This document shows, one piece after another, positions 1 through 64,000 of a DNA stretch of 64,000 nucleotides. The notes beneath the pieces were generated by a model. The model did not search any database and had not been told where the DNA came from. It saw only the letters and a list, made by a program, of their open reading frames with translations. The stretch is from Nocardioides alpinus (GTDB lineage Bacteria > Actinomycetota > Actinomycetes > Propionibacteriales > Nocardioidaceae), in NCBI RefSeq assembly GCF_900112035.1, contig NZ_FOKC01000013.1, forward strand, positions 1 to 64,000, read 5' to 3'. Numbering within the stretch: the first letter of the stretch is position 1; every line of letters begins with the position of its first letter. The translations under genes and the position numbers were made by a program.

Positions 1-89
1 CGAGCACTACAACACTGAACGCCGCCACAGCGCACTCGGAGGCAACCCACCCATCAGCCGACTGCTACCAACCTGATGGCCGGGTACAC
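1..89 (+). mobile_element. IS481-family element, right end only (cut by window edge)
   Basis: The first 89 bases match the end of the complete element at 29380-30456, read in the opposite orientation. They share the transposase C-terminus and a terminal repeat ending GGCCGGGTACAC. CTAG follows at 90-93, as it flanks the complete copy. The two copies are therefore inverted relative to each other around about 29 kb. Confidence 0.85.
2..76 (+). CDS. IS481-family transposase, C-terminal fragment
   Basis: The last 24 codons of a transposase are visible, ending in ISRLLPT and a TGA. They match the end of the complete transposase at 29393-30352 except for Asn in place of Lys after ALGG. The rest lies outside the window, so it is unknown whether this copy is intact. 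The NTERRHSAL signature is typical of the IS481/integrase-core C-terminus. Confidence 0.85.
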   Translation, partial: EHYNTERRHSALGGNPPISRLLPT

Positions 90-93
90 CTAG

Positions 94-298
94 CGCGTGA
101 ATTCGAGTCGCCCCACCCGGCGGTCGCTCTCCCTTACAAGCGGGAGCTATTGCGGCTCGTCTCAGAGTGACTCGCCGCCGACCGACGGGGACCATGACGA
201 CGTCGATGAGAATGACGACTTTATGGATCGACATCCGCGTGAAACTGCGAACTCATCACGTTAGGGCGCAGCGCCCTCTTGCATAACCCTGGACCGAG
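94..298. other. Intergenic stretch after the IS end
   Basis: About 200 bases between the IS end and the 3' end of the next minus-strand gene. No convincing reading frame, RNA or clear hairpin is visible. Confidence 0.5.
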
Positions 299-694
299 CT
301 AGCGGCGACTCGGAACGAGCGTCCATCCCGTGGCTCGGGCCTCGCGCTTCGCGATCTCGGCCACGAAGTATGCACTCGGCAAGCTCGCTTCCTCGGGCTT
401 CATCAGTACGGCGATGTACTCCACTGCGTGACGTGAGCCGACGTCGTCGCGCACCGTAGCGCTGACCCGCACCCCACCCGTACCGAGCATTGCAGGCATT
501 TCGAGGACGTCGTAGCCAGCGAAGAGTCCGTCATCGCGAGCCACGAGCTGGGCGAGGTGTCGCCGACGTCGGTCGAACGCCTTCAAGAGATCCGCTTGAG
601 TGATGCACCCGTCGTCATCCGGGGTGATGACTTCCTCACTGACCAATGCCGGTCCACTCTCGGGGCGGCGTTGGTCATTGGCCAGGCCTGTCAC
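299..694 (-). CDS. Hypothetical protein, last gene of the gab operon
   Basis: A 131-residue soluble protein that I do not recognise. It is charged, with a helical N-terminal part (QADLLKAFDRRRRHLAQLV) and a more strand-like middle. There is no signal peptide or membrane segment. Its ATG overlaps the stop of the aldehyde dehydrogenase gene by 4 nt (ATGA), so it is almost certainly co-translated with it and probably serves the same catabolic pathway. No catalytic motif is evident and the function is unknown. Confidence 0.6.
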   Translation of the reverse strand: MTGLANDQRRPESGPALVSEEVITPDDDGCITQADLLKAFDRRRRHLAQLVARDDGLFAGYDVLEMPAMLGTGGVRVSATVRDDVGSRHAVEYIAVLMKPEEASLPSAYFVAEIAKREARATGWTLVPSRR

Positions 695-2160
695 GGCGTC
701 GACCAGTCGAGGCTGTAGTACTGCGTCTCCTGGTACTCAACGAGGCCCTCACGCGCGCCTTCGCGACCCAGCCCGCTCTGCTTCATGCCGCCGAACGGAG
801 CCGACGGGTCCGAGACCAACCCTCGGTTGATGCCCACCATCCCAACCTCGATGCGCTCGGCGATCTGCATGGCCTGCTTGAGGTCGCGCGAGTAGATATA
901 GGAGGCGAGGCCGACGTCTGGCTCATTGACCATTTGGACCAGTTGCTCCACGTCCCGCCACGTGACGACAGGAGCCACTGGCCCGAAGATCTCCTCTTGG
1001 ACGACCCGGGCGTCGAAAGGGACGTCGACAAGCAGAGTGGGGGCCACGAAGTGCCCTGTGAGGTGGGACGGGACATCGGCCTGGGCTGCCACCCGGGCTC
1101 CCCGCCGCACAGCGTCCGCGACAAGCTCTCCGATGCCTGTGACAGCCTTGCTGGAGATCAGGGGTCCGACTTGGGACGATAGGTCAGAGCCCGGACCTAC
1201 GCGAAGCGCCTCGATACGCTCACTCAGCATGCCGATGAAGTGTCGTGCTACCGACTCATGAACGTAGAAGCGATTGGCGGCGGTGCATGCCTGACCTCCA
1301 CCGCGGAACTTCGCTGTCATCGCACCGTCGACAGCCGCCGAGACGTCCGCATCTGCCATCACGATGAAGGGCGCGTTTCCGCCCAGCTCCATCGATGTCT
1401 TGAGGACTCTTTGGGCAGCCTGGGCCAGCAGCGCCCTACCTACTCCCGTCGATCCGGTGAATGACAGGGCACGCACCCTCGGGTCCTCTATCCAGGTGGT
1501 CACAACTTCCTGGGGCTCCGTTGTGGGCACGATGTTCAACACGCCTGAAGGCACACCGGCGTCCGCGACGAGGCGCGCCAAGGCCAACGCGGTGAGCGGA
1601 GTCTCGGAGGCCGGCTTGAGCACCACGGTGCAGCCGGCGGCGAGTGCTGGCGCAATCTTGCGGGTGGCCATGGCGGCCGGGAAGTTCCAGGGTGTGATGA
1701 GCGCAGCGACTCCGACGGGACGGTGGCTGACAACGGTACGGACCCCGCCCGTGGGTGAAGAGCCGAAGTCCCCGCGCGGACGGACAGCCTCCTCTGCGTA
1801 CCAGCGGAAGAATTCGGCGGCGTAAGCCACCTCGGCTCGCGAGTCAGCGATCGCCTTGCCATTTTCGGCAGAGATCAGCTCCGCGAGTTCGTCGAGTCGC
1901 TCCAGCATCAGGTGGAAGACACGCATCAGGGCGTCAGATCGGGCCCGAGGGCTAGTGGACGCCCATACGCCGGCGGCGGCGGCGGCAGCGTCCACCGCCT
2001 CCCCCGCTCGCCTGGCTCCTCCGTCCGCCACGACCGCGAGAACGGATTCGTCCGCCGGGTCGTGCACCTCGAACGGTTGGCGATCTCCGTCCTTCCAGTC
2101 GCCGGCAATGAGAATGCCAGTTTTCGAATTTAGCGCCTCAATGGTGTCGGACAGGGTCAT
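691..2160 (-). CDS. gabD: NAD(P)-dependent succinate-semialdehyde dehydrogenase
   Basis: A 489-residue aldehyde dehydrogenase of normal family length. The general-base glutamate lies in MELGGNAPF near residue 259 and the nucleophilic cysteine in GQACTAANRF near residue 291. The C-terminus reads PFGGMKQSGLGREG, the usual ending of GabD-type enzymes. The family oxidises succinate semialdehyde, the product of GABA transamination, to succinate. The gene follows gabT on the same strand and overlaps the next gene by 4 nt. A related semialdehyde substrate is possible; the GabT neighbour favours GABA or a close homologue. Confidence 0.85.
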   Translation of the reverse strand: MTLSDTIEALNSKTGILIAGDWKDGDRQPFEVHDPADESVLAVVADGGARRAGEAVDAAAAAAGVWASTSPRARSDALMRVFHLMLERLDELAELISAENGKAIADSRAEVAYAAEFFRWYAEEAVRPRGDFGSSPTGGVRTVVSHRPVGVAALITPWNFPAAMATRKIAPALAAGCTVVLKPASETPLTALALARLVADAGVPSGVLNIVPTTEPQEVVTTWIEDPRVRALSFTGSTGVGRALLAQAAQRVLKTSMELGGNAPFIVMADADVSAAVDGAMTAKFRGGGQACTAANRFYVHESVARHFIGMLSERIEALRVGPGSDLSSQVGPLISSKAVTGIGELVADAVRRGARVAAQADVPSHLTGHFVAPTLLVDVPFDARVVQEEIFGPVAPVVTWRDVEQLVQMVNEPDVGLASYIYSRDLKQAMQIAERIEVGMVGINRGLVSDPSAPFGGMKQSGLGREGAREGLVEYQETQYYSLDWSTP

Positions 2161-2321
2161 GCGGATAGGCCTCTCATGTGGTGTGCGACGGCGACGGGAT
2201 CGACTGCGATGGACGTCCGCAAGGTGGCGAGACGGAGGAGCCGAGCATCGACCCCTCGACCATGTGGTCGCTGCTCGGCGCCCTCAGGCGCAGCAACGAT
2301 GTACAGGGTGAACGGGGTTGC

Positions 2322-3677
2322 TCACATGGTGGAGGTCACGCTCGCGAAGGCACTCTCGAGCACGTCGAAGGCGTCCTCGATCAAGGCATCCGAAATGCTC
2401 AGAGGCGGCAGGAACCGCAGCACGTTGCCATGGGTCCCACAGGTCAGCACGATCACTCCCTCGCCGTGGGCGAAGGCAGCCACCGCCTTGGCAAGGCCAG
2501 GATCGGGCGCTCCAGAGCTGGCGTCCACCAGCTCGACAGCGATCATGGCGCCCCGTCCGCGGATGTCGCCGAGTCGAGAGTCGTCAGCCTGCAGGCGTCG
2601 AAGACGCCCGGCTACGAGTTCCCCGATGTCGCTGGCCCGAGCGACTAGTCCGTCCGCTTCGATGGTGTCCATGACGGCCAAGGCGGCGGCGCAGGCGAGC
2701 GGATTCCCGCCGTAGGTGCCACCTAGCCCGCCAGGGTGCACCGAATCCATCATGTCGGCGCGTCCAGTGACCGCAGAGAGGGGCAACCCGCCCGCGATCC
2801 CCTTGGCGGTCACGATGAGGTCGGGAACTAGTCCCTCGTGCTCAGAGGCGAACATGGCGCCGGTGCGGGCGAAGCCGGTCTGCACCTCATCTGCGATGAA
2901 AACCACGGCGTTGCTTCGACACCAGTCCAACAACGTCGAAAGGAATCCGGGCGCTGGCACGATGAAGCCGCCTTCTCCTTGGATCGGCTCGACGACGAGA
3001 GCCGCAAGCGTGTCTGCCCCGACCTGCTTCTCGAGATGGTCGATCGCTCGTGCTGCCGACTCGGCGCCGCTCAGCCCCCCGTCCCTGTAGGGGTACGAGA
3101 GCGGAGCTCGGTAGACCTCGGGTGCGAACGGGCCGAATCCATGCTTGTAAGGCATCGACTTCGCTGTCATGGCCATCGTGAGGCTGGTGCGACCGTGGTA
3201 GGCGTGGTCAAAGACAGCCACGGCTTGCTTACCGGTGTAGGTGCGGGCAATCTTGACTGCGTTTTCCACGGCCTCGGCCCCGGAGTTGAAGAGGACGCTT
3301 CGCTTCGCGTGGTCCCCAGGGGTTAGCGCGTTCAGGCGTTCAGCGACTGCTACGTAGCCCTCATAGGGCGTCACCATGAAACAGGTGTGGGTGAACTCCG
3401 CGACCTGCGCCTGCACCGCAGCGACAACTCGCGGCGAGCTCGCACCCACCGTGGTGACGGCTATCCCCGACCCTAGATCGATCAACACGTTGCCATCGAC
3501 ATCCTCCACCACGCCCCCGTGGGCTCGCGCCGCATAGACGGGCATCGTCGATCCGACCCCGTGCGCGACGGCTGCTGCCTTGCGTCCGGAGAGTGCAAGC
3601 GATCGAGGACCCGGCATCGCGGTGCGTACGAGCCTCTTCGCCGGCGTCGCCGTGGGAACAGAAGTCATGCCGTCCAT
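2322..3677 (-). CDS. gabT: 4-aminobutyrate aminotransferase (class III, PLP)
   Basis: A 451-residue class-III aminotransferase. The PLP-ring Asp lies in FIADEVQTGFAR (near residue 260) and the Schiff-base Lys in VTAKGIAGGLPL (near residue 290). NSGAEAVENAVKIAR is the family's phosphate-binding region. GabT moves the amino group of GABA to 2-oxoglutarate, giving succinate semialdehyde for the downstream gabD product. The gap to gabD is about 160 nt. The gene diverges from a LysR-type regulator 75 nt away and probably shares a control region with it. Other omega-amino acids are possible substrates. Confidence 0.85.
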   Translation of the reverse strand: MDGMTSVPTATPAKRLVRTAMPGPRSLALSGRKAAAVAHGVGSTMPVYAARAHGGVVEDVDGNVLIDLGSGIAVTTVGASSPRVVAAVQAQVAEFTHTCFMVTPYEGYVAVAERLNALTPGDHAKRSVLFNSGAEAVENAVKIARTYTGKQAVAVFDHAYHGRTSLTMAMTAKSMPYKHGFGPFAPEVYRAPLSYPYRDGGLSGAESAARAIDHLEKQVGADTLAALVVEPIQGEGGFIVPAPGFLSTLLDWCRSNAVVFIADEVQTGFARTGAMFASEHEGLVPDLIVTAKGIAGGLPLSAVTGRADMMDSVHPGGLGGTYGGNPLACAAALAVMDTIEADGLVARASDIGELVAGRLRRLQADDSRLGDIRGRGAMIAVELVDASSGAPDPGLAKAVAAFAHGEGVIVLTCGTHGNVLRFLPPLSISDALIEDAFDVLESAFASVTSTM

Positions 3678-3735
3678 GCTCGGCGATCATGCACATGCAG
3701 TCCAATGCCGATTCGACGCGGTACCTATATCTCAT

Positions 3736-3750
3736 GTGCATAGAATGCAC
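3736..3750. promoter_or_regulatory. Putative LysR operator between gabT and its regulator
   Basis: A perfect palindrome, GTGCAT-AGA-ATGCAC, ends 2 nt before the regulator's GTG start. It contains a T-N11-A core (T at 3737, A at 3749), the classical LysR-type binding pattern. A related ATGCACATGCAG lies at 3689-3700. The site would suit autorepression and control of the divergent gabT operon. Confidence 0.6.
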
Positions 3751-3752
3751 GC

Positions 3753-4634
3753 GTGGACCTTCGATTGCTGCGGAGCTTTCGCGCGGTTGTGGACGCCGGC
3801 ACGGTCAACGCCGCCGCCTCGTACCTGCACATCAGCCAACCTGCGTTGTCGCGGCAGCTGCAGCAGCTTGAACGGCAAGTGAGCGTCCGTCTGTTCGAAC
3901 GCGAGCGAGGGAGGCTGATGCTGACCGCGGCGGGGCGAGCCTTCCTCAGTGCTGCCGACGACGTGCTCGCCGCAGCAGAAAATGCTCGGTCCCTCGCAGA
4001 TGCGTTGGCAGCGGGGCGTCTGGAACGGATCCGGATGGCCGCACCGACGACCACCCTCACCGACGTCATCGCGCCCTTCTTGGCGACCTTGGACGTGTCG
4101 GATCCTTTGATCACCGTGCGCGAGGCTACGTACTCCCAGGCGCTCTCGGCCCTGAGATCGGAAAGAGATCTCGCGGTGATCACCGCCCCTCCCCCGCGAC
4201 AGTTCGCCAGCGTCACCGTTGCGTCACTCCCTGTGTGGGCCTACGTCAGCCCAAGTCACCGGTTGGCGGCCGAAACATCCATCACGCTTACAGACTTGGC
4301 TCGGGAGCCGCTGGTGTTGCTCCACGACCACTTTCGTGCGCGCACCCTCGTAGATGAGAGGTTGGCGTCCGCTGGGTTGAGTCCCTTGGACGTCATCGAG
4401 TGCGACCATCCCCAGGTTGCCCAAGCCCTGGCAGCGAGCGGCCGGGGCGTCGCCGTACTGTCGGACGATCCTCGGTTCGACCTGGTTCCGCTCCGGATCC
4501 TCATCGACGGCGGCGCCGACCTGCAGCTGACTCTGCACGCGGCGTGGAACCGTCAACACCATGCGGCGACCCAGCTCGCGTCCGTGGCGGAACGGCTCGC
4601 GCTGTTCTGTCAACAGCGTTACAAGACGATCTGA
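3753..4634 (+). CDS. LysR-family transcriptional regulator of the gab operon
   Basis: A 293-residue LysR protein starting at GTG. The winged helix-turn-helix occupies residues 1-60 (FRAVVDAGTVNAAASYLHIS, then QPALSRQLQQLE). An effector-binding substrate domain follows. It is transcribed divergently from gabT across 75 bp that hold a palindromic T-N11-A motif. By family precedent it would bind there as a tetramer and activate gabT-gabD when its ligand is present. The ligand cannot be read from the sequence. Confidence 0.85.
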   Translation: MDLRLLRSFRAVVDAGTVNAAASYLHISQPALSRQLQQLERQVSVRLFERERGRLMLTAAGRAFLSAADDVLAAAENARSLADALAAGRLERIRMAAPTTTLTDVIAPFLATLDVSDPLITVREATYSQALSALRSERDLAVITAPPPRQFASVTVASLPVWAYVSPSHRLAAETSITLTDLAREPLVLLHDHFRARTLVDERLASAGLSPLDVIECDHPQVAQALAASGRGVAVLSDDPRFDLVPLRILIDGGADLQLTLHAAWNRQHHAATQLASVAERLALFCQQRYKTI

Positions 4635-4866
4635 ATGAACGAGTCGAGACCCAGATGGCACGGTTCTCGACGTGCTCGGTCGGGAAGCCACGATTCCGGC
4701 AGAACCGCTCGGGAATTCCCAGATCACCGACAGACCCCTCAACGAGCGTTCTCCTACAGTCGGGGCACCACGACTGACAAGACGAAGCGATGGCGAGCCG
4801 CGTCGTGGTGTCCTCTTGTACATCCCTGCGGACGGCCGCCAGATTCGGAGCCCGGTCGGTGAGCGC

Positions 4867-5091
4867 ATGAACAGGTGGTTTGTCGTAGCTGAGTCGAGTC
4901 GACGTCAAGACAACAATCGAGAGGTCATTCTCGTGCCGACGTCGACGATCCACGCCAAAGAGATGGGCACGCTCACCACGGCTTGCGGCATCCGGTGCGA
5001 GTCATGGCCGAAGTGGTGGGACCAATCCTTCCCGCTCGGCCCGGGACAGGATTGCTGTTCACGGTGCAGCGACATCGCCTTGCACCGATAG
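4867..5091 (+). CDS. Small Cys-rich protein, putative zinc-binding
   Basis: An ATG at 4867 opens a 74-codon frame. Its C-terminal half has TACGIRCESWPKWWDQSFP followed by a CCSRCSDI motif. The pattern Thr-Ala-Cys-Gly, then Ser-Trp-x-Lys-Trp/Phe-Trp, then CxxC recalls small uncharacterised actinobacterial zinc-ribbon proteins. The frame stays open upstream to 4672, so the start is not certain. It stands alone between the LysR gene and the converging transporter operon. The function is unknown. Confidence 0.5.
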   Translation: MNRWFVVAESSRRQDNNREVILVPTSTIHAKEMGTLTTACGIRCESWPKWWDQSFPLGPGQDCCSRCSDIALHR

Positions 5092-5152
5092 CCGGTCCGT
5101 ATGCCGAGCTGGGACTCCGGCCTTGCTGGGACAACGGGGGCATGATGCGGCG

Positions 5153-5590
5153 CTATCGCCGTGATGTCTCACGAGAGCGCAGGCCAACCGTCGCGATGGC
5201 ATGAATCGCCACTGACTCATCGCTGTCGGACGTGTCTCCCGACACCCCTACCGCTCCCACGAGCTGACCATCGAGATCATCGATCAACACGCCCCCCGGA
5301 ACGGGGATGAGGCGACCGTTCAACGCCGCCGCCGCGGACGCAACGAAGTAGGGCTGTCGTTCAGCGCGCTCCATGATGTCGCGGGAGTTCATGCCAAATG
5401 CGAGCGCCCCATAGGCCTTGCCCCGAGCAATCTCGAACGTGCCAATCGGCGAGGCATCCGACCGTTCAGCGAGGACGACGTGCCCTCCGCTGTCGAGGAC
5501 CACGATTGTGAGCGGACGGAGCTGAAGTCGTTCCGCCTCTCGTTGGACCGACTGCGCGATCTGGCGGCACGTCTCGAGCGAGAGGGTCAC
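5153..5590 (-). CDS. GlcG/HbpS-like heme-binding family protein
   Basis: A 145-residue protein of the GlcG/HbpS (DUF336) family. It has the typical IARGKAYGALAFGMNS segment and the glycine-rich PVPGGVLIDD and VGAVGVSG stretches. The GTG start at 5590 overlaps the stop of the upstream ATPase gene (GTGA), giving 145 residues as is usual for the family. It is the last gene of the ABC-transporter operon. Members bind heme, corrinoids or small organic acids; the ligand here is unknown. No signal peptide is seen, so it is probably cytoplasmic. Confidence 0.75.
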   Translation of the reverse strand: MTLSLETCRQIAQSVQREAERLQLRPLTIVVLDSGGHVVLAERSDASPIGTFEIARGKAYGALAFGMNSRDIMERAERQPYFVASAAAALNGRLIPVPGGVLIDDLDGQLVGAVGVSGDTSDSDESVAIHAIATVGLRSRETSRR

Positions 5591-6417
5591 GAAGCGCCGC
5601 CCTCGTCCAGAATGGATGGCGTTGCCGAAACCCTGCGGACCCATGTCGGTCCCGGGACGCTTGCGCGGAGACGTTGCGTGTAGATGTGCTGGGGATCGTC
5701 GAGCACTTGGGCAGTCGTGCCTGATTCGACGAGCTGTCCTTGACACATCACTACTGCGGTGTCGGTCAGTTGTCGCACCACTGCGAGGTCGTGGCTGATC
5801 AACAGATAGGTCACCGAGAGGCGCTCGCGGAGGTCCGCTAGGAGATTCAGCACCTGCGCCTGGATGGACACGTCAAGGGCTGCGACGGACTCGTCGAGAA
5901 CGATGACCTCCGGCTCAGCAGCGAGAGCACGCGCTATCGCGGCTCGTTGCCTCTGGCCCCCGGACATCTCACGTGGGAGCGCAGCAGTATGCCGTTCGTG
6001 CAACCCGACCATGTCCAGCAGGTCCATCACACGCTGCCGACGCTCACCCGCAATGAGGTCGCGGTGATGCAATCGCACCACCGCCTCGAGCATCGATCCA
6101 ATCGTCTGGCGAGGATCCAAGCTGGAGTGCGGATCCTGGAAGACGATTTGCACCTCCCGCGCCCGTCTCCTTCGCTCACCCAGCGTCCGGGCCGCCGCTG
6201 TGCGATCACGACCGCACGCTCGAACTTGCCCAGCGGCCGCGCTTTCCAGGCCCAGGATGATCTTGGCGATGGTGGTCTTTCCAGAACCAGATTCGCCTAC
6301 CAGTCCGAGTGATCCACCGCGTCGAATCGCGAAAGATACGTCGTCAACAGCAACAACACTGCCGTAGGTCTTCCGCAGACCGGAGACCTCCAGCGCTAGA
6401 TCATCTGTGAGCTTCAT
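5587..6417 (-). CDS. Peptide-type ABC transporter ATPase (DppF/OppF-like)
   Basis: An ABC ATPase of 276 residues when started at the ATG at 6417 (MKLTDDLALEV), which overlaps the upstream ATPase gene by 17 nt. Walker A is GESGSGKTT, the signature is MSGGQRQR, Walker B is VIVLDESVAALD and the switch His is in LLISHDL. It is the second ATPase of the importer and would form a heterodimer with the product of the preceding gene. The family's usual C-terminal Fe-S or zinc motif is not evident. The next gene is coupled by a 4-nt overlap. Confidence 0.85.
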   Translation of the reverse strand: MKLTDDLALEVSGLRKTYGSVVAVDDVSFAIRRGGSLGLVGESGSGKTTIAKIILGLESAAAGQVRACGRDRTAAARTLGERRRRAREVQIVFQDPHSSLDPRQTIGSMLEAVVRLHHRDLIAGERRQRVMDLLDMVGLHERHTAALPREMSGGQRQRAAIARALAAEPEVIVLDESVAALDVSIQAQVLNLLADLRERLSVTYLLISHDLAVVRQLTDTAVVMCQGQLVESGTTAQVLDDPQHIYTQRLRASVPGPTWVRRVSATPSILDEGGAS

Positions 6418-7462
6418 GGTTGACGTCCTTTTCAGTGAGCGCCGTTCCGCCGGCACGGATGCACCGCACCATGCCGAGGCCGAGTGGTCTCAGTTCCGGG
6501 TGGCCCTCGTCGCACTCGTTTACGCGGTGAACGCAGCGAGGCGCGAAGGAGCACGCGTCGTCTGGCGCTTCGACGGCGGACAGCGGACGACCCGGGATTG
6601 CTTCGAGCCGGGCCAGTCGTCGGTCTACCCGAGGGCGAGCCGCCGCCAAACCGGCGGAGTATGGGTGAAGGGGCGCCTCCTGCACGGCTGAGGAGTCGCC
6701 CACCTCGACGATCTCTCCCGCGTACATCACGGCCGTACGGTCGCAAAATGTACGGGCAAGTTCCAGATCGTGCGTGATGAAGAGGACGGCGAGCCCTAGC
6801 TCGCGGCGAAGGTCATTCAGAATCTCAATTACTTCGGCCTGTGTGGACACGTCCAGCGCGGTCGTTGGCTCGTCGGCCAGGAGGAGGCGCGGCTCGGTTA
6901 GCAGACTGCTTGCGATCATCACCCGTTGAAGCAAACCCCCCGAGAGTTCGTGCGGGTATTGCTCAAGACGCCTTTGGCCGTCCGCGATCCCTACACGCGC
7001 CAGCATCTTCACGGCTCGGTCAGCAGCGACTCGCGACCGGACCCGCGTGTTGGTTCGCAGGACTTCGGTCATGAAGTCCCCGATGCTCCGCACGGGGTTG
7101 ATGGCTACACGCGGATCTTGGAAGATCATCGCCACGTCGGCCCGATAGGAGCGGAGTGCCGCGCCCGTCATCTTTGCTACATCCTGGCCATCGAACGAGA
7201 TGGACCCAGTTTGGCGGGCACCCGCGGGGAGCAGGCGATCTATCGCCTTGGCCGTCATCGACTTTCCGGAGCCCGATTCACCGACAAGGGCCAGCGCTTC
7301 ACCGCGCCCGATTGTGAGCGATACGTTCCGCAGGATGGACCGCGCACTGCCGTCCACCTGGATCGAGACGCTGAGTGAATCTACCTCCACGAGGGGTGGC
7401 CCACTCGCAGAGGACGTGGGACGCGCGACCCCGAATGGCGTGCCTGGCTGCGAACCCGTCAC
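6401..7462 (-). CDS. Peptide-type ABC transporter ATPase (DppD/OppD-like)
   Basis: A 353-residue ATPase starting at a GTG that overlaps the permease stop by 4 nt. Walker A is GESGSGKSM, the signature is LSGGLLQRV, and Walker B is LLLADEPTTALD followed by FITHDLE. The C-terminal oligopeptide-transporter extension is present, with PLHPYSAGL and a Cys-containing CSFAPRCVHRVNEC segment that fits the four-Cys cluster of OppD/DppD proteins. It powers uptake through the two permeases encoded upstream. Confidence 0.85.
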   Translation of the reverse strand: MTGSQPGTPFGVARPTSSASGPPLVEVDSLSVSIQVDGSARSILRNVSLTIGRGEALALVGESGSGKSMTAKAIDRLLPAGARQTGSISFDGQDVAKMTGAALRSYRADVAMIFQDPRVAINPVRSIGDFMTEVLRTNTRVRSRVAADRAVKMLARVGIADGQRRLEQYPHELSGGLLQRVMIASSLLTEPRLLLADEPTTALDVSTQAEVIEILNDLRRELGLAVLFITHDLELARTFCDRTAVMYAGEIVEVGDSSAVQEAPLHPYSAGLAAARPRVDRRLARLEAIPGRPLSAVEAPDDACSFAPRCVHRVNECDEGHPELRPLGLGMVRCIRAGGTALTEKDVNHEAHR

Positions 7463-8325
7463 CGTTCGGCACCCCTCGTGCCCAGGAGCCGCTCGCCCAG
7501 GATGTTCATGGCGACCACAACCATGACGATGCACACCCCCGCGCTGAGGGCCGGGAGCGGATAGTCCTGCAAGACCCCCGACTGATTCTCCGAGATCATC
7601 ACTCCCCAGTCGGGACGGGGCGGCTGAATGCCTAGACCGAGGTACGAAAGGATCGCAATGTCCAGGACCGCGTAGCCGAACAGGATGGTGCCTTGCGCGA
7701 CCATCACCGGAGCCACGTTGGGGATCAGGTGCCGCCGCCAGATTGTCATGGTGTTGAATCCTTGGACTTCGGCAGCCGCGACGTACAGCTGGTTCCGTTC
7801 ACGCAGAATCGCTCCGCGGAGAAGCCGTGCTACATACGGCGTGTACGCCACGGACAGCGCGAGAACCGCCGGCCACAAACCGGCGTTGAGAACAGCCGAG
7901 GCCAGAGCTGCAAGCAGGATCCCGGGGAAGGCGAAGACAACGTCCATGGTCGAGGAAATCAAGGTGTCGACCACGCCGCGTCGCCATGCCCCGATCAGCG
8001 CCAGGAGCGAGCCCACCGCCATGCATAGGATTACCACGACCAGAGGTCCCAACATCGAGGATCGGGCCCCGACCAGGAGGCGCGACGCCACATCGCGACC
8101 CTGAACATCCTGTCCAAGCAGGTGCGTCCCCGACGGTCCTAGCCAGGAGCCGGATGGACTCCCCGCATTCGGGTCGTGAGGAGCGAGCGCCGGTCCCGCT
8201 ACGACGGCCACCACCGCAAGAGCCAAGATGACAACCGCTACCACGCCCGGAACTCCCAGGTAGTGCGCCTTCGTTCGTGCCGGGCCTGGTAAACCCGCTG
8301 CCTGTTCTGCGACGACAAGACTCAC
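7459..8325 (-). CDS. Peptide-type ABC transporter permease (DppC-like)
   Basis: A 288-residue membrane protein with an N-terminal hydrophobic segment followed by the DppC-type HLLGQDVQGRDVASRLLVGA motif. The EAA-like coupling loop contains AAEVQGFNTMTIWRRHLIPN. About six transmembrane segments are apparent. It overlaps the upstream permease gene and the downstream ATPase gene by 4 nt each, so the whole chain is translationally coupled. It forms the translocation channel with the DppB-like partner. Confidence 0.85.
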   Translation of the reverse strand: MSLVVAEQAAGLPGPARTKAHYLGVPGVVAVVILALAVVAVVAGPALAPHDPNAGSPSGSWLGPSGTHLLGQDVQGRDVASRLLVGARSSMLGPLVVVILCMAVGSLLALIGAWRRGVVDTLISSTMDVVFAFPGILLAALASAVLNAGLWPAVLALSVAYTPYVARLLRGAILRERNQLYVAAAEVQGFNTMTIWRRHLIPNVAPVMVAQGTILFGYAVLDIAILSYLGLGIQPPRPDWGVMISENQSGVLQDYPLPALSAGVCIVMVVVAMNILGERLLGTRGAER

Positions 8326-9272
8326 GTGGCCTTCGCCCCCAGTCGCACCCGCGGATCAAGGACGGCATACGCCAGATCCACCACGACGTTCAGGAGGACG
8401 AATGCCAGAACCAGGACGAGCGATATTCCCTGCACGACAGCAAGGTCCTTGGACGATGACGACACGATCAGGTATTGACCGAGCCCGTTTAGGCTGAACG
8501 CGGACTCGACCACGGCCGACACGGCGATGAGAGACGCGATGGTGATCCCGGTGACCGTCGTGATGGGGATGGCGGCATTGCGAAGGACGTGACGGATTAT
8601 CACCGCTCGTCGTGGAAGGCCGCGACTCACCGCCGTCTGCACATGTTCCTTCCTGGACTCCTCACGGATGGAAGTACGCGTCACCCGCGCTACGACCGCG
8701 ATGGATGACAACGCCAACGAGATCGCCGGCAGTGTCAGGTGCACGAATCGGTCCACTACCCCTTCCCCAGCCCCGAGGGCTGGCAGCCAGCTCAAGGTCA
8801 CCGCAAAGATGAGGGTCAGGACGATGGCGCTCAGGAAGGCTGGAACTGCAGCGGCTGCGGAGGACGCCACCACCACGGAGGTGTCGACCCATCCGGGCCG
8901 CAGTCCGGCGAGGAGACCCAAGCCGATTCCGATGACGACGATCAGGACCGCTGCATATAGAACTAGCGACAGCGTGATGCCCGCGCGTTCGACGATCAGC
9001 TCGGACACGTCCTGCTTGGTGGCAATTGAGACGCCCAGGTCACCCCGGATCGCGTTCGAGAGCCAGTGCCCGTACTGGGACAGGAATGGTTCGTTGAGCC
9101 GGTATCGCTGCTCGAGTGCCTCCAGCGCCTGGGGAGATACGGACCTGCCGCCCGTGAGCGCACCGATCGGTTTGCCGGGAGCCATGTACATGGCCGCGAA
9201 GATCACGAAGCTGGCCACCAGAATGGTCGCCACCAGGATGGCCGCGCGCTTGGCGAGGAATGCCATGCGCAC
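8322..9272 (-). CDS. Peptide-type ABC transporter permease (DppB-like)
   Basis: A 316-residue permease. It has the DppB-type N-terminus, with one membrane segment ending in YMAPGKPIGALTG, then the HWLSNAIRGDLGVSI motif and about five further membrane segments. The coupling loop is in VQTAVSRGLPRRAVIIRHVL. It may start at GTG 9272, 1 nt after the stop of the binding-protein gene, or at ATG 9266. It pairs with the DppC-like permease encoded next. Confidence 0.85.
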   Translation of the reverse strand: MRMAFLAKRAAILVATILVASFVIFAAMYMAPGKPIGALTGGRSVSPQALEALEQRYRLNEPFLSQYGHWLSNAIRGDLGVSIATKQDVSELIVERAGITLSLVLYAAVLIVVIGIGLGLLAGLRPGWVDTSVVVASSAAAAVPAFLSAIVLTLIFAVTLSWLPALGAGEGVVDRFVHLTLPAISLALSSIAVVARVTRTSIREESRKEHVQTAVSRGLPRRAVIIRHVLRNAAIPITTVTGITIASLIAVSAVVESAFSLNGLGQYLIVSSSSKDLAVVQGISLVLVLAFVLLNVVVDLAYAVLDPRVRLGAKAT

Positions 9273-9273
9273 T

Positions 9274-10902
9274 TCACCGACCGCCCAGTTCGCCGGCCCA
9301 CTGAGCCGACATGTAGGCGAAGGAACTCACTGCACCCGAGAGCTCGCGGTTCATCACCAACACCGTGTTCGGTTGCACCATGGGAATCCACGGCAAAACC
9401 TCGTTGAACCGGTTCATGACCTGAACCACGACCTTTGCACGCTCCTCGGGATCGGCCGTGGCGCGTGCCTGCGTCGTCAGCTCGATGAGCCTGTCGTCCT
9501 CGAGCCCGGCGTAGTTTCGGGAGCCGTTAGGCAGGACGATGCTGGCGACCAGCGCGACGGGGTCGGCGTAGTCGCCGTAGTCGACAGTGAGAAAACCGTC
9601 GATCCCCTCGCGCGCCTTCGGATCGATGAAGAAGTTAATGAAGTTCTCGGTGGAGACGGCCTTGAGCTTCACCTTCATACCGATCGCAGCGGCAGCTGAT
9701 TCGTAGGCGCCTGCCGCGGCCGCGATCTGGGCGAGCCCCGCAGTCATGCCGATGGTCACGGTCTTTCCCTCAGCGCCCGCCTCCGCGACGAGTGCCTTCG
9801 CCTCGGACAGGTCCTGAGCCCAAGTGGGGGTCCGCTCGTAGGCCGCTTCGAAGACGTCAGGGGCGTACCCGAACGTTCCCGAATTCGAGATCCACTTGGG
9901 CATCTGCGCCGCCCCCTTGTAGACGGAGTCGATGATGCCTTCTCTGTCGAGGGCCAGGGCCAGCGCACGACGAACGCGCGCATCTCCCAACGCGCCGTCC
10001 AGGCTGCTCACGATCAGGGCATCCGTGTTGTAACCGGGCCCTTGGAAGACCTCGACATCGTCGCTTGCGCGAAGTTGATCCAGCGTCGACATGCCGGCAG
10101 GGCGATAGGTTCCATCCACCTCACCGGTCAAGAGCGAAGACGTGAGCGCCGCCTCGTCCGCGATGCTCTTCACGGTCAACTGCTCAACCCGCGGCGTAGC
10201 CCCTTGCCAGGGGTCCGGATTGGCCTTCATCACGATGCCCGTTGCCGGCACCCACGACTCGAGCTCATATGCCCCCGTGCACATCACTCCGCCCGAGCTC
10301 GTCCCGTACGACTCCCCGCGAGTCTCGACGTACTTCTTTTGCAATACGACGCCCGCACGGCCGGCGAGCTCACCGTCCAACCAGTAGTCCGGCGCGGTGA
10401 GGTTCAACGTGACCTGCAGGGGGTCTGTCGCGGAAATGGTGTCGACTCTGTCGAAGAAGGCGCCGTAGAACCCGCCGAGCGCTGGGTCCCGTTGACGCTC
10501 GAGGCTGTAGACCACATCCTCGGCGGTCACGGGAGTGCCGTCCCAGAACCGCGCCCCCTCATTGATGTCGAAGACGACGGTCGTTTCGGTAGGCCTGGAG
10601 ATCTTCGCAACACCTGGACCGATCGAGCCGTCCGGCATCGTGGTCAGAAGGGACTCGCACATCAACGAAACCGCTGTATTGCCGGGATAGTCGAACGTGT
10701 AGAGCGGGTCGAGGCTCTTGATGTCACCGTTGACCGCCCAGACGGCCGAAGTGACCTCGTCTGTACCGGCAGGGGTGGTGTCCGCCAGTGTCTCGCTTGG
10801 CTTGCGGTCCGAGTCGTCGGTTTGACGACCACAACCCGTAAGCGCTGCGCTGACGACAAGGGACAAGGTGATGAGGGTGCGCCATCGCGGCCGGATCGTC
10901 AT
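9274..10902 (-). CDS. Family 5 extracellular solute-binding lipoprotein
   Basis: A protein of about 542 residues with a lipoprotein signal (basic start, hydrophobic core, lipobox LTGC near residue 24). Oligopeptide-binding-fold features include GVAKISRPTETTVVF and the WDGTPVTAEDVVYSLER motif of SBP family 5. A second ATG at 10911 would add three residues. It is the first gene of the operon and gives the transporter its specificity. Peptides, opines or other compounds are possible. The upstream gabTD locus and the operon's GlcG-like gene hint at an amino-acid-derived substrate. Confidence 0.85.
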   Translation of the reverse strand: MTIRPRWRTLITLSLVVSAALTGCGRQTDDSDRKPSETLADTTPAGTDEVTSAVWAVNGDIKSLDPLYTFDYPGNTAVSLMCESLLTTMPDGSIGPGVAKISRPTETTVVFDINEGARFWDGTPVTAEDVVYSLERQRDPALGGFYGAFFDRVDTISATDPLQVTLNLTAPDYWLDGELAGRAGVVLQKKYVETRGESYGTSSGGVMCTGAYELESWVPATGIVMKANPDPWQGATPRVEQLTVKSIADEAALTSSLLTGEVDGTYRPAGMSTLDQLRASDDVEVFQGPGYNTDALIVSSLDGALGDARVRRALALALDREGIIDSVYKGAAQMPKWISNSGTFGYAPDVFEAAYERTPTWAQDLSEAKALVAEAGAEGKTVTIGMTAGLAQIAAAAGAYESAAAAIGMKVKLKAVSTENFINFFIDPKAREGIDGFLTVDYGDYADPVALVASIVLPNGSRNYAGLEDDRLIELTTQARATADPEERAKVVVQVMNRFNEVLPWIPMVQPNTVLVMNRELSGAVSSFAYMSAQWAGELGGR

Positions 10903-11165
10903 GACGCACACCTTCTAGGGCGGCAACACCATCCGGCTCTGCTGATTCCTGCAATTTCAGGTGCGGAAACTGCCTGACTAAGGCAATTGCTCTTGGACTG
11001 GGTAGGCCAGGCGGCGTACGCCTTGCCTTTGGCCACACGCACTTCCGTCCGTAGAACATGTCCCTAATCGGCCCGAGTCTCACCCGGCAACGATCGCTGA
11101 CTAGTCCAGCGGTGTCAGTGAGCAGGTTGGTTGGTATTTGACCCCAAACCTGCGTGCTGTCGCGT
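10903..11165. promoter_or_regulatory. Upstream region of the ABC-transporter operon
   Basis: About 260 bp between the binding-protein gene and the 3' end of the PucR remnant, all on the minus strand. It must carry the operon promoter and any terminator for the remnant. I see a short TGCC/GGCA repeat around 10972-10985 but no clear -35/-10 pair or strong hairpin. Confidence 0.4.
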
Positions 11166-11990
11166 TCAAGGCATGCCGATCTCTGGGTCCGGCCCTAGCC
11201 CCACGTCCTTGTAGCTGAAGTCGCGTCGGTCATCGCCCGGACTGCGGTCGAGGAGATCTGCGAGGCGCAGAGCCGCAGCGAGCTCGTCCCGCCGAGCGGC
11301 CACGCTCACTCCAAGCCGAGACTCTATGGACCGCAGCCGATATGCGACCGTCCTCTCGTGCACATCTATCGCCTGGGCGGTCGTCGCGGCGTTCAGTCCC
11401 GCTCGGAAGTAGGCCCGCAAGGTGGACTTGAGCAACTCGTCGCGTGAACTTCCTTCGTCGCGGAGGGGGCCGAGTTCCCGCGAGACAAAGTCCTGGACTT
11501 CTTGACGATCCTTCAGCATCAGCGATTCCAAAGCGACGTCACCGTAGTGAACGACTTGTGTGGCGACGAGTCTGCCCACTCGGTACGCCTGCCGGGCTTG
11601 TCTGTAGCTCAATCTGAATCCTTCGACTCCGTGCTCAACCTCACCCAGGGCCAGGTGGGTTCCCGGCATGGCCTCGACGGCGTGTGATTGTCTTTCTAGA
11701 GCGCTCTTCAATGCGGACGAGCCGAGCCAGCCCACGAACGATCCTGACGTTCCACTCACGACCAGTTGCCCCGCATCGAACGAGGCGGCAAGCGCTCGGA
11801 TGTTGGCTTCGGGTGACCGACCCCAGGCGACCACTGCCAAGTGTGCACTGTTAAGGCTGTAGCCCAGCTGATCAACATCGGCTGGCACACCGCGGAGGAT
11901 GTCGCTCACCACCACCCGCCGCTTCTGGTCCTGGTTGCGAAGGAAGTAGGCATCTACGGCGGCGCCGGACGGGTCTATCCGGTCGGCCAC
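11166..11990 (-). pseudogene. PucR/CdaR-type regulator, 5'-truncated
   Basis: Reading leftwards from about 11990, the frame encodes the linker (FLRNQDQKRRVVVSDILRG), the GGDEF-like middle domain, and the C-terminal PucR HTH with LRAYFRAGLNAATTAQAI and VHERTVAYRLRSIESRLG. The usual N-terminal sensor half (roughly 150-250 residues) is missing. The frame stays open beyond 12000, but there it is antisense to a clearly coding plus-strand gene. The 5' end coordinate is my estimate of the breakpoint. The intact gene probably regulated the adjacent ABC operon. Confidence 0.65.
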
Positions 11991-12089
11991 GAATGGGCAA
12001 GCGAGCCGCGACGGTCCCCGCTGCGGTTCGCCTACAGCGCTGCGGAGGGCCCAAAGGCGACCACCGCTCTCATCGATGACGCACTCCAC

Positions 12090-13532
12090 ATGGCGACCGA
12101 AGCCGGCCTCTTCGACAACGTGCAGACAACGGCGCGCGTACGCCTCACAGGTGTCGTGGTCGGCATCGTGGCCGACCGTGCGATGGTGAAGCTGGACGGG
12201 CGCGTCGGCATCGTCCCGGACGCACTCGCCTTCCCCGGTCTGCCGTTGGAACGGTCGCTCCAGCCGGGCCAGGAGGTGACGGGTCTGTACGACGCCGACA
12301 GCCGCTGGTTCGACGTACGCGAGTCCCGCCTCGAACCGGACGTCGCGCTCTCGTCGTACGCGGCCGGCGACGTTGTCCTGGTCCAGGTCGAGTCCGTCGA
12401 AGCCGACCGTGCGTCGGTCTTCCTGCACCCGCTCGTCACCGTGGACGTGACGCACAGTGCCGTCACCTCCAACCCGCTCGACGACCTGTCCGACCTCCTG
12501 ACTCCCGGCGAGGTGCTGCCGGCACGCGTCCTCGCGACCGGGGGCGAATGGCACCTCAGCCTGCTCGACATCGACGACGACGAGGAGCCGGTCGCGGCGG
12601 CCGCCCTCTTCGCGGGCGGCCCACCTTGGCTGGTCGCGGCGATCCCGGCCGATGTCTCGGAGCCGGCCGTGCCTGCCACGGCACCCATCGAGGTCGTGTC
12701 GTTCGACGTCGAGATCGACGTGGCCGACCCGCACGCCGAGACGCATGTCCCCGACGCGCCAGTGAACGCGCCGGCACCAGCCGGTCCGAGTCCAGCGATG
12801 TTCGACCGCAGCCGCGCCGTCCGACCGCGCCCGACGCCGGGACCGGCAGAAGCCCCGGCAGGGCCACCGGCCGCAGCGGTCGAGAGCGCCAGCACGAAGT
12901 CGATGTCCCTGACCATCGCATCCCTCCAAGCAGAGGTGCGCACCGCAAAGAGACAACGAGACGAGGTGCACGCACAGGCGCAGGGGTTCGCGACCGAGCT
13001 GGAGCACCTGCGAACGGAGCTGCGTCAAGTCGAGGACCAGGTACGCCGCCTCACGCAGCAGCTTGAGCAGTCCCGGACGAAGCTGCGGAAGTCACGATCG
13101 AGCTCCAGTACAACCGATGCGCCGGCCTTCGCCGACCCGGAGCGGGGTTTTCGCTTCCTCGTGGAACGGGCGTGGGCCACGCGAATCCCAACCGCGGAGC
13201 AGCCGAACTGCCCCTTGGGCGACTACTCATTGGGTCCGGATTTCTTGGGGAGCCTCGACGCCTTGCACGGTCTCGCCACGGATCGTGTCGCCGACGTGGT
13301 GATGGAAGTTGTCACCGGGAAGGCCGCGCTGTCGGGGGGCCGCGAGCTCCACCAGCTCCGTACGGACGACGCCGGCGGTTCGCCCCAGAGGCTGCGCGAG
13401 GACGGGGCACGGGCCTGGCGGGTCAGCCTCCAGTCCAACACCCCGGCCGCACGCCGGCTCCACTACTGGGTGCTGCCTGACGGTTCGATCGAGCTCGCCA
13501 AGGTCGGCGTGCACGACGACATGAGCATCTGA
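12090..13532 (+). CDS. S1-like / coiled-coil protein with RelE-like C-terminus
   Basis: About 480 residues from the in-frame ATG at 12090; the true 5' end may have been lost at the junction near 12.0 kb. Residues ~10-70 and ~75-130 look like OB/S1-type strands (RVRLTGVVVGIVADRAMVKL; AAGDVVLVQVESVEADRA). A conserved-looking LFAGGPPWL follows near 175, then a Pro/Ala linker, then a coiled coil (~270-335). The C-terminal ~130 residues read HQLR, AWRVSLQ, RRLHYWVLPDGSIELAKV and HDD, which resemble a RelE/HigB-like fold. S1 binding and toxin-like activity are inferences. It leads the MoxR-vWA cluster. Confidence 0.65.
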   Translation: MATEAGLFDNVQTTARVRLTGVVVGIVADRAMVKLDGRVGIVPDALAFPGLPLERSLQPGQEVTGLYDADSRWFDVRESRLEPDVALSSYAAGDVVLVQVESVEADRASVFLHPLVTVDVTHSAVTSNPLDDLSDLLTPGEVLPARVLATGGEWHLSLLDIDDDEEPVAAAALFAGGPPWLVAAIPADVSEPAVPATAPIEVVSFDVEIDVADPHAETHVPDAPVNAPAPAGPSPAMFDRSRAVRPRPTPGPAEAPAGPPAAAVESASTKSMSLTIASLQAEVRTAKRQRDEVHAQAQGFATELEHLRTELRQVEDQVRRLTQQLEQSRTKLRKSRSSSSTTDAPAFADPERGFRFLVERAWATRIPTAEQPNCPLGDYSLGPDFLGSLDALHGLATDRVADVVMEVVTGKAALSGGRELHQLRTDDAGGSPQRLREDGARAWRVSLQSNTPAARRLHYWVLPDGSIELAKVGVHDDMSI

Positions 13533-13591
13533 TCCGGCAAGGTGGGACGAAATTGATGCCTCGCACGATGGGCCCCTGCGAGGATGCGCGC

Positions 13592-14905
13592 GTGACCTCG
13601 ATCTCGGACATCCCGATGCCGCCGTACACCGTCCACCTGAGCGACGGATCGAGCGGGGAGGTCGAGTTCGGGTACACCGAGGGGCTGCTCGAGGTCCTGG
13701 GCCACGAGCTGCTGGTGTGGACCCGTCCCACGGACGGGATCGACCCCGGGCTCGACTGGCCGGGCCCGAAAGCGGGCCGGCGCTCCGTGCAGAACACGTG
13801 CTTCCGCATCCTCACGGCGGTGGAGCAGGGGACCTTCGGGTACGACAAGCCGATGGAGTTCGACCTGCCCAACGGCACCACGGTCCTCACCGTCCGCAAG
13901 CCGGAGACGGCCGAAGCGGTGCACGCGACCGCGCTGGCTCCGCACACTCCCGTCGCTCGTGTGGGCTGGGAGCTCCGGCGCAACGACTTCGGCCCCCTTC
14001 TGCCCGTTAGCGCTGCGGAGCTTCCCGGGCTCATCCGCAAGTGCCGGGAGGTCGTGGGCAGGCTGCCGTGGGACGCCGCTGTGCCGCACGACCTCACGAT
14101 CGACGCTGCCTCGCTCGGCGCGGACAGCTTCCCCGTGTCGGACACCTACGGACCAGCAAGCCCGCTGGTGCGCGCCGTGGCCGCGTCTCTCGTCACGGCT
14201 GACGAGGTCGTCGTTGGAGGTCTGCTTCACAACGCCTACCTCCTGCGCGACGTGGGAGAGTCACAGCATTGGTTCGACAGTCGCTTGTCCGCCATCGCCC
14301 GTGGCGCCGGCAGGTCGGCCGCCGTGTCTCGGTGCGAGGAGCTCGCCAAGTCCCTGTCGATCGCCACGCCGGAAGACACGAACGCCGAGCGCCTTGAGAT
14401 GGCGGTGCGGGTGACGCTCAAGACGGCCGCGCTCCACGACCGGCTCGACGCCTCCGACCGCATGCGAGGCTACGGCCCCTGGGAGACGAGCCTCTACTTC
14501 CCGGAGCGCCCGCCCGGCCAGGCCGCGACAGAGGAGACCATCGCCTCGGTCGAGGCCGCGCTCGCGGCGTTGTCTCCGGCCGCGCTCGCGGAGATTGTCG
14601 AAAGACACAGCGACGAGAGCGGATACGAGGACCTCGACATCTTCGCCGTCACGCACCGCACCGGCCTGCCTCCTGGCCACCGTCTGCTTGAGGAGCTCTC
14701 GGACCGGACGGGCCGACACCTCGAGGAAGTCCGTCCCCTCACCACGACGCTGCTCTCGGCCACGGCATGGCGCACGGAAGACGGTGAGAGCGACGACGAC
14801 GACACGTCGGCGTACGTCGGGTGGGGACTGGTCGACGAGTACGGCGACCTGCTCCCCAGCCTTGAGCTTCTTCTGCGACTCGGGCCAAGGCCTGAGGACT
14901 ACTGA
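13592..14905 (+). CDS. Unrecognised 437-residue protein of the MoxR-vWA cluster
   Basis: I chose the GTG at 13592 because GCGAGGA lies just upstream; an ATG at 13553 is the alternative. The N-terminal ~100 residues (YTVHLSDG, then GLLEVLGHELLVW) faintly recall the DUF4262 layout, but I cannot assign it. The C-terminal half is helical and acidic (EDGESDDDDTSAY). There are no membrane segments, Walker motifs or zinc motifs. It sits 60 nt after the S1/coiled-coil gene on the same strand and is probably part of the same system. Function unknown. Confidence 0.65.
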   Translation: MTSISDIPMPPYTVHLSDGSSGEVEFGYTEGLLEVLGHELLVWTRPTDGIDPGLDWPGPKAGRRSVQNTCFRILTAVEQGTFGYDKPMEFDLPNGTTVLTVRKPETAEAVHATALAPHTPVARVGWELRRNDFGPLLPVSAAELPGLIRKCREVVGRLPWDAAVPHDLTIDAASLGADSFPVSDTYGPASPLVRAVAASLVTADEVVVGGLLHNAYLLRDVGESQHWFDSRLSAIARGAGRSAAVSRCEELAKSLSIATPEDTNAERLEMAVRVTLKTAALHDRLDASDRMRGYGPWETSLYFPERPPGQAATEETIASVEAALAALSPAALAEIVERHSDESGYEDLDIFAVTHRTGLPPGHRLLEELSDRTGRHLEEVRPLTTTLLSATAWRTEDGESDDDDTSAYVGWGLVDEYGDLLPSLELLLRLGPRPEDY

Positions 14906-15173
14906 TCCTGCACCTGGACACATGCCGGCGCGCAAAATGCGAGACACCTTGGATAGTTGCTCTCTGCCTCCGTCAGGCCTCGCTCGTGGGTGGAAACTTC
15001 ATCACAGGCCGCGGTGGGGAGCGGAAGACCGGACAAACATCCACGTCGCCCGAGGGAGCGGTCTGCGGTTGATATTGCATCCGTCGTGAGCTTGCGGGTG
15101 ATCGCGTCGCCGCGGTGCAGGCGGGATCGGTCGAGGGGGCGGCGGAACATCCGCCATCGACCCAGGAGACGAC
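14906..15173. promoter_or_regulatory. Intergenic region with a short palindrome
   Basis: About 270 bp without a convincing gene. A perfect GGCGGA-ACA-TCCGCC palindrome lies at 15141-15155, about 10 nt before the AGGAG ribosome-binding site of the next small frame. It could be an operator or a translational control hairpin. Confidence 0.4.
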
Positions 15174-15313
15174 ATGACCAGGACAGCTTCAGGCCACAAG
15201 ACCGGTGATTTCACCGAGCCCATCCCTGCTCGGGTTGTCGCAAGGTGTTCTACGCGAAGGCGAGTTGGAACCGTGCGACCGTTCGGTGCCCGCGGTGCGG
15301 CCGGGACAACTGA
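15174..15313 (+). pseudogene. Small zinc-ribbon protein, frameshifted
   Basis: An ATG at 15174 after a good CCAGGAGAC site opens MTRTASGHKTGDFTEPIP. A shift of frame at 15225-15227 continues it with CSGC, VFYAKASWNRATVR, CPRCGRDN and a stop at 15311. The two CxxC pairs make a classic zinc ribbon, but the zinc-ribbon frame has no start of its own. One extra C in the CCC run at 15224-15226 would restore a 46-residue protein. This is a real frameshift, programmed shifting or a sequencing error. Confidence 0.5.
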
Positions 15314-15328
15314 GCGCGGCACGACGAC

Positions 15329-16774
15329 ATGCCGGAGCTCGCTGCCTCGGTGAGGCTACGACTGGAGTGCCGCACCTCGCCCGACGGCGAAGCAGGGGTT
15401 GCACACGAGCTGACGCTGTACCCGGACTGGTCAATGCGCGCCCAGCACGACCTGGAAGCCGACCGGGTTGCCGCTGCGTTTGGGGGCTACACCTCGTGCC
15501 TGCGACTGGAGGCACCGGTGACGGCCGCGAATGACGGCCTCGAGTTGCTCGCGCGCCGCGTCCCCGCTGATGGCCCGTGGACTGTCGGTGGTCTCGACGA
15601 GACTGAAGCGGTGACGCAGAGCCTCGGTCCGGCTCCCGATGGTGGGCCCCTCGAGATTCGAGTGGAGTGCCGCACGAGTCGCACTGCGTCGCGCGGCAAG
15701 CAGCACTCGGTCGTCATCGAGCCCGACTGGACGGTCCGCACCCCGCACGATCTCGAGGCCGAGCGGGTGGCAGCAGCCTTTGGAGGCTTCACCTCGTGCC
15801 TGGAGCTTGTGGACAAGGTGATTCCCGCTGTTCAGAGCACCCTGCCCCTGCTTCTTCGACGCCGGCTCGCTCGCCTGACTCGCACCAAGGATGAGCGCGT
15901 CATCTGGAGCGCCGTATCAGTCCGTGGATGCCGGTGCCACCGAGGCACCTTCACCTCCGCCCGGGACGCCGCCACTCACCTGCGCTCGCCCGCGCACCTC
16001 GTCAAGCAGTACGCCGTCTCCCCCCGGCCGCTCACGAACGTGCTCGCGGCCGTGGAGGGTGCGTGGGGTGGGATCGATGCGCCAACCGCCGAGGCCCGGG
16101 CGCGAGCTGATCGGGTGGTCCGCGAGTTCAGGGGGAGCGAGTCGTTGTGGGCAGCGGGGCTCCACCCCGAGCACGTCCTCGAGTTCGCAGCACTCGCTCC
16201 AGGAATCGACGAACCTCTCCCCGAGGCCTTCTTCCTCGGGGTCGCCTACTCGGGCGTCGACGTCACTTGGCTCACCGCCACCGTGGCCAGCCGTCCCGAA
16301 ACGGCCGGGGCCGCCTGGCTCGCGTGGGTGCCGGCCGACAAGGGCAGTGCCTATCTCAGCGCCCTGCAGGACTGGTACTCACTCGGGCTCAGCCGGCGAC
16401 AGATCGAAGCACTAACCATCGAGGGAGTGAGCATCACCGCTGCCGAAGCACTCGCCAGAACCACGGGCCGCGCACTCCGCACAGGAGGTGCGGACCTGGC
16501 CGCTTGGGCGCTCGCAGGATGTCGTCCGACAGTGGAACACTTTCAGGTGCTGGACCAGCATGGCCTCGGGTCCACCTACTCCCCCTCCCGGGCCGCGGTG
16601 GACCGTCTTGTAGAAGTCGCTCAGCGCTACTCTCCCTCCCCGTCGCGCACCGAGCTGGGCGTGCTCCTGTCGCTGGAGGGCACCCAGCGGGGCGTGGAGG
16701 TGCAGCTCGAGCGGGGCATCCGCAGCATGGCTGAGCTCATAGCAACCCATCGGAGGACGTGGCATGACTCCTGA
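15329..16774 (+). CDS. Repeat-domain protein, paralogue 1 of MoxR-vWA cluster
   Basis: A 481-residue protein with no family I recognise. Two copies of a ~50-residue repeat occupy residues ~8-60 and ~108-162. Each has ECRTS, then DW(S/T)(M/V)R, HDLEA(D/E)RVAAAFGG and TSCL. A C-x-C...H-x5-H pattern (GCRCHRGTF ... HLRSPAH, near residues 192-214) looks like a C2H2 zinc site. The C-terminal ~220 residues are helical and paralogous to the next protein (LWAAGLHPEHV, AWLAW, LGLSRRQIEAL). It overlaps the next gene by 11 nt, which implies co-expression. Confidence 0.7.
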   Translation: MPELAASVRLRLECRTSPDGEAGVAHELTLYPDWSMRAQHDLEADRVAAAFGGYTSCLRLEAPVTAANDGLELLARRVPADGPWTVGGLDETEAVTQSLGPAPDGGPLEIRVECRTSRTASRGKQHSVVIEPDWTVRTPHDLEAERVAAAFGGFTSCLELVDKVIPAVQSTLPLLLRRRLARLTRTKDERVIWSAVSVRGCRCHRGTFTSARDAATHLRSPAHLVKQYAVSPRPLTNVLAAVEGAWGGIDAPTAEARARADRVVREFRGSESLWAAGLHPEHVLEFAALAPGIDEPLPEAFFLGVAYSGVDVTWLTATVASRPETAGAAWLAWVPADKGSAYLSALQDWYSLGLSRRQIEALTIEGVSITAAEALARTTGRALRTGGADLAAWALAGCRPTVEHFQVLDQHGLGSTYSPSRAAVDRLVEVAQRYSPSPSRTELGVLLSLEGTQRGVEVQLERGIRSMAELIATHRRTWHDS

Positions 16775-17864
16775 GTCAGGCCTGCACGACTCACCGCCGC
16801 CACTCCCTCGTGGGACCCGGGTCGATTTCGAGGTCGAGTGCCGTACCTCCCCGGACTCGACCACCGGCGAGCGCCACACCGCGACTCTGCTCGAGGACTG
16901 GACGGTGCTCACCCCCCACGACCTCGAGGCTGAGCGGGTGGGACTGGCATTCGGCGGTTTCTGTGACTGTCTGGCGCTCGCCCAGTCCGGTGTCCGTGTC
17001 GCGCAACGCTGGTGGCAGCTCAGCACGCGTCACGAGGTTCCTGAAATCGCCTTCTCCCCGGTCCACGGCTGGCAGCCGTCCATGACAACCGCCTGCGCCT
17101 GCACGCCGGCGCCCGTCGATGGCTCCCCGGGCCTTCGCTTCCGTACGGCGATCGACGCGAGGGCGCACGAGACGAGCTCGCTGCACCTCGCAGCACGCGG
17201 CAACGCCAGGCCCCATCACGCCCGCGCCCTGATCAATGCACTGCGACCGGTGGCGATCGACGTAGCTCCCGCCCGGCGCGACTGGGAGCCGGTGGCGGAC
17301 CGGCTCCGCGAGCCAGACGCCCTGAAGGTGCTCTGGAACTGCGGACTGCACCCTGCACGGGTGGCCGAGCTGCTCGATGTAGCTCCTGGGGTCACCGGCC
17401 GCCTGCCCGCCTCCTTTCCCCTGGGGCTGGCGTTCGTCCCCGACCGAGCGATGCCACGCCGACACGAGGTCGCTCGGCAGCGCGACGCCGACCTCGCCAC
17501 ATGGCTCCTGTGGGACGGCACAGCCCCGGACCCCAGCCGCCCGTTCGAGTCCGGCGAGTGGCTGGGTCTCGGGCTCACCCCCCGGCAGTGTCAGGAGATG
17601 CTCGCTGCCGGCATCACCGCCACGCTGGCCGACGAACTGGCAGCCACGCTCAGGCAACCCCTCGAGGACTGCGTACGCCTGCTGCTGCAACGGCCGCCTC
17701 CGGGAGTGCTTCCGGAGCTGGACCACCTCTTGGCCGGCGCTCGGGCCAAGCGGGACTTCTCCCGATCCACTGTCAGTGCCCCACTGGACACTCGATCCAC
17801 CGACACCCCTCTTCTCGACGCCTCACACCAGGAGATATCGCATGGCGATCCGCACGCGCACTGA
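16764..17864 (+). CDS. Repeat-domain protein, paralogue 2 of MoxR-vWA cluster
   Basis: A 366-residue paralogue of the preceding protein carrying one copy of the repeat (residues ~20-75: ECRTSPDS, DWTVLTPHDLEAERVGLAFG, CDCL). The putative zinc pattern is kept as ACACTP ... HETSSLH. The C-terminal region matches its neighbour at LWNCGLHPARV, DLATWLLW and LGLTPRQCQEM. Its 3' end overlaps the MoxR ATPase gene by 23 nt. The repeat is unknown to me. Its place directly before MoxR suggests a substrate or adaptor of the ATPase. Confidence 0.7.
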   Translation: MTPESGLHDSPPPLPRGTRVDFEVECRTSPDSTTGERHTATLLEDWTVLTPHDLEAERVGLAFGGFCDCLALAQSGVRVAQRWWQLSTRHEVPEIAFSPVHGWQPSMTTACACTPAPVDGSPGLRFRTAIDARAHETSSLHLAARGNARPHHARALINALRPVAIDVAPARRDWEPVADRLREPDALKVLWNCGLHPARVAELLDVAPGVTGRLPASFPLGLAFVPDRAMPRRHEVARQRDADLATWLLWDGTAPDPSRPFESGEWLGLGLTPRQCQEMLAAGITATLADELAATLRQPLEDCVRLLLQRPPPGVLPELDHLLAGARAKRDFSRSTVSAPLDTRSTDTPLLDASHQEISHGDPHAH

Positions 17865-18972
17865 CTACGAGAACGCCCTCCAGGCCGTGGGTATCTGCGT
17901 GAGCGCCCGCATTCCCGTGCTGCTGTGGGGCAACCCCGGGGAGGGCAAGACAGCAGTGATCGAGTCCGCCGCGGGACAGGGGTGGCACGTGGAGACGCTC
18001 ATCATCAGTCACTACGAGCCCTCCGACTTCGCCGGTCTTCCCGTGGTGACCTCGGACGGATCGGTCGATCTCGCTCCGCCCGGATGGGCCAAGCGTCTCG
18101 CGGCCGTCGACGGGCCCGCGATCGCCTTCTTCGACGAGTTTTCCACCGCGTCCCCGGCCCTGCAGGCCGCTGCTCTGCGTCCCCTCACCCACTACGAAGT
18201 GGGCTCGCTACAGCTGCCCAAGACGGTCTCCTTCGTCGCCGCCGCCAACCCTGCCGACGTCGCTGCGGCCGGATGGGAGCTCGCCGCCCCCACGGCCTCA
18301 CGCTTCGTCCACGTCGACTGGTCACTTCCCCTCGAGGTCTACGCCGAGGGCCTGGTCACCGGACACTGGCCGAGCCTCCCGGTCTGTGAGCGCCCCGCAG
18401 ACCTCGACGTCCTCACCAGCGACGAGCTGGTCCTGGTCTCGGGGTTCCTGCGCGCCCGGGAGTCCCAGCTCAGCTCCATCCCGGCCGATGCAGCCTCGCG
18501 CGGCCGCGCCTTCCCGACGCCCCGCACCTGGGACTACGCCGCACGCCTGTCCGCCTTCGCCCGAGCCGTGAAGGCCACCCCAGACGTACGCCGCCTCCTG
18601 ATCGCGGGGTGTGTCGGTGAGGCCGTCGCCCACGAGTTCCTCTCCTGGGCCTCCGCCCTGGACCTGCCCGACCCCGAGCACCTGCTCTCGGCTCCCGAGC
18701 TCGCGATCTTCACCGGGATGAGGCCCGACCGCGTCTACGTCACGCTCCAAGGAGTCCTCGCTGCAGTGAGCCGCGACCGCACCCCGCAAAGGTGGTCCGA
18801 CGCGATCAGGCTGTGCGCGATCGCCGGCGAGCAGTGCGGCCTCGACCCTGCGGTGCCGATCGTGCGCTCCCTCCTCCGCGGCGGAGTGCGACCCAGCGCG
18901 GCCCCCGTCCCACCAGAGATCAAGGTGTTCGCCCCAGCCCTGGCCCTGGCCGGACTGCTGCCGGGGTCCTGA
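17842..18972 (+). CDS. MoxR-type AAA+ ATPase
   Basis: A 376-residue protein from the ATG at 17842, preceded by CAGGAGAT. Walker A is WGNPGEGKTAV (near residue 32), Walker B is AIAFFDEFSTA (near 96), and sensor 1 is VSFVAAANPAD. MoxR ATPases work with vWA proteins to remodel or activate partner proteins. Its stop overlaps the start of the DUF2201-vWA gene (TGATG), the standard MoxR-vWA coupling. Genes upstream encode the likely clients of this pair. Confidence 0.85.
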   Translation: MAIRTRTDYENALQAVGICVSARIPVLLWGNPGEGKTAVIESAAGQGWHVETLIISHYEPSDFAGLPVVTSDGSVDLAPPGWAKRLAAVDGPAIAFFDEFSTASPALQAAALRPLTHYEVGSLQLPKTVSFVAAANPADVAAAGWELAAPTASRFVHVDWSLPLEVYAEGLVTGHWPSLPVCERPADLDVLTSDELVLVSGFLRARESQLSSIPADAASRGRAFPTPRTWDYAARLSAFARAVKATPDVRRLLIAGCVGEAVAHEFLSWASALDLPDPEHLLSAPELAIFTGMRPDRVYVTLQGVLAAVSRDRTPQRWSDAIRLCAIAGEQCGLDPAVPIVRSLLRGGVRPSAAPVPPEIKVFAPALALAGLLPGS

Positions 18973-20219
18973 TGGACCTCACCAAGCTCTCCGCGGCCAA
19001 ACTCTGGCTCATCAGCGCCGCACCGAGCCCGACCAAGACGCAGGATCGCGACTCACCCAAGGACCTGCCCTACCTCGCCACCGCGCTCTACGCGCTGATT
19101 CCCGTCCCCTCGTCCGAGGTCAACCGGATGACGGTCGATGAGTCCTGGCGCCTCTACGTCAATCCCGCGTGGCTCACCGAGGCGACCGTTCCTGAAGTCG
19201 GGCAAGACCTGGCCCACCTGGTCTGGCACCTGCTCTGCGACCACGCGTCGCGTGCGCGCGACATGCGGGTCGACGTCCAGACATCGACTTACTGGGAGCA
19301 GAGCACCGACGCCACCATCGCGGCGACATTGGCTTCCGACCTCCTCACCCCCCAGGGGTGCCGGTCGGCCCGCGAACTGGGCCTCAACACCGGCCTCAGC
19401 GCCGAGGAGTACTACGCGATCCTCTCCCGCCTTCCACCATCCGAAGGCGGGAGCACGGGGACGCTGTCCCCGCACGAGGGGTGCGGAAGCGGCGCAGACG
19501 GCATTCCCCGCTCCCACGAGCTACCTCCCGACGCCGACGCCGGCGTCGATCGCCACGATGCGCGAGAGATCCGCCGCACCGTCGCCATCGACTTCAGCGA
19601 GCACGCCGGCCGCCGAGGAGACACACCTGGTGAGGCATGGCGGTGGGCCCAGACCATCCTCGAGCCCAAGATCGCGTGGGAACCCCTTCTGGCTCAATCC
19701 GTACGACGCGCCGTGGGCTGGGCAGCCGGCCGAGGCGACTACACCTACTCCCGCCCGTCTCGTCGAGCGAGCTCGGTCCGGGGCATCGTCCTGCCCGGAA
19801 TGCGGCGACCTGTCCCCCGTGTCTCGATGATCATCGACACCTCCGCCAGCGTCGACGACGAACTCCTCGCCCGTGCTCTCGGTGAGGTCGACGGCGCACT
19901 CGCGGCCCTAGGCGTGGCCGGCAGCGACGTCAGCGTCTACTCCTGCGACGCCGCCGTCCACACCGTCCAGCGTGTCCGGCGAGCCCGTGACGCACGGCTC
20001 GGCGGAGGAGGAGGCACCGATCTCCGTGTCGGCTTCACCGCGGTGGAGCAACAACGACCCCGGCCCGATGTGGTGGTCGTCCTCACCGACGGCGGCACAC
20101 CCTGGCCGCACCAACCCCCTCCGGCCTGCGCAGTGATCATCGCGCTGCTCGGCAGATATCGCTCCGACCTGCCGCCGACCCCGGGCTGGGCGATTCGAGT
20201 GGAGTGCCTGTTGGACTAG
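18972..20219 (+). CDS. DUF2201-type protein with C-terminal vWA domain
   Basis: A 415-residue partner of the MoxR ATPase. The N-terminal domain (residues ~45-150) resembles the DUF2201 putative metallopeptidase, but the usual HExxH reads HLVWHLLCDH, so the catalytic Glu is replaced and the site is probably inactive. The vWA domain starts near residue 283. Its MIDAS residues are in IIDTSASVDD, GGGGTDLR and VVLTDGGTPWP, all conserved. An acidic, low-complexity linker separates the domains. It ends the plus-strand cluster. Confidence 0.8.
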   Translation: MDLTKLSAAKLWLISAAPSPTKTQDRDSPKDLPYLATALYALIPVPSSEVNRMTVDESWRLYVNPAWLTEATVPEVGQDLAHLVWHLLCDHASRARDMRVDVQTSTYWEQSTDATIAATLASDLLTPQGCRSARELGLNTGLSAEEYYAILSRLPPSEGGSTGTLSPHEGCGSGADGIPRSHELPPDADAGVDRHDAREIRRTVAIDFSEHAGRRGDTPGEAWRWAQTILEPKIAWEPLLAQSVRRAVGWAAGRGDYTYSRPSRRASSVRGIVLPGMRRPVPRVSMIIDTSASVDDELLARALGEVDGALAALGVAGSDVSVYSCDAAVHTVQRVRRARDARLGGGGGTDLRVGFTAVEQQRPRPDVVVVLTDGGTPWPHQPPPACAVIIALLGRYRSDLPPTPGWAIRVECLLD

Positions 20220-20330
20220 TGCGGACACAGACCTTCGCCTCGCCCGGATCCAGGATCTCACCTCGGGCGTCGGTGTGCCTTGTGGTAAGCCGACCGCGGC
20301 CCGATCGGACGAAGAGCAGGGATGAACGGA

Positions 20331-20963
20331 TCAAAGGCCGATCGCCGACAGCCCCCCAGGCCCTCGCCGCAGGGCAGCAGCGACGTGCCGCGCACCATGT
20401 GACCTGACGATTGGCGATATCAGCTGGAACCCCTGGTCGTAGGTCGGGTGCCCACCGCGGCCGAGTCGCGAACGCTGCCACCGACCGACCGCATCATTCC
20501 CGCCCAGCTCCACCAAGTACGTTTCCGCGAGTGCCTCGGCAAATCCCTCCACCACGTGAAGTGGGATCTGCGTCGCCGCCGGAGCTCCTGCCAGCAAGGC
20601 GTGCCCGTACTCGTGGGCAAGGGTCCTGCGGAACATCGTGGATGGCAGGCCATGTAGGACAGCAATCTGAATAGGGCCGAACACCCGACCGTCAGTGGTC
20701 TGTTCAAACCGCGTGAGACCTAAGTGCATGATCTCCTGCGACGAGTCGACCGCGAATGCGGCGGACAGGTAGTCAGTCGGAACCAAGTCTATGACGACCG
20801 GGAGCGGCACATTCAAGCCAATCTGCGCCATATGTCGACCAACAACCTTCAAGTGTTCTTTGACTTGGCCGATCCCGACGACCGCAGAGCTGTCACAGGA
20901 CTTGCACGAGCCAGAGCGCTGGGTCGAGAACTCGCCGCACCAGCGGCAACCAGTAAGGATCAT
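20331..20963 (-). CDS. DA1-like zinc metallopeptidase with N-terminal zinc ribbon
   Basis: A 210-residue protein. Two CxxC pairs (CRWCG, CKSCD) at residues 6-23 form a zinc ribbon. The peptidase has RRTLAHEYGHALLAG (HExxH near residue 117) and a downstream EGFAEALAETYL that supplies the third ligand. The preceding IAVLHGLPSTMF and this layout match the DA1 peptidase family. Plant DA1 cleaves ubiquitin-pathway proteins; bacterial versions are uncharacterised. The start overlaps the VirD4-like gene by 4 nt. The downstream neighbour converges on it. Confidence 0.65.
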   Translation of the reverse strand: MILTGCRWCGEFSTQRSGSCKSCDSSAVVGIGQVKEHLKVVGRHMAQIGLNVPLPVVIDLVPTDYLSAAFAVDSSQEIMHLGLTRFEQTTDGRVFGPIQIAVLHGLPSTMFRRTLAHEYGHALLAGAPAATQIPLHVVEGFAEALAETYLVELGGNDAVGRWQRSRLGRGGHPTYDQGFQLISPIVRSHGARHVAAALRRGPGGLSAIGL

Positions 20964-22432
20964 TGGTTAAAAGACACCAGCCACGGGTACGGGGAAAGCG
21001 TCGACGAGTGCACGATAGCTCCGTACCTCCCAACAGGGGGCTCTGCAATCTCCCGATCGCCAAGGACCGGGAGGTCGGCGAAGCTCATCGTGCTGGAAAT
21101 CTTCCCCTGCCAATCCCTACTCTCGGTTGTCGTAGGTGCCTGACGGCGCCCAAGAAGCTTTGACACATAGCTCACGGAAGAAGGGCGGACGCCCTTCATC
21201 GCAATCACAGTCGAGCAATTGGCCAGTTGGCGGGACCACTCGACTTCCGTTCCGAACTGCGACACGTCCTGCAATCCCATGACGACCGACCCGCCGGCGC
21301 CTCGAATGACGTCTAAAAGCTGATCGAGTTGGATCCGGCTTGCGTACTTCGGTACCTCGTCGAGGATCCACAGCGTGGATGGGCCGTGGTTCGAGAACCG
21401 TTCGAGGGCGCGCATCCGCAGCAGGTTGATGATGATCGACGCGGCCGCCAGCGAACGCTCACCGTCGGACAGCCGGGCACCAACAACAAGGAGCGCTCCT
21501 GGCGTCGAAAAGTACGTATCGAATGAGAAGGAGCGCGCGCCGGTGCCGGACAAGGTCGCCCGCAGGGCGGGGTCTGCCATCCAGGAGAGCTTGTTCGCAA
21601 GCCCGGAGGTGGCGCGGTGATACTCCGCAGGCGGAAAACTAATGAGGTCAAGAAGTTCGTGCGCCTGTCCGGGCACTGACCGCACGGCCGCCCCTAACGA
21701 TTTCTGGTCAACGATGAGTCGGAACAGTTGACCGACCTCCGGTGTCTGCGGCGACGACGCAACGAGCACCGACACCAGGCCGCGAAGCCAGCGAAGGTCA
21801 CGATCTGCGAAGAAGCGATCGTTGCCCGCGAGTGACGCCGGTTCTCCTAGAAGTGCCGTGGCGAACATCGACGCGTCCTGTGTGGTCCGAACCTCACCGA
21901 GTGGATTCCATGAGCGCGAGTTCCGAGTTTGAGTGACGTCCCAGTAGAAGAGGCCTTGACGCGGTGGCGTGCCCCACCGTTGCTTCTGAGCCTTGATTTC
22001 CTGGAGCAGGTCGCCGCGCACATCGATCGCCAGGACGTTCAGGCCAACTTCGGTGCCGGCCACCAACCACGGCACCAGGACGTTGCGAGTCTTGCCAGAG
22101 CCGCTCGGGCCGATCACGGCAGCATGAAGGTTTAGCTCTGCCCACGAGAGTGCGCATGCCTGTGCAGCGCCCTTCTGAGGGTGAACAGACTTGCCTAGCG
22201 GGAACTCACCCTGCTCGATGGGCTTCAAGTCTCGAGGTAGTAGAGCCTCCCGATAGTCGAGAAACGTGTTGCGGACGCCCTGGGGCGGAGCATCGCCAGC
22301 GACTAGGACGCCAGTGCGACGCGCCAGACGGGAAAGCCCTGGCCCTGGGCTGATGAACGCACGTGGCAGCAGGTTTGCGACGGAACGACTCCCACGCACC
22401 ATCGCACGACCGCTGGCCCACCAGGCATTCAA
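20960..22432 (-). CDS. VirD4/TraD-like coupling ATPase
   Basis: A 490-residue P-loop ATPase. Walker A is IGPSGSGKTRNV (near residue 102), Walker B is LWILDEVPKYA, and the glutamine-rich sensor is VVMGLQDVSQFG. This is the HerA/FtsK-type arrangement of type IV coupling proteins. No clear N-terminal transmembrane pair is visible and no relaxase or mating genes are nearby, so plasmid transfer is unlikely. Such ATPases recur in defence and stress islands. It is co-translated with the DA1 peptidase gene. Confidence 0.75.
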   Translation of the reverse strand: MNAWWASGRAMVRGSRSVANLLPRAFISPGPGLSRLARRTGVLVAGDAPPQGVRNTFLDYREALLPRDLKPIEQGEFPLGKSVHPQKGAAQACALSWAELNLHAAVIGPSGSGKTRNVLVPWLVAGTEVGLNVLAIDVRGDLLQEIKAQKQRWGTPPRQGLFYWDVTQTRNSRSWNPLGEVRTTQDASMFATALLGEPASLAGNDRFFADRDLRWLRGLVSVLVASSPQTPEVGQLFRLIVDQKSLGAAVRSVPGQAHELLDLISFPPAEYHRATSGLANKLSWMADPALRATLSGTGARSFSFDTYFSTPGALLVVGARLSDGERSLAAASIIINLLRMRALERFSNHGPSTLWILDEVPKYASRIQLDQLLDVIRGAGGSVVMGLQDVSQFGTEVEWSRQLANCSTVIAMKGVRPSSVSYVSKLLGRRQAPTTTESRDWQGKISSTMSFADLPVLGDREIAEPPVGRYGAIVHSSTLSPYPWLVSFNQ

Positions 22433-22457
22433 CCTCGGCCCATCACGTGACAGCGGG

Positions 22458-22772
22458 TCATCGGTGACGCTTAGTCTCGGGGATGATCTCGTCTGGCTCT
22501 CTCAGATCTTGTGCGAGCCGCATAGCTCGCGCCCGCTCGTCGTCCCAGATCCGCTCCTGGTTGTCCGCAAGCTGCTCGACCAAGGCCGAGACGTCCGATG
22601 AAGGATGTCTGCTCACGCTCTGCGACTGTGAGACAGCAGGAGCCGTCGTCAGGATGGGGCTCGACTGCGGCGGTACCACCGGGCCGAGGAGGTCGACCAC
22701 CAACTCGGCAGTCACGATTCCGTCAATCACGCGCTCCCGCGCAGAACGGCACTTCGTCGGATCTTGACTCAC
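22458..22772 (-). CDS. Small hypothetical protein upstream of the coupling ATPase
   Basis: A 104-residue frame from the GTG at 22772, ending 26 nt before the VirD4-like gene. The C-terminal ~50 residues form a charged helix (ALVEQLADNQERIWDDERAR). No known motif. The frame is open further upstream, but there it runs into the divergent vWA gene, so the shorter start is preferred. Confidence 0.5.
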   Translation of the reverse strand: MSQDPTKCRSARERVIDGIVTAELVVDLLGPVVPPQSSPILTTAPAVSQSQSVSRHPSSDVSALVEQLADNQERIWDDERARAMRLAQDLREPDEIIPETKRHR

Positions 22773-22854
22773 GACAACATCTTGACAGGCCCGGGGCGGA
22801 GCGAGAGTCGAACAGACGATTTTTCTTGGATTACCTGCGGCAGGGCTGCGGCCC

Positions 22855-22883
22855 TTGCTTAACTTCGCTACGAGCCTTACAAC
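22855..22883 (+). promoter_or_regulatory. Putative promoter of the TerY-P triad
   Basis: TTGCTT at 22855-22860 and TACAAC at 22878-22883 are separated by 17 nt and lie 17 nt before the ATG of the vWA gene. A GGGGAG ribosome-binding site follows. This 127-bp region also holds the divergent start of the ATPase operon. Confidence 0.4.
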
Positions 22884-22899
22884 AACTACGGGGAGAACA

Positions 22900-23640
22900 A
22901 TGAACGACGCAGACGTCCGAGACCACGGCGCGCAAGAGGGCGATTTGGTCATGCCGTTCTACATTGTGTGCGACACGTCCGGGTCCATGTCAGGCGACAT
23001 GGCCAACGTGCATGAAGCGCTGCTGGAGCTGCAGCAGGAGGTGAAGGACACGCCCCTGATCGCGGACCTCACTCAGATCGGGGTCCTAACTTTCAACAGT
23101 TCGAGCCAGGTCGCGATCCCTCTCGGGAACCTCGAGTACGCGTCGATCACCCAGTTTGGCGCCGGAGGCGGCACAAACTACGGCGAATCATTCCGCGTGC
23201 TGCGCAAGACCATGGATGAGGACTACCAGCGGCTCAAGTCACAGGGCTACAGCGTTTTCCGTCCATGTGCCTTCTTCCTGACTGACGGCGGCCCGACCGA
23301 TCGCGAATGGGAGAGGGACTTCGCAACGGAGTTCCACTACGACGATGCATCGAAGGCCGGTAACCGCTACTACCCCCGGTTCATCCCGTTTGGTTTCCGC
23401 GATGCACGCCTCGACACGCTTTCGAAAATCGCTTACCCCCCGAAGGGTGGACGTGCGTTCGTAGCAAGCAACGGGACCACTGCTGGTCAGGCACTCCGCA
23501 GCATCAAGGAGTTCTTAGCCCAAACGATCATCAGCACGGGATTGACCAACGGCTCGGGAGCCCCGCGCCATGTCGTGGCTGAGACGACCGAGGGTTTCAA
23601 CAGCACCGAGTCACAATACGCAGGGGGAGACGTCTTTTGA
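22900..23640 (+). CDS. TerY-like vWA domain protein
   Basis: A 246-residue single-domain vWA protein starting at ATG 22900 with GGGGAGAA upstream. All MIDAS elements are intact: IVCDTSGSMSGDM, GGGTNYGES and FFLTDGGPTD. TerY proteins act as metal-dependent scaffolds in tellurium-resistance-linked stress and defence systems. Here the gene overlaps the PP2C gene by 4 nt and heads the triad vWA-PP2C-kinase known as TerY-P. No tellurite terD genes are in the window. Confidence 0.8.
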   Translation: MNDADVRDHGAQEGDLVMPFYIVCDTSGSMSGDMANVHEALLELQQEVKDTPLIADLTQIGVLTFNSSSQVAIPLGNLEYASITQFGAGGGTNYGESFRVLRKTMDEDYQRLKSQGYSVFRPCAFFLTDGGPTDREWERDFATEFHYDDASKAGNRYYPRFIPFGFRDARLDTLSKIAYPPKGGRAFVASNGTTAGQALRSIKEFLAQTIISTGLTNGSGAPRHVVAETTEGFNSTESQYAGGDVF

Positions 23641-24620
23641 GCCCTCTGCCCCGGTCGGGCCATAGGCCCGTCATCGGCAACGCGGGGCAGACGTTTGACC
23701 GAATGGGTTTCGGCGGGCCCGTGTCGACAACACGGCCCGATATCGCTCTGACGGAGTGTGAGTTCGACGGCCGCGTGGTCATTGGCGTGAGTTGCCGTGG
23801 CCTTCTTCACATTGGTCACGACGTGGTTCGCCAAGATTCCTTTGGCATATTGGCGCTATCGGACGGGCGTCTCGCAGTCATCGTTTGCGACGGAGTCGGC
23901 AGTCGGCCCGACTCGCACCACATCGCCGACGCCGCAGTTGAGGCGGCGTCCGCCGCTCTCTCCGAGGGCGTTTCGCCTGACGCTGCAGCACGTCGTGTCA
24001 ATAATTCGCTCCTCGCTCTCCGGTATCGATGGGACGGAGCCACGACGTTCACACTCGTCGTCCTCGGGAGCGGTGAGTCCAGCGGTGATGTCGAGGTAGT
24101 TTGGGTTGGCGACTCACCCTTGATGACACTGTATGCCGGCGAATGGTTTAACCGCACAGATGATGCGTTCACCACACGCGACCAAGACGATCCGGACGTG
24201 AGCAAGACCAAGGCGCTGCCATCGCAGGACCCGTCCATTCAGTCGTCAGCATTTAGATTACGCCCCGAAGAGTCCGTTTTCGTCATGAGCGACGGTGTTT
24301 CTAAACCCCTACTCGGCGCCGCGGACGTCCGTAGGCAATTGGCTCTGTGGTGGTCCAATGAGACGGACATTTATACGTTTGCTTCTCAGGTCGAATTCGG
24401 CCGCAAGACCCACGTCGACGACCGAACAGTGGTTGCGATCTGGCCATCGGCCAGTCTGGAGACAACGATCCCGAGGGCCGACCAGGAGTTGACCGAGCTC
24501 GACCTCCGAGTGGAATACGGTGAGGGCGAGTCTGCCGGCGACTCGTCTGAACGTCTTGCGTGCGCTACTCCGGACACGGACGCGGAGGGTGACCTCGCCC
24601 GAGCAAGCGCGCAGTCATGA
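23637..24620 (+). CDS. PP2C-family Ser/Thr phosphatase (TerY-P triad)
   Basis: A 327-residue protein read from a TTG inside the vWA stop (TTGA overlap). PP2C metal-binding motifs are visible: VRQDSFGI, VIVCDGVGS (near residue 85), MSDGVSKPL and the final DDRTVVAIW. Members of the triad reverse phosphorylation by the linked kinase. The C-terminal ~50 residues are acidic and probably disordered. The rare TTG start rests on the overlap; an internal ATG (MGFGG, residue 23) is the alternative. Confidence 0.8.
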   Translation: MSPLPRSGHRPVIGNAGQTFDRMGFGGPVSTTRPDIALTECEFDGRVVIGVSCRGLLHIGHDVVRQDSFGILALSDGRLAVIVCDGVGSRPDSHHIADAAVEAASAALSEGVSPDAAARRVNNSLLALRYRWDGATTFTLVVLGSGESSGDVEVVWVGDSPLMTLYAGEWFNRTDDAFTTRDQDDPDVSKTKALPSQDPSIQSSAFRLRPEESVFVMSDGVSKPLLGAADVRRQLALWWSNETDIYTFASQVEFGRKTHVDDRTVVAIWPSASLETTIPRADQELTELDLRVEYGEGESAGDSSERLACATPDTDAEGDLARASAQS

Positions 24621-26083
24621 AGCTGTCACAACTAGGTGTCATGACTCCATTGGCCAAGGGCGGTGCAGGCGAAGTTTTTGACCTCGACAGGTCGCCCGAC
24701 TCGGCTTTCCCGCACATGGTGTACAAGGCGTACCTTCCAGAGGTGCTTGGCACCGATGCCATCAAGTTCGCTGAGCAAGCCGTAGAGTTCCGAGACAGCC
24801 TGAGTCCGGCCGATAAGGCCGAGCTCGACGCCTTTTCCGCATGGCCCGTCGACGTGGTGAAGGACGGCCGCACAACAGTCGGCGTCATCATGCCCAGAAT
24901 CGACCGAGAATTCTTCCACGTTTCGCCCGGAGCCGGTAAAACGATCATCAACGACTTCCAGTGGCTGCTGGTCGATCAAGCAAAACTCCGATCTCGCGGC
25001 ACACAATTTGACGATCTCAGCTCGTTTGGTGTTCGCCTCAGGCTCTTGGCCAACTTCGTCCATGTTCTCGACTGGCTGCACCGTCGGCGCGTCATTGTTG
25101 GCGACATCAGCTTCCGCAACGTCGCCTTTGCGATGAACCCGCCTCGGGTCAAGTTCCTTGATTGTGATGGCTTCGCGTTCGCCCCCGCCTCGGCCACCGC
25201 CACCGGTCGAACGACTCCAACCTTCGCCGTACCTGAACTGTCCGGCAATCCGCCGCACCAACGGACGGTCGACGAACAGACCGACATCTACAAGACCGGC
25301 CTTGTTGTGCTGAGGTGCATGACACCTGGGCCCGGTGCCACTCAACGTGCCGCGAAGGACATCAGACTCCTCGCCGGACTGGTCCCCGACCAGATTGTGG
25401 CTGCGACGGTAGGTGACTGTCTGGCGGTCGATCGTTCGCAGCGCCCGACAGCCGCTTCCCTATATGCCGTACTGCAGAGCCAGTCAGCATCACTGTCCTC
25501 TCCGCCGACGATCGCGGCGATCGATGTCGACTCGACCAAGTGTCTTCGTGGAACCGATGTCATCGTTACCTGGGACGTGACCGGCGCAGTCGCTGGGACG
25601 CTTCGAGGACCGAGCGGCCTGGACATCACCGTTGACTTCTCCAAGTTCCCGACTGGCATGGCAGTGCCGGCTCAAGCCACGGGGCCCCTCGAGCTAATAG
25701 CGACGAACAAGTACGGCAGCACGACAGTCCAGACACCATGGGTGAGGGTTTTCGAGCTCCCCGCCGTGATCATCGACGTCCCCCGTCCACCCAAAATCGG
25801 CCCGATCAGCCCATTGGCGCCCCTCGACGAACTACAACGTTCCCTTTCCGGCGTGCGGGTAGAAACGCCAGCGCTGGTGATGCCAGCCCTCAACGCGGCA
25901 AATCTCGACCTACCGGTATGGCTGGCACCAGAGGTCCAGAAACTACGGCCTGCTACCGCTTTGGTGGAGTCTTTCGACGGTGTGAGAGACGAGATGCTAG
26001 CCGGCGGCCGAGCCCTGTCTGAGCGCCTAGGTCAGGCCCTGCGTCCAGCTCCCCCTCGATCCCGGCGGTGGCGGCGATCCTGA
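24617..26083 (+). CDS. TerY-P-type protein kinase with Ig-like C-terminal part
   Basis: A 488-residue kinase-fold protein. Visible elements are the glycine loop LAKGGAGEVF, the VAIK-like MVYKAYLP Lys, the catalytic loop VGDISFRNVAF and a DFG equivalent LDCDGF. This variant form is typical of TerY-P kinases. Residues ~300-390 form strands (VIVTWDVTGAVAGTL, GPLELIATNKYGS) that suggest an Ig-like domain. The start overlaps the PP2C stop by 4 nt. The last 131 nt overlap the converging gene on the other strand. Confidence 0.8.
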   Translation: MKLSQLGVMTPLAKGGAGEVFDLDRSPDSAFPHMVYKAYLPEVLGTDAIKFAEQAVEFRDSLSPADKAELDAFSAWPVDVVKDGRTTVGVIMPRIDREFFHVSPGAGKTIINDFQWLLVDQAKLRSRGTQFDDLSSFGVRLRLLANFVHVLDWLHRRRVIVGDISFRNVAFAMNPPRVKFLDCDGFAFAPASATATGRTTPTFAVPELSGNPPHQRTVDEQTDIYKTGLVVLRCMTPGPGATQRAAKDIRLLAGLVPDQIVAATVGDCLAVDRSQRPTAASLYAVLQSQSASLSSPPTIAAIDVDSTKCLRGTDVIVTWDVTGAVAGTLRGPSGLDITVDFSKFPTGMAVPAQATGPLELIATNKYGSTTVQTPWVRVFELPAVIIDVPRPPKIGPISPLAPLDELQRSLSGVRVETPALVMPALNAANLDLPVWLAPEVQKLRPATALVESFDGVRDEMLAGGRALSERLGQALRPAPPRSRRWRRS

Positions 26084-27539
26084 GCTTGCGGGCGAATTCG
26101 CGGTGCACTTCAGGATGGTCGTGGATCACCTCGTGTCCCCAATCGTTCCTGAGATAGGCCTCCGGCATGATCGACATGACGTTGCCGGCCAGCACCCAAA
26201 GGAGATCCGCGCCCTCCCCCAAACCGCGGACAGCGGCGAGCGTGGACGTGTCGGACGGAGGCACATCTCCTGGAATAACGACGATCGTGGTCTCACCTGC
26301 GCCGAGCCCGCCGTACGCCAAGGACTCACTATCACGCCGGATGAGGTCCTTTAGTTCATGGCAGCACTTCACGACATCGAGCACACCACTGCCTTGAAGC
26401 TGTGCCGATGCCACGGGCCTAGCAAACAGCGTTGCCGTGACAGCCCCTAGTTCAGTCTGGGAGGCAATGCCGTCGTCACACAGCACTACCCGCGCGGCTG
26501 TGTCGCGCAGGCGGTCTGCGGACGACGCCGCGACGAGATCCCTCAGAATCCGATGTTGCCGGCGCTTGAGTCCAGATTCCATGGCATCGCCGAGGATCAC
26601 GAAGTAGATCAAGCGGATCACGCGAGGGGGACCAGGGGGCGGGAGCGCAGGGGGGCTCGCGCCGTCAGAGCTGCGATCGACTTCGGACACGCCTGCGGGT
26701 ATGGCGAGAGGGTTGGGAGGATTCGACTTGAACACGTCAGCCGGGGGAACTGTCATCTCAAGGTCTGCCGAATCGCGGCTCGATGTCCGACTGGTAGCGG
26801 TTTGAGACACGCCCGTTAGTGCTGTGTCGGCACCCAAAGCAGTTTCGAACTCACCACGGTCACCCTCCCCAGGAGGGTAATCCGCAATCGACGCGGCAAC
26901 TGACAGGGGCCGCGATGTGTCTTCGATGCTCACCGCGAGTTCAACGAGTGGCGCGACTAAGGGCTGGTCCGGCGCAGTCCCTCGGTCGACCTCTTCCACC
27001 GACGTCTCGATCGGCGCGGCAGCACTTGGGTTCGGGAGGGCACTCAGCATGCCCCCCTGATACCTGTCTGCGAGAAGGTCGAGTTCCTTGATGAACGCGA
27101 CTGTTACCTGCTCGACCTCGGGCCAGCCCTCCGCACCGTCCCTGCGGGCGATCGCGGTTGACCGCACGCCGACCGGTACGTCGGTGGCCTCGAGGCTGGC
27201 GATCGCGGGTGCCAGGTAGTCCTCGTCGAAAGACTCCCATGTCATCCGTAGGAACAGGATCTCGAGGTAGGTCGCTGACTGACCGATGGTGGCTAGGCTG
27301 AACTCTCGCCGGACCGCCCCAGCGAGCCACGAACTGAGGCTCAGCGGATCGAGGCCACCTGGGAGATCAACCGCCCTCAGTTCAACGAGGTCGTCAAGAA
27401 TGGGTTGGTCATCCAGCGCAGTTGTCGCGTGCTCCATAAAGGCCATAGGGCGGAGGCCGATGCCAGGGGACAGGACGGCAAGCGTCCAAACCACGTGGTA
27501 CTGATCACCACCAAACCGAACCTGCGGGACTTCGCTCAC
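25953..27539 (-). CDS. vWA-like protein with degenerate metal site
   Basis: A 528-residue protein from a GTG overlapping the DUF4407 stop. Residues ~1-170 form an unrecognised globular region, followed by an Ala/Pro-rich linker. The C-terminal ~200 residues read IYFVILGDAMESG ... TTIVVIPGDVPPSD. This is the order of a vWA domain, but with GDAMES in place of DxSxS and PGD in place of TDG, so metal binding is doubtful. It converges on the kinase gene with a 131-nt 3' overlap. It is co-translated with DUF4407. Confidence 0.55.
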   Translation of the reverse strand: MSEVPQVRFGGDQYHVVWTLAVLSPGIGLRPMAFMEHATTALDDQPILDDLVELRAVDLPGGLDPLSLSSWLAGAVRREFSLATIGQSATYLEILFLRMTWESFDEDYLAPAIASLEATDVPVGVRSTAIARRDGAEGWPEVEQVTVAFIKELDLLADRYQGGMLSALPNPSAAAPIETSVEEVDRGTAPDQPLVAPLVELAVSIEDTSRPLSVAASIADYPPGEGDRGEFETALGADTALTGVSQTATSRTSSRDSADLEMTVPPADVFKSNPPNPLAIPAGVSEVDRSSDGASPPALPPPGPPRVIRLIYFVILGDAMESGLKRRQHRILRDLVAASSADRLRDTAARVVLCDDGIASQTELGAVTATLFARPVASAQLQGSGVLDVVKCCHELKDLIRRDSESLAYGGLGAGETTIVVIPGDVPPSDTSTLAAVRGLGEGADLLWVLAGNVMSIMPEAYLRNDWGHEVIHDHPEVHREFARKLRIAATAGIEGELDAGPDLGAQTGLGRRLASRLSHRRKTPPKR

Positions 27540-28903
27540 GGCTGCCGGCCGGGCACGCTGATGTTGGCCACAACCTGCTTTTGCCATTCCGTCAAGGAAG
27601 AATCCATCACCGTGCGCATCGCGTCGGCCACCTTGACGTTTGCCTCCTTCGCCAGCACGATCTCGTGCCCGCGCATGTTCTTCTCTGCTTCGACCATGAC
27701 GTCAACTTTGTCCTGCTCCACCCTGTTGTTTGCGGCTCGACGCATGCGGGCAGTATCGATGATGCCGAGATCACGCAGCGCGACGGCCTCGTCGTATGCG
27801 CTGCGCGGCCCGATTGAAGACAGGATCTTAACGAGGATCGGAAGCAACTCGATTGCCGCGAACAAGGCCCAGAGGAGCTTGTGAGCGAGGTCGAGGAGGG
27901 GGTCGGTCTCGGTAACTTCAGAAAGCGCGCGCAGTCGGGCCAGAAGGCCTCGGTTGCCCTCCGCTTCGTTCGCCAGGCCTATTGTAAACGTCTCGAGGTT
28001 GGCCTCGGCTACGGCAAGCTGGTCTTCCAGCTTATCGATTTTTGCGGGGGCGTCCTCTTGGAGGGCAGCCAACTGCACCTCGGATGCCGCCCGCTGGCTT
28101 CCCTCAGCGCCCGACAGGTCCGATTGAACCCTTGTGATTTCATCTTTGAGGTCCGCTAGCGCCTTCGCCGCGACCTCAGCCTCGGCTTCATACCGGTCGT
28201 AATTCCCATTGAAACCTGGCTTGGCCGCACACCGACTAGGGTCGTCCAAGTCCTCGCGTCCACCGCCGTAACCCTCACATTGAACCAAGATGTCAGCTTG
28301 CTCTGAAGCATGCTGCACGCCCGGAAGTCTCTCCTGGAGCCTGGTCAACTCGCGCTGGATCGCTTTCACCTCTGCAGACCCCGTCTTGAGCGGGACGACG
28401 CCCTCAAGGATGTTGCGCTGCTCGAGGAGTGAGCTGTTCAGGTCGTCGACGGTCTTCTGTTGCGGTGAGTTAGCGACGGTCTCCTTGTTGCTGATCGAGG
28501 CGGCGGCGTTGGTCTGGCCGAGCACAAAATCGATGTCGGATTCGAATAGCCGCAGGGTCAAGGGGGTCGAGACGACCGCGCCGATGAGGCAAGCTAGCGC
28601 CAAGCGTGGCAAAGCCAGCATCAGAAGTCGGGGAAGGGAGGTAACCCCAGCCATGCTGACGATGAGAACCCGGTCGAGGTTCAGGATCAGGAGCATCCAG
28701 CACGCTGCGACAAGCATGGCGGGCAGCCAGTGCACCCGAACAGCGTCGTGCAACGCGAAGTACATCGAGATGCCGGCCACAGACGCGGTCGCGATGAGGA
28801 CGAGACCCATCTGAGCAAAACGGTTCCGCGCCGACGGCACGGTGTTCGTCAGGACGTCGAGATCCCCGCCGCCTAGCTTCGCTAGGTAATCGGCGCTCGT
28901 CAT
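27536..28903 (-). CDS. DUF4407 membrane protein with long coiled coil
   Basis: A 455-residue protein from the ATG at 28903. Four N-terminal membrane segments include WMLLILNLDRVLIVSM (the NLDR motif) and TPLTLRLFESDIDF, characteristic of DUF4407. A ~200-residue coiled coil, probably outside the membrane, contains CEGYGG and a second Cys (DPSRCAAKPGF). A final hydrophobic segment (LLWALFAAIELLPILVKIL) precedes a basic tail. DUF4407 proteins recur beside conflict-type genes; the role is unknown. It precedes the degenerate vWA gene with a GTGA overlap. Confidence 0.8.
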   Translation of the reverse strand: MTSADYLAKLGGGDLDVLTNTVPSARNRFAQMGLVLIATASVAGISMYFALHDAVRVHWLPAMLVAACWMLLILNLDRVLIVSMAGVTSLPRLLMLALPRLALACLIGAVVSTPLTLRLFESDIDFVLGQTNAAASISNKETVANSPQQKTVDDLNSSLLEQRNILEGVVPLKTGSAEVKAIQRELTRLQERLPGVQHASEQADILVQCEGYGGGREDLDDPSRCAAKPGFNGNYDRYEAEAEVAAKALADLKDEITRVQSDLSGAEGSQRAASEVQLAALQEDAPAKIDKLEDQLAVAEANLETFTIGLANEAEGNRGLLARLRALSEVTETDPLLDLAHKLLWALFAAIELLPILVKILSSIGPRSAYDEAVALRDLGIIDTARMRRAANNRVEQDKVDVMVEAEKNMRGHEIVLAKEANVKVADAMRTVMDSSLTEWQKQVVANISVPGRQP

Positions 28904-29375
28904 CGTCGCATCGTGCAGGTCACAGCGGTAGCGCTCCCCATTTTGGCTCAATCAACTGCGCTGAGCCTATGTTCGTGCGCCGCTCGGCGCTCAAGAATCG
29001 CGAAGTTCTGATGCCTCGAGGAACTCGTGCGATATTCGCCGACCAAACCTCACCTGCTCGCACGCGCCAGCGACCTACAATCCTGCCGAGAATCGGCCAC
29101 AAAGTTGCCCGCTGGGTAGCTGGCAGTGACTTCATGCGCCCGAGCGCTACTCCGACTCGCTCATTGCGGCACGTGGACTCAACTCTTCGCAATGCGACAT
29201 CTCGTTGTACGCGGCTATGGCGAGCAGGCCACCGGTGGCGGCGATTGGCTGCTGTACCTCGGCGCCTGGGACATCCTTAGTATGCCCAACGGGATTTACG
29301 GGGACCGCGAGCGAAGTCGAGGGGAAGACGGCCAGTGGCACACGAAGATGGCCATACGGACATTCAGGCGGCGCT
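28904..29375. other. Intergenic region between DUF4407 gene and the IS element
   Basis: About 470 bp that must carry the DUF4407 promoter. A plus-strand frame from ATG 29192 (MRHLVVRGYGEQATGGGDWL onward) is protein-like for about 60 codons and runs into the IS at 29376, so it may be an interrupted gene. The evidence is weak. No hairpin or RNA was recognised. Confidence 0.35.
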
Positions 29376-29379
29376 CTAG

Positions 29380-30456
29380 GTGTACCCGGCCATCAGGTTG
29401 GTAGCAGTCGGCTGATCGGTGGCTTGCCTCCGAGTGCGCTGTGGCGGCGTTCAGTGTTGTAGTGCTCAAGCCAGGGTGCAAGGGCAGCTGCACGCTCGGC
29501 GTTGCTGGTGAAGACCTGTCGGTAGGCCCATTCGGTGGCCAGGGTGCGGTTGAGGCGTTCGACCTTTCCGTTCTGCCAGGGGCAGTGGGGTCGGATGAAC
29601 TTCCGGGTTGCTCCGAGTTCGGCACACACGCGCTTGACCTCTTCGGACTGGCGGTAGGCCAGGGCGTTGTCGGTGATGACTCGTTCGATCTTCGTGATGC
29701 CCTTGGTGGCGAAGTAGGCGGCGGCGCGTTCTAGGAAGCCCGCGCAGGTCTTGCCGGTCTCGTCGGGCAGGATCTCGGAGTAGGCCAGCCTGGAGTGGTC
29801 GTCGACGAGTGAGTGGACGTAGTCGTAGCCGATTCCGCGGCCGCGGACCTCTTCGCTGCGCCCGTGGGCGCGCCAACCGCCGCCGTCGGGGATGCGTCCG
29901 AGTTTCTTGACGTCCATGTGGACCAGCTCGCCTGGCCGTTCACGTTCGTAGCGGACCGCGGTCTGTTTCGAGGACCGGATGACATCACCGGTCATCGGGT
30001 CGCACTCACGCAGGTACGGGACGTCGTGGCGTCGCAGGATCCTCGACACCGTCCTTGCGGGCACCCCGACCTTCGGTGCGAGGACGTCGGGACCGTCGCG
30101 ATGCTCGGCGCGGGCAGCCAGGACTTTCTGCTCGACCTCGTCGCTGGTCTTGGTGGGCATCGTGTGGGGGCGTGAGGAGCGATCATGCAGCCCGGCCAGC
30201 CCCTCTTGGTCGAACCGGTCGATCCACTTCTTCACGCACTGGCGCGAGACACCCATCGCTGCGGCGATGTGAGCTTTGGCCATGCCGGCCTGGTGGCGTT
30301 GAACGATCAGCAGCCGACCGTGGACAGTGAGTCGGGCATTACCGTGGGACACCAGAACCTCCGGGTTGGAGTGGGCCTTAGACAAGCCACATCCCATCCG
30401 GAGGTTCTCGTTCGTTCAACCTGACTCGCTGCTACCAACGTCCTGGCCGGGTACAT
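29380..30456 (-). mobile_element. Complete IS481-family insertion sequence (1077 bp)
   Basis: The ends are imperfect inverted repeats. The left end begins GTGTACCCGGCCATCA and the right end, read inward, ATGTACCCGGCCAGGA; both then share GTTGGTAGCAG. CTAG occurs directly outside both ends (29376-29379 and 30457-30460), the 4-bp target preferred by many IS481 members. One transposase gene fills the element. A second copy in the opposite orientation starts the window. Confidence 0.9.
29393..30352 (-). CDS. IS481-family transposase, apparently intact
   Basis: A 319-residue transposase from the GTG at 30352, chosen for the GGAGG upstream. The N-terminal HTH contains AHIAAAMGVSRQCVKKWIDR. The DDE catalytic residues are in LVHMDVKKLG, RVITDNALAYR and PWQNGKVERLNRT. 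The C-terminus has NTERRHSALGG. No frameshift or stop is seen, so the element may be active. Confidence 0.92.
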   Translation of the reverse strand: MSHGNARLTVHGRLLIVQRHQAGMAKAHIAAAMGVSRQCVKKWIDRFDQEGLAGLHDRSSRPHTMPTKTSDEVEQKVLAARAEHRDGPDVLAPKVGVPARTVSRILRRHDVPYLRECDPMTGDVIRSSKQTAVRYERERPGELVHMDVKKLGRIPDGGGWRAHGRSEEVRGRGIGYDYVHSLVDDHSRLAYSEILPDETGKTCAGFLERAAAYFATKGITKIERVITDNALAYRQSEEVKRVCAELGATRKFIRPHCPWQNGKVERLNRTLATEWAYRQVFTSNAERAAALAPWLEHYNTERRHSALGGKPPISRLLPT

Positions 30457-30460
30457 CTAG

Positions 30461-31208
30461 ACCTAGCACAACGGGCTGCGAGGACTCACCCGCGCCAACC
30501 GACTGATCCAGTTCAATGCGCCGAGGATGTCCTCGCTTCTCATCGACTCTCCCCGAGCCCAACCTCGTCTTCTCCGGTCAACTCTGAGGCTGCCCCAGGC
30601 TTCATGGGGCGGTCTGAACTCGCGCGAAGGGACGCCCAGGGCCCTTTCCTCCTGTCATCAGTTCCTTCATTCGCCGCGGCCCGATGCAGAACTGGGCCGG
30701 TGCCGCGCAATCTCATGGATAGGGCCCGGCAGAGCTCCTCGATCGTGGGGTCGGCGGTGCTGTACTTCGCTTTCGATATGCTGCATTGAAAGGACCTCGG
30801 CGACACCCAGATGGTCAATCCGATCCTTCCGGTGCCAGTCACTCCCGTGCCCGACGGCCCGAAGGGTGTGGGCGGATCGCTAAGGGCGAGGACGACGCCG
30901 TCGTTAATCCAGCTCTGGCGGGGAGAGCGTCCGCGTGGACTCGTTGCTCTGCACCCGGACGAAGGGGAGTCGAATGCGCCGTTGTCTGAAAGGGCAGAGG
31001 ACCGCGCTGGGCTCGGCCGAGACGGTCGGGATACCCGTCAGCCTGGGGACCATTTGGGGACAACTCGCTACTTCGATGCAGCACGATACGCGTCGATGAG
31101 CGTGGGCCGAGGCGACGATTTGCTGCGCGGGAGCGCGTTTCCTCTCAGAACCTCCTTGTTTACGGATCAGAAGGTTCGAATCCCTACAGGCGCGCAGCGA
31201 GTCTCAGC
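30461..31208. other. Gene-poor stretch between the IS and the core region
   Basis: Nearly 750 bp with no convincing gene. Several open frames exist on both strands, but none has family motifs, a good ribosome-binding site or consistent codon use. A minus-strand frame at 30540-30842 (ADPTIEELCRALSMRLRG) is the least unlikely. The region looks like decayed island edge. A tRNA-like fragment lies near its right end. Confidence 0.4.
31157..31194 (+). other. tRNA 3'-end-like fragment, possible attachment site
   Basis: The stretch contains GGTTCGAATCC (31173-31183), the universal tRNA T-arm core, preceded by an ACGGATCAGAAGG-type variable/anticodon-side sequence and followed by an acceptor-like run. 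A complete tRNA cannot be folded: the matching 5' acceptor strand is absent and the T-stem is mismatched. Together with the adjacent hairpin it fits an att site left by integration into a tRNA gene. Confidence 0.4.
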
Positions 31209-31253
31209 GAGAAGAACCCCACCGGAACGCTTTACCCCGGTGGGGTTCTTCTC
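31209..31253. terminator. Strong hairpin, bidirectional terminator-like
   Basis: A perfect 17-bp inverted repeat (GAGAAGAACCCCACCGG with its complement at 31237-31253) around an 11-nt loop. The T-rich right arm suits termination on the plus strand and the symmetric left arm on the minus strand. It lies after the tRNA-like fragment and after the converging gene at 31323, and marks the change from accessory to core-like sequence. Confidence 0.75.
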
Positions 31254-31322
31254 ATTAACGGCACACACGCGGGCCCCAGGCGAGAGGTCAGGGGCGATGC
31301 AGTTCCGCATCGCCTCGCGAGC

Positions 31323-32828
31323 TCAGGAGGCCTTCATTGCGCGGCCTGTGATCCCAGCGATGAAGAGACCGAACAAGGCGTACGACGCCGCCTTCAGGAC
31401 CCAGAAGGCCAACGCCAACCACCACCATGTCGGCATCCAGATCTCCGACTGGAAGGAGCCGACCGGGGAGATGGTGATGTCGAGCGCGTAGAGGTACTCC
31501 CAGAGACCAGGCGGATCGACAACGTCGGTGCTGTTGGCAAACGCGTCCTTGCTGCTTCGCCAGGCAATCATGGCCAAGGCCGTGGCCACCGCCCATAGTC
31601 CCGCCAGCCAGCCCAGTGCACGGAACGGCGAATAGCCGTGACCGATCGTGGACTTGGTGATGATCCGGCCCGCCCTCGACCACACGGACTTCGCCGTCGA
31701 TCGCTTGTGCCGATCGACGGCCTCGATCCGGAGCCAGCGCCCCTCGTCCTCGCGGCCTTCGCCATCCAGTGCGGAGGCCAAAGCTCTCCATGCCATGAGA
31801 GGGAAGGCATCGCCGCCGCCGTTCGGCAGCCAGGCGACCAACCCAGCCGCCTCATCGCTGGAGATTCTCGGGATCGGAGAGGGTTCTGGCCGCTTGTCGA
31901 GATTGATCATCTCCAGCGACTCCAACGTCCAGCCGTTCGTGGCATCGATGCGCGGGCTGACCGGACGGTTGTCGTTCCCTGCCACGTGCACGACCAACTG
32001 ACCGACCTTCGCGTCGGTGAGGTCCACGCCCGAGTCAGGCGACTCACGTGGAAGGACGAACGTGTCCGCAACAGCCTCCCGGGCGTCCACGAACAGTGCC
32101 TCGTCCGTGAGTCGGCCCCGCCGGATCCAGCTCGTCACCTGGGCCGAGGCAAGGTCGAGCTCACCTCGAACATTGACGCCGCGGATCGCGATTCCGTGAC
32201 TGAAGGAGCCCTCAAGTCGAACCGAGCTCTCGAACGATGCCCGATTCAGGTCGACTGCTCCGAACTCCGAGTCTGCAAGGCCGATGATGACCGCATCGCC
32301 ATCGACCTCGCTGTTGCCGCCACCAACCCTGGCGTCGGACAGGATGACGTCATCCACGTCGACCAGCAGCTGGAGGTACTCCCCGACTGTCGCTCTGCTC
32401 AAGAGGATCATCCCCTTGAACGTGCGTCCTTCGTCGGTGCTGTAGCCGAAGTCGACCGCGCAGATGTAGACGTGTCTTCTGACCCGCAGGCCTGTGCCGA
32501 CCAGTTGGGCCCGCACCGCGCCACCCTCGATGTTGAGCCCACCATTGATCGTGGAGTTGCTCAGGTCCAGGTGTCCAGAAATGGTCACGTTGCCGAGCAC
32601 CATCTCGGGGAGATGGTGCATGTTGGCCAGGTCGAGGTTGCCTTCGAGCGTGACGCCGGTGAGCCTGAGGCCGCGCGGATCGAGGTACTTCCCCTCGTGG
32701 ACGACGGCCTCCTCGACGAGCACCGACCGCACGAGCTCCGACGGAATGCTGTCCGAGCTCAGGTCGGCGGCAATGACCTCGGCGCCAGTGCGTAGGGCAT
32801 GTTGCAGACGGGCACGGTCATCGATCAT
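31323..32828 (-). CDS. Membrane-anchored beta-helix-repeat protein
   Basis: A 501-residue protein from the ATG at 32828, preceded by GGAAGG. Residues ~45-270 repeat strands of the form LxGxxLEGNLDLAN, ISGHLDLSNSTINGGLNIEGG and IRGVNVRGELDLASAQV. These resemble a right-handed beta-helix of the pentapeptide or bactofilin kind. The C-terminal ~130 residues carry two hydrophobic segments (ALGWLAGLWAVATALAMIAW and LALAFWVLKAASYALFGLFI). It is probably a scaffold at the cytoplasmic membrane. The partner is unknown. Confidence 0.65.
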   Translation of the reverse strand: MIDDRARLQHALRTGAEVIAADLSSDSIPSELVRSVLVEEAVVHEGKYLDPRGLRLTGVTLEGNLDLANMHHLPEMVLGNVTISGHLDLSNSTINGGLNIEGGAVRAQLVGTGLRVRRHVYICAVDFGYSTDEGRTFKGMILLSRATVGEYLQLLVDVDDVILSDARVGGGNSEVDGDAVIIGLADSEFGAVDLNRASFESSVRLEGSFSHGIAIRGVNVRGELDLASAQVTSWIRRGRLTDEALFVDAREAVADTFVLPRESPDSGVDLTDAKVGQLVVHVAGNDNRPVSPRIDATNGWTLESLEMINLDKRPEPSPIPRISSDEAAGLVAWLPNGGGDAFPLMAWRALASALDGEGREDEGRWLRIEAVDRHKRSTAKSVWSRAGRIITKSTIGHGYSPFRALGWLAGLWAVATALAMIAWRSSKDAFANSTDVVDPPGLWEYLYALDITISPVGSFQSEIWMPTWWWLALAFWVLKAASYALFGLFIAGITGRAMKAS

Positions 32829-33165
32829 CAGACGTACCTTCCAGATCGAGCCGACCTCCCCCGTGAAGACCGCTCCGCGAGGATATGTCCAACGGCAACC
32901 ACGCGCTCCCTTAGTCGAGAACAGCTTGCCGCTTCGACCGACGTCGCCTGGCGTTCGAACGCTGGCCCCATGAGGCTTGAAGGGCTGGGCATGCCGCTTT
33001 TCGTGCGTTCTTGCCCGACACCATGAAGGCAATCCGTGCCGCCACCAGGTGATCCACGCGTGGCACCGCGCCGGTGGCCCCCCAACTGCCTTCATGGTGC
33101 GCCCCGGTGACCACCGTCACCATCCGCGCAGTCCCTCGTTGATCCCCCCAGACGGGAGGGACCTC
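32829..33165. other. Divergent intergenic region between 31323 and 33166 genes
   Basis: About 340 bp containing both promoters and the long palindromic element at 33019-33099. No further gene is supported. Confidence 0.5.
33019..33099. repeat. Nested long inverted repeat
   Basis: CACCATGAAGGCA (33019-33031) is perfectly repeated in inverse at 33087-33099. An inner GCCACC/GGTGGC pair lies at 33041-33046 and 33073-33078. The 81-nt unit would form a long stem with an inner arm. It could be a small palindromic repeat family or MITE, or a structured 5' region of the L,D-transpeptidase mRNA. Confidence 0.6.
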
Positions 33166-33987
33166 GTGCCGAACATTCACTCGACCAGCACGGCCGACAG
33201 CAGGCTCAGCGTGACGAGCAGGCTGCGGTCCGGCGTGGTCGTCATCGCCCTCGCTGCGCTCCTCGCGACGGCCCTGACCTCGTGCGGTGCCGACGAGAAG
33301 GACAAGCGCTCCCGCAGCGCCCCGGTCGACCTCGCCACCCTCGTGGCCTCGACCACGCACGCGAAGCTGCCCCGCGCCCCGAAGGACGCCCACCCGCTCG
33401 AGGCCACGGACGGCGACGTCGTCCACCCTCGCCGCGTGCTGGCCGTCTACGCCGCTCCCGGCCGCCGCCCCTTCGCCAAGGTGACGCCCCAGCAGATGAA
33501 CGACACCTGGCTCCCGGTGATCGACCAGCGTCGAGGCTGGACCCAGGTGCTGCTCCCCTCCCGCCCCAACGGCTCCACCGGATGGCTGAGGACCGCGCAG
33601 CTCGAGCAGCGGCAGACGCCGTACCTCGTGCGCGTGCACCTGGGATCGCGGCAGCTCGAGCTGGTCCGCGACGGGGACGTGATCGGCACGTGGAGCGTCG
33701 CCGTGGGAGCGCCGGAGACCCCCACCCCGACAGGTCGCACCTTCCTGCTCGGCTCGGTCGTCGACACCAACCAGGGCTACTCCCCGCTGATCCTCCCGCT
33801 GGGGTCGCACAGCGACACCCTCGACTCCTACGGCGGCGGTCCCGGGACCGTCGCCCTGCACGGCTGGCCGGACGCGTCGGTGTTCGGCCAGGCGATCAGC
33901 CACGGCTGCGTACGCGTCCCGGCCGACGCCCTCGAACAGCTCCGCCTGGTGCCCCTGGGCTCCCTCGTCATCGTCGATCAGAACTAG
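33166..33987 (+). CDS. L,D-transpeptidase (YkuD) lipoprotein
   Basis: 273 residues from the GTG at 33166, with GGGAGGG upstream. A signal with lipobox TSCG (Cys near residue 41) targets it to the outer face of the membrane. An SH3-like region (residues ~80-140) precedes the YkuD domain. The catalytic motif is HGWPDASVFGQAISHGCVR, with the nucleophilic Cys near residue 248. The enzyme cross-links peptidoglycan 3-3 or attaches proteins. It is followed 12 nt later by a secreted-protein gene, probably in the same transcript. Confidence 0.85.
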   Translation: MPNIHSTSTADSRLSVTSRLRSGVVVIALAALLATALTSCGADEKDKRSRSAPVDLATLVASTTHAKLPRAPKDAHPLEATDGDVVHPRRVLAVYAAPGRRPFAKVTPQQMNDTWLPVIDQRRGWTQVLLPSRPNGSTGWLRTAQLEQRQTPYLVRVHLGSRQLELVRDGDVIGTWSVAVGAPETPTPTGRTFLLGSVVDTNQGYSPLILPLGSHSDTLDSYGGGPGTVALHGWPDASVFGQAISHGCVRVPADALEQLRLVPLGSLVIVDQN

Positions 33988-33999
33988 CTCGGAGGAACA

Positions 34000-34878
34000 A
34001 TGAGAACCTCGATCAAGACCACCGCCGTCTGCACCGCCCTGGCCACCGCGGCGCTGCTGGTCGTCACGGCCACGACCGCCAGCGGTGAGGGCCAGTCGGG
34101 TTCGTCGGCCTTCGGCGTGTCCGCCGGCGGGACGCCGGGCCAGCCGGCGATCGAGTCCGACGGCAGCCAGGAGCAGACCGGCGGGGGCCAGCTCCCCGCG
34201 CAGCTCGGCCCCCTGGCCTCCGGGGGCGTGCTCGCACTGAGCGCCGGCAACGACCGCGCCACCGCCGCCGTCACCGACCTCACCCTCGGCAGCGCGGTGG
34301 CCCAGCTGCCGCAGGAGCTCAAGGACGGGCTCGCCACCCTCAACCAGGCGTGCACGGCCGTGGAGCAGGCGACCGACGTCAACCAGGTGATCGACCCGCT
34401 CAACGCCGCGCTGGCCCAGGTCCCGGGGGTGAGTGAGGTCGTCGAGGTGCCGACGGCCGAGGCCGCCGCCGCGTTCTGCAACGGCCTGCTGGACACCGAC
34501 CTGCTGTCCCTGGCCAAGGTCGGAACCCTCCAGAGCGAGTGCACCGACATGACCGGGACCGTCACCCTGACCGACGTCGAGGTGCTCGGTGCGCCGCAGC
34601 CCCTGCTCGTCGGCCAGGTCGCCCCGGAGACGCAGCTGCTGCCCCCGGAGCTCGCCGCCGTTGCGACGATCACCCTCAACCACCAGGTCGTCGACAGGGA
34701 GAACTTCACCGTCCAGGGCCTGCGGCTGGAGGTGGGCGGCCAGGAGGTGGCCGTGCTGGCCTCCGCGACCTGCGGCGGCCCGATCGCGGCCGCTCCTGTG
34801 GCCGAGCCCGAGGAGGACACGTCCAACCAGGCACCGGTGCCCACGCCGGTGAAGACGTCGGTGCCGGTCACCGGCTGA
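34000..34878 (+). CDS. Secreted protein of unknown function, Ala/Val-rich
   Basis: A 292-residue protein with an AGGA ribosome-binding site 6 nt before the ATG and a clear Sec signal peptide (VCTALATAALLVVTATTASG). The mature part has three Cys residues (QACTAV, FCNGL, SECTD) plus a late CGG, and ends in a Pro/Thr-rich tail with SVPVTG. That tail vaguely recalls a sortase signal but lacks the hydrophobic and basic end. It is probably exported with the L,D-transpeptidase. I do not recognise the family. Confidence 0.65.
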   Translation: MRTSIKTTAVCTALATAALLVVTATTASGEGQSGSSAFGVSAGGTPGQPAIESDGSQEQTGGGQLPAQLGPLASGGVLALSAGNDRATAAVTDLTLGSAVAQLPQELKDGLATLNQACTAVEQATDVNQVIDPLNAALAQVPGVSEVVEVPTAEAAAAFCNGLLDTDLLSLAKVGTLQSECTDMTGTVTLTDVEVLGAPQPLLVGQVAPETQLLPPELAAVATITLNHQVVDRENFTVQGLRLEVGGQEVAVLASATCGGPIAAAPVAEPEEDTSNQAPVPTPVKTSVPVTG

Positions 34879-34893
34879 AGACCGACGGCTCTC

Positions 34894-34920
34894 GTCCTGC
34901 CCGACCGGGTCGGGCAGGAC
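34894..34920 (+). terminator. Hairpin terminator after the secreted-protein gene
   Basis: A perfect 12-bp stem, GTCCTGCCCGAC / GTCGGGCAGGAC, around a 3-nt loop starts 16 nt after the stop codon. There is no T-run, which is common in high-GC actinobacteria. Confidence 0.7.
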
Positions 34921-34935
34921 CGTAGGCTCTGCGTC

Positions 34936-35475
34936 GTGCCGCCCATCGACGACTCGACGCGTCCCCGCGTGGCGGGCTCGGTCGACCTGACACCGCGGCA
35001 GCGCCTCGCCGGTGACCACCTGCGGATGATCCACGACCACTTCCGCCAGCAGCTCGCCCAGCTCACGAGCGCCGTCGTCGAGCTGCGGGACGGCACGGGC
35101 GACGTCGGGGTCGTGCGCGAGAGCCTGCACCAGCTGGCGCCGGCGCTCACCGCGCAGCAGGTCTCCGGGCTGTGCCACCAGGTCTGCCGGTTCCTCACGA
35201 TGCACCACACCATCGAGGACCAGAGCATGTTCCCGGCAGTGGCGACGCTGGAGGAGTACGCGCCGGTGGCGACGCGGCTGGCAGAGGAGCACGTCGTCAT
35301 CCACGCCCACCTCGAACGTGTCGACGAGCTCGCCCTGGCCGTACGCACGGACTCCTCGCGGGTCGTCGAGCTGGTCACTGCCGTCGCAGAACTGCGTCGC
35401 GACCTCGAGTCGCACTTCTCCTACGAGGAGACCGAGATGACCGAGCCGCTCGGGCTGCTGGGACTCGGCATCTGA
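34936..35475 (+). CDS. Hemerythrin-like (HHE) cation-binding protein
   Basis: A 179-residue helical protein starting at GTG. The di-iron ligand pattern appears as MIHDHF, MHHTIEDQSMFP, EEHVVIHAHL and ESHFSYEETEM, consistent with a four-helix hemerythrin domain. Possible roles are oxygen or nitric-oxide sensing, or iron handling. It is monocistronic after the terminator and precedes the popR operator. Confidence 0.8.
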   Translation: MPPIDDSTRPRVAGSVDLTPRQRLAGDHLRMIHDHFRQQLAQLTSAVVELRDGTGDVGVVRESLHQLAPALTAQQVSGLCHQVCRFLTMHHTIEDQSMFPAVATLEEYAPVATRLAEEHVVIHAHLERVDELALAVRTDSSRVVELVTAVAELRRDLESHFSYEETEMTEPLGLLGLGI

Positions 35476-35483
35476 CGACGGCG

Positions 35484-35500
35484 TTCTGCCCTGAGCAGAA
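35484..35500. promoter_or_regulatory. Putative PopR operator upstream of popR
   Basis: TTCTGCC-CTG-AGCAGAA matches the published Streptomyces PopR site TTCTGCC-N3-GGCAGAA except at one base. It lies 42 bp before the popR start. A related copy lies upstream of the clpP pair (37091-37107). Confidence 0.65.
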
Positions 35501-35541
35501 ACAGTGGGGAAGGACCGCCCGCGCTCGCTAGGTTCGAGCGC

Positions 35542-35841
35542 ATGGGCGAGATCCTGCGGTTCCCCGGACGTGACCACCCGGCCCCGGCGAGTGCACCCGA
35601 GCCGCTCTGGCGCGAGCTGGTGGGCCGGGAGCTGCACCTCGAGCGCACCCGACGCGGCGAGCGCCTCGTCGACGTCGCGGAGCGGGCCGGGGTCTCGATG
35701 CAGTACCTCTCGGAGGTGGAGCGCGGACTCAAGGACCCCTCCTCGGAGATGCTCCACGCGATCGCCGGGTCACTGGACCTGACGGTCCGCGAGCTCGCCG
35801 GGCGCGTCAACGCGTACGACGCTCTGTGCCTCGCGGCCTGA
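35542..35841 (+). CDS. popR: PopR/ClgR-type XRE regulator of clpP
   Basis: 99 residues with an HTH (RLVDVAERAGVSMQYLSEVE) characteristic of the ClgR/PopR group. The C-terminus ends in CLAA. In Streptomyces lividans PopR, the C-terminal alanines expose the activator to ClpP degradation and give feedback. The gene converges on two clpP genes with 1 nt between the stop codons. Operator-like sites precede both units. The gene symbol is inferred from context and motif. Confidence 0.75.
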   Translation: MGEILRFPGRDHPAPASAPEPLWRELVGRELHLERTRRGERLVDVAERAGVSMQYLSEVERGLKDPSSEMLHAIAGSLDLTVRELAGRVNAYDALCLAA

Positions 35842-35842
35842 G

Positions 35843-36445
35843 TCAGCCGAACGCGCGGCCCTGCTCGGTGTAGACGGTGTCCACGATCCCGTAGTCGACG
35901 GCCTCGGAGCCCGACAGGACGAGGGTGCGGTCGGTGTCCTGACGTACCTGCTCGCTCGAGCGACCCGTGTGCCGGGCCAGGATCTCCTCGAGCTGCAGGC
36001 GGACCCGCGCGACCTCGTCGGCCTCGAGGATGAGGTCCGGGATGGTGCCCCGACCCTGGGTCGCGGGCTGGTGGAGGACGACCCGGCCGTGCGGCAGGAT
36101 CGCGCGGCTCCCCGGCGCTCCACCCGCGAGCAGCACGGCGGCGGTCCAGGCGGCCTGGCCCACGCAGACCGTCTCGACGGCGGGACGGACGAACTGCATG
36201 GCGTCGTACACCGCGAGCATGGCCGAGATCGAGCCGCCGGGTGAGTTGATGTAGAGACTGATGGGGAGCTCGGAGTTCTCCGAGGACAGGTGGAGCAGCT
36301 GGGCGATGACGGCGTTGGCGACACCGTCGTCGATCTCGGTGCCGAGGTAGATGATCCGCTCGGACAGGAGCCGGGAGTAGAGGTCGAGGGTGCGCTCGCC
36401 CCGCGGCGTCTGCTGGACGACGTACGGGATCGTGTAGCTGCTCAT
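35843..36445 (-). CDS. ClpP-like subunit with Ser-to-Trp catalytic substitution
   Basis: A 200-residue ClpP-family protein with [15 protein letters not shown] and the His motif [11 protein letters not shown]. At the nucleophile position the sequence is [12 protein letters not shown], where active ClpP has GxAAS. The Ser is replaced by Trp (TGG codon on the minus strand), so this subunit should be unable to cleave peptides. The gene is otherwise intact and overlaps the upstream clpP gene by 4 nt. It is probably the second, structural or regulatory ring of a PopR-controlled ClpP heterocomplex. Confidence 0.85.
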
Positions 36446-37050
36446 CGCACACCTGCCAGGCCGATGCTGTGCTGCCGACCGGGGGTGACGTGGTCGACGG
36501 TGCTGATCAGCTGGTCGACGAAGCCGTAGTCGAGCGCCTGCTCCGCGCTGAACCACCGGTCGCGACGCGAGTCGCGCTCGACGGTGTCGCGGTCCTGACC
36601 GGTGTGCTGCGAGATCAGCCCGAGGACGGTGTCGCGGGTGTGCCGCAGGTCGTCGGCCTGGATCTCGATGTCCACCGCCGTTCCGCCGATGCCGGCCGAG
36701 CCCTGGTGGAGAAGCACGCGGGAGTGGGGCAGCGCGTACCTCTTCCCGGGCGTGCCGGCGGACAGCAGGAACTGCCCCGCGCTCGCGGCCATCCCCATCG
36801 CCACGGTGGTGACGTCGTTGGGGATCAGTCGCATCACGTCGTGGATCGCCAGCATCGCCGACACGGAGCCACCCGGAGAGTTGATCCAGAGGCTGATGTC
36901 GGCGCGCGGGTCCTCGGCGGAGAGCAGCAGCAGCTGGTGCATCAGCCGGTTGCCGTTGCCCTCCCGCAGCTCCTCGCCCAGCACGATGATGCGGTCGTGC
37001 ATCAGGCGTCGGACGAGCTCGTCCTCGATGCGTTCGGAAGTCGTGGTCAT
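36442..37050 (-). CDS. clpP: ClpP protease proteolytic subunit (clpP3-type)
   Basis: 202 residues with an intact catalytic site: Ser in [11 protein letters not shown], His in [10 protein letters not shown] and Asp in the [19 protein letters not shown] region. [11 protein letters not shown] forms the oxyanion-side loop. It is the first gene of a two-gene clpP operon with a PopR-like site upstream, parallel to clpP3-clpP4 of Streptomyces. It would assemble with ClpX or ClpC ATPases. Confidence 0.88.
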
Positions 37051-37090
37051 GGAGCCAGCGTGACCGGCGTACGCCGCCTGTCACAGGGCG

Positions 37091-37107
37091 TTCTGCCGAC
37101 CGCGGAA
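37091..37107. promoter_or_regulatory. Putative PopR site upstream of the clpP pair
   Basis: TTCTGCC-GAC-CGCGGAA keeps the left half of the PopR consensus and five of seven bases of the right half. It lies about 40 bp upstream of the clpP start (gene on the minus strand). Confidence 0.5.
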
Positions 37108-37138
37108 CCGCCCGGAGCGGAGCGGGTCCGCGGCCGGC

Positions 37139-38158
37139 TCAGTACCCCTCGATCCGCATGACCGCTCCCGAGAACGTGACGACGTACGCCACTCCGTCGA
37201 CGAGCTCGAGCGACGTGGGCCGATCGAGGCGCCCCACCACGGTGCGGAAGGTGCCGTCCGGCTGGACGACGACGATCTCGCCCGTCCTCGGCTTGGCCGG
37301 GAACCCTTCGTTCGCATCGGTCGGCTCCAGGTTCCAGTAGCCCTGCAGCAGCCCGTAGAGCTGGCCCTGGTCGTGCTCGACATCCAGGACCAGGCCACGG
37401 TTGCCTGCGTAGTCCCGGCCCCACCTGCCGATGACCTTCACCGATCCGTCGGGTCGCACCCAGTTGACCTTGGAGGTGGACGGGACGTGCGGGATCGGCC
37501 CCGCCGTCGAGAGGTAGACCTTGCCGCCGGCCACCTCGAGCCCGAGGGGGACCCGGTCGGTGCTGCCGAACCCCACCAGCTCGCGGATCCGCCCCGTGGG
37601 ACCGACGCGGATCACTCGCGCCAGGTGCGCATCAGTGACGAGGAAGCCCTGGCGCCACACCTGCATCGAGTAGTGGACGCCCTGCGAGACAAACCAGTCG
37701 GGGTCCTTGGGCGGGTGATTCGTCGACCAGGTGCCCAGGTCGGCGAACACGGCGAACCTGCCGTTGCCCTTGAGGCGGTAGATCCCCATGACGTCGTCGG
37801 GGCCTCCGACGGAGGCCCCCGCCACACTGACCAGCACGTACGCCCGGTCACCGAGGAAGGCGACGTCCATCGCAGCACCGATGTCGATGAACCTGGGTGG
37901 CAGGCCCCGGCCGACCACCTTCGCCGCGCCCGTCGTCGGATCGATCCGGATGAGCGTGCCCTTGATCCCGTTGGTGACGTAGACGGCGCCGTCGGGTCCG
38001 ATCGCGCTCCCTGACCCGTAGCCGCTGAGGGCTGCGTCGTTGAGCACGGTGACGGCCGGAGCCGTCCTTGCTGGAGCCTGGGCCTGCACATGGAGGCCCG
38101 GCAGCACGAATGCGATCGCCATCGTTGTGGCGAGCGCGGTGAATCCACGACGCGTCAT
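37139..38158 (-). CDS. ScyD/ScyE-type secreted beta-propeller protein
   Basis: 339 residues from the ATG at 38158, with a twin-Arg-like start (MTRRGFTALATT) and a Sec-type hydrophobic core ending in VQAQA. Propeller-like repeats include GSAIGPDGAVYVTN, LIRIDPTTGAAKVV and VLDVEHDQGQLYGLLQG. The pattern matches the ScyD/ScyE family, named in cyanobacteria for scytonemin clusters but widespread and functionally unknown in actinobacteria. The gene is single, between clpP and the agmatinase. Confidence 0.7.
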   Translation of the reverse strand: MTRRGFTALATTMAIAFVLPGLHVQAQAPARTAPAVTVLNDAALSGYGSGSAIGPDGAVYVTNGIKGTLIRIDPTTGAAKVVGRGLPPRFIDIGAAMDVAFLGDRAYVLVSVAGASVGGPDDVMGIYRLKGNGRFAVFADLGTWSTNHPPKDPDWFVSQGVHYSMQVWRQGFLVTDAHLARVIRVGPTGRIRELVGFGSTDRVPLGLEVAGGKVYLSTAGPIPHVPSTSKVNWVRPDGSVKVIGRWGRDYAGNRGLVLDVEHDQGQLYGLLQGYWNLEPTDANEGFPAKPRTGEIVVVQPDGTFRTVVGRLDRPTSLELVDGVAYVVTFSGAVMRIEGY

Positions 38159-38333
38159 GATCACTCCGCCTGTCATCCGCGGCCGAGTGGCTGTCGCGCG
38201 CCCGGTCGAATCGTCCGCCCCGACCGTCTTTCGATGTTGCTCCCGCACCTCTGCCCCGTCAAGGGCGAGCACGCGGGCCCGTCCACTGGTCTGGACGGCT
38301 GGTCTCCCGGGCTCCCGGGCGGAACGGCCGCGA

Positions 38334-39344
38334 TCAGCGGTCGAGCAGCGGCCGGCCCGGGTCCCAGGTCGTGCCGTCGCGCTCGTCCTGCCGCCTGCGG
38401 GCGATTGCGGACAGGGCTTCGAGAACGACCCGGTTGGCCAGCGCAGCCGTGATGTCGGCGTGGTCGTAGGGCGGGCTCACCTCGACGACGTCGATCCCGA
38501 CGACGGGCAGCTCGAGGCAGATGCGGCGTACGGCGTCGAGCAGCTCGCGTGCCGACAGGCCACCGGGCTCCGGCGTGCCCGTGCCCGGCGCGTGGCCGGG
38601 GTCGCAGACGTCGATGTCGACGGAGAGGAAGACGCCGTCGCACTCGTCGGTCGCGATGGTGAACGCCTCGGTGAGGCACGCGGCGAGCCCGCGGTGCACG
38701 ATCTCGGTCATCTCGTAGGACCGCATCTTCTCCGCGGCCATCCAGTCGAGCGTCTCGGGACCGGGCCAGTAGCCGCGCAGCCCGACCTGGAGGAAGCGGT
38801 CGCCGCGCAGCGCGCCCGACTCGATCAGCCGGCGCATCGGCTGCCCGTGACCCCACAGCGAGCCGAACTCGATGTCCCCGGTGTCCGCGTGCGCGTCGAA
38901 GTGGATCATCGAGACCCGCCCGTGACCGAGCACGTTGGCGACCCCCTTGGCGTCGGGGAAGGCGATGGAGTGGTCCCCGCCGAGGACGACCGGGATCGCA
39001 CCGGCGCGCGCCACCTTCTCGACGGCCACCTCCAGGACGCCGAGGGCCTTCTCGATGTCGCCGGGCGGCATCTCGACGTCACCGGCATCCACCACGCGGA
39101 GGTCCTGCAGACCGTCGGTGCGCAGCGCGAGCGAGGGTCGCGACCCGTCGTGCGGGAGGTAGTCGGTCATCCGGATCGCCTGCGGCCCGAACCGGGTGCC
39201 GGGTCGGTGGGAGGTGCCACCGTCGAACGGAGCACCGAGCACGACGACGTCGGCCCCGGCGTAGGACGCCGGGTCGTCGAGGTCGCAGGCGGGCACGCCC
39301 AGGAAGGTGATGTCGGGACCGAACTGAGCGCCGTAGCGAGCCAT
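38334..39344 (-). CDS. speB: Agmatinase-type ureohydrolase
   Basis: 336 residues with the two-Mn signature of the family: VLGGDHSIAF, HFDAHADTGD and FLSVDIDVCDPGHAPGTGTP. Agmatinases hydrolyse agmatine to putrescine and urea; close relatives act on guanidinobutyrate or other guanidino acids, which motifs alone cannot exclude. The gene diverges from xylB across a 60-bp region that holds the xylB promoter. Confidence 0.8.
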   Translation of the reverse strand: MARYGAQFGPDITFLGVPACDLDDPASYAGADVVVLGAPFDGGTSHRPGTRFGPQAIRMTDYLPHDGSRPSLALRTDGLQDLRVVDAGDVEMPPGDIEKALGVLEVAVEKVARAGAIPVVLGGDHSIAFPDAKGVANVLGHGRVSMIHFDAHADTGDIEFGSLWGHGQPMRRLIESGALRGDRFLQVGLRGYWPGPETLDWMAAEKMRSYEMTEIVHRGLAACLTEAFTIATDECDGVFLSVDIDVCDPGHAPGTGTPEPGGLSARELLDAVRRICLELPVVGIDVVEVSPPYDHADITAALANRVVLEALSAIARRRQDERDGTTWDPGRPLLDR

Positions 39345-39369
39345 GGCCAGACTCTAGGGGAGACGCGTC

Positions 39370-39399
39370 TTGACATTAGTACGAGTCTCGTACTTAATA
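39370..39399 (+). promoter_or_regulatory. xylB promoter with embedded operator, leaderless
   Basis: TTGACA (39370-39375) and TTAATA (39394-39399) are 18 nt apart. The perfect palindrome AGTACGA-GTC-TCGTACT (39378-39394) fills the spacer, where a repressor would block polymerase. Transcription should start at or next to the GTG start codon at 39405, giving a leaderless mRNA. The likely repressor is the ROK protein encoded downstream at 42010. Confidence 0.75.
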
Positions 39400-39404
39400 G
39401 TGAC

Positions 39405-40844
39405 GTGGCTCTCATCGTCGGCATCGACTCCTCGACCCAGTCGACGAAGGCGGTGCTCGTCGACGCGGACGACGGCCGGATCGTCGAGACGCGTACGGCA
39501 CCGCACCCCGGTGGCACCGAGGTCGACCCCCGCGCCTGGCTGGATGCGGTCGACACCGCGACCGAGGGCCTGCTGGAGCGGGCCGCCGCCGTGTCGGTGG
39601 CAGGTCAGCAGCACGGCATGGTCGCGCTCGACGAGGCCGGTGTCCCGGTCCGCGACGCCCTGCTGTGGAACGACACCCGGTCGGCCGGCACGGCCCGCGA
39701 CCTCATCGACGAGATGGGCGGACCGCAGGCCTGCGCTGACGCGATCGGCAGCGTCCTGGTCGCCTCCTTCACCTCCACCAAGCTGCGCTGGCTGCGCGAC
39801 CACGAGCCCGACCACGCCGCCCGGGTCGCGCGTGTGCTGCTCCCACACGACTACGTCTCCCTGCACCTGGCCGCGCCCGGCACCGACGCGTTCACCGACC
39901 GCGGTGACGCCTCGGGCACCGGCTACTTCGCCACCGCCGAGGACCACTGGCGCCCCGACCTGCTCGAGCTCGCCCTCGGCCACGCCGCCGCACTCCCGCG
40001 GATCGTGGGCCCGGGCGAGGCCGCGGCGCAGGGCGCCGGCGGCGCGGTCATCGCCGGCGGCACCGGCGACAACATGGGCGCGGCCCTCGGCATGGCCCTC
40101 GAGCCCGGCGACGTGCTGGTCTCGGTCGGCACGTCCGGCGTCGCCTCGGCGATCAGCGCCACCCCGGTGGCCGACGGGACCGGCGTGGTGACTGGCTTCG
40201 CCGACGCGAGCGGTCACTTCCTGCCCATGGTCACCACGATGAACGCCGCCGGGATCCTCGACCTCCAGGCCCGCTGGCTCGGCGTCGACCACGACGGCCT
40301 GGCCGAGCTGGCCCTGCAGTCCGGGCCCGGCGCGGGCGGTGTCACCCTCCTGCCCTACTACGGCGGCGAGCGCACGCCCAACCGTCCCGACGCGGCCGGC
40401 ACCTGGACCGGGCTCACCCCCGCCACGACCCGCGCCGACCTGGCGCGCGCGGCGTACGAAGCCCTCCTCTGCTCCCTCGCCGACGCGGTCGACCGCCTGG
40501 TCGCCGCCACCGGCGTCCAGCCCCGCCGGGTGCTGATGGTCGGCGGTGCGACGAAGAGTGCCGCCCTGCGCGCCCTGGCCCCCGCGGTCCTCGGCTGTCC
40601 CGTCGTGCTGCCGCCGGCAGGCGAGTACGTCGCCCTCGGCGCAGCCCGGCAGGCCGCCTGGGCGCTGGCCGGATCCGCGCAGCCGCCGACCTGGCCGGCT
40701 CCGGAGACGACGGTCCTCGAGGCCGACCCCACCCCCCACGTCCGCGAGGTCTACGCAGACCTGCGCGAGCGCACCTCCCAGTGGACCCCCTCCGGGTCCA
40801 CCCGGCCCACCCTCGGCACCCACCACCCGGAAGGCACCCCATGA
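39405..40844 (+). CDS. xylB: Xylulokinase
   Basis: 479 residues from the GTG at 39405. FGGY-family motifs are [15 protein letters not shown] (phosphate loop), [21 protein letters not shown] and the C-terminal [18 protein letters not shown]. It phosphorylates D-xylulose made by the next gene's product. Its stop overlaps the xylA start by 4 nt. Regulation is probably by the operator in its promoter. Confidence 0.92.
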
Positions 40845-42007
40845 GCACCCAGATCCCCAGCCCCACCCCCGAGGACAAGTTCTCCTTCGGCCTCTGGACC
40901 GTCGGCTGGCAGGGCGTCGACCCGTTCGGCGGCGCCACCCGCCCGCCGATGGACACCGTCCACTCGCTCGAGAAGCTCGCCGAGCTCGGTGCGTACGGCG
41001 TGAACTTCCACGACGACGACGTCATCCCGTTCGGCAGCGACGACGCCACGCGCGAGCAGATCATCGACCGCTTCAAGAAGGGCCTCGCCGACACCGGCCT
41101 CGTGGTCACCACGGCGACGACCAACCTCTTCAGCCACCCGGTCTTCAAGTCCGGCGGCTTCACCAACAACGACCGCGACATCCGCCGCTTCGCGCTGCGC
41201 AAGGTGATGCGCAACATCGACCTCGCCGCCGAGCTCGGCGCGCAGGTCTACGTCGCCTGGGGCGGCCGCGAGGGTGCCGAGTACGGCGCCTCGCAGGACA
41301 CCCGCGTCGCGCTGGACCGGATGAAGGAGGCCTTCGACCTGCTCGGTGACTACGTGACCGAGAAGGGCTACGACATGCGGTTCGCGATCGAGCCCAAGCC
41401 CAACGAGCCCCGCGGCGACATCCTGCTCCCGACGATCGGCCACGCCCTGGCCTTCATCGAGCGCCTCGAGCGCCCCGAGCTGGTCGGCGTGAACCCGGAG
41501 ATCGGGCACGAGGAGATGGCCGGCATGAACGCCGCCGCCGGCTACGCCCAGGCCATGTGGCAGGGCAAGCTCTTCCACATCGACCTCAACGGCCAGAACG
41601 GCCCGAAGTACGACCAGGACCTCCGCTTCGGCGCCGGCAACGTGCGCGGCGCCTTCTGGGTCGTCGACGCGCTGCTCGCCGGCGGCTACGACGGTCCCGT
41701 GCACTTCGACTTCAAGCCGACCCGCACCGAGGACGAGGACGGCGTGTGGGTCTCGGCCGCGGCCAACATGCGCAACTACCTCATCCTGCGGGAGAAGGTG
41801 AAGGCGTTCCGAGCCGACCCCGAGGTGCAGGCCGCCCTCGAGGCCGCCAAGGTCCCCGAGCTGGAGATCAGCACGGTCGGTGCCGACGAGGGTTGGCAGG
41901 GCCTGCTCGACGCCGAGCTGCTCGACCCCGAGGTCATGGCCCAGCGTGGCGGTGGCTTCGAGCTGCTCGACCAGCTCGCCCTCGAGCACCTGTACGGCGT
42001 CCGCTGA
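40841..42007 (+). CDS. xylA: Xylose isomerase
   Basis: 388 residues of the class-I (short) actinobacterial type. Motifs include [12 protein letters not shown] (catalytic His), [21 protein letters not shown] (metal-1 Glu), [13 protein letters not shown] and [11 protein letters not shown]. It interconverts D-xylose and D-xylulose. It is translationally coupled to xylB and followed 2 nt later by a ROK regulator, a compact xylose-use operon. Confidence 0.95.
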
Positions 42008-42009
42008 CC

Positions 42010-43173
42010 GTGCAGCGCCCCACCGGCAGCACGGAGGGGTTGCGGCGCTCCAACACCGGCGCCGTCCTCCGCGCCCTGCGCCGGCTCGGCCCGTCCACGC
42101 GGGTCGAGCTGGCGAAGGACACCGGCCTCGCGAAGGCGACGGTCGGGGTGATCGTCGCGGACCTCGAGGCGGCCGGCGCGGTCGCCGAGGAGGGCTCGCG
42201 CCCGGGCGTGCGCGGTCGGCCCGGACGGCCGGTGGCGCTCCGCGGGGAACGCTTCGTCACGCTCGGCCTGGAGCTCAACGTCGACTACGTCTCGGCCGTC
42301 GTGCTCGACCTCGCCGGCGACGTCGTGTCGAGCTCCAGCCGCCCGGGCGGCACCACTGCCGACCTCCGCGAGCTGGCCGGCACCGCCCTGGCGGAGCACG
42401 TCGGCACCGACAGCACCCTCGTCGGCGCGATGCTCGCCGTGCCGGGTCTCGTCCGGGGCGACAACCGCACCGTGGCGTGGGCGCCCAACCTCCACGTGAC
42501 CTGGCCGGACGTCGCCGACACCCTGGGCTCCCTGGTGCCGGGCCGGCGGATCGAGGTCAGCAACGACGCCAACTGTGCGGCGTACGCCGAGTCGCACCAC
42601 GGCGCCGCCACGGGTGCGGCCCATGCGCTCTACCTCACCGGCACGGTCGGCATCGGCGCCGGCATCGTCCAGGACGGCGAGGTCATGCGCGGCGGAGCGG
42701 GCTTCGCCGGCGAGGTCGGACACATGCCCGTGGGTGACTCCACCGCGCTCTGCGGGTGTGGGCGCCGGGGCTGCTGGGAGGCGTCCATCGGCCTCCACGC
42801 GATGCTCGCCGCCGTCGCGATGACCGAGCTCGACACCCCCCTCCGCACCGCCGAGGCGGTGGCCGCGCGCGCCCTCACCGACGCGGGCGTCCGGTCCGGG
42901 CTCGAGCGGGTCGGGCGCGACGTGGGTCTCGGGATCGCCATGCTGAGCAGCGTCCTCGACCCCGAGGTGGTCGTCCTCGGCGGCTACTTCGCCCCGCTCG
43001 GCGACCTCGTGCTGGAGCCCGCCCGACGTACGCTCGACGAGCGCCTCGCCTCGGCCGTGCAGGTGCGTCCGGACCTGCGGACCAGCACCCTCGGCATCCA
43101 GGCCGCGGCGCTCGGCGCCGCGGAGCAGTCCTTCGGGCCGGTCTTCGCCGGCGAGCGCGAGCTCACCGCCTGA
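42010..43173 (+). CDS. xylR: ROK-family repressor, likely XylR of xylBA
   Basis: 387 residues from the GTG at 42010. An N-terminal winged HTH (STRVELAKDTGLAKATVGVI) is joined to a ROK domain with VSNDANCAAYAE and the zinc site GHMPVG...CGCGRRGCWE. Being last in xylBA, it probably binds the palindrome in the xylB promoter and releases it with xylose. The convergent gene encodes a second ROK protein. Confidence 0.82.
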   Translation: MQRPTGSTEGLRRSNTGAVLRALRRLGPSTRVELAKDTGLAKATVGVIVADLEAAGAVAEEGSRPGVRGRPGRPVALRGERFVTLGLELNVDYVSAVVLDLAGDVVSSSSRPGGTTADLRELAGTALAEHVGTDSTLVGAMLAVPGLVRGDNRTVAWAPNLHVTWPDVADTLGSLVPGRRIEVSNDANCAAYAESHHGAATGAAHALYLTGTVGIGAGIVQDGEVMRGGAGFAGEVGHMPVGDSTALCGCGRRGCWEASIGLHAMLAAVAMTELDTPLRTAEAVAARALTDAGVRSGLERVGRDVGLGIAMLSSVLDPEVVVLGGYFAPLGDLVLEPARRTLDERLASAVQVRPDLRTSTLGIQAAALGAAEQSFGPVFAGERELTA

Positions 43174-43194
43174 GCGGAGCTCCGAGCTGGCGGC

Positions 43195-44424
43195 TCAGCC
43201 GGCCAACCGGCCGCGTACGTCGACGAGCGCCGCGCCGAGCGCGGCGACCGGGTCGACGAAGAGGGGCTCCAGCGCGATCTCGGCCGCGCCGAGGAGGGGT
43301 GAGTCCGACCCGAGACCGGGCAGCGCGAGGGTGACCGACTCGAGCGGCGCGGGCAGTGCGTGGTCGGCGAGGCCGGCATTCACCTCGGCGCCGACCAGCG
43401 TGTAGAGCGAGCGGAAGTAGCCGCCGAGGACGACCATCTGCGGGTTGAACAGGTTGACGATGCTCGCCAGGCCCTGGCCCAGCGCGGTGCCCGTCGCGCG
43501 CAGCGCGGGGGACGGCTTGTCGAAGCCGTCGAGGATCTCGTCGAGCTGGGCCACCTTGTCGGGCGGGCAGTTGATCGCCTCGGCGATGGCGTGCGCGCCC
43601 ACCTCGGTCTCCCAGCAGCCCCGGTTGCCGCAGTGGCAGGGCCGGCCGTTGGGGTTGAAGCGCAGGTGGCCGATCTCGCCGGCGTAGCCGCCGGCCCCCT
43701 CGAGCCGGTGCCCTCCGGTGATCACGCCGGCGCCGACACCGACGTTGCCGGAGACGTAGATGAGCTCGTCGGTGTCCACCGCTGCGCCGCGCGTGTGCTC
43801 GGCGAGCGCACCCAGGTCGGCGTCGTTGGCGAGCGAGACCGGGACGTCGAGACCGAGGGCGGCCAGCACGATGCCGCCGAAGGAGACGTCGTGCCACTCG
43901 AGGTTGGGGGCGAGCCTGATCAGGCCGTCGCTACGACGGACCAGTCCGGGCACGCTGATCCCGATGCCGACGAGGGCAGCGGTGATCGGCGCGTCCTCCA
44001 CGACGGTGCGGATCAGTGCGGCCACCGAAGCCCCCACCTGCCAGGCCTCCCCGTGGCTGTGGACGGGTGCCTGCGCCCGTTGCAGGACCCGGCCACCGAG
44101 CCCGACCCGGGCCACGACAGCCCGGTCCACGCCCAGGTCGACCGCGATGACGTAGGGCCCGTCCTCGGCGATCCGGACCCCCGCCGACGGGCGGCCCGCC
44201 CCCTGGCGGGCCCCCTCGGGCGGGGTGGCCCGCTCGGAGATCCCCAGCGACTCCAGCTCGCCGACCAGCCCGGCGATGGTGCTCCGGTTGAGCCCCATCA
44301 GGCTGGTCAGCTCGGCCCGGGACATCTGTCCCGCGCCGTGGACGTGGCGCAGCAGCGTCCCGAGGTTGTGGCGCCGGATGGCCTCCTGGTTGGTGCCGAG
44401 GCCCGTGCGCCGCTGCGGGCTCAC
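43195..44424 (-). CDS. ROK-family repressor, likely of the xylFGH transporter
   Basis: 409 residues starting at GTG. The HTH is SRAELTSLMGLNRSTIAGLV. The ROK domain has SLANDADLGALAE and the zinc site GHLRFNPNGRPCHCGNRGCWE. It lies 9 nt downstream of the permease gene on the same strand, so it is probably the last gene of the ABC operon. It may recognise the perfect CATATGTTGT palindrome upstream of xylF. It is distinct from the ROK protein of xylBA. Confidence 0.82.
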   Translation of the reverse strand: MSPQRRTGLGTNQEAIRRHNLGTLLRHVHGAGQMSRAELTSLMGLNRSTIAGLVGELESLGISERATPPEGARQGAGRPSAGVRIAEDGPYVIAVDLGVDRAVVARVGLGGRVLQRAQAPVHSHGEAWQVGASVAALIRTVVEDAPITAALVGIGISVPGLVRRSDGLIRLAPNLEWHDVSFGGIVLAALGLDVPVSLANDADLGALAEHTRGAAVDTDELIYVSGNVGVGAGVITGGHRLEGAGGYAGEIGHLRFNPNGRPCHCGNRGCWETEVGAHAIAEAINCPPDKVAQLDEILDGFDKPSPALRATGTALGQGLASIVNLFNPQMVVLGGYFRSLYTLVGAEVNAGLADHALPAPLESVTLALPGLGSDSPLLGAAEIALEPLFVDPVAALGAALVDVRGRLAG

Positions 44425-44433
44425 GTGGTCGAC

Positions 44434-45714
44434 CTAGACGCCGGCCGAGGAGCGACGACGGCGCGAGATCGCGTCCACGCTCGCGGCGAGGAGCAGCACG
44501 CCACCGGTGACCAGGAAGTTGATGTAGCTCGCCTGGTTGAGCAGGCCCAGTCCGTTGGGGATGGTCGCGATGACCAGGCCGCCGACGACCGCGTCGATCG
44601 CGCGACCCCGGCCACCGAACAGGCTGGTGCCACCGATGACGGCCGCACCGACGGCGTACAGCAGCTCGTTGCCGCCACCGGAGCCCGGCGAGACCTTGCC
44701 GGTGTAGGACGCCGCCAGCAGGCCGCTGATCGCGGCCATCGACGAACAGATGACGAAGGCCATGATCCGCACGCGCTGCACGTTGATGCCGGCGCGGCGC
44801 GCGGCCTCGGCGTTGCCACCGACGGCGTAGAGGTGCCGGCCGAAGCGGGTCTTGGTCAGGATGAACGTCCAGAACAGCAGGAGCGCGATGACGACCGGCG
44901 CCACCCACGGGATGCCGCTGATGTTGAAGAGCGCGGGATTGGGCGCGCGGTTGGCGCTGAGCAGCGCCGTGAGGCCCAGCACGATCACGGCGAGGACGGC
45001 GATCCGGATGATCACCAGGCCGAGGGGCTGGTGGACCAGGCCCTTGGCGGACAGCGAGCGGAAGCGCCAGAGCGACAGCGCCGCGAAGGCGGCGACGATC
45101 AGCACGGCCGCGATCCAGCCGGCGGTGATCGGGACGTTCTTGATCGAGAGCCCGCGCAGCACCGGGTCGTTGAACCGCAGCGAGCCGCCGGAGCCGATCA
45201 GCTTGAGCGGGATCGCCTGGAGGGCGAGGAAGAAGGCGAGGGTCACGACGAAGGACGGGATGCCGAGGAAGGAGACCAGCGAACCGATCGCGAGGCCGAT
45301 GAGGGCACCCACCGCGACGCCGGCCAGTGTGGCCATCCACCAGGTCCAGTCGTAGTCGATCAGCATCAGCGCGATGATCGTCGCCGAGGCGCCGCCCGCG
45401 ACGCCGGCCGACAGGTCGATCTCGCCCAGGAGCAGCACGAAGACGATGCCCATCGCGAGCACGATGATCGAGCCGGCCTGCACGACCAGGTTGGCCATGT
45501 TGTAGGTCGTCAGGAACCGGTCGTTGAGCGAGGCGAAGACGACGAACAGGAAGATCAGCCCGAGGATCGCCGGCAGCGAACCCATGTCGCCGCCGCGGAG
45601 GCGGTTGAGGTAGTCGCGGGCCGAGTCCCCGACGGTCGCGGCCTGGACGTTGTCGTTGTCGAAGCCACCCGCGGCCGGGGTCGGCGCGGGGGTGGACTGG
45701 GTGTCGACGGTCAT
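44434..45714 (-). CDS. xylH: Xylose-type ABC transporter permease
   Basis: A 426-residue permease with about ten or more membrane segments. Motifs typical of ribose/xylose permeases are LLLGEIDLSAGVAGGASA, GIPSFVVTLAFF and RFGRHLYAVGGNAEAARRAG (coupling loop). It works with the single-domain ATPase and binding protein encoded upstream to import xylose or a related pentose. Confidence 0.88.
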   Translation of the reverse strand: MTVDTQSTPAPTPAAGGFDNDNVQAATVGDSARDYLNRLRGGDMGSLPAILGLIFLFVVFASLNDRFLTTYNMANLVVQAGSIIVLAMGIVFVLLLGEIDLSAGVAGGASATIIALMLIDYDWTWWMATLAGVAVGALIGLAIGSLVSFLGIPSFVVTLAFFLALQAIPLKLIGSGGSLRFNDPVLRGLSIKNVPITAGWIAAVLIVAAFAALSLWRFRSLSAKGLVHQPLGLVIIRIAVLAVIVLGLTALLSANRAPNPALFNISGIPWVAPVVIALLLFWTFILTKTRFGRHLYAVGGNAEAARRAGINVQRVRIMAFVICSSMAAISGLLAASYTGKVSPGSGGGNELLYAVGAAVIGGTSLFGGRGRAIDAVVGGLVIATIPNGLGLLNQASYINFLVTGGVLLLAASVDAISRRRRSSAGV

Positions 45715-45733
45715 GGTGAGTCTCCGGTCCTTC

Positions 45734-46510
45734 TCAGACGGTCGCTGTCGCAGGGTTCTCGGCGATGCCGAGGTCCCCGGAGCGTCCGGCGGTGATGAGC
45801 TCGACGATCTGGCTGTGGGTGACGTCCTTCGAGGAGACGTCCGCGGCCACCCGTCCGAGGTAGAGGGCGGTGATCCGGTCGGCGACCTCGAGGACGTCGC
45901 CCATGTTGTGGGAGATCAGCACGACGCCGAGGCCGCGGTCGGCCAGTCGACGTACGAGGTCGAGGACCTGCCGGGTCTGCGCGACACCGAGCGCTGCGGT
46001 GGGCTCGTCGAGGAGCACCACCTTGGAGTTCCACAGGACCGCCTTGGCGATCGCGACCGTCTGGCGCTGGCCGCCGGAGAGGCTTGCGACGCTCTGGCGT
46101 ACGGACTTCACCGTGCGCACGGACAGGGACGCGAGGGTCTCGCGGGCCCGCGTCTCCATCGTCACCTCGTCGAGGCCGAAGCGGGAGGTCTCCTCGCGGC
46201 CGAGGAACATGTTCTCGACGATGTCGAGGTTGTCGCACAGCGCGAGGTCCTGGTAGACGACCTCGACGCCGAGGGCAGCGACGTCACGGGGACCGTGGAC
46301 GTCGACCTGCTGGCCGTCGAAGAAGTAGTCGCCGCTGTCGCGGCCGTAGATGCCGGCGATGATCTTCACCAGCGTGGACTTGCCGGCCCCGTTGTCACCG
46401 ACGAGTGCGGTGACCTGCCCGGGATAGACGGCGAAGTCGACGTCGTGCAGGACGTGCACCACGCCGAAGCTCTTGTTGACTCCGCGAAGCTCGAGCAGCG
46501 GTTGGTCCAT
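45734..46510 (-). CDS. xylG: Sugar ABC transporter ATPase, single-domain form
   Basis: 258 residues with one nucleotide-binding domain: Walker A GDNGAGKST, signature SLSGGQRQTVAIAK, Walker B VVLLDEPTAALG and switch LISHNM. Classical XylG is a tandem of about 500 residues, so this short form must work as a homodimer, as in other actinobacterial CUT2-type transporters. It sits between the hairpin that follows xylF and xylH. Confidence 0.88.
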   Translation of the reverse strand: MDQPLLELRGVNKSFGVVHVLHDVDFAVYPGQVTALVGDNGAGKSTLVKIIAGIYGRDSGDYFFDGQQVDVHGPRDVAALGVEVVYQDLALCDNLDIVENMFLGREETSRFGLDEVTMETRARETLASLSVRTVKSVRQSVASLSGGQRQTVAIAKAVLWNSKVVLLDEPTAALGVAQTRQVLDLVRRLADRGLGVVLISHNMGDVLEVADRITALYLGRVAADVSSKDVTHSQIVELITAGRSGDLGIAENPATATV

Positions 46511-46555
46511 GGGTCCTACTCCGATCAGCAGAATTTGTTGTGCGAGTCACGGGAG

Positions 46556-46588
46556 CGACGCCCGGGCCGAGGTGCGGCCCGGGCGTCG
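46556..46588 (-). terminator. Intercistronic hairpin between xylF and xylG
   Basis: A perfect 13-bp stem, CGACGCCCGGGCC / GGCCCGGGCGTCG, with a 7-nt loop, lies in the 111-bp gap after the binding-protein gene. Such attenuators usually make the binding protein more abundant than the ATPase and permease. Confidence 0.7.
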
Positions 46589-46621
46589 TTCCGCGGTTGT
46601 TGCAGGGATCAGCTCAGGAGA

Positions 46622-47719
46622 TCAGGAGATCCCGGCCTCGGCGCACAGGTCGGCGAAGTCGCCGGTGCACACGTCCTCGGCCTTCTGGCCACCGTCGGAG
46701 ATCACGTCACCGACGTTGTCCTTGGTGATGGCCTGCGGCTCCAGCAGGATCGACGGGACCTCGCTGTCGTCGGAGGAGTCGACCGTGGTGCCGGTGACCT
46801 CGGCGTCCTCGCCGTTGACGAGCGCGATCGCGACGTCGGCCAGCGCGCCGGCCTCCTGCGTGGCGGACTTGTAGACCGTCATGCACTGCGTGCCCGCGAG
46901 GACGTTCTGCAGGCCCTCGACGGTGGCGTCCTGGCCGGTGACCGGGACCTTCCCGTCCTGGCCAGCGCCCTCGAGGATGCTGATGGCGGCGCCACCGAGA
47001 CCGTCGTTGGCGGCGAGGACGCCGTCGACCTTGCCGTCAGCGGCGGTGTAGAGCTGCTGGAAGATCGTGGCGGCTTCCTCGTTGTCCCAGTCCGGGACAG
47101 CCTGCTCGCCGACGACCGTGTAGTTGCTCATGCCGTCGAGGACGCTGTGCGCACCCTCGGCGAAGAGCGTGGCGTTGTTGTCCGTGGGCGAACCGTTGAG
47201 GAAGACGATGTTGGCCTTCTTGTCCCCGAGGCAGTCCGCGAGGCCCTGACCCTGGAGCTCCCCGACGACGGTGTTGTCGAAGGAGACGTAGTACTCCGCC
47301 GAGCCACCGAGGGTGAGGCGGTCGTAGTCGATGGTGGCGACGCCCTGCGACGCGGCCTTCTCCTGGATCGCGGCGCCCGACTCGGAGTCGAGGTTGACGA
47401 TGGCCAGGACGGTGACGCCGTTGCCGATCATGGTGTCGGCGATCTGGGTCATCCGCTCGGCGTCACCCTCGGCGTTCTGGATGTCGTACTCGACACCCGC
47501 CTCGTCGAAGGCAGCCTCGAGGGCCGGACGGTCAGCGCTCTCCCAGCGCACCGAGGACTCGGTGTCGGGGAGGATGACGCCGATCTTGCCGGCTGCCGCC
47601 TCGCTGCCGCTGCCGGCGTCGCTGCCGGTGTCGTCCGAGCTGTCGTCACCGCCGCACGCCGTGAGTGCCATCGAAAGGCCGAGCAGGGGGACCAGGACCA
47701 AACTGTGCTTCCGCTTCAC
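46622..47719 (-). CDS. xylF: Xylose-type sugar-binding lipoprotein
   Basis: 365 residues with a lipoprotein signal (basic start, hydrophobic core, lipobox LTACG) and a Gly/Ser/Asp-rich linker. The periplasmic-binding-protein family 1 fold shows GVILPDTESSVRW, DYDRLTLGGSAEYYVS, SPTDNNATLF and GQDATVEGLQ. These fit XylF-like proteins. It leads the transporter operon, with a perfect operator 60-90 bp upstream. Confidence 0.88.
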   Translation of the reverse strand: MKRKHSLVLVPLLGLSMALTACGGDDSSDDTGSDAGSGSEAAAGKIGVILPDTESSVRWESADRPALEAAFDEAGVEYDIQNAEGDAERMTQIADTMIGNGVTVLAIVNLDSESGAAIQEKAASQGVATIDYDRLTLGGSAEYYVSFDNTVVGELQGQGLADCLGDKKANIVFLNGSPTDNNATLFAEGAHSVLDGMSNYTVVGEQAVPDWDNEEAATIFQQLYTAADGKVDGVLAANDGLGGAAISILEGAGQDGKVPVTGQDATVEGLQNVLAGTQCMTVYKSATQEAGALADVAIALVNGEDAEVTGTTVDSSDDSEVPSILLEPQAITKDNVGDVISDGGQKAEDVCTGDFADLCAEAGIS

Positions 47720-47781
47720 ACGAACCGCCTCCTAGCGATTTCATCGCACGCTGACCATGGATGCTTCCGCTAGTCGTCGTG

Positions 47782-47806
47782 CATATGTTGTTCGGGACAA
47801 CATATG
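47782..47806. promoter_or_regulatory. Putative ROK operator upstream of xylF
   Basis: A perfect 10-bp inverted repeat, CATATGTTGT-TCGGG-ACAACATATG, lies 63 bp upstream of the xylF start. Its spacing and AT-rich arms fit a ROK-family site. It is unlike the palindrome at xylB, so the two ROK proteins probably control separate operons. Confidence 0.75.
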
Positions 47807-47981
47807 GAGTGACCACGATCACGTCCATAGCGGCTCGAGGCTGTTGCCGGTTTGTTACACAAATGTTTCAGGCCACGCGGGGAATGGCGTCTCAGGTGTC
47901 TGGACCAGTGGCACTGCGCGTCCTTGGGCGACGCGTCCGCCCCGAGCGGAATGCCCGGACGCGCGCAGGCCTTGACCTCCC

Positions 47982-48239
47982 ATGACCCTGGACGAGGCTG
48001 TCGCGGCGGTGGAGGCATCCCTGGACGACGACCGCCTGCGGGTCGACCGCCACCGCGCCCGGGAGGACGAGGCGGCGTTCCTGCTGCTGGTCCTCGACAC
48101 CAGCCGTGGCCGCCTCGAGGACGACCGCCCGATCGCCAACGGTCCGCGACTGGTCGCCAAGGTCGACGGCACCGTCACCCGGCTGACACTTCCCGATGCG
48201 CTCGCACGCGCCGATCAGATGCCACTCGCCGGCGAATGA
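47982..48239 (+). CDS. Small YrhB/Imm35-like protein
   Basis: 85 residues beginning MTLDEAVAAVEASL and containing FLLLVLDTSRG, GPRLVAKVDGTVTRLTLPDAL. The layout (helix, strand, DTSRG, closing PLVDR-like strand) recalls the YrhB/immunity-protein-35 fold, but this is a weak similarity by eye. It converges on the SGNH hydrolase gene 3 nt away. No toxin gene is adjacent. Confidence 0.5.
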   Translation: MTLDEAVAAVEASLDDDRLRVDRHRAREDEAAFLLLVLDTSRGRLEDDRPIANGPRLVAKVDGTVTRLTLPDALARADQMPLAGE

Positions 48240-48242
48240 GAC

Positions 48243-49355
48243 CTACCAGGCCCCCAGCGCCGCGAACCGCTCGCCGATGAGCTGGTGCGTGACGGAGTCG
48301 GGGTGCAGGTGGTCGGGCAGCGGGAGCCGCACCGCGTCGTCGGCGCCGTAGAGCGCCAGCCCGTCGACGTACGACAGGTGTGGGTCGCCGCGTCGCTCGA
48401 CCACCCCGGCGAGGACCTCACGCACCACCTCGAGGGTCAGGGCACCGCGGGCCACGCCCGCCGGGTCCCCGGCGGCCACGAAGGCGACGCGACCCTCGGC
48501 GAGGGCAGCCATGTCCGGCGCCGTCGACCCGGGGACCGCCTCGTGGATCCCGCAGTGGATCGGGGAGACGAGTCGGATCGGGGTGTCCGGGTGCCCGTCG
48601 CGGATGGTGTCGAGGTAGCCGTGGACCGCCGGGCCGAGGGCGCGGCGCCGCACCAGGTCCTGGTTGACCACGTTGATCCCGAGCTTGAGGCTGATCAGGT
48701 CGGCAGGGGTGTCGCGGATGGTGCGCGCGACGAAGGGGTCGAGCAGCGCACTGCCGCCGAAGCCGAGGTTGACCAGGTCGAGCCCGGCCAGGCGAGCCGC
48801 GACGACGGGCCACGGCTCGGTCGGATGGGTGGCCACGGACCCGTGGCTGATCGAGCTGCCGTGGTGGACCCACCGGGGTCGGTCGTCGTCGGCGGGCGCA
48901 AGCACCGCGTCCGCGCGCAGGTCGATGAGCTCGGTCTGCTCGTCGTGGGGCAGCCAGACCTCGACGTCCTTGGTGCCCGCCGGGAGGTCGATCACCAGCA
49001 TCGTCGGCTCACCCGCGGTGAAGGTGCTGGCGCCGGTCATCATGTCGACGTCGAGCACGTGGCCGCCGGGCGCCTGCAGCCGCTGGACGAGCACGCCGTC
49101 GACAAGGACGTCGTACCACCCGTCGGGTCGCGCCGGCGCACCGACGTAGCGGCGCTTGGTCGGCAGGACGTCGAGCTCGAGGTGGGTGGCATCGGTGCGC
49201 AGCGCCAGTCGTACGCCGGCCGGCTGGGCCTCGACGAGCGCGAGCTGCGGGTCGTCGGTCTGGGCGCGCGCCCAGGCGGGCAGCCGGTGGGGCAGCAGGC
49301 CGCCGTCGGTGTGCTCGAGCTCGAGCGCACCGACGACGAGGGTCGGGTCGATCAT
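48243..49355 (-). CDS. SGNH/GDSL-type hydrolase with N-terminal domain
   Basis: 370 residues from the ATG at 49355, overlapping the TetR stop by 4 nt. The SGNH blocks are VHHGSSISHG (nucleophile Ser), NLGFGGSALLD (Gly), LGINVVN (Asn) and DHLHPDS (Asp-His dyad). An N-terminal beta-sandwich of about 160 residues precedes it, as in carbohydrate esterases. There is no signal peptide, so it is probably cytoplasmic. The TetR neighbour probably controls it. Confidence 0.8.
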   Translation of the reverse strand: MIDPTLVVGALELEHTDGGLLPHRLPAWARAQTDDPQLALVEAQPAGVRLALRTDATHLELDVLPTKRRYVGAPARPDGWYDVLVDGVLVQRLQAPGGHVLDVDMMTGASTFTAGEPTMLVIDLPAGTKDVEVWLPHDEQTELIDLRADAVLAPADDDRPRWVHHGSSISHGSVATHPTEPWPVVAARLAGLDLVNLGFGGSALLDPFVARTIRDTPADLISLKLGINVVNQDLVRRRALGPAVHGYLDTIRDGHPDTPIRLVSPIHCGIHEAVPGSTAPDMAALAEGRVAFVAAGDPAGVARGALTLEVVREVLAGVVERRGDPHLSYVDGLALYGADDAVRLPLPDHLHPDSVTHQLIGERFAALGAW

Positions 49356-49927
49356 GGCTTCTCCCAGGAGCGAAGCAGGGTGTCGAGGCCGTCGAGGACG
49401 CGCTCCCACGTCTCGTCGGAGGTGGGTGCGTCGGCACGGTGGCCGAAGGCGCCCGCCGCGTCGAGGGCGGCGTAGCCGTGGAAGGTGGCGCCGAGCAGGC
49501 GGACCGCATGGGTCTCGTCGACGTCGGGGAGCGCATAGCCGCGCAGCGCGGCCCGACCGAGGTCGGCATGGCGAGGACCGGCGCTCGCGGCTGCCGTCGC
49601 GGCGTCGAGCGGCAGCCGCGTGGCGGCGTAGCGGCCGGGGTGCTCGGTGGCGTAGGACCGCCACACCCCGCCCATCGCGGCGAGCGCGGCGCGACCGCTG
49701 ACCCCGGCCAGTGCGTCGGCCAGCCGGTCGGCCGTCTCCTCGAGCGCGAGGAGCGCCACCCGGATGCGTACGTCGTCGCTGCTGCGGACGTGGCTGTAGA
49801 GGCTGGGCGTGGCGACTCCGAAGCTCTTCGCGAGCGCGGTGAGGGTGACCCGGTCGAGACCGACCTCGTCGGCGAGCTCGGCGGCCGCATCGGTGACCCG
49901 GGCGCTCGAGAGTCCTGCGCGAGGCAT
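49352..49927 (-). CDS. TetR-family regulator
   Basis: 191 residues from the ATG at 49927. The HTH is TLTALAKSFGVATPSLYSHV and the C-terminal region resembles TetR_C_33/WHG domains (GYALPDVDETHAVRLLGATF). An upstream ATG at 49945 would lie inside a long inverted repeat, so the shorter start is preferred. It is coupled to the SGNH hydrolase gene and lies downstream of an MFS gene. Confidence 0.82.
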   Translation of the reverse strand: MPRAGLSSARVTDAAAELADEVGLDRVTLTALAKSFGVATPSLYSHVRSSDDVRIRVALLALEETADRLADALAGVSGRAALAAMGGVWRSYATEHPGRYAATRLPLDAATAAASAGPRHADLGRAALRGYALPDVDETHAVRLLGATFHGYAALDAAGAFGHRADAPTSDETWERVLDGLDTLLRSWEKP

Positions 49928-49936
49928 GGCGCCCCC

Positions 49937-49978
49937 TTTCCTCATGACGTGAGGATCAAACCTTAGGGCATGAGGAAA
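49937..49978. promoter_or_regulatory. Inverted repeat upstream of the tetR-SGNH pair
   Basis: TTTCCTCATG (49937-49946) and CATGAGGAAA (49969-49978) are perfect inverted arms with a 22-nt spacer. The region also has CCTCA-TGACG-TGAGG (49940-49954). It is a likely autoregulatory operator for the adjacent TetR protein. Confidence 0.65.
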
Positions 49979-49986
49979 AGAGTGCC

Positions 49987-51468
49987 TCAGTGGTGCGCGT
50001 CGTCCAGGGACAGGTCGGCCGGCACCAGGCGCCAGACCGCGTACGCCGCGAGCGCGGTCAGCACGGCGCCCACGGCCCCGACCGACGCGAAGGCCAGCAC
50101 GAACGCGTCGGCCGCATCGTCGAAGGACGGCCCGCCGACGGCGCCGGCGACCGACTCGCGCACGGTGGCGCTGGCACCGTCCGGCAGCGCGGCCCGGTAG
50201 ACCGCTCCGACGAGGCTGCCCAGGAACGTGATGCCGAGGACGGCACCGAGCTCGTAGGTGATCTCCTCGACAGCCGCTGCGGACCCCGCCTGGTCATCGG
50301 TGGCCGTGCCCATGATCAGCGCGGACCCGAGGCCGAGGGCGGAGGTACCGAGACCGACGACGGTGAACGCGACGGCGATCCACGGGTACGTCGCCGGGAC
50401 GACGGCCAGCAGGCCGAGGCCGGCCGAGAGCACCAGCAACCCGCCGGTGAGGACGATGCGCGGACTCGTCCGGGCCGCCAGCGCGGGCGCGAACGGCGAG
50501 GCGATCATCGCGCCGAGTGCCAGCGGGAGCAGGGCGATGCCGGACTCCAGCGGGCTCCACCCTTCGACCAGCTGCAGCCACTGGCTGCCGACGAAGAGGA
50601 CCGCGACCATCGCGGCGCTGCTGGCGAGGGCGGCGACCACGCCGGCCCGCAGCACCGGGTTGCCGAAGAGCCGCACGTCGAGCATCGGCCGGTCCGAGGC
50701 CAGCGCCGTCCTGACGAAGACGGCCAGCGCGAGGCCGCCGACCACGAGCAGGGCGAGGGTGGGCAACGACGGCCCGTGCTTGCCGAGCTGCTTGGCCGCG
50801 TAGACGAAGGCGGTCATGCCGCCTGCGGAGAGCAGGATGCCGGCAGCGTCGATCCGACCGGGACGCGGCGAGCGGTTCTCCCGGAGGAGCCAGGCGGCAG
50901 CAGCGATGGCGACGAGCATCAGCGGCACGTTGACCAGGAAGGCGGCGTGCCAGCTGAAGGCCTCGAGCAGCGCGCCACCGACGACCGGCCCGACCGCGGC
51001 GCCGAGGGCAGCGGTGGCGCCCCAGACACTGAGGGCGAGGGTGCGCTCACGCGGGTCGGCGAAGATCGAGCGGATGAGGGACAGGGTCGAGGGCATCACC
51101 ATCGCACCGCCGATGCCGAGCAGGGCGCGGATCACGATGACGGCGGCCGCACTGTCGGCCCACAGGACCGCGACGGAGCCGGCGGCGAACACGGCGTAGC
51201 CGGTGATGAGCATCCGCTTGCGTCCCCACCGGTCACCCAGCGCGGTGATCGGCACGAGCAGTCCCGCGAGCGCGAGGGCGTACGCATCCACGACCCACAG
51301 CTGCGAGACGGACGTGAGGTGCAGCTCAGCGGCCATCTCGGGCAGCGCCACGTTGAGGATGGTCATGTCCATCACCACCACGAGCAGGCTGGCGGCGAGG
51401 ACGGCGAGGGCCCACCAGCGGCGGGGGTCGGCGGCGGTCTGCGAGGAGCGCTCGTGCAGGACGGTCAC
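49987..51468 (-). CDS. MFS multidrug exporter, EmrB/QacA-type
   Basis: 493 residues from a GTG overlapping the upstream TetR stop by 4 nt. Fourteen membrane segments can be counted. Motif C-like TAALGAAVGPVVGGALLEA and motif A GDRWGRKRM, with motif D1 VVMDMTILNVALP, define the DHA2 drug:proton antiporter family. It is co-transcribed with its regulator, so substrate-induced efflux is likely. Confidence 0.88.
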   Translation of the reverse strand: MTVLHERSSQTAADPRRWWALAVLAASLLVVVMDMTILNVALPEMAAELHLTSVSQLWVVDAYALALAGLLVPITALGDRWGRKRMLITGYAVFAAGSVAVLWADSAAAVIVIRALLGIGGAMVMPSTLSLIRSIFADPRERTLALSVWGATAALGAAVGPVVGGALLEAFSWHAAFLVNVPLMLVAIAAAAWLLRENRSPRPGRIDAAGILLSAGGMTAFVYAAKQLGKHGPSLPTLALLVVGGLALAVFVRTALASDRPMLDVRLFGNPVLRAGVVAALASSAAMVAVLFVGSQWLQLVEGWSPLESGIALLPLALGAMIASPFAPALAARTSPRIVLTGGLLVLSAGLGLLAVVPATYPWIAVAFTVVGLGTSALGLGSALIMGTATDDQAGSAAAVEEITYELGAVLGITFLGSLVGAVYRAALPDGASATVRESVAGAVGGPSFDDAADAFVLAFASVGAVGAVLTALAAYAVWRLVPADLSLDDAHH

Positions 51469-52025
51469 GAGGGCACCACTCCGGCGAGGAGGGACGAGAG
51501 GACGAGGTGGCCGGCGTCGCGGCGGGCGACGTCGCCGATGCGGACGGCTTCGCGGGCCGCGACCAGCAGGCCGTAGATCGCATGGCCGAACCAGCGCAGG
51601 GGGAGGTCCGCGCGGAGCACCCCGCTGGCCTGGGCCGCCGCGAAGAGGACGGCCTCGCGGTCGGCGAGGGCCTGGGTGCGCTCCTCGAGCGCTGCGTTGG
51701 CGAGGATGACGTGGTCGGTCAGCGCGAACCCGAAGGCGTCGGAGTCGTCGACGTAGCCGAGCACGAGGTCCTCGAGCGCAGCGCGGATCCTGGCGGCATC
51801 GCCCGACGCGGCGACGGCCTCGACGTCGACCGCGTCGAGCCGCTGCGCCCACTGGTCGAGGGAGCGCGTGCCGAGCTCGACGAGGAGCGTCTCGCGTGAG
51901 TCGAAGTGGCGGTTGAGCGTGGCCCTGCTGACGCCGGCCGCCTCCGCGACGACCGTCATCGAGGCTCCCGGGTCGGCATTGAGGACCCGCTGGGCCGCAC
52001 CCAGCACGTCGTTGCGATCAGCCAT
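51465..52025 (-). CDS. TetR-family repressor of the MFS exporter
   Basis: 186 residues from the ATG at 52025. The HTH is MTVVAEAAGVSRATLNRHF and the ligand-binding half is helical. Two tandem palindromes 16 bp upstream are evident binding sites, so it should repress itself and the coupled exporter gene. Confidence 0.85.
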   Translation of the reverse strand: MADRNDVLGAAQRVLNADPGASMTVVAEAAGVSRATLNRHFDSRETLLVELGTRSLDQWAQRLDAVDVEAVAASGDAARIRAALEDLVLGYVDDSDAFGFALTDHVILANAALEERTQALADREAVLFAAAQASGVLRADLPLRWFGHAIYGLLVAAREAVRIGDVARRDAGHLVLSSLLAGVVPS

Positions 52026-52040
52026 GCCCACTCCTCCGGT

Positions 52041-52078
52041 TGAGACAACAGTGTCTCACGTGAGACATGATTGTCTCA
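52041..52078. promoter_or_regulatory. Two tandem TetR operators
   Basis: TGAGACA-ACAG-TGTCTCA (52041-52058) and TGAGACA-TGAT-TGTCTCA (52061-52078) have identical perfect arms and are spaced 20 bp centre to centre, two helical turns. They lie between the tetR and the SRPBCC gene, so both may be controlled. Confidence 0.85.
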
Positions 52079-52141
52079 AACCGCTCGGTGCGACCCGTTG
52101 GGGTGACCCGTGCGCAGGGGGGCGCTGGCTAGCGTGGACGG

Positions 52142-52579
52142 ATGCCCTCTGTCACCCGCACCTTCACCACGACCGCCCTGCCCGACGTGGCGTACGCCTA
52201 CCTCGCCGACTTCACCAACGCCGAGGAGTGGGACCCGGGCACCCAGACGTGCGAGCGGACGAGTGGCGACGGTGGCGTCGGGACGTCCTATCGCAACGTG
52301 TCGAAGTTCCTCGGTCGCACGACCGAGATCATCTACACGACGGCCGAGCTCGCCCCGCCGACCCGCGTGCACCTGCGCGGCACCAACGAGCAGTTCGAGG
52401 GCCACGACATCTTCGAGATCCGGGCTGCCGGCCGTGGCTCGGAGGTCACCTACCGGGCCGACATGACCTTCTCGGGCCTGGCCAGGCTGGCCTCGCCCCT
52501 CGTGTCGGCGTACCTCCCGTTCCTCGCCAAGAAGACCGTCGACGAGCTGCGTTCGAGCCTGGACCGCCAGCGCGGCTGA
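52142..52579 (+). CDS. SRPBCC-family (START-like) protein
   Basis: 145 residues with the helix-grip pattern: TALPDVAYAYLADFTNAEEW at the N-terminus, SYRNVSKFLGR, and a C-terminal helix (SAYLPFLAKKTVDELRSSLD). The family binds hydrophobic ligands; no specific function is evident. It diverges from the TetR operator region, which it may share. Confidence 0.78.
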   Translation: MPSVTRTFTTTALPDVAYAYLADFTNAEEWDPGTQTCERTSGDGGVGTSYRNVSKFLGRTTEIIYTTAELAPPTRVHLRGTNEQFEGHDIFEIRAAGRGSEVTYRADMTFSGLARLASPLVSAYLPFLAKKTVDELRSSLDRQRG

Positions 52580-52580
52580 T

Positions 52581-53054
52581 CTACCGCCGCGCCACGCGGG
52601 CGGGCAGGACCACCAGCAGACCGGCGAGGACCGCGACGGCACCCGCCGCTGACCACGAGGCGGCGGCACGGTCGTAGACGACGTCCACGACCAGGAACAC
52701 GATCCCGCCGAGGAGCACCGCGATCATCCCCAGCGCGGCAACGGTCAGCCGGTGCCCGGCGGAGACGAGCTCCTCCTTGACGCCGGCCCGGAAGACCCGA
52801 CGGTGGATGGCCACAGGCGCCAGGGTCACGCCGACGGTCGCGAAGGCGAGCGCCAGCAGCCCGACGTACCAGCCGCGCTGGAAGGCGTCGAGGTCGGTGA
52901 ACCGCGACTGGAACGGCAGCGTGGCGAGGAACCCGGCCAGCAGCTGGACTCCCGTCTGACTGACCCGGAGCTCCTGGAGCAGGTCGTTCCAGTTGCGGTC
53001 GGCCCGCTCGTCAGGCGTCTCGTCGCGATCGTCCACGGCCATCCTCCGCACCAT
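52581..53054 (-). CDS. DUF6328-family membrane protein
   Basis: About 157 residues. A soluble acidic start with WNDLLQELRVSQTGVQLLAGF leads to LPFQSRF and four hydrophobic segments. This is the layout of DUF6328 proteins, sometimes labelled sodium:proton antiporter. Start codons at 53063 (GTG), 53054 or 53042 are all possible. It converges with the SRPBCC gene, 1 nt apart. Confidence 0.72.
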   Translation of the reverse strand: MVRRMAVDDRDETPDERADRNWNDLLQELRVSQTGVQLLAGFLATLPFQSRFTDLDAFQRGWYVGLLALAFATVGVTLAPVAIHRRVFRAGVKEELVSAGHRLTVAALGMIAVLLGGIVFLVVDVVYDRAAASWSAAGAVAVLAGLLVVLPARVARR

Positions 53055-53193
53055 CGTCCGCACGCTACTCAGCCACGCCCGTGGGCCCACCTCCCGACGG
53101 GTGTGCAGGCACCCACGCCGCGGGGGCGAGGCCGCCGATGTCGAGGGACGAGCCGATCGAGGCCCTGCGCCACCACTGACGCCGTTGGGCGCG

Positions 53194-54042
53194 TCAGCGC
53201 GGCTGATCGAGGCGGGCCAGGGCCCGCAACCACATGCGGTCGGCATCGGCCGCCGAGGTGTCGGGCAGCCGGGACTGCTCGTCCAGGAGTCGTACGACGT
53301 GCGGGGGCGGCGTCGCGCCGGCGGCCCGGGCCACGTCGACCAGGACCTTGGCGGCGGCGACCACGACCGGGCGGTGGGTGCTGATCACCGACTCGAAGAC
53401 CGCGTCCTCGCCGGGACGCGACGGCACCTCCCAGGCCGAGACGACCGCGGCGCGGGCCGTGCTGATGCTCACGACGGTCCACTCGCGGCGCATCGGGGAC
53501 CCTTCCGGGAGCTGGCACCGGGCCGGGTTGGCCGAGACGTCCGCCGGCAGGGCGTCGTCGAAGTCGGCCACCACGGCGGCCCACGACGACGTACGTGCGA
53601 GCTCGTCCCAGCGGTGGCGGGAGCCGGTATAGCGGTGCCCCTCCTGGAAGGTGCCGATCACGACCGGGCGCTCCGCCCGCGCCATGGACTCGTCCTCGAC
53701 GGCGTGCGAGACCGCCACGAGCGCCCGCCGGCCGAGCCGCTGGACGGCCAGGTGCGGGAAGTCGCGCGCCAGCGCGGCGTGCACCGACTCGCTGGGTTCG
53801 TGCTGCTGGCGCTCACGCACCGCGTCGATCGCCATCTGCAGGGGCAGCCCCGTGGCGCGGACCTCCAGCACCTGCCGGACGAGGTCGACGTCGGCATCGG
53901 TGAAGCGACGGTGACCGGTGTCGGACCGCATGCCCGCGGGGAAGCCGAAGCGGGTGTCCCACGTGCGGAGGACGCCCGGCGTCACGCCGGTGCGCGAGGC
54001 GAGGACGCCGATGCTGAAGCCCGTGGTCGCTCCGCTCGTCAT
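53194..54042 (-). CDS. MerR-family regulator with DICT sensory domain
   Basis: 282 residues. The MerR HTH is FSIGVLASRTGVTPGVLRTW with the wing FPAGMRSDTGHRRF. The C-terminal ~170 residues (ALVAVSHAVEDESMARAERP, GTFQEGHRYTGSRHRWDELA) match the DICT sensory domain found with light- and redox-type regulators. A palindrome lies 80-100 bp upstream in the divergent region. Confidence 0.8.
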   Translation of the reverse strand: MTSGATTGFSIGVLASRTGVTPGVLRTWDTRFGFPAGMRSDTGHRRFTDADVDLVRQVLEVRATGLPLQMAIDAVRERQQHEPSESVHAALARDFPHLAVQRLGRRALVAVSHAVEDESMARAERPVVIGTFQEGHRYTGSRHRWDELARTSSWAAVVADFDDALPADVSANPARCQLPEGSPMRREWTVVSISTARAAVVSAWEVPSRPGEDAVFESVISTHRPVVVAAAKVLVDVARAAGATPPPHVVRLLDEQSRLPDTSAADADRMWLRALARLDQPR

Positions 54043-54119
54043 GTCGCCACCCCCTCCGGAACTGCGCAGCCGGGGGGATTGGCCGCCCGGAGATGTTGCC
54101 TGTCGGAAATACTGCCCTG

Positions 54120-54145
54120 TCCACAGGTCTTGCACAACCTGTGGA
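54120..54145. promoter_or_regulatory. Putative MerR-DICT operator
   Basis: TCCACAGGT-CTTGCACA-ACCTGTGGA is a perfect 9-bp inverted repeat in the divergent region between the merR gene and the small membrane-protein gene. The inner TTGCACAA resembles the TTGTACA-type core of related regulators. Confidence 0.6.
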
Positions 54146-54207
54146 GATAACTTATACATGATTGTAGAGATCTGCTTCCGGATCCCCCGACTCACCAGGA
54201 GGCCCTC

Positions 54208-54393
54208 ATGGGCACAGTCATCCTCATCAGCACGGTGGCGATCCTCGTCGCGGTCGTGGGGTGCTTCTTCATCTGGAGGCTCGACGCCGCGCGCGCCGAG
54301 GAGGTCGACCACCCCACCCCCCAGATCGTCCCCCCGCGGCACGCGCTCGGCGCCGAGCAGCGCTCGACGCAGCCCCGCTCGATCGACTCCTGA
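54208..54393 (+). CDS. Small single-span membrane protein
   Basis: 61 residues with one N-terminal membrane helix (VILISTVAILVAVVGCFFIW) and a hydrophilic tail rich in Pro and Ser. CCAGGAGG lies 10 nt before the ATG. It diverges from the MerR-DICT gene across its operator and may be the regulator's target. The function is unknown. Confidence 0.6.
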   Translation: MGTVILISTVAILVAVVGCFFIWRLDAARAEEVDHPTPQIVPPRHALGAEQRSTQPRSIDS

Positions 54394-54541
54394 TCTCGCG
54401 TCCCGTCGGCATCCCCGGCCGGCGGGGCGCGTCCCACCCTGACGGGTGTCGTTCCGTGCCCACCTGCGTGGCAGGTTCGAGGTGGACCATCCCGGTCCCG
54501 CACCGCACCTCGCAAGCCCCACCGATATTCGGAGGAACGAC

Positions 54542-54715
54542 ATGGGTCTCGACGACAAGATCAGCAACAAGGGCGAAGAGCTCAAGGGCAAGGCCAAGGA
54601 AACCACCGGCAAGGCGACCGACGACGAGCAGCTCGAGGCCGAGGGCAAGGGCGACCAGGCCGGCGCCAACCTCAAGCAGGCCGGCGAGAAGGTCAAGGAC
54701 GTCTTCAAGGGCTGA
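54542..54715 (+). CDS. CsbD-family stress protein
   Basis: 57 residues, MGLDDKISNKGEELKGKAKE ... AGEKVKDVFKG, the standard CsbD hydrophilic helical repeat. GGAGGAACGAC precedes the ATG. Family members are induced in general stress in many bacteria. The 3' end overlaps the converging lipoprotein gene by 11 nt. Confidence 0.88.
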   Translation: MGLDDKISNKGEELKGKAKETTGKATDDEQLEAEGKGDQAGANLKQAGEKVKDVFKG

Positions 54716-55879
54716 CCCGCTCTCCCACCCAGACGTGCCCTCCGTCGCCCGCATCGGCGACGAGCAGCAGGTCATCGCCGGCGACCGCCATCAGTGTGTG
54801 GTCGCCGGCGGTCTGCGGTTCGAGGGGTACGACGACCCGCTGCCAGTCGCGACCGTCATCGGTCTGCCAGAGCTCGTAGCGGCTGCCGGTGCTGATCGTG
54901 GCCAGCACGCCGGCCGGCGTCGGCGCGAGCGAGGCGACGTACGGCGCTCCGCGCCACTCCTCAGCGATGGCGCCGAAGGACACTGACCCGCCCCAGCCGT
55001 CGTCGTCGCGCACCCACGCGGCGAAGCCGTCCCGCTCCGGCCCACGGCCAGCAGCCGCCCGTCGTCGAGCGGTGTCACGCGGTGCACGTCCTGGATGCCG
55101 TCGGCGGCCGGCATCTCCTCGGGCGTCCACGTCAGGCCGTCCGGCGAGGTCCACGCGAGCGGGTCGGGGTCGAGGTGCCGCCCGGTGCGGGCGCCGGACC
55201 CGACCACCACCCACTCCTCGCCCGACCATCCCGCGCCCTGGGCGAGGGACTCGAGGTCGCCGTCGTCGGTCAGCCCCGACTCGGCCTCGACGCGGGTGAA
55301 CGCGCGCGGGTCGTCGGTGAACCAGACCCCGGGGCCGGAGGTGCGGTTGCCGGTGATCAGCCACCCGGTCGGGCTCCCGGCGATCGGTCCGACGTTGGTC
55401 GCGCTCACGCCGCCGTACTGGGTGAAGAGGGCCGGCACGTCCACCAACGCCTGGCCGTCCGTCCGGAAGGTCGTCACCCGCGGGTTGCCGTGCGCGCCGC
55501 CGGAGCGGGCGCCGACCGCGGCGATCCGGCCGCGCGAGCAGGCGACCGAGTTGAGGATCGCCCGACGACCCCAGTAGGTGCGGGTCTCGACGGGGACGGA
55601 CGTCCAGGTCTCCCGGTCCCGCGAGAACCACGCCGCCGGGCGGGTGTCGCGGGTCTCGGACGGTCGGTCGAGGAAGACCGCGCCCACGACCCACCAGCCG
55701 TCGCCGCACCCGACCGCGTCCCGCACGACGGTGCGACCCGGTGCGCCGTCGGGGGCGGGGAGGGCCTGCTCGACCCACTCGATGGTGAACGGCTCGGGCT
55801 CCGGACCACTGCACGCGAGCGCGAAGGTCGCGACGGTGGCCAGCACGAGGACCGCTCGCCCCCTCCGTACGCCGGCCAC
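54705..55879 (-). pseudogene. Lipoprotein with propeller-like repeats, frameshifted
   Basis: From GTG 55879 a lipoprotein signal (LATVATFALACSG) and repeats such as DGWWVVGAVFLD, AILNSVACSRGRIAAVG and WSGEEWVVVGSG run to about 55044. Translation then leaves frame. The other frame continues with GPERDGFAAWVRDDDGWGG and ends AGDGGHVWVGERVSP at 54705. One extra G in the run read as CCC at 55041-55043 would restore a ~390-residue sialidase/propeller-like secreted protein. It may be a recent pseudogene or a sequencing error. Confidence 0.75.
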
Positions 55880-56070
55880 GCACCGATCCTCGCCGACCCG
55901 GGCCGTCCGGGCCAGCGCACCCACCACCCCCGGCCGGCGGCGCCGTCCCCCATTGGGGGTAACCCGGGATCGCCAACACCCGGGGGCTGCGACCCGGACC
56001 ACACACTCGACGCACTCGGAACCGGGCCGCGACGAGCGGCGCGGCCACATTCGGTCGAGGGGCGAGGTCC

Positions 56071-59000
56071 ATGGTCAGCTCAGCACGTCACGCCGCCAGA
56101 TGGGTCCTCCTCGCGCTCCTCGTCCCTCTCCTGCCCACGGCGGCGCTGGTCGCAGGGAGCCCACCGTCACAGGCAGCGCCGGCCGGCTTCGCGATCGAGA
56201 ACCTTCCCTTCACCGGGCTCGACCAGCCGTCCAACGTGGAGTTCGCCACCACGGGCCAGGTCTTCGTGGCCGAGCGCCGCGGCGTCGTCAAGGTCTTCGA
56301 CAACCTCAACGACGCGAGCAGCCGCCAGGTCGCGGACCTGCGGCTGCGGGTCTACAACAACGGCGACCGCGGCCTGCTCGGCATGGTGCTCGACCCGGCG
56401 TACCCCACCCGTCCCTACCTCTGGGCGCTCTACACGAAGGACGCCGAACCCGGCGGCACGGTGCCGAAGTACGGCACCGCCACGTCCGACACCGACCCGT
56501 GCCCCACCGACGGCGGCGCCAACGACTGCCGGGTGTCGGCCGAGCTGACGCGCCTCACGCTCGACCCGGCCACCGGCACGTGGACCGGACAGGAGGCGGT
56601 GCTCCTCGGCGGCGGGTGGTGCCAGCAGTACGGCAGCCACACCATCGGCACAGTGGAGTTCGGCACCGACGGCTACCTCTACGTCGGCTCCGGTGACGCT
56701 GCCAGCTACAACCAGGTCGACACCGGCAACCTCGGCTCGCAGCGCTGCGCGGACGTGACCGGCTGGGGCGGCGCACTCCGCTCGCAGTCGCCCCGGCAGC
56801 CAGCGGGAACGGCGGTCGTGCCGCACGGCTCGATCCTGCGCATCGACCCCGACACCGGCGCTCCGGCACCGGGCAACCCGTTCATCTCCGACCCCGACCC
56901 GATGCGCAAGCGCGTCGTCGCCTACGGGATGCGCAACCCGTTCCGGTTCGCCGCGCGGCCCGGCACCTCGGAGATCTGGGTCGGCGACGTCGGCTGGACC
57001 CGTTTCGAGGAGCTCAACAGGATCACCGTGGACGGGACGGCGGAGAACTTCGGCTGGCCCTGCTACGAGGGCACGGGGCGCCAGCCCGGCTACGACGGCG
57101 CGGACGCCCCTGCGTGCGAGACGCTCTACTCCCAGGGCGCCGGCGCGGTGACGGCGCCGTCCCTCGCCTACGCCCACGGAACCCCGCTCGGCACCGGGTG
57201 CACGAGCGGCGGCTCGTCGGTCTCCGCCGTCGCGTTCGGCAGCCAGTCGCTGGCCTACCCGGCGTCCTACCGCGACGGTGTCTTCTTCGCCGACTACTCG
57301 CGGCGGTGCGTGTGGTTCGCCCAGCTCAGCGGTGGCGACGTGGTCGGCGGCAGCACGACCGTCTTCGACAGCACGATGTACGCCGCCGAGCTCGAGGCAG
57401 GACCCGGCGGCGACCTGTACGCCGTCGACATCGCCACCGGCCAGGTCAAGCGCATCCGCTACAACGCCGGCGGGAACACGCCGCCGATCGCCGTGGCCGA
57501 GGCCGACCCGACGAGCGGTCAGACGCCCCTGGCGGTGCAGTTCGACGGCAGCGGCTCGGCCGACCCCGACGCCGGCAGCAGCATCTCGTACGCCTGGGAC
57601 CTCGACGGCGACGGCGCCTTCGACGACTCGACGGCCGTCAACCCGTCCTGGACCTACACCACCGGCGGCACCGTCACCGCCCAGCTCCGGGTGACCGACA
57701 ACCTGGGCGCCACCGATGTCGACACGGTCACCGTCACCGCGGGCAACGACGCCCCCACCGTTGTCATCAACTCGCCGGCCGCGACGACCCCCTGGCGGGT
57801 CGGCGACCCGGTGAGCTTCACCGTCGCGGCCAGCGACACCGACGACGGCGCCCTTCCCGCGTCCGCGCTGAGCACGCAGCTGGTCGTGAAGCACTGCCCC
57901 AACGGCAGCGAGTGCCACGAGCACACCCAGGCCCGCTTCGACGCCACTGCGTCCGGCTCCTTCATCGGCCCCGACCACGAGTACCCCGCGTGGCTGGAGC
58001 TCCAGACGACGGCCACCGACTCCGACGGCCTCGTCGGCACGGCGACGCTGCGGCTCGACCCGGCCGTGGTCAACCTGACCGTCCAGACCGTCCCTGCCGG
58101 GCTCCGGGCCACCGTCGGCTCCGATGCCCGGACCACGCCCTTCACCGTCCCGGTGATCCAGCGTTCGGTCAACACGATCTCCGTGGAGTCGCCGCAGACC
58201 CAGGGTGGGACCTACGAGTTCGCGTCGTGGTCGGACGGCGGCAGCCGCTCCCACACGATCACCGCCAGCACCTCCGCGACGTACACCGCGTCGTTCACGG
58301 AGACCGCCACACCTCCGAGCCTGCCCGGCCTGGTGGGCGCGTGGAGCTTCGGCGACGGCACCGGCACGACCGCGCGGGACTCCTCGCCGACCGGTGCGAC
58401 GGGCACCCTGGAGGGCGGCCCGACCTGGGTGGCCAACGGCCGGCGCGGTGGCGCCCTGTCGTTCGACGGAGTCGACGACCGGGTCACGGTCCCCGACCGC
58501 AACGCCTTCGACCTGACCACCGGCTTCTCGCTGACCGCGTGGGCGCGGCCCAGTGCGGCGCGCACGTGGGACCAGGTGATCCTCAAGGAGCAGCCCAACG
58601 GCCTGGCCTACGCGTTGTACGCCAGCGGAGCGGTCGCCGGTCGGCCCAACGGCTCGCTGTCGGTGGGTGGGACGGACCGCTACCTCGACGGCCCCAGCTC
58701 CCTGCCGCTCAACGCCTGGTCGCACCTGGCGCTCACCTACGACGGCGCCACCATGCGGCTCTTCGTCGACGGCGCCCAGGTCGCCTCGCGAGCACAGACC
58801 GGCGCCGTCGCCACGAGCACCGGGGCCCTGCGGATCGGTGGCAACGCGATCTGGGGCGAGTGGTTCGCCGGCTTCTTGGACGAGGTGCGCATCTACGACC
58901 GCGCGCTGACCGCGGCCCAGGTGGTCACCGACTCGACGGCGGACGCCGGTGGCGGGGACACCGTGCCACCGACGGCACCCACGGGGCTCCAGGCAACCGG

Positions 59001-60450
59001 CGGGACCGACACCGCGTCGCTCACGTGGAACGCCTCGACCGACAACGTCGCCACACCCACCTATGAGGTGCACCGCAGCGGGGTGGACGGCTTCAGCCCG
59101 TCGCCCTCCACGCGCATCGCGACCGGTGTCACCGCGACGACGTACGTGGACAGCGCCGTGTCGCCCGGCACGCACTACTACCGCGTGCTGGCCTCCGACG
59201 GCACCAACACGAGTGCCCCCTCGGGTCAGGCGCAGGCGATCGTCGTCGGCGACACCGCGGCGCCGACCGTGCCGACCGGCGTGGTCGCCCAGGTGTCCGG
59301 CAGCACGGCCACGGTCACGTGGTCCGCGTCGACCGACAACCGGGGGGTGACGGCCTACCAGGTGCAGCGCAGCGGCGGCGCCGGCGGACCTGTGACCTTC
59401 TCCGTCACCGCGCCGACCACCACGCTGGTGGACGCGGGCCTGCCGGGTGGCAGCTATTCCTACGAGGTGCGCGCCCGGGACGCTGCAGCCAACTGGTCCG
59501 GGTGGTCGGTCCCGGCCCCCGCGCAGGTGGTCGTCGACCAGGCTCCGCCCACGGTCGCCGTGACTGCGCCGACCGCCGGCGCCACCGTCTCCGGGCAGGT
59601 GCCCCTGTCGGCCACCGCCAGTGATGACGTGGCGGTCGTCGGGGTGCAGTTCCGTGTCGACGGCGTCGCCGTGGGCAGCGAGGACACCAGTGCGCCCTAC
59701 ACCGCGACGTGGGCCTCCACCACTGCCGGGAACGGCCAGCACCAGGTGACCGCCGTCGCCCGGGACGCCTCCGGGCGCACCACGACCTCGGCCGCGGTCG
59801 CGGTCACCGTCGCGAACGCCGGTGTCGCGGGACTTGTCGGCGGCTGGTCCTTCGACGACGGCAGCGGCGGCACGGCTGCCGACAGCTCCGGACGCGGCAA
59901 CACGGGGACCCTGTCCGGCCCCGCGTGGACGACGGACGGCAGGTACGGCGGAGCGCTCGTCTTCGACGGCACCAACGACATGGTCAGCGTCGCCGACTCC
60001 GCGAGCCTCGACCTCACGACCGGCATGACGCTGTCGGCGTGGGTGCGGCCCACGACGTTGGGCTCGTGGCGCCAGGTGCTCCTGAAGGAGCGCCCGCAAG
60101 GACTGACGTACGCCCTCTACGCCACGGGCAACGCCAGCGGCCGGCCGAACGCGACGCTCGCCATCGGCAACACCGACCGGGAGGTCAACGCCCCCTCGGC
60201 GCTCGCTGCGAACGTGTGGACGCACCTGGCCGCGACGTACGACGGCGCGGTGGCGCGGCTCTACGTCAACGGCACGCAGGTGGCCACGCGCAACCAGGCG
60301 GGGACGCTCGTGACCAGCACCGGCGCGCTGCGCATCGGCGGCAACGCGGTCTGGGGCGAGTGGTTCGCCGGGACCATCGACGACGTGCGGGTCTACGGCC
60401 GGGCCCTGACGGCCGCGGAGGTCCAGACGGTGCGCGGCAGCGGGCTCTGA
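56071..60450 (+). CDS. Secreted GSDH-type sugar dehydrogenase with PKD, LamG and FN3 domains
   Basis: 1459 residues. A signal peptide (VLLALLVPLLPTAALVAG) is followed by a glucose/sorbosone-dehydrogenase (PQQ-type) beta-propeller, residues ~40-465 (PSNVEFATTGQVFVAERRG; GDRGLLGMVLDPAYP; YGMRNPFRFAARP). Then come a PKD domain (~470-560), an Ig-like region, LamG/concanavalin domain 1 (~750-960), two FN3 domains (~965-1150), a further Ig-like segment and LamG domain 2 (~1255-1455). The LamG copies are close to each other (RIGGNA(I/V)WGEWFAG in both). It probably binds and oxidises polysaccharides outside the cell. Confidence 0.85.
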   Translation: MVSSARHAARWVLLALLVPLLPTAALVAGSPPSQAAPAGFAIENLPFTGLDQPSNVEFATTGQVFVAERRGVVKVFDNLNDASSRQVADLRLRVYNNGDRGLLGMVLDPAYPTRPYLWALYTKDAEPGGTVPKYGTATSDTDPCPTDGGANDCRVSAELTRLTLDPATGTWTGQEAVLLGGGWCQQYGSHTIGTVEFGTDGYLYVGSGDAASYNQVDTGNLGSQRCADVTGWGGALRSQSPRQPAGTAVVPHGSILRIDPDTGAPAPGNPFISDPDPMRKRVVAYGMRNPFRFAARPGTSEIWVGDVGWTRFEELNRITVDGTAENFGWPCYEGTGRQPGYDGADAPACETLYSQGAGAVTAPSLAYAHGTPLGTGCTSGGSSVSAVAFGSQSLAYPASYRDGVFFADYSRRCVWFAQLSGGDVVGGSTTVFDSTMYAAELEAGPGGDLYAVDIATGQVKRIRYNAGGNTPPIAVAEADPTSGQTPLAVQFDGSGSADPDAGSSISYAWDLDGDGAFDDSTAVNPSWTYTTGGTVTAQLRVTDNLGATDVDTVTVTAGNDAPTVVINSPAATTPWRVGDPVSFTVAASDTDDGALPASALSTQLVVKHCPNGSECHEHTQARFDATASGSFIGPDHEYPAWLELQTTATDSDGLVGTATLRLDPAVVNLTVQTVPAGLRATVGSDARTTPFTVPVIQRSVNTISVESPQTQGGTYEFASWSDGGSRSHTITASTSATYTASFTETATPPSLPGLVGAWSFGDGTGTTARDSSPTGATGTLEGGPTWVANGRRGGALSFDGVDDRVTVPDRNAFDLTTGFSLTAWARPSAARTWDQVILKEQPNGLAYALYASGAVAGRPNGSLSVGGTDRYLDGPSSLPLNAWSHLALTYDGATMRLFVDGAQVASRAQTGAVATSTGALRIGGNAIWGEWFAGFLDEVRIYDRALTAAQVVTDSTADAGGGDTVPPTAPTGLQATGGTDTASLTWNASTDNVATPTYEVHRSGVDGFSPSPSTRIATGVTATTYVDSAVSPGTHYYRVLASDGTNTSAPSGQAQAIVVGDTAAPTVPTGVVAQVSGSTATVTWSASTDNRGVTAYQVQRSGGAGGPVTFSVTAPTTTLVDAGLPGGSYSYEVRARDAAANWSGWSVPAPAQVVVDQAPPTVAVTAPTAGATVSGQVPLSATASDDVAVVGVQFRVDGVAVGSEDTSAPYTATWASTTAGNGQHQVTAVARDASGRTTTSAAVAVTVANAGVAGLVGGWSFDDGSGGTAADSSGRGNTGTLSGPAWTTDGRYGGALVFDGTNDMVSVADSASLDLTTGMTLSAWVRPTTLGSWRQVLLKERPQGLTYALYATGNASGRPNATLAIGNTDREVNAPSALAANVWTHLAATYDGAVARLYVNGTQVATRNQAGTLVTSTGALRIGGNAVWGEWFAGTIDDVRVYGRALTAAEVQTVRGSGL

Positions 60451-60494
60451 CGCGACCGCGACCGGTGTCGGCACCGGCTCGTAGGGTGCTGCCC

Positions 60495-63400
60495 GTGACC
60501 CTGCACCTGCACACCGCCGAGCGCACCGACGCGCTCGCCGACGGCCTCGCCGACCTGCTGGTCACTCCCCTGCCCGACCCGTTCGCCCGCGAGGTCGTCG
60601 TCGTGCCGGCCCGCGGCGTCGAGCGCTGGCTGACCCAGCGGCTCTCGCACCGCCTCGGCGTCGGCCCCCGCGGCGGCGACGGCGTGTGCGCCGGCGTCGA
60701 CTTCGTGTCGCCCCACTCGCTGGTCTCGCTGCTGCTCGACCGCGATGCCGAGGACCCGTGGAGTCCTGACCGGCTGGCGTGGCCGCTGCTCGCGGTGATC
60801 GACGACGTGATGGGTGCACCCGGCTTCGAGGACCTCACCACCCACCTCGGCGGCGGCGACCCCGACGACGACCGGTCGGCGCGGCGCTACGCCGTCGCGC
60901 GACGGCTGGCAGGACTCCTCTCCTCCTGCGCCGTGCAGCGTCCCCAGGTGCTCACCGACTGGCGCGAGGGTCGCGACTCCGACGGCGCCGGCGGGGTGCT
61001 CGACGGTGACCTGCGGTGGCAGGCCGAGCTGTGGCGCCGTCTGCTCGCCGTCGTCGACGTCACCCCGCCGGACGTGCGCCACGCGGAGACCGTGGCCCGG
61101 CTGCGCTCCGGAGGCGGCGACCTCGACCTGCCGCCGCGACTGTCGCTCTTCGGTCACACCCGCCTGCCGGAGACCGAGGTCGCGCTCCTGACGGCCCTGG
61201 GTGAGCTGCGCGAGGTGCACCTGTGGCTGCCGCAGGCCTCGACCGCACTCTGGGACGCCCTGGCGCCGGCGGCACGCGAGGGCCAGGTGCCGCGCGCGGT
61301 CGACGACTCCGCCGCCGTGGTGGGACACCCCCTGCTCAGCTCGCTCGGGCGCGACGCGCGCGAGCTCCGCCGTACGCTCGGCGACCTGCCCAGCACGCCC
61401 GCAACCATCCCGCCCCCCACGGCCGACACCTTGCTGGGGCTGCTCCAGCACGACCTGCGCGCCAACCACGCGCCGAGTGTCGAGGAGCGGTCCGCACGGG
61501 CGTGGGGCGGCGACGACTCCGTGCAGGTCCACGCCTGCCACGGCGCGGCCCGGCAGGTCGACGTGCTCCGCGAGGTGCTGGTCGGCCTGCTGCAGGACGA
61601 TCCGACCCTCGAGCCGCGCGACATCCTCGTGATGGTCCCCGACATCGAGACCTATGCCCCCCTCATCTCGGCCGCGTTCGGCATGGCCGACGTCGCGGGC
61701 GAGGGTGCCGGGCACCCCGGCCACCAGCTGCGGGTGCGGCTGGCCGACCGCTCGCTCGCCGCGACCAACCCGCTCCTGGCCCTCGCCGCGCAGCTCGTCG
61801 AGCTGGTCCGCGGCCGGATGACCGCGAGCCAGGTGCTCGACGTCGCCGGCGCCGACCCGGTGCGTGCCCGCTTCGGCTTGGGCGACGAGGAGCTCGAGCG
61901 GATCGCCCACTGGGTCGACGTCAGCGGCGTGCGCTGGGGCTACGACGCCCAGCACCGCGACACGTTCGGGCTCGGCGGCCTCGACGCCAACACGTGGGTC
62001 ACCGGGTTGCGTCGGGTGCTGCTCGGGGCGGCGATGTCCGGGCTCGACCACCGGCAGGTCTCCGGCACGGTGCCCGTCGACGACGTGAGCGACGGCGACC
62101 TCGACCTCGTGGGCAGGTTCGCGGAGTTCGTGGAGCGGGTGCACACCTTCGTCGCGAGCGCCGAGCGCGCCACGAGCGTGAGCGACTGGACCACCGCGGT
62201 CGGCGGCGCCGTGCACGCCCTCACCTCCACGCCTCTCGACGAGATCTGGCAGGTGGCGCAGTTCGACCGCGAGGTGGCGCGCATCGCCGCCGGCGCCGCC
62301 GACACCGGCACCACCCTGCGGCAGGCCGACGTACGCGCCCTCCTGCAGCAGCGGCTGCGCGGACGCCCGACCCGCTCCAACTTCCGCACCGGCACGCTGA
62401 CGGTCTGCACGATGGTGCCGATGCGGTCGGTGCCCCACCGGGTGGTCTGCCTCGTCGGCCTCGACGACGGGGTGTTCCCGCGGGTGTCCACGGTCGACGG
62501 CGACGACGTGCTGGCGCGGCGACCGCGCACCGGCGAGCGCGACCTGCGCGCCGAGGACCGGCAGCTGTTCCTCGACGCGATCGTGGCCGCGACCGACAAG
62601 CTCGTCATCACCTACACCGGCCGCGGCGAGCACACCGGGGCGGAGCGACCGCCGGCCGTGCCGCTCGGCGAGCTGCTCGATGCGCTGGACCGCACGACGA
62701 GCGCACCGGTGCGCGACCGGGTGCTCACCCACCACCCGCTGCAGCCCTTCGACGAGGCCAACTTCGTGGCAGGTCGGCTGCGCGGGGGCGGCGCCTTCAC
62801 CTTCGACCGGTTCGCGCTCGCCGGGGCCAGCGCCGCACGCTCCGACCGCGAGGCGGTCGGGGTGCTCGTCCCTGCGCCGCTCCCGGTGGCCGACGCGACG
62901 CCGCAGGACCTCTCGCTCGCCGACCTGCAGGACTTCTTCGCCCACCCGGTCCGCGGCTTCTTCCGGCGGCTGCGCATCGCGCGCCCCTACGCCGCCGACG
63001 AGGTCAAGGACGCGATCCCGATCACCCTCGACGCGCTGGAGAAGTGGGCCGTCGGCGACCGGCTCGCGGCCGAGGTGCTGGGCGGGGCCGACGCGATCGC
63101 GGTCGGCGAGGCGCTGCGGGTGACCGGCCAGCTGCCTCCCGGACCGCTCGGCAAGGGCGTCCTCGACGAGATCGTCACCGTGGTCCGCCCCCTCGTCATC
63201 CGCGCGCTCGAGCTGCGCCGCGGCCCCCAGCGCAGCCTCGACGTCGACATCGACCTCGGCGGCGGTCGCCGGCTCTCCGGCACGGTCGGCGACGTGTGGG
63301 GCAACAACGCCGTGTCCGTGTCCTTCTCCAACCTCGGCGCCAAGCACCGCCTCGCCGCCTGGATCAACGCGCTCGCCCTCGCTGCCGGCCTCCCCGACGA

Positions 63401-63845
63401 GAACTGGACGGTCCACACGATCGGCAAGCACCGCTCCGGAGGCCAGGTCCAGCTGATCGGGCCGATGGCGCAGCACCAGGCGGAGCAGTGGCTGCGCGAC
63501 CTCGTCGCCCTCTACGACGCCGGCCAGTGCGAGCCGCTCCCGGTGCCGGTGAAGACGTCGCTGGCGTGGGCCGAGGAGTTCCGCCGGGTGCGCGACGGCA
63601 GCGACGGCGACCCCGACGTCAAGGGTCGCGCCGCGTGGGAGACACCGCGCTTCAACGACTCCGGCTTCCCGCTCGAGGACGCCGACGCCTGGCACGTCCG
63701 GGCCTTCGGCGAGCACGCCGACTACGCCCTGCTCGCCTCGCCCACCCGCGCCGGCGAGGCGGGCCCGCACCGCCTCGGTCACTTCGCCTGGCGCCTCTGG
63801 AGCCCGCTCATCGACGGCGGGCACGAGCAGATCAGGGGGCTCTGA
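60495..63845 (+). CDS. recC: Exodeoxyribonuclease V gamma subunit (RecC)
   Basis: 1116 residues from the GTG at 60495, normal RecC length. The start reads LHLHTAERTDALADGLADLL and VVVPARGVERWLTQRLSHRLG, a diagnostic RecC helicase-like motif. Later blocks include LSLFGHTRLPETEVALLTAL, ILVMVPDIETYAPLI, LVGLDDGVFPR and LSLADLQDFFAHPVRGFFRR. RecC scans for Chi in the RecBCD complex. The next gene starts 2 nt later and encodes RecB. Confidence 0.92.
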   Translation: MTLHLHTAERTDALADGLADLLVTPLPDPFAREVVVVPARGVERWLTQRLSHRLGVGPRGGDGVCAGVDFVSPHSLVSLLLDRDAEDPWSPDRLAWPLLAVIDDVMGAPGFEDLTTHLGGGDPDDDRSARRYAVARRLAGLLSSCAVQRPQVLTDWREGRDSDGAGGVLDGDLRWQAELWRRLLAVVDVTPPDVRHAETVARLRSGGGDLDLPPRLSLFGHTRLPETEVALLTALGELREVHLWLPQASTALWDALAPAAREGQVPRAVDDSAAVVGHPLLSSLGRDARELRRTLGDLPSTPATIPPPTADTLLGLLQHDLRANHAPSVEERSARAWGGDDSVQVHACHGAARQVDVLREVLVGLLQDDPTLEPRDILVMVPDIETYAPLISAAFGMADVAGEGAGHPGHQLRVRLADRSLAATNPLLALAAQLVELVRGRMTASQVLDVAGADPVRARFGLGDEELERIAHWVDVSGVRWGYDAQHRDTFGLGGLDANTWVTGLRRVLLGAAMSGLDHRQVSGTVPVDDVSDGDLDLVGRFAEFVERVHTFVASAERATSVSDWTTAVGGAVHALTSTPLDEIWQVAQFDREVARIAAGAADTGTTLRQADVRALLQQRLRGRPTRSNFRTGTLTVCTMVPMRSVPHRVVCLVGLDDGVFPRVSTVDGDDVLARRPRTGERDLRAEDRQLFLDAIVAATDKLVITYTGRGEHTGAERPPAVPLGELLDALDRTTSAPVRDRVLTHHPLQPFDEANFVAGRLRGGGAFTFDRFALAGASAARSDREAVGVLVPAPLPVADATPQDLSLADLQDFFAHPVRGFFRRLRIARPYAADEVKDAIPITLDALEKWAVGDRLAAEVLGGADAIAVGEALRVTGQLPPGPLGKGVLDEIVTVVRPLVIRALELRRGPQRSLDVDIDLGGGRRLSGTVGDVWGNNAVSVSFSNLGAKHRLAAWINALALAAGLPDENWTVHTIGKHRSGGQVQLIGPMAQHQAEQWLRDLVALYDAGQCEPLPVPVKTSLAWAEEFRRVRDGSDGDPDVKGRAAWETPRFNDSGFPLEDADAWHVRAFGEHADYALLASPTRAGEAGPHRLGHFAWRLWSPLIDGGHEQIRGL

Positions 63846-63847
63846 GC

Positions 63848-64000
63848 GTGGACACCTTCGACATCGGCGCCGACCTCTCGCCGGGCACGACCCTCCTGGA
63901 GGCCAGCGCCGGCACCGGCAAGACCTGGACGATCGCCGCCCTCGTCACCAAGCACGTCGCCCTGGGCGAGGTGGGCCTCGACGAGATGCTCGTCGTGACC
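63848..64000 (+). CDS. recB: Exodeoxyribonuclease V beta subunit (RecB), N-terminal fragment
   Basis: The first 51 codons of a gene starting at GTG 63848 are visible. Walker A reads LLEASAGTGKTWTIAALV, the RecB/UvrD-family start. The rest lies outside the window. Its place 2 nt after recC supports a recCB(D) operon. Confidence 0.88.
   Translation, partial: MDTFDIGADLSPGTTLLEASAGTGKTWTIAALVTKHVALGEVGLDEMLVVT

Follow-up and report, generated by a model that had tools for sequence, protein, structure and literature searches.

A 64,000-nucleotide stretch of Nocardioides alpinus DNA, referred to here in its entirety as the window, carries two adjacent clpP genes, and the second of these encodes a tryptophan where a ClpP peptidase has its nucleophilic serine. 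The locus raises the question of whether the second gene is simply a damaged copy or whether an inert subunit has been maintained next to an active one, and, if it has, what such a subunit could contribute to a Clp protease.

An intact ClpP subunit is paired with one that has lost two catalytic residues

The genes and regulatory elements of the locus are as follows.

36442 to 37050, minus strand: first (ClpP1/ClpP3-type) subunit, here called the partner, with an intact triad, Ser90-His115-Asp164
35843 to 36445, minus strand: second (ClpP2/ClpP4-type) subunit, 200 amino acids, with a dead active site
36442 to 36445, minus strand: 4-nucleotide ATGA overlap of the two clpP genes
35542 to 35841, plus strand: PopR-like XRE regulator, 99 amino acids, with the C terminus LAA, downstream of the pair and convergent with it
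37092 to 37121, minus strand: tandem PopR-box-like palindromes upstream of the partner gene, with 0 mismatches to a degenerate pattern described below

The N. alpinus genome has four ClpP proteins, one pair on contig C16 and one pair on contig C7, and the accessory pair is separate from the housekeeping pair. The gene that follows the housekeeping ClpP1P2 pair is, as recognized by eye, presumably clpX. A gene for a hemerythrin HHE-domain protein (PF01814; positions 34936 to 35475) directly adjoins popR. Directly upstream of the operon, on the operon strand, is a gene for a ScyD/ScyE-like protein (37139 to 38272; 68 bits with NF033206, below the cut-off of 80), and the short gap between this gene and the operon holds the PopR box.

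The active-site positions are as follows.

36781 to 36783, minus strand: Ser90, catalytic codon AGC of the partner
36146 to 36148, minus strand: Trp100, codon TGG, at the nucleophile position of the second subunit
36071 to 36073, minus strand: His125, the sole triad residue left in the second subunit
35924 to 35926, minus strand: Thr174, at the catalytic Asp position of the second subunit by alignment to 6hwm

A preliminary description of this DNA had called attention to a ClpP paralogue with Trp in place of the catalytic Ser, and the open reading frame, coordinates, strand, and 11-residue motif of this protein are all as it gave them. An active partner was said to lie directly upstream, and the gene found there has the nucleophile motif GMAAS and a complete Ser-His-Asp triad, from which its product is predicted to be an active peptidase. 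The same description held that the rest of the second subunit is well preserved. The reading frame is indeed intact and His125 is kept, but the catalytic Asp has also been replaced: Thr174 sits in the sequence QDTDRT and aligns with the D of DTDRD in the Thermus ClpP 6hwm, which fixes the Asp column. With Trp100-His125-Thr174 in the place of a triad, the second subunit does not have the residues of an active peptidase, and since two of the three are gone and His125 alone is left, the statement on preservation is not fully right. The observation of a Trp-bearing ClpP is confirmed, and it was understated.

The second subunit belongs to the ClpP family (218.9 bits with PF00574, against a cut-off of 20.2) and also scores above the cut-offs of the generic ClpP models NF001368 and NF009205. 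Models above cut-off label the dead subunit "ATP-dependent Clp protease proteolytic subunit," and because they give it the name of a protease subunit, annotation hides dead subunits of this kind. The second subunit scores 164.1 bits with NF009204, which we take to be the cyanobacterial ClpR model, against a cut-off of 263, and membership of the ClpR lineage is rejected on this score. In the wider sense of a noncatalytic ClpP paralogue, the comparison with ClpR applies, as the triad has been lost. An AlphaFold2 prediction for the second subunit (53 aligned sequences) has a mean pLDDT of 87.3, with blocks near residue 100 at 96 to 97. The top Foldseek matches of this predicted structure are ClpP chains, the first of which is a chain of the Mycobacterium tuberculosis ClpP1P2 entry 6iw7 (TM 0.91).

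The gene for the inert subunit is maintained

A single base separates a Ser codon (TCG) from the Trp codon (TGG), so a sequencing error or a decaying pseudogene could in principle account for the residue. However, the homologues do not all keep Ser; there are 36 distinct Trp homologues, including those of Nocardioides currus, N. cavernae, and N. islandensis, and the codon is TGG in 36 of 36, which excludes a sequencing error. The reading frame is open, and the median omega among the 28 closest Trp proteins is 0.115; that of the active partner is 0.130, and each value is based on 378 pairs. The third-position tree length over the 36 Trp proteins is 13.6 substitutions per site, and over that length the TGG codon is unchanged. 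Based on the codon, the open frame, and omega, error and pseudogene are refuted and we give them a negligible probability. The gene for the dead second subunit is maintained and is under strong purifying selection.

The active site varies in second subunits and is invariant in their partners

Accessory pairs were collected by genus, order, and class searches and by a scan of named genomes. The 341 loci obtained represent 276 distinct second subunits, with identity judged over residues 6 to 180 of the match. Four entries (L001 to L004), which are overlapping copies of the window pair and the housekeeping pair of its own genome, were left out; two sets of 20 loci were picked by hand for spread, and 16 of the 38 listed matches of family f3 were taken in. 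Because the loci were picked as the best matches to the window protein, sampling is biased toward its relatives and the proportions are not class-wide frequencies.

The nucleophile position of the 276 second subunits is occupied by Ser in 124, Ala in 66, Gly in 38, Trp in 36, Glu in 7, Phe in 4, and Asp in 1. The full Ser-His-Asp triad is present in 94 and has been lost in 182. Trp is one of several replacements of the nucleophile, alongside Ala, Gly, Phe, Glu, and Asp. The Phe type comes from Arthrobacter, Paenarthrobacter, and one further genome, and the Gly type from Agromyces, Gordonia, Williamsia, Leifsonia, and others. The catalytic His is replaced by Gly, Asp, Gln, or Glu, and the catalytic Asp by Thr, Asn, Glu, and others. 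The His is retained in 141 of the 152 second subunits with a dead nucleophile, which simple decay does not explain.

The partner has a full triad in 275 of 275 cases and lies upstream on the same strand at all 275 loci. The one locus that shows no partner, L318, has its match at base 78 of the contig. The housekeeping pairs used as a control (50 loci, 48 distinct) keep a full triad in 48 of 48 ClpP2 proteins, in contrast to the 94 of 276 accessory second subunits, and the adjacent ClpP1 proteins have Ser-His-Asp in 46 and Ser-His-Glu, with Glu for Asp, in 2 of 48.

The residue next to the lost nucleophile, Thr101 (window positions 36143 to 36145), is invariant in the Trp proteins (36 of 36) and in the Phe proteins (4 of 4). 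One reading of this is that the nucleophile has shifted to Thr101 and that the second subunit is still a peptidase. This we consider highly improbable: the catalytic Asp has mostly been lost from the Trp proteins as well (their Asp column is Thr in 28, Ser in 1, and Asp in 7 of 36), many of the Gly-type proteins in Agromyces and Gordonia have Pro directly after the nucleophile position, and Thr is also common at this position beside an intact Ser.

Second subunits of the Streptomyces group retain Ser but have Gly for the catalytic His at 6 of 6 survey loci (L326 to L331); L331 has a match to a Streptomyces fungicidicus record (88.2% over 81%). An additional sample of 30 Streptomyces-group proteins (L430 to L459), best matches that share at least one genome with the first six, has Gly for His in 30 of 30. 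Given this Gly in every Streptomyces-group ClpP4 examined, the textbook back-up protease ClpP3P4 itself looks like a pair with one blade.

The number of changes at the active site was estimated on a FastTree tree of the 276 proteins and 11 housekeeping outgroups, from which the triad columns had been removed. A minimum of 10 changes is needed on this tree to account for Ser and non-Ser, and 13 to account for intact and broken triads; when loss is treated as irreversible, 27 losses are required. The corresponding numbers on a second, careful tree, built from 98 rows, are 10 and 11. Some Ser proteins are nested among Ala or Gly relatives (L210 with L205, L246 with L253, and L282 with L277, as well as L243 and L170), so that either the losses are very recent or Ser has been regained. 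For this reason our claim is limited to at least 10 changes and is not one of 27 losses, and the nucleophile site of the second subunit may be subject to drift or to regain of Ser.

Trp arises in two changes on the tree, and a single Trp clade is not rejected (AU test, P = 0.36). It is conceivable that Trp is a selected plug that fills the active-site cleft and either fixes the conformation of the ring or bars peptides or ClpP poisons. The constancy of TGG over 13.6 substitutions per site, while Ser, Ala, and Gly interchange elsewhere, speaks for this, as do a second bulky residue, Phe, in 4 of 4 Arthrobacter-type proteins and the invariant Thr101 adjoining the bulky residue in both sets. However, with so few origins of Trp, the constancy may reflect descent together with the small number of tolerated one-base neighbors. 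We regard the plug as a tentative and rather unlikely addition to the explanation that we prefer, which is set out below.

Within Nocardioides, 134 of 215 genomes have an orthologue at an E value of 2.3e-70 or better, a threshold beyond which remoter pairs may occur elsewhere (e.g., in genome G052, which has four ClpP matches). Of the nucleophiles in the 134 genomes, 63 are Ser, 32 Trp, 28 Ala, and 11 Gly. The clpP3P4-popR cassette is thus patchy in this genus, and the gene tree (L005 to L345) mixes genera. Relatives of the second subunit with 60 to 63% identity are found on plasmid records of Prescottella equi, Tsukamurella, and Embleya. Patchiness, the mixed-genus tree, and plasmid-borne relatives together suggest horizontal exchange.

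The inert subunit keeps the docking aromatics and the cutting subunit has lost one of them

In Streptomyces, Clp ATPases bind the pocket of ClpP2 (S94, Y96, and Y116) and not that of ClpP1 (PMC9765437). The corresponding aromatics of the second subunit in the window are as follows.

36251 to 36253, minus strand: Tyr65, docking-pocket aromatic, Tyr in 276 of 276 homologues
36191 to 36193, minus strand: Phe85, docking-pocket aromatic, Phe or Tyr in 250 of 276 homologues

The pocket of the window partner is Ser53-Trp55-Leu75, in which the third aromatic has been lost. Among the 275 partners, the third position is aromatic in 3 and has lost its aromatic in 272 (Leu in 216, Ala in 25, Met in 13, and others in the remainder), whereas 252 retain Trp, Tyr, or Phe in the middle position. 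Both positions are aromatic in 1 of 275, so that nearly every sampled partner pocket is incomplete. The partner resembles in spacing and residue type, with Leu in the third position, the ClpP1 patch of M. tuberculosis (S61, Y63, and L83), which belongs to the nondocking ring and can be altered without an effect on growth (PMC9067928).

The blunted subunit has kept its docking aromatics and the cutting subunit has lost one. This argument from the pocket is partial, since the middle residue of the partner is mostly aromatic and just the third has been lost. In addition, the third aromatic is present in 47 of 48 housekeeping ClpP1 proteins, yet Streptomyces ClpP1 docks no ATPases, so aromatics by themselves do not prove docking.

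Loss of the third aromatic as a universal rule for partners was rejected by family f20, which was sampled on purpose (30 distinct proteins, best matches only). In this family, 23 of 30 partners (L400 to L422) keep the third aromatic; of these 23, 18 have lost the middle aromatic and 5 keep both. All 30 of the f20 second subunits have Ser, and 26 of the 30 have a complete triad; in one f20 partner the Asp column is unaligned. As the residues stand, this one family fits an order in which loss of the nucleophile follows a fuller loss of the partner pocket.

In chloroplast Clp proteases, P and R subunits mix within one ring. A second subunit of this ClpR type would share a ring with the active subunit as a filler, lowering the density of catalytic sites, and would have no docking ring of its own. 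A core with catalytic P and noncatalytic R subunits is on record for chloroplasts (PMC6508832), and the 4-nucleotide overlap, which is identical at 207 of 275 loci, suggests similar dosage of the two subunits, although this fits separate rings equally well. However, the docking aromatics are complete on one subunit only, which separate rings explain more easily, and the NF009204 score is below its cut-off. The nearest solved fold is also from M. tuberculosis ClpP1P2, whose rings are homoheptamers (PMC9067928). Taken together, these observations make a filler a decidedly unlikely description of the second subunit.

A PopR-like regulator and a tandem box accompany the operon

PopR of Streptomyces is an activator of clpP3P4 and a target of degradation by ClpP1P2 (PMC12607617, PMC9765437). 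The regulator in the window has as its best named match the ClgR model NF041677, at 58.6 bits and below the cut-off of 170, and it ends in LAA and so has the two C-terminal alanines of the PopR/ClgR type. In PMC9775585, a pair of alanines at the C terminus is presented as a degradation signal in connection with ClgR and Lon. A popR-like gene is present at 244 of 276 loci, where it is downstream and convergent in 241, and 215 of the 244 proteins end in AA.

The PopR box published for Streptomyces lividans (PMC9775585), with up to 8 mismatches allowed, is found in 209 of 274 upstream regions, compared with none of the 274 shuffled and none of the 274 coding sequences. A degenerate form with up to 3 mismatches is found in 214 of 274 upstream regions and, again, in no sequence of either control set (274 each). 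Since this pattern was written after the upstream consensus and the published box had been viewed, the published box is the sole independent test. No degenerate box is found at 60 of 274 loci, among which are all 6 of the Glu-type loci. The box in the window is a tandem one and has 6 mismatches to the published letters. A search of the window alone, with up to 3 mismatches, found the box in one place on both strands, a result that does not exceed chance, as 21 of 100 shuffles match as often, so the case for the box rests on its place and its conservation.

Proposed function of the pair

Based on these observations, we consider it likely that the two genes encode a PopR-controlled ClpP3P4 back-up protease in which the first subunit would cut and the second would dock the ATPase in a mixed double ring. 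The residues, their conservation, the selection on the gene, the gene order, the regulator, and the box are observed here. The mixed ring, the division of labor, and the regulation in N. alpinus are put forward by analogy with Streptomyces and with the ClpP1P2 of Mycobacterium. In outline, the two genes would be the accessory ClpP3P4 core of actinobacteria. When housekeeping ClpP1P2 fails, PopR would no longer be degraded and would bind the tandem box, and the operon would be turned on. The two subunits would presumably form a mixed tetradecamer, in whose double ring cutting would fall to the first subunit and the second would provide the docking surface for the Clp ATPase. With cutting left to the first subunit and docking to the second, the active site of the second would have decayed repeatedly, whereas selection would have held its fold and its docking aromatics in place. 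The repeated blunting of the second subunit in relatives points to retention of this half as a platform for docking.

The preliminary description had interpreted the pair as a ClpP/ClpR-like heterocomplex under PopR control. This is partly supported: a dead subunit beside an active partner under PopR control is well supported by the comparison of loci, the heterocomplex is presumptive, and ClpR holds as an analogy but not as kinship, given the 164.1 bits against 263. In outline the interpretation holds, but the asymmetric ClpP1P2 core offers a closer parallel than the ClpR lineage does.

Comparison with known systems

The idea of a dead docking ring is already in print. According to d'Andrea et al. 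2022 (PMC9067928), the Ser of M. tuberculosis ClpP2 is dispensable in culture, and a "forced asymmetry" strain, in which both the ClpP1 pocket and the ClpP2 Ser are mutated, grows. Streptomyces ClpP2 S131A has full activity, and it is ClpP2, not ClpP1, that docks the ATPases (Reinhardt et al. 2022, PMC9765437). The accessory pair would resemble these ClpP1P2 proteases as an asymmetric core in which ClpP1 cuts, ClpP2 docks, and the Ser of ClpP2 is dispensable (PMC9067928, PMC9765437). Actinobacterial ClpP3P4 may be a natural forced-asymmetry Clp protease, with docking and cutting divided between its two rings by opposite erosion of the pocket in the partner and of the triad in the second subunit, and a Trp plug in the Nocardioides lineage would then have been selected for a new role in the docking ring, for example as a lock on conformation or a shield from natural products that target ClpP; we think this fuller proposal unlikely.

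Alleles of ClpP that lack predicted catalytic residues have been noted, one each, in Streptomyces coelicolor, Nocardia asteroides, and Leptospira interrogans, where they were likened to ClpR (PMC9067928). These are the same phenomenon, although the available part of that report describes neither a case of Trp nor a survey and does not deal with recurrence, invariance of the partner, or a comparison of pockets. In the open-license PMC literature, we found no report of Trp at the ClpP nucleophile, nor of recurrence with an invariant partner or of the split of pocket and triad. These three features are what is new here. Arguments on what the second ring does in two-ClpP systems have so far drawn on engineered mutants. 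The accessory pairs are natural versions of the mutant experiment in several lineages, always in the second subunit and with the active partner untouched at every locus examined. They make the division of labor directly testable and provide a system in which one ring would be permanently inert.

By profile, the second subunit is of another lineage than cyanobacterial and plastid ClpR (below the cut-off of NF009204, the presumed ClpR model). The two are alike as noncatalytic ClpP paralogues, and the second subunit would, like ClpR, be part of a mixed core (PMC6508832). A close likeness is to ClpP3-ClpP4 of Streptomyces (Viala and Mazodier; PMC9775585, PMC9765437, PMC12607617), which has the same two-gene ClpP operon, PopR activator, and tandem palindromic box. 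There, too, the second subunit is catalytically compromised, although by a different route: the Streptomyces protein has kept Ser and lost His, whereas the window protein has kept His and lost both Ser, which became Trp, and Asp.
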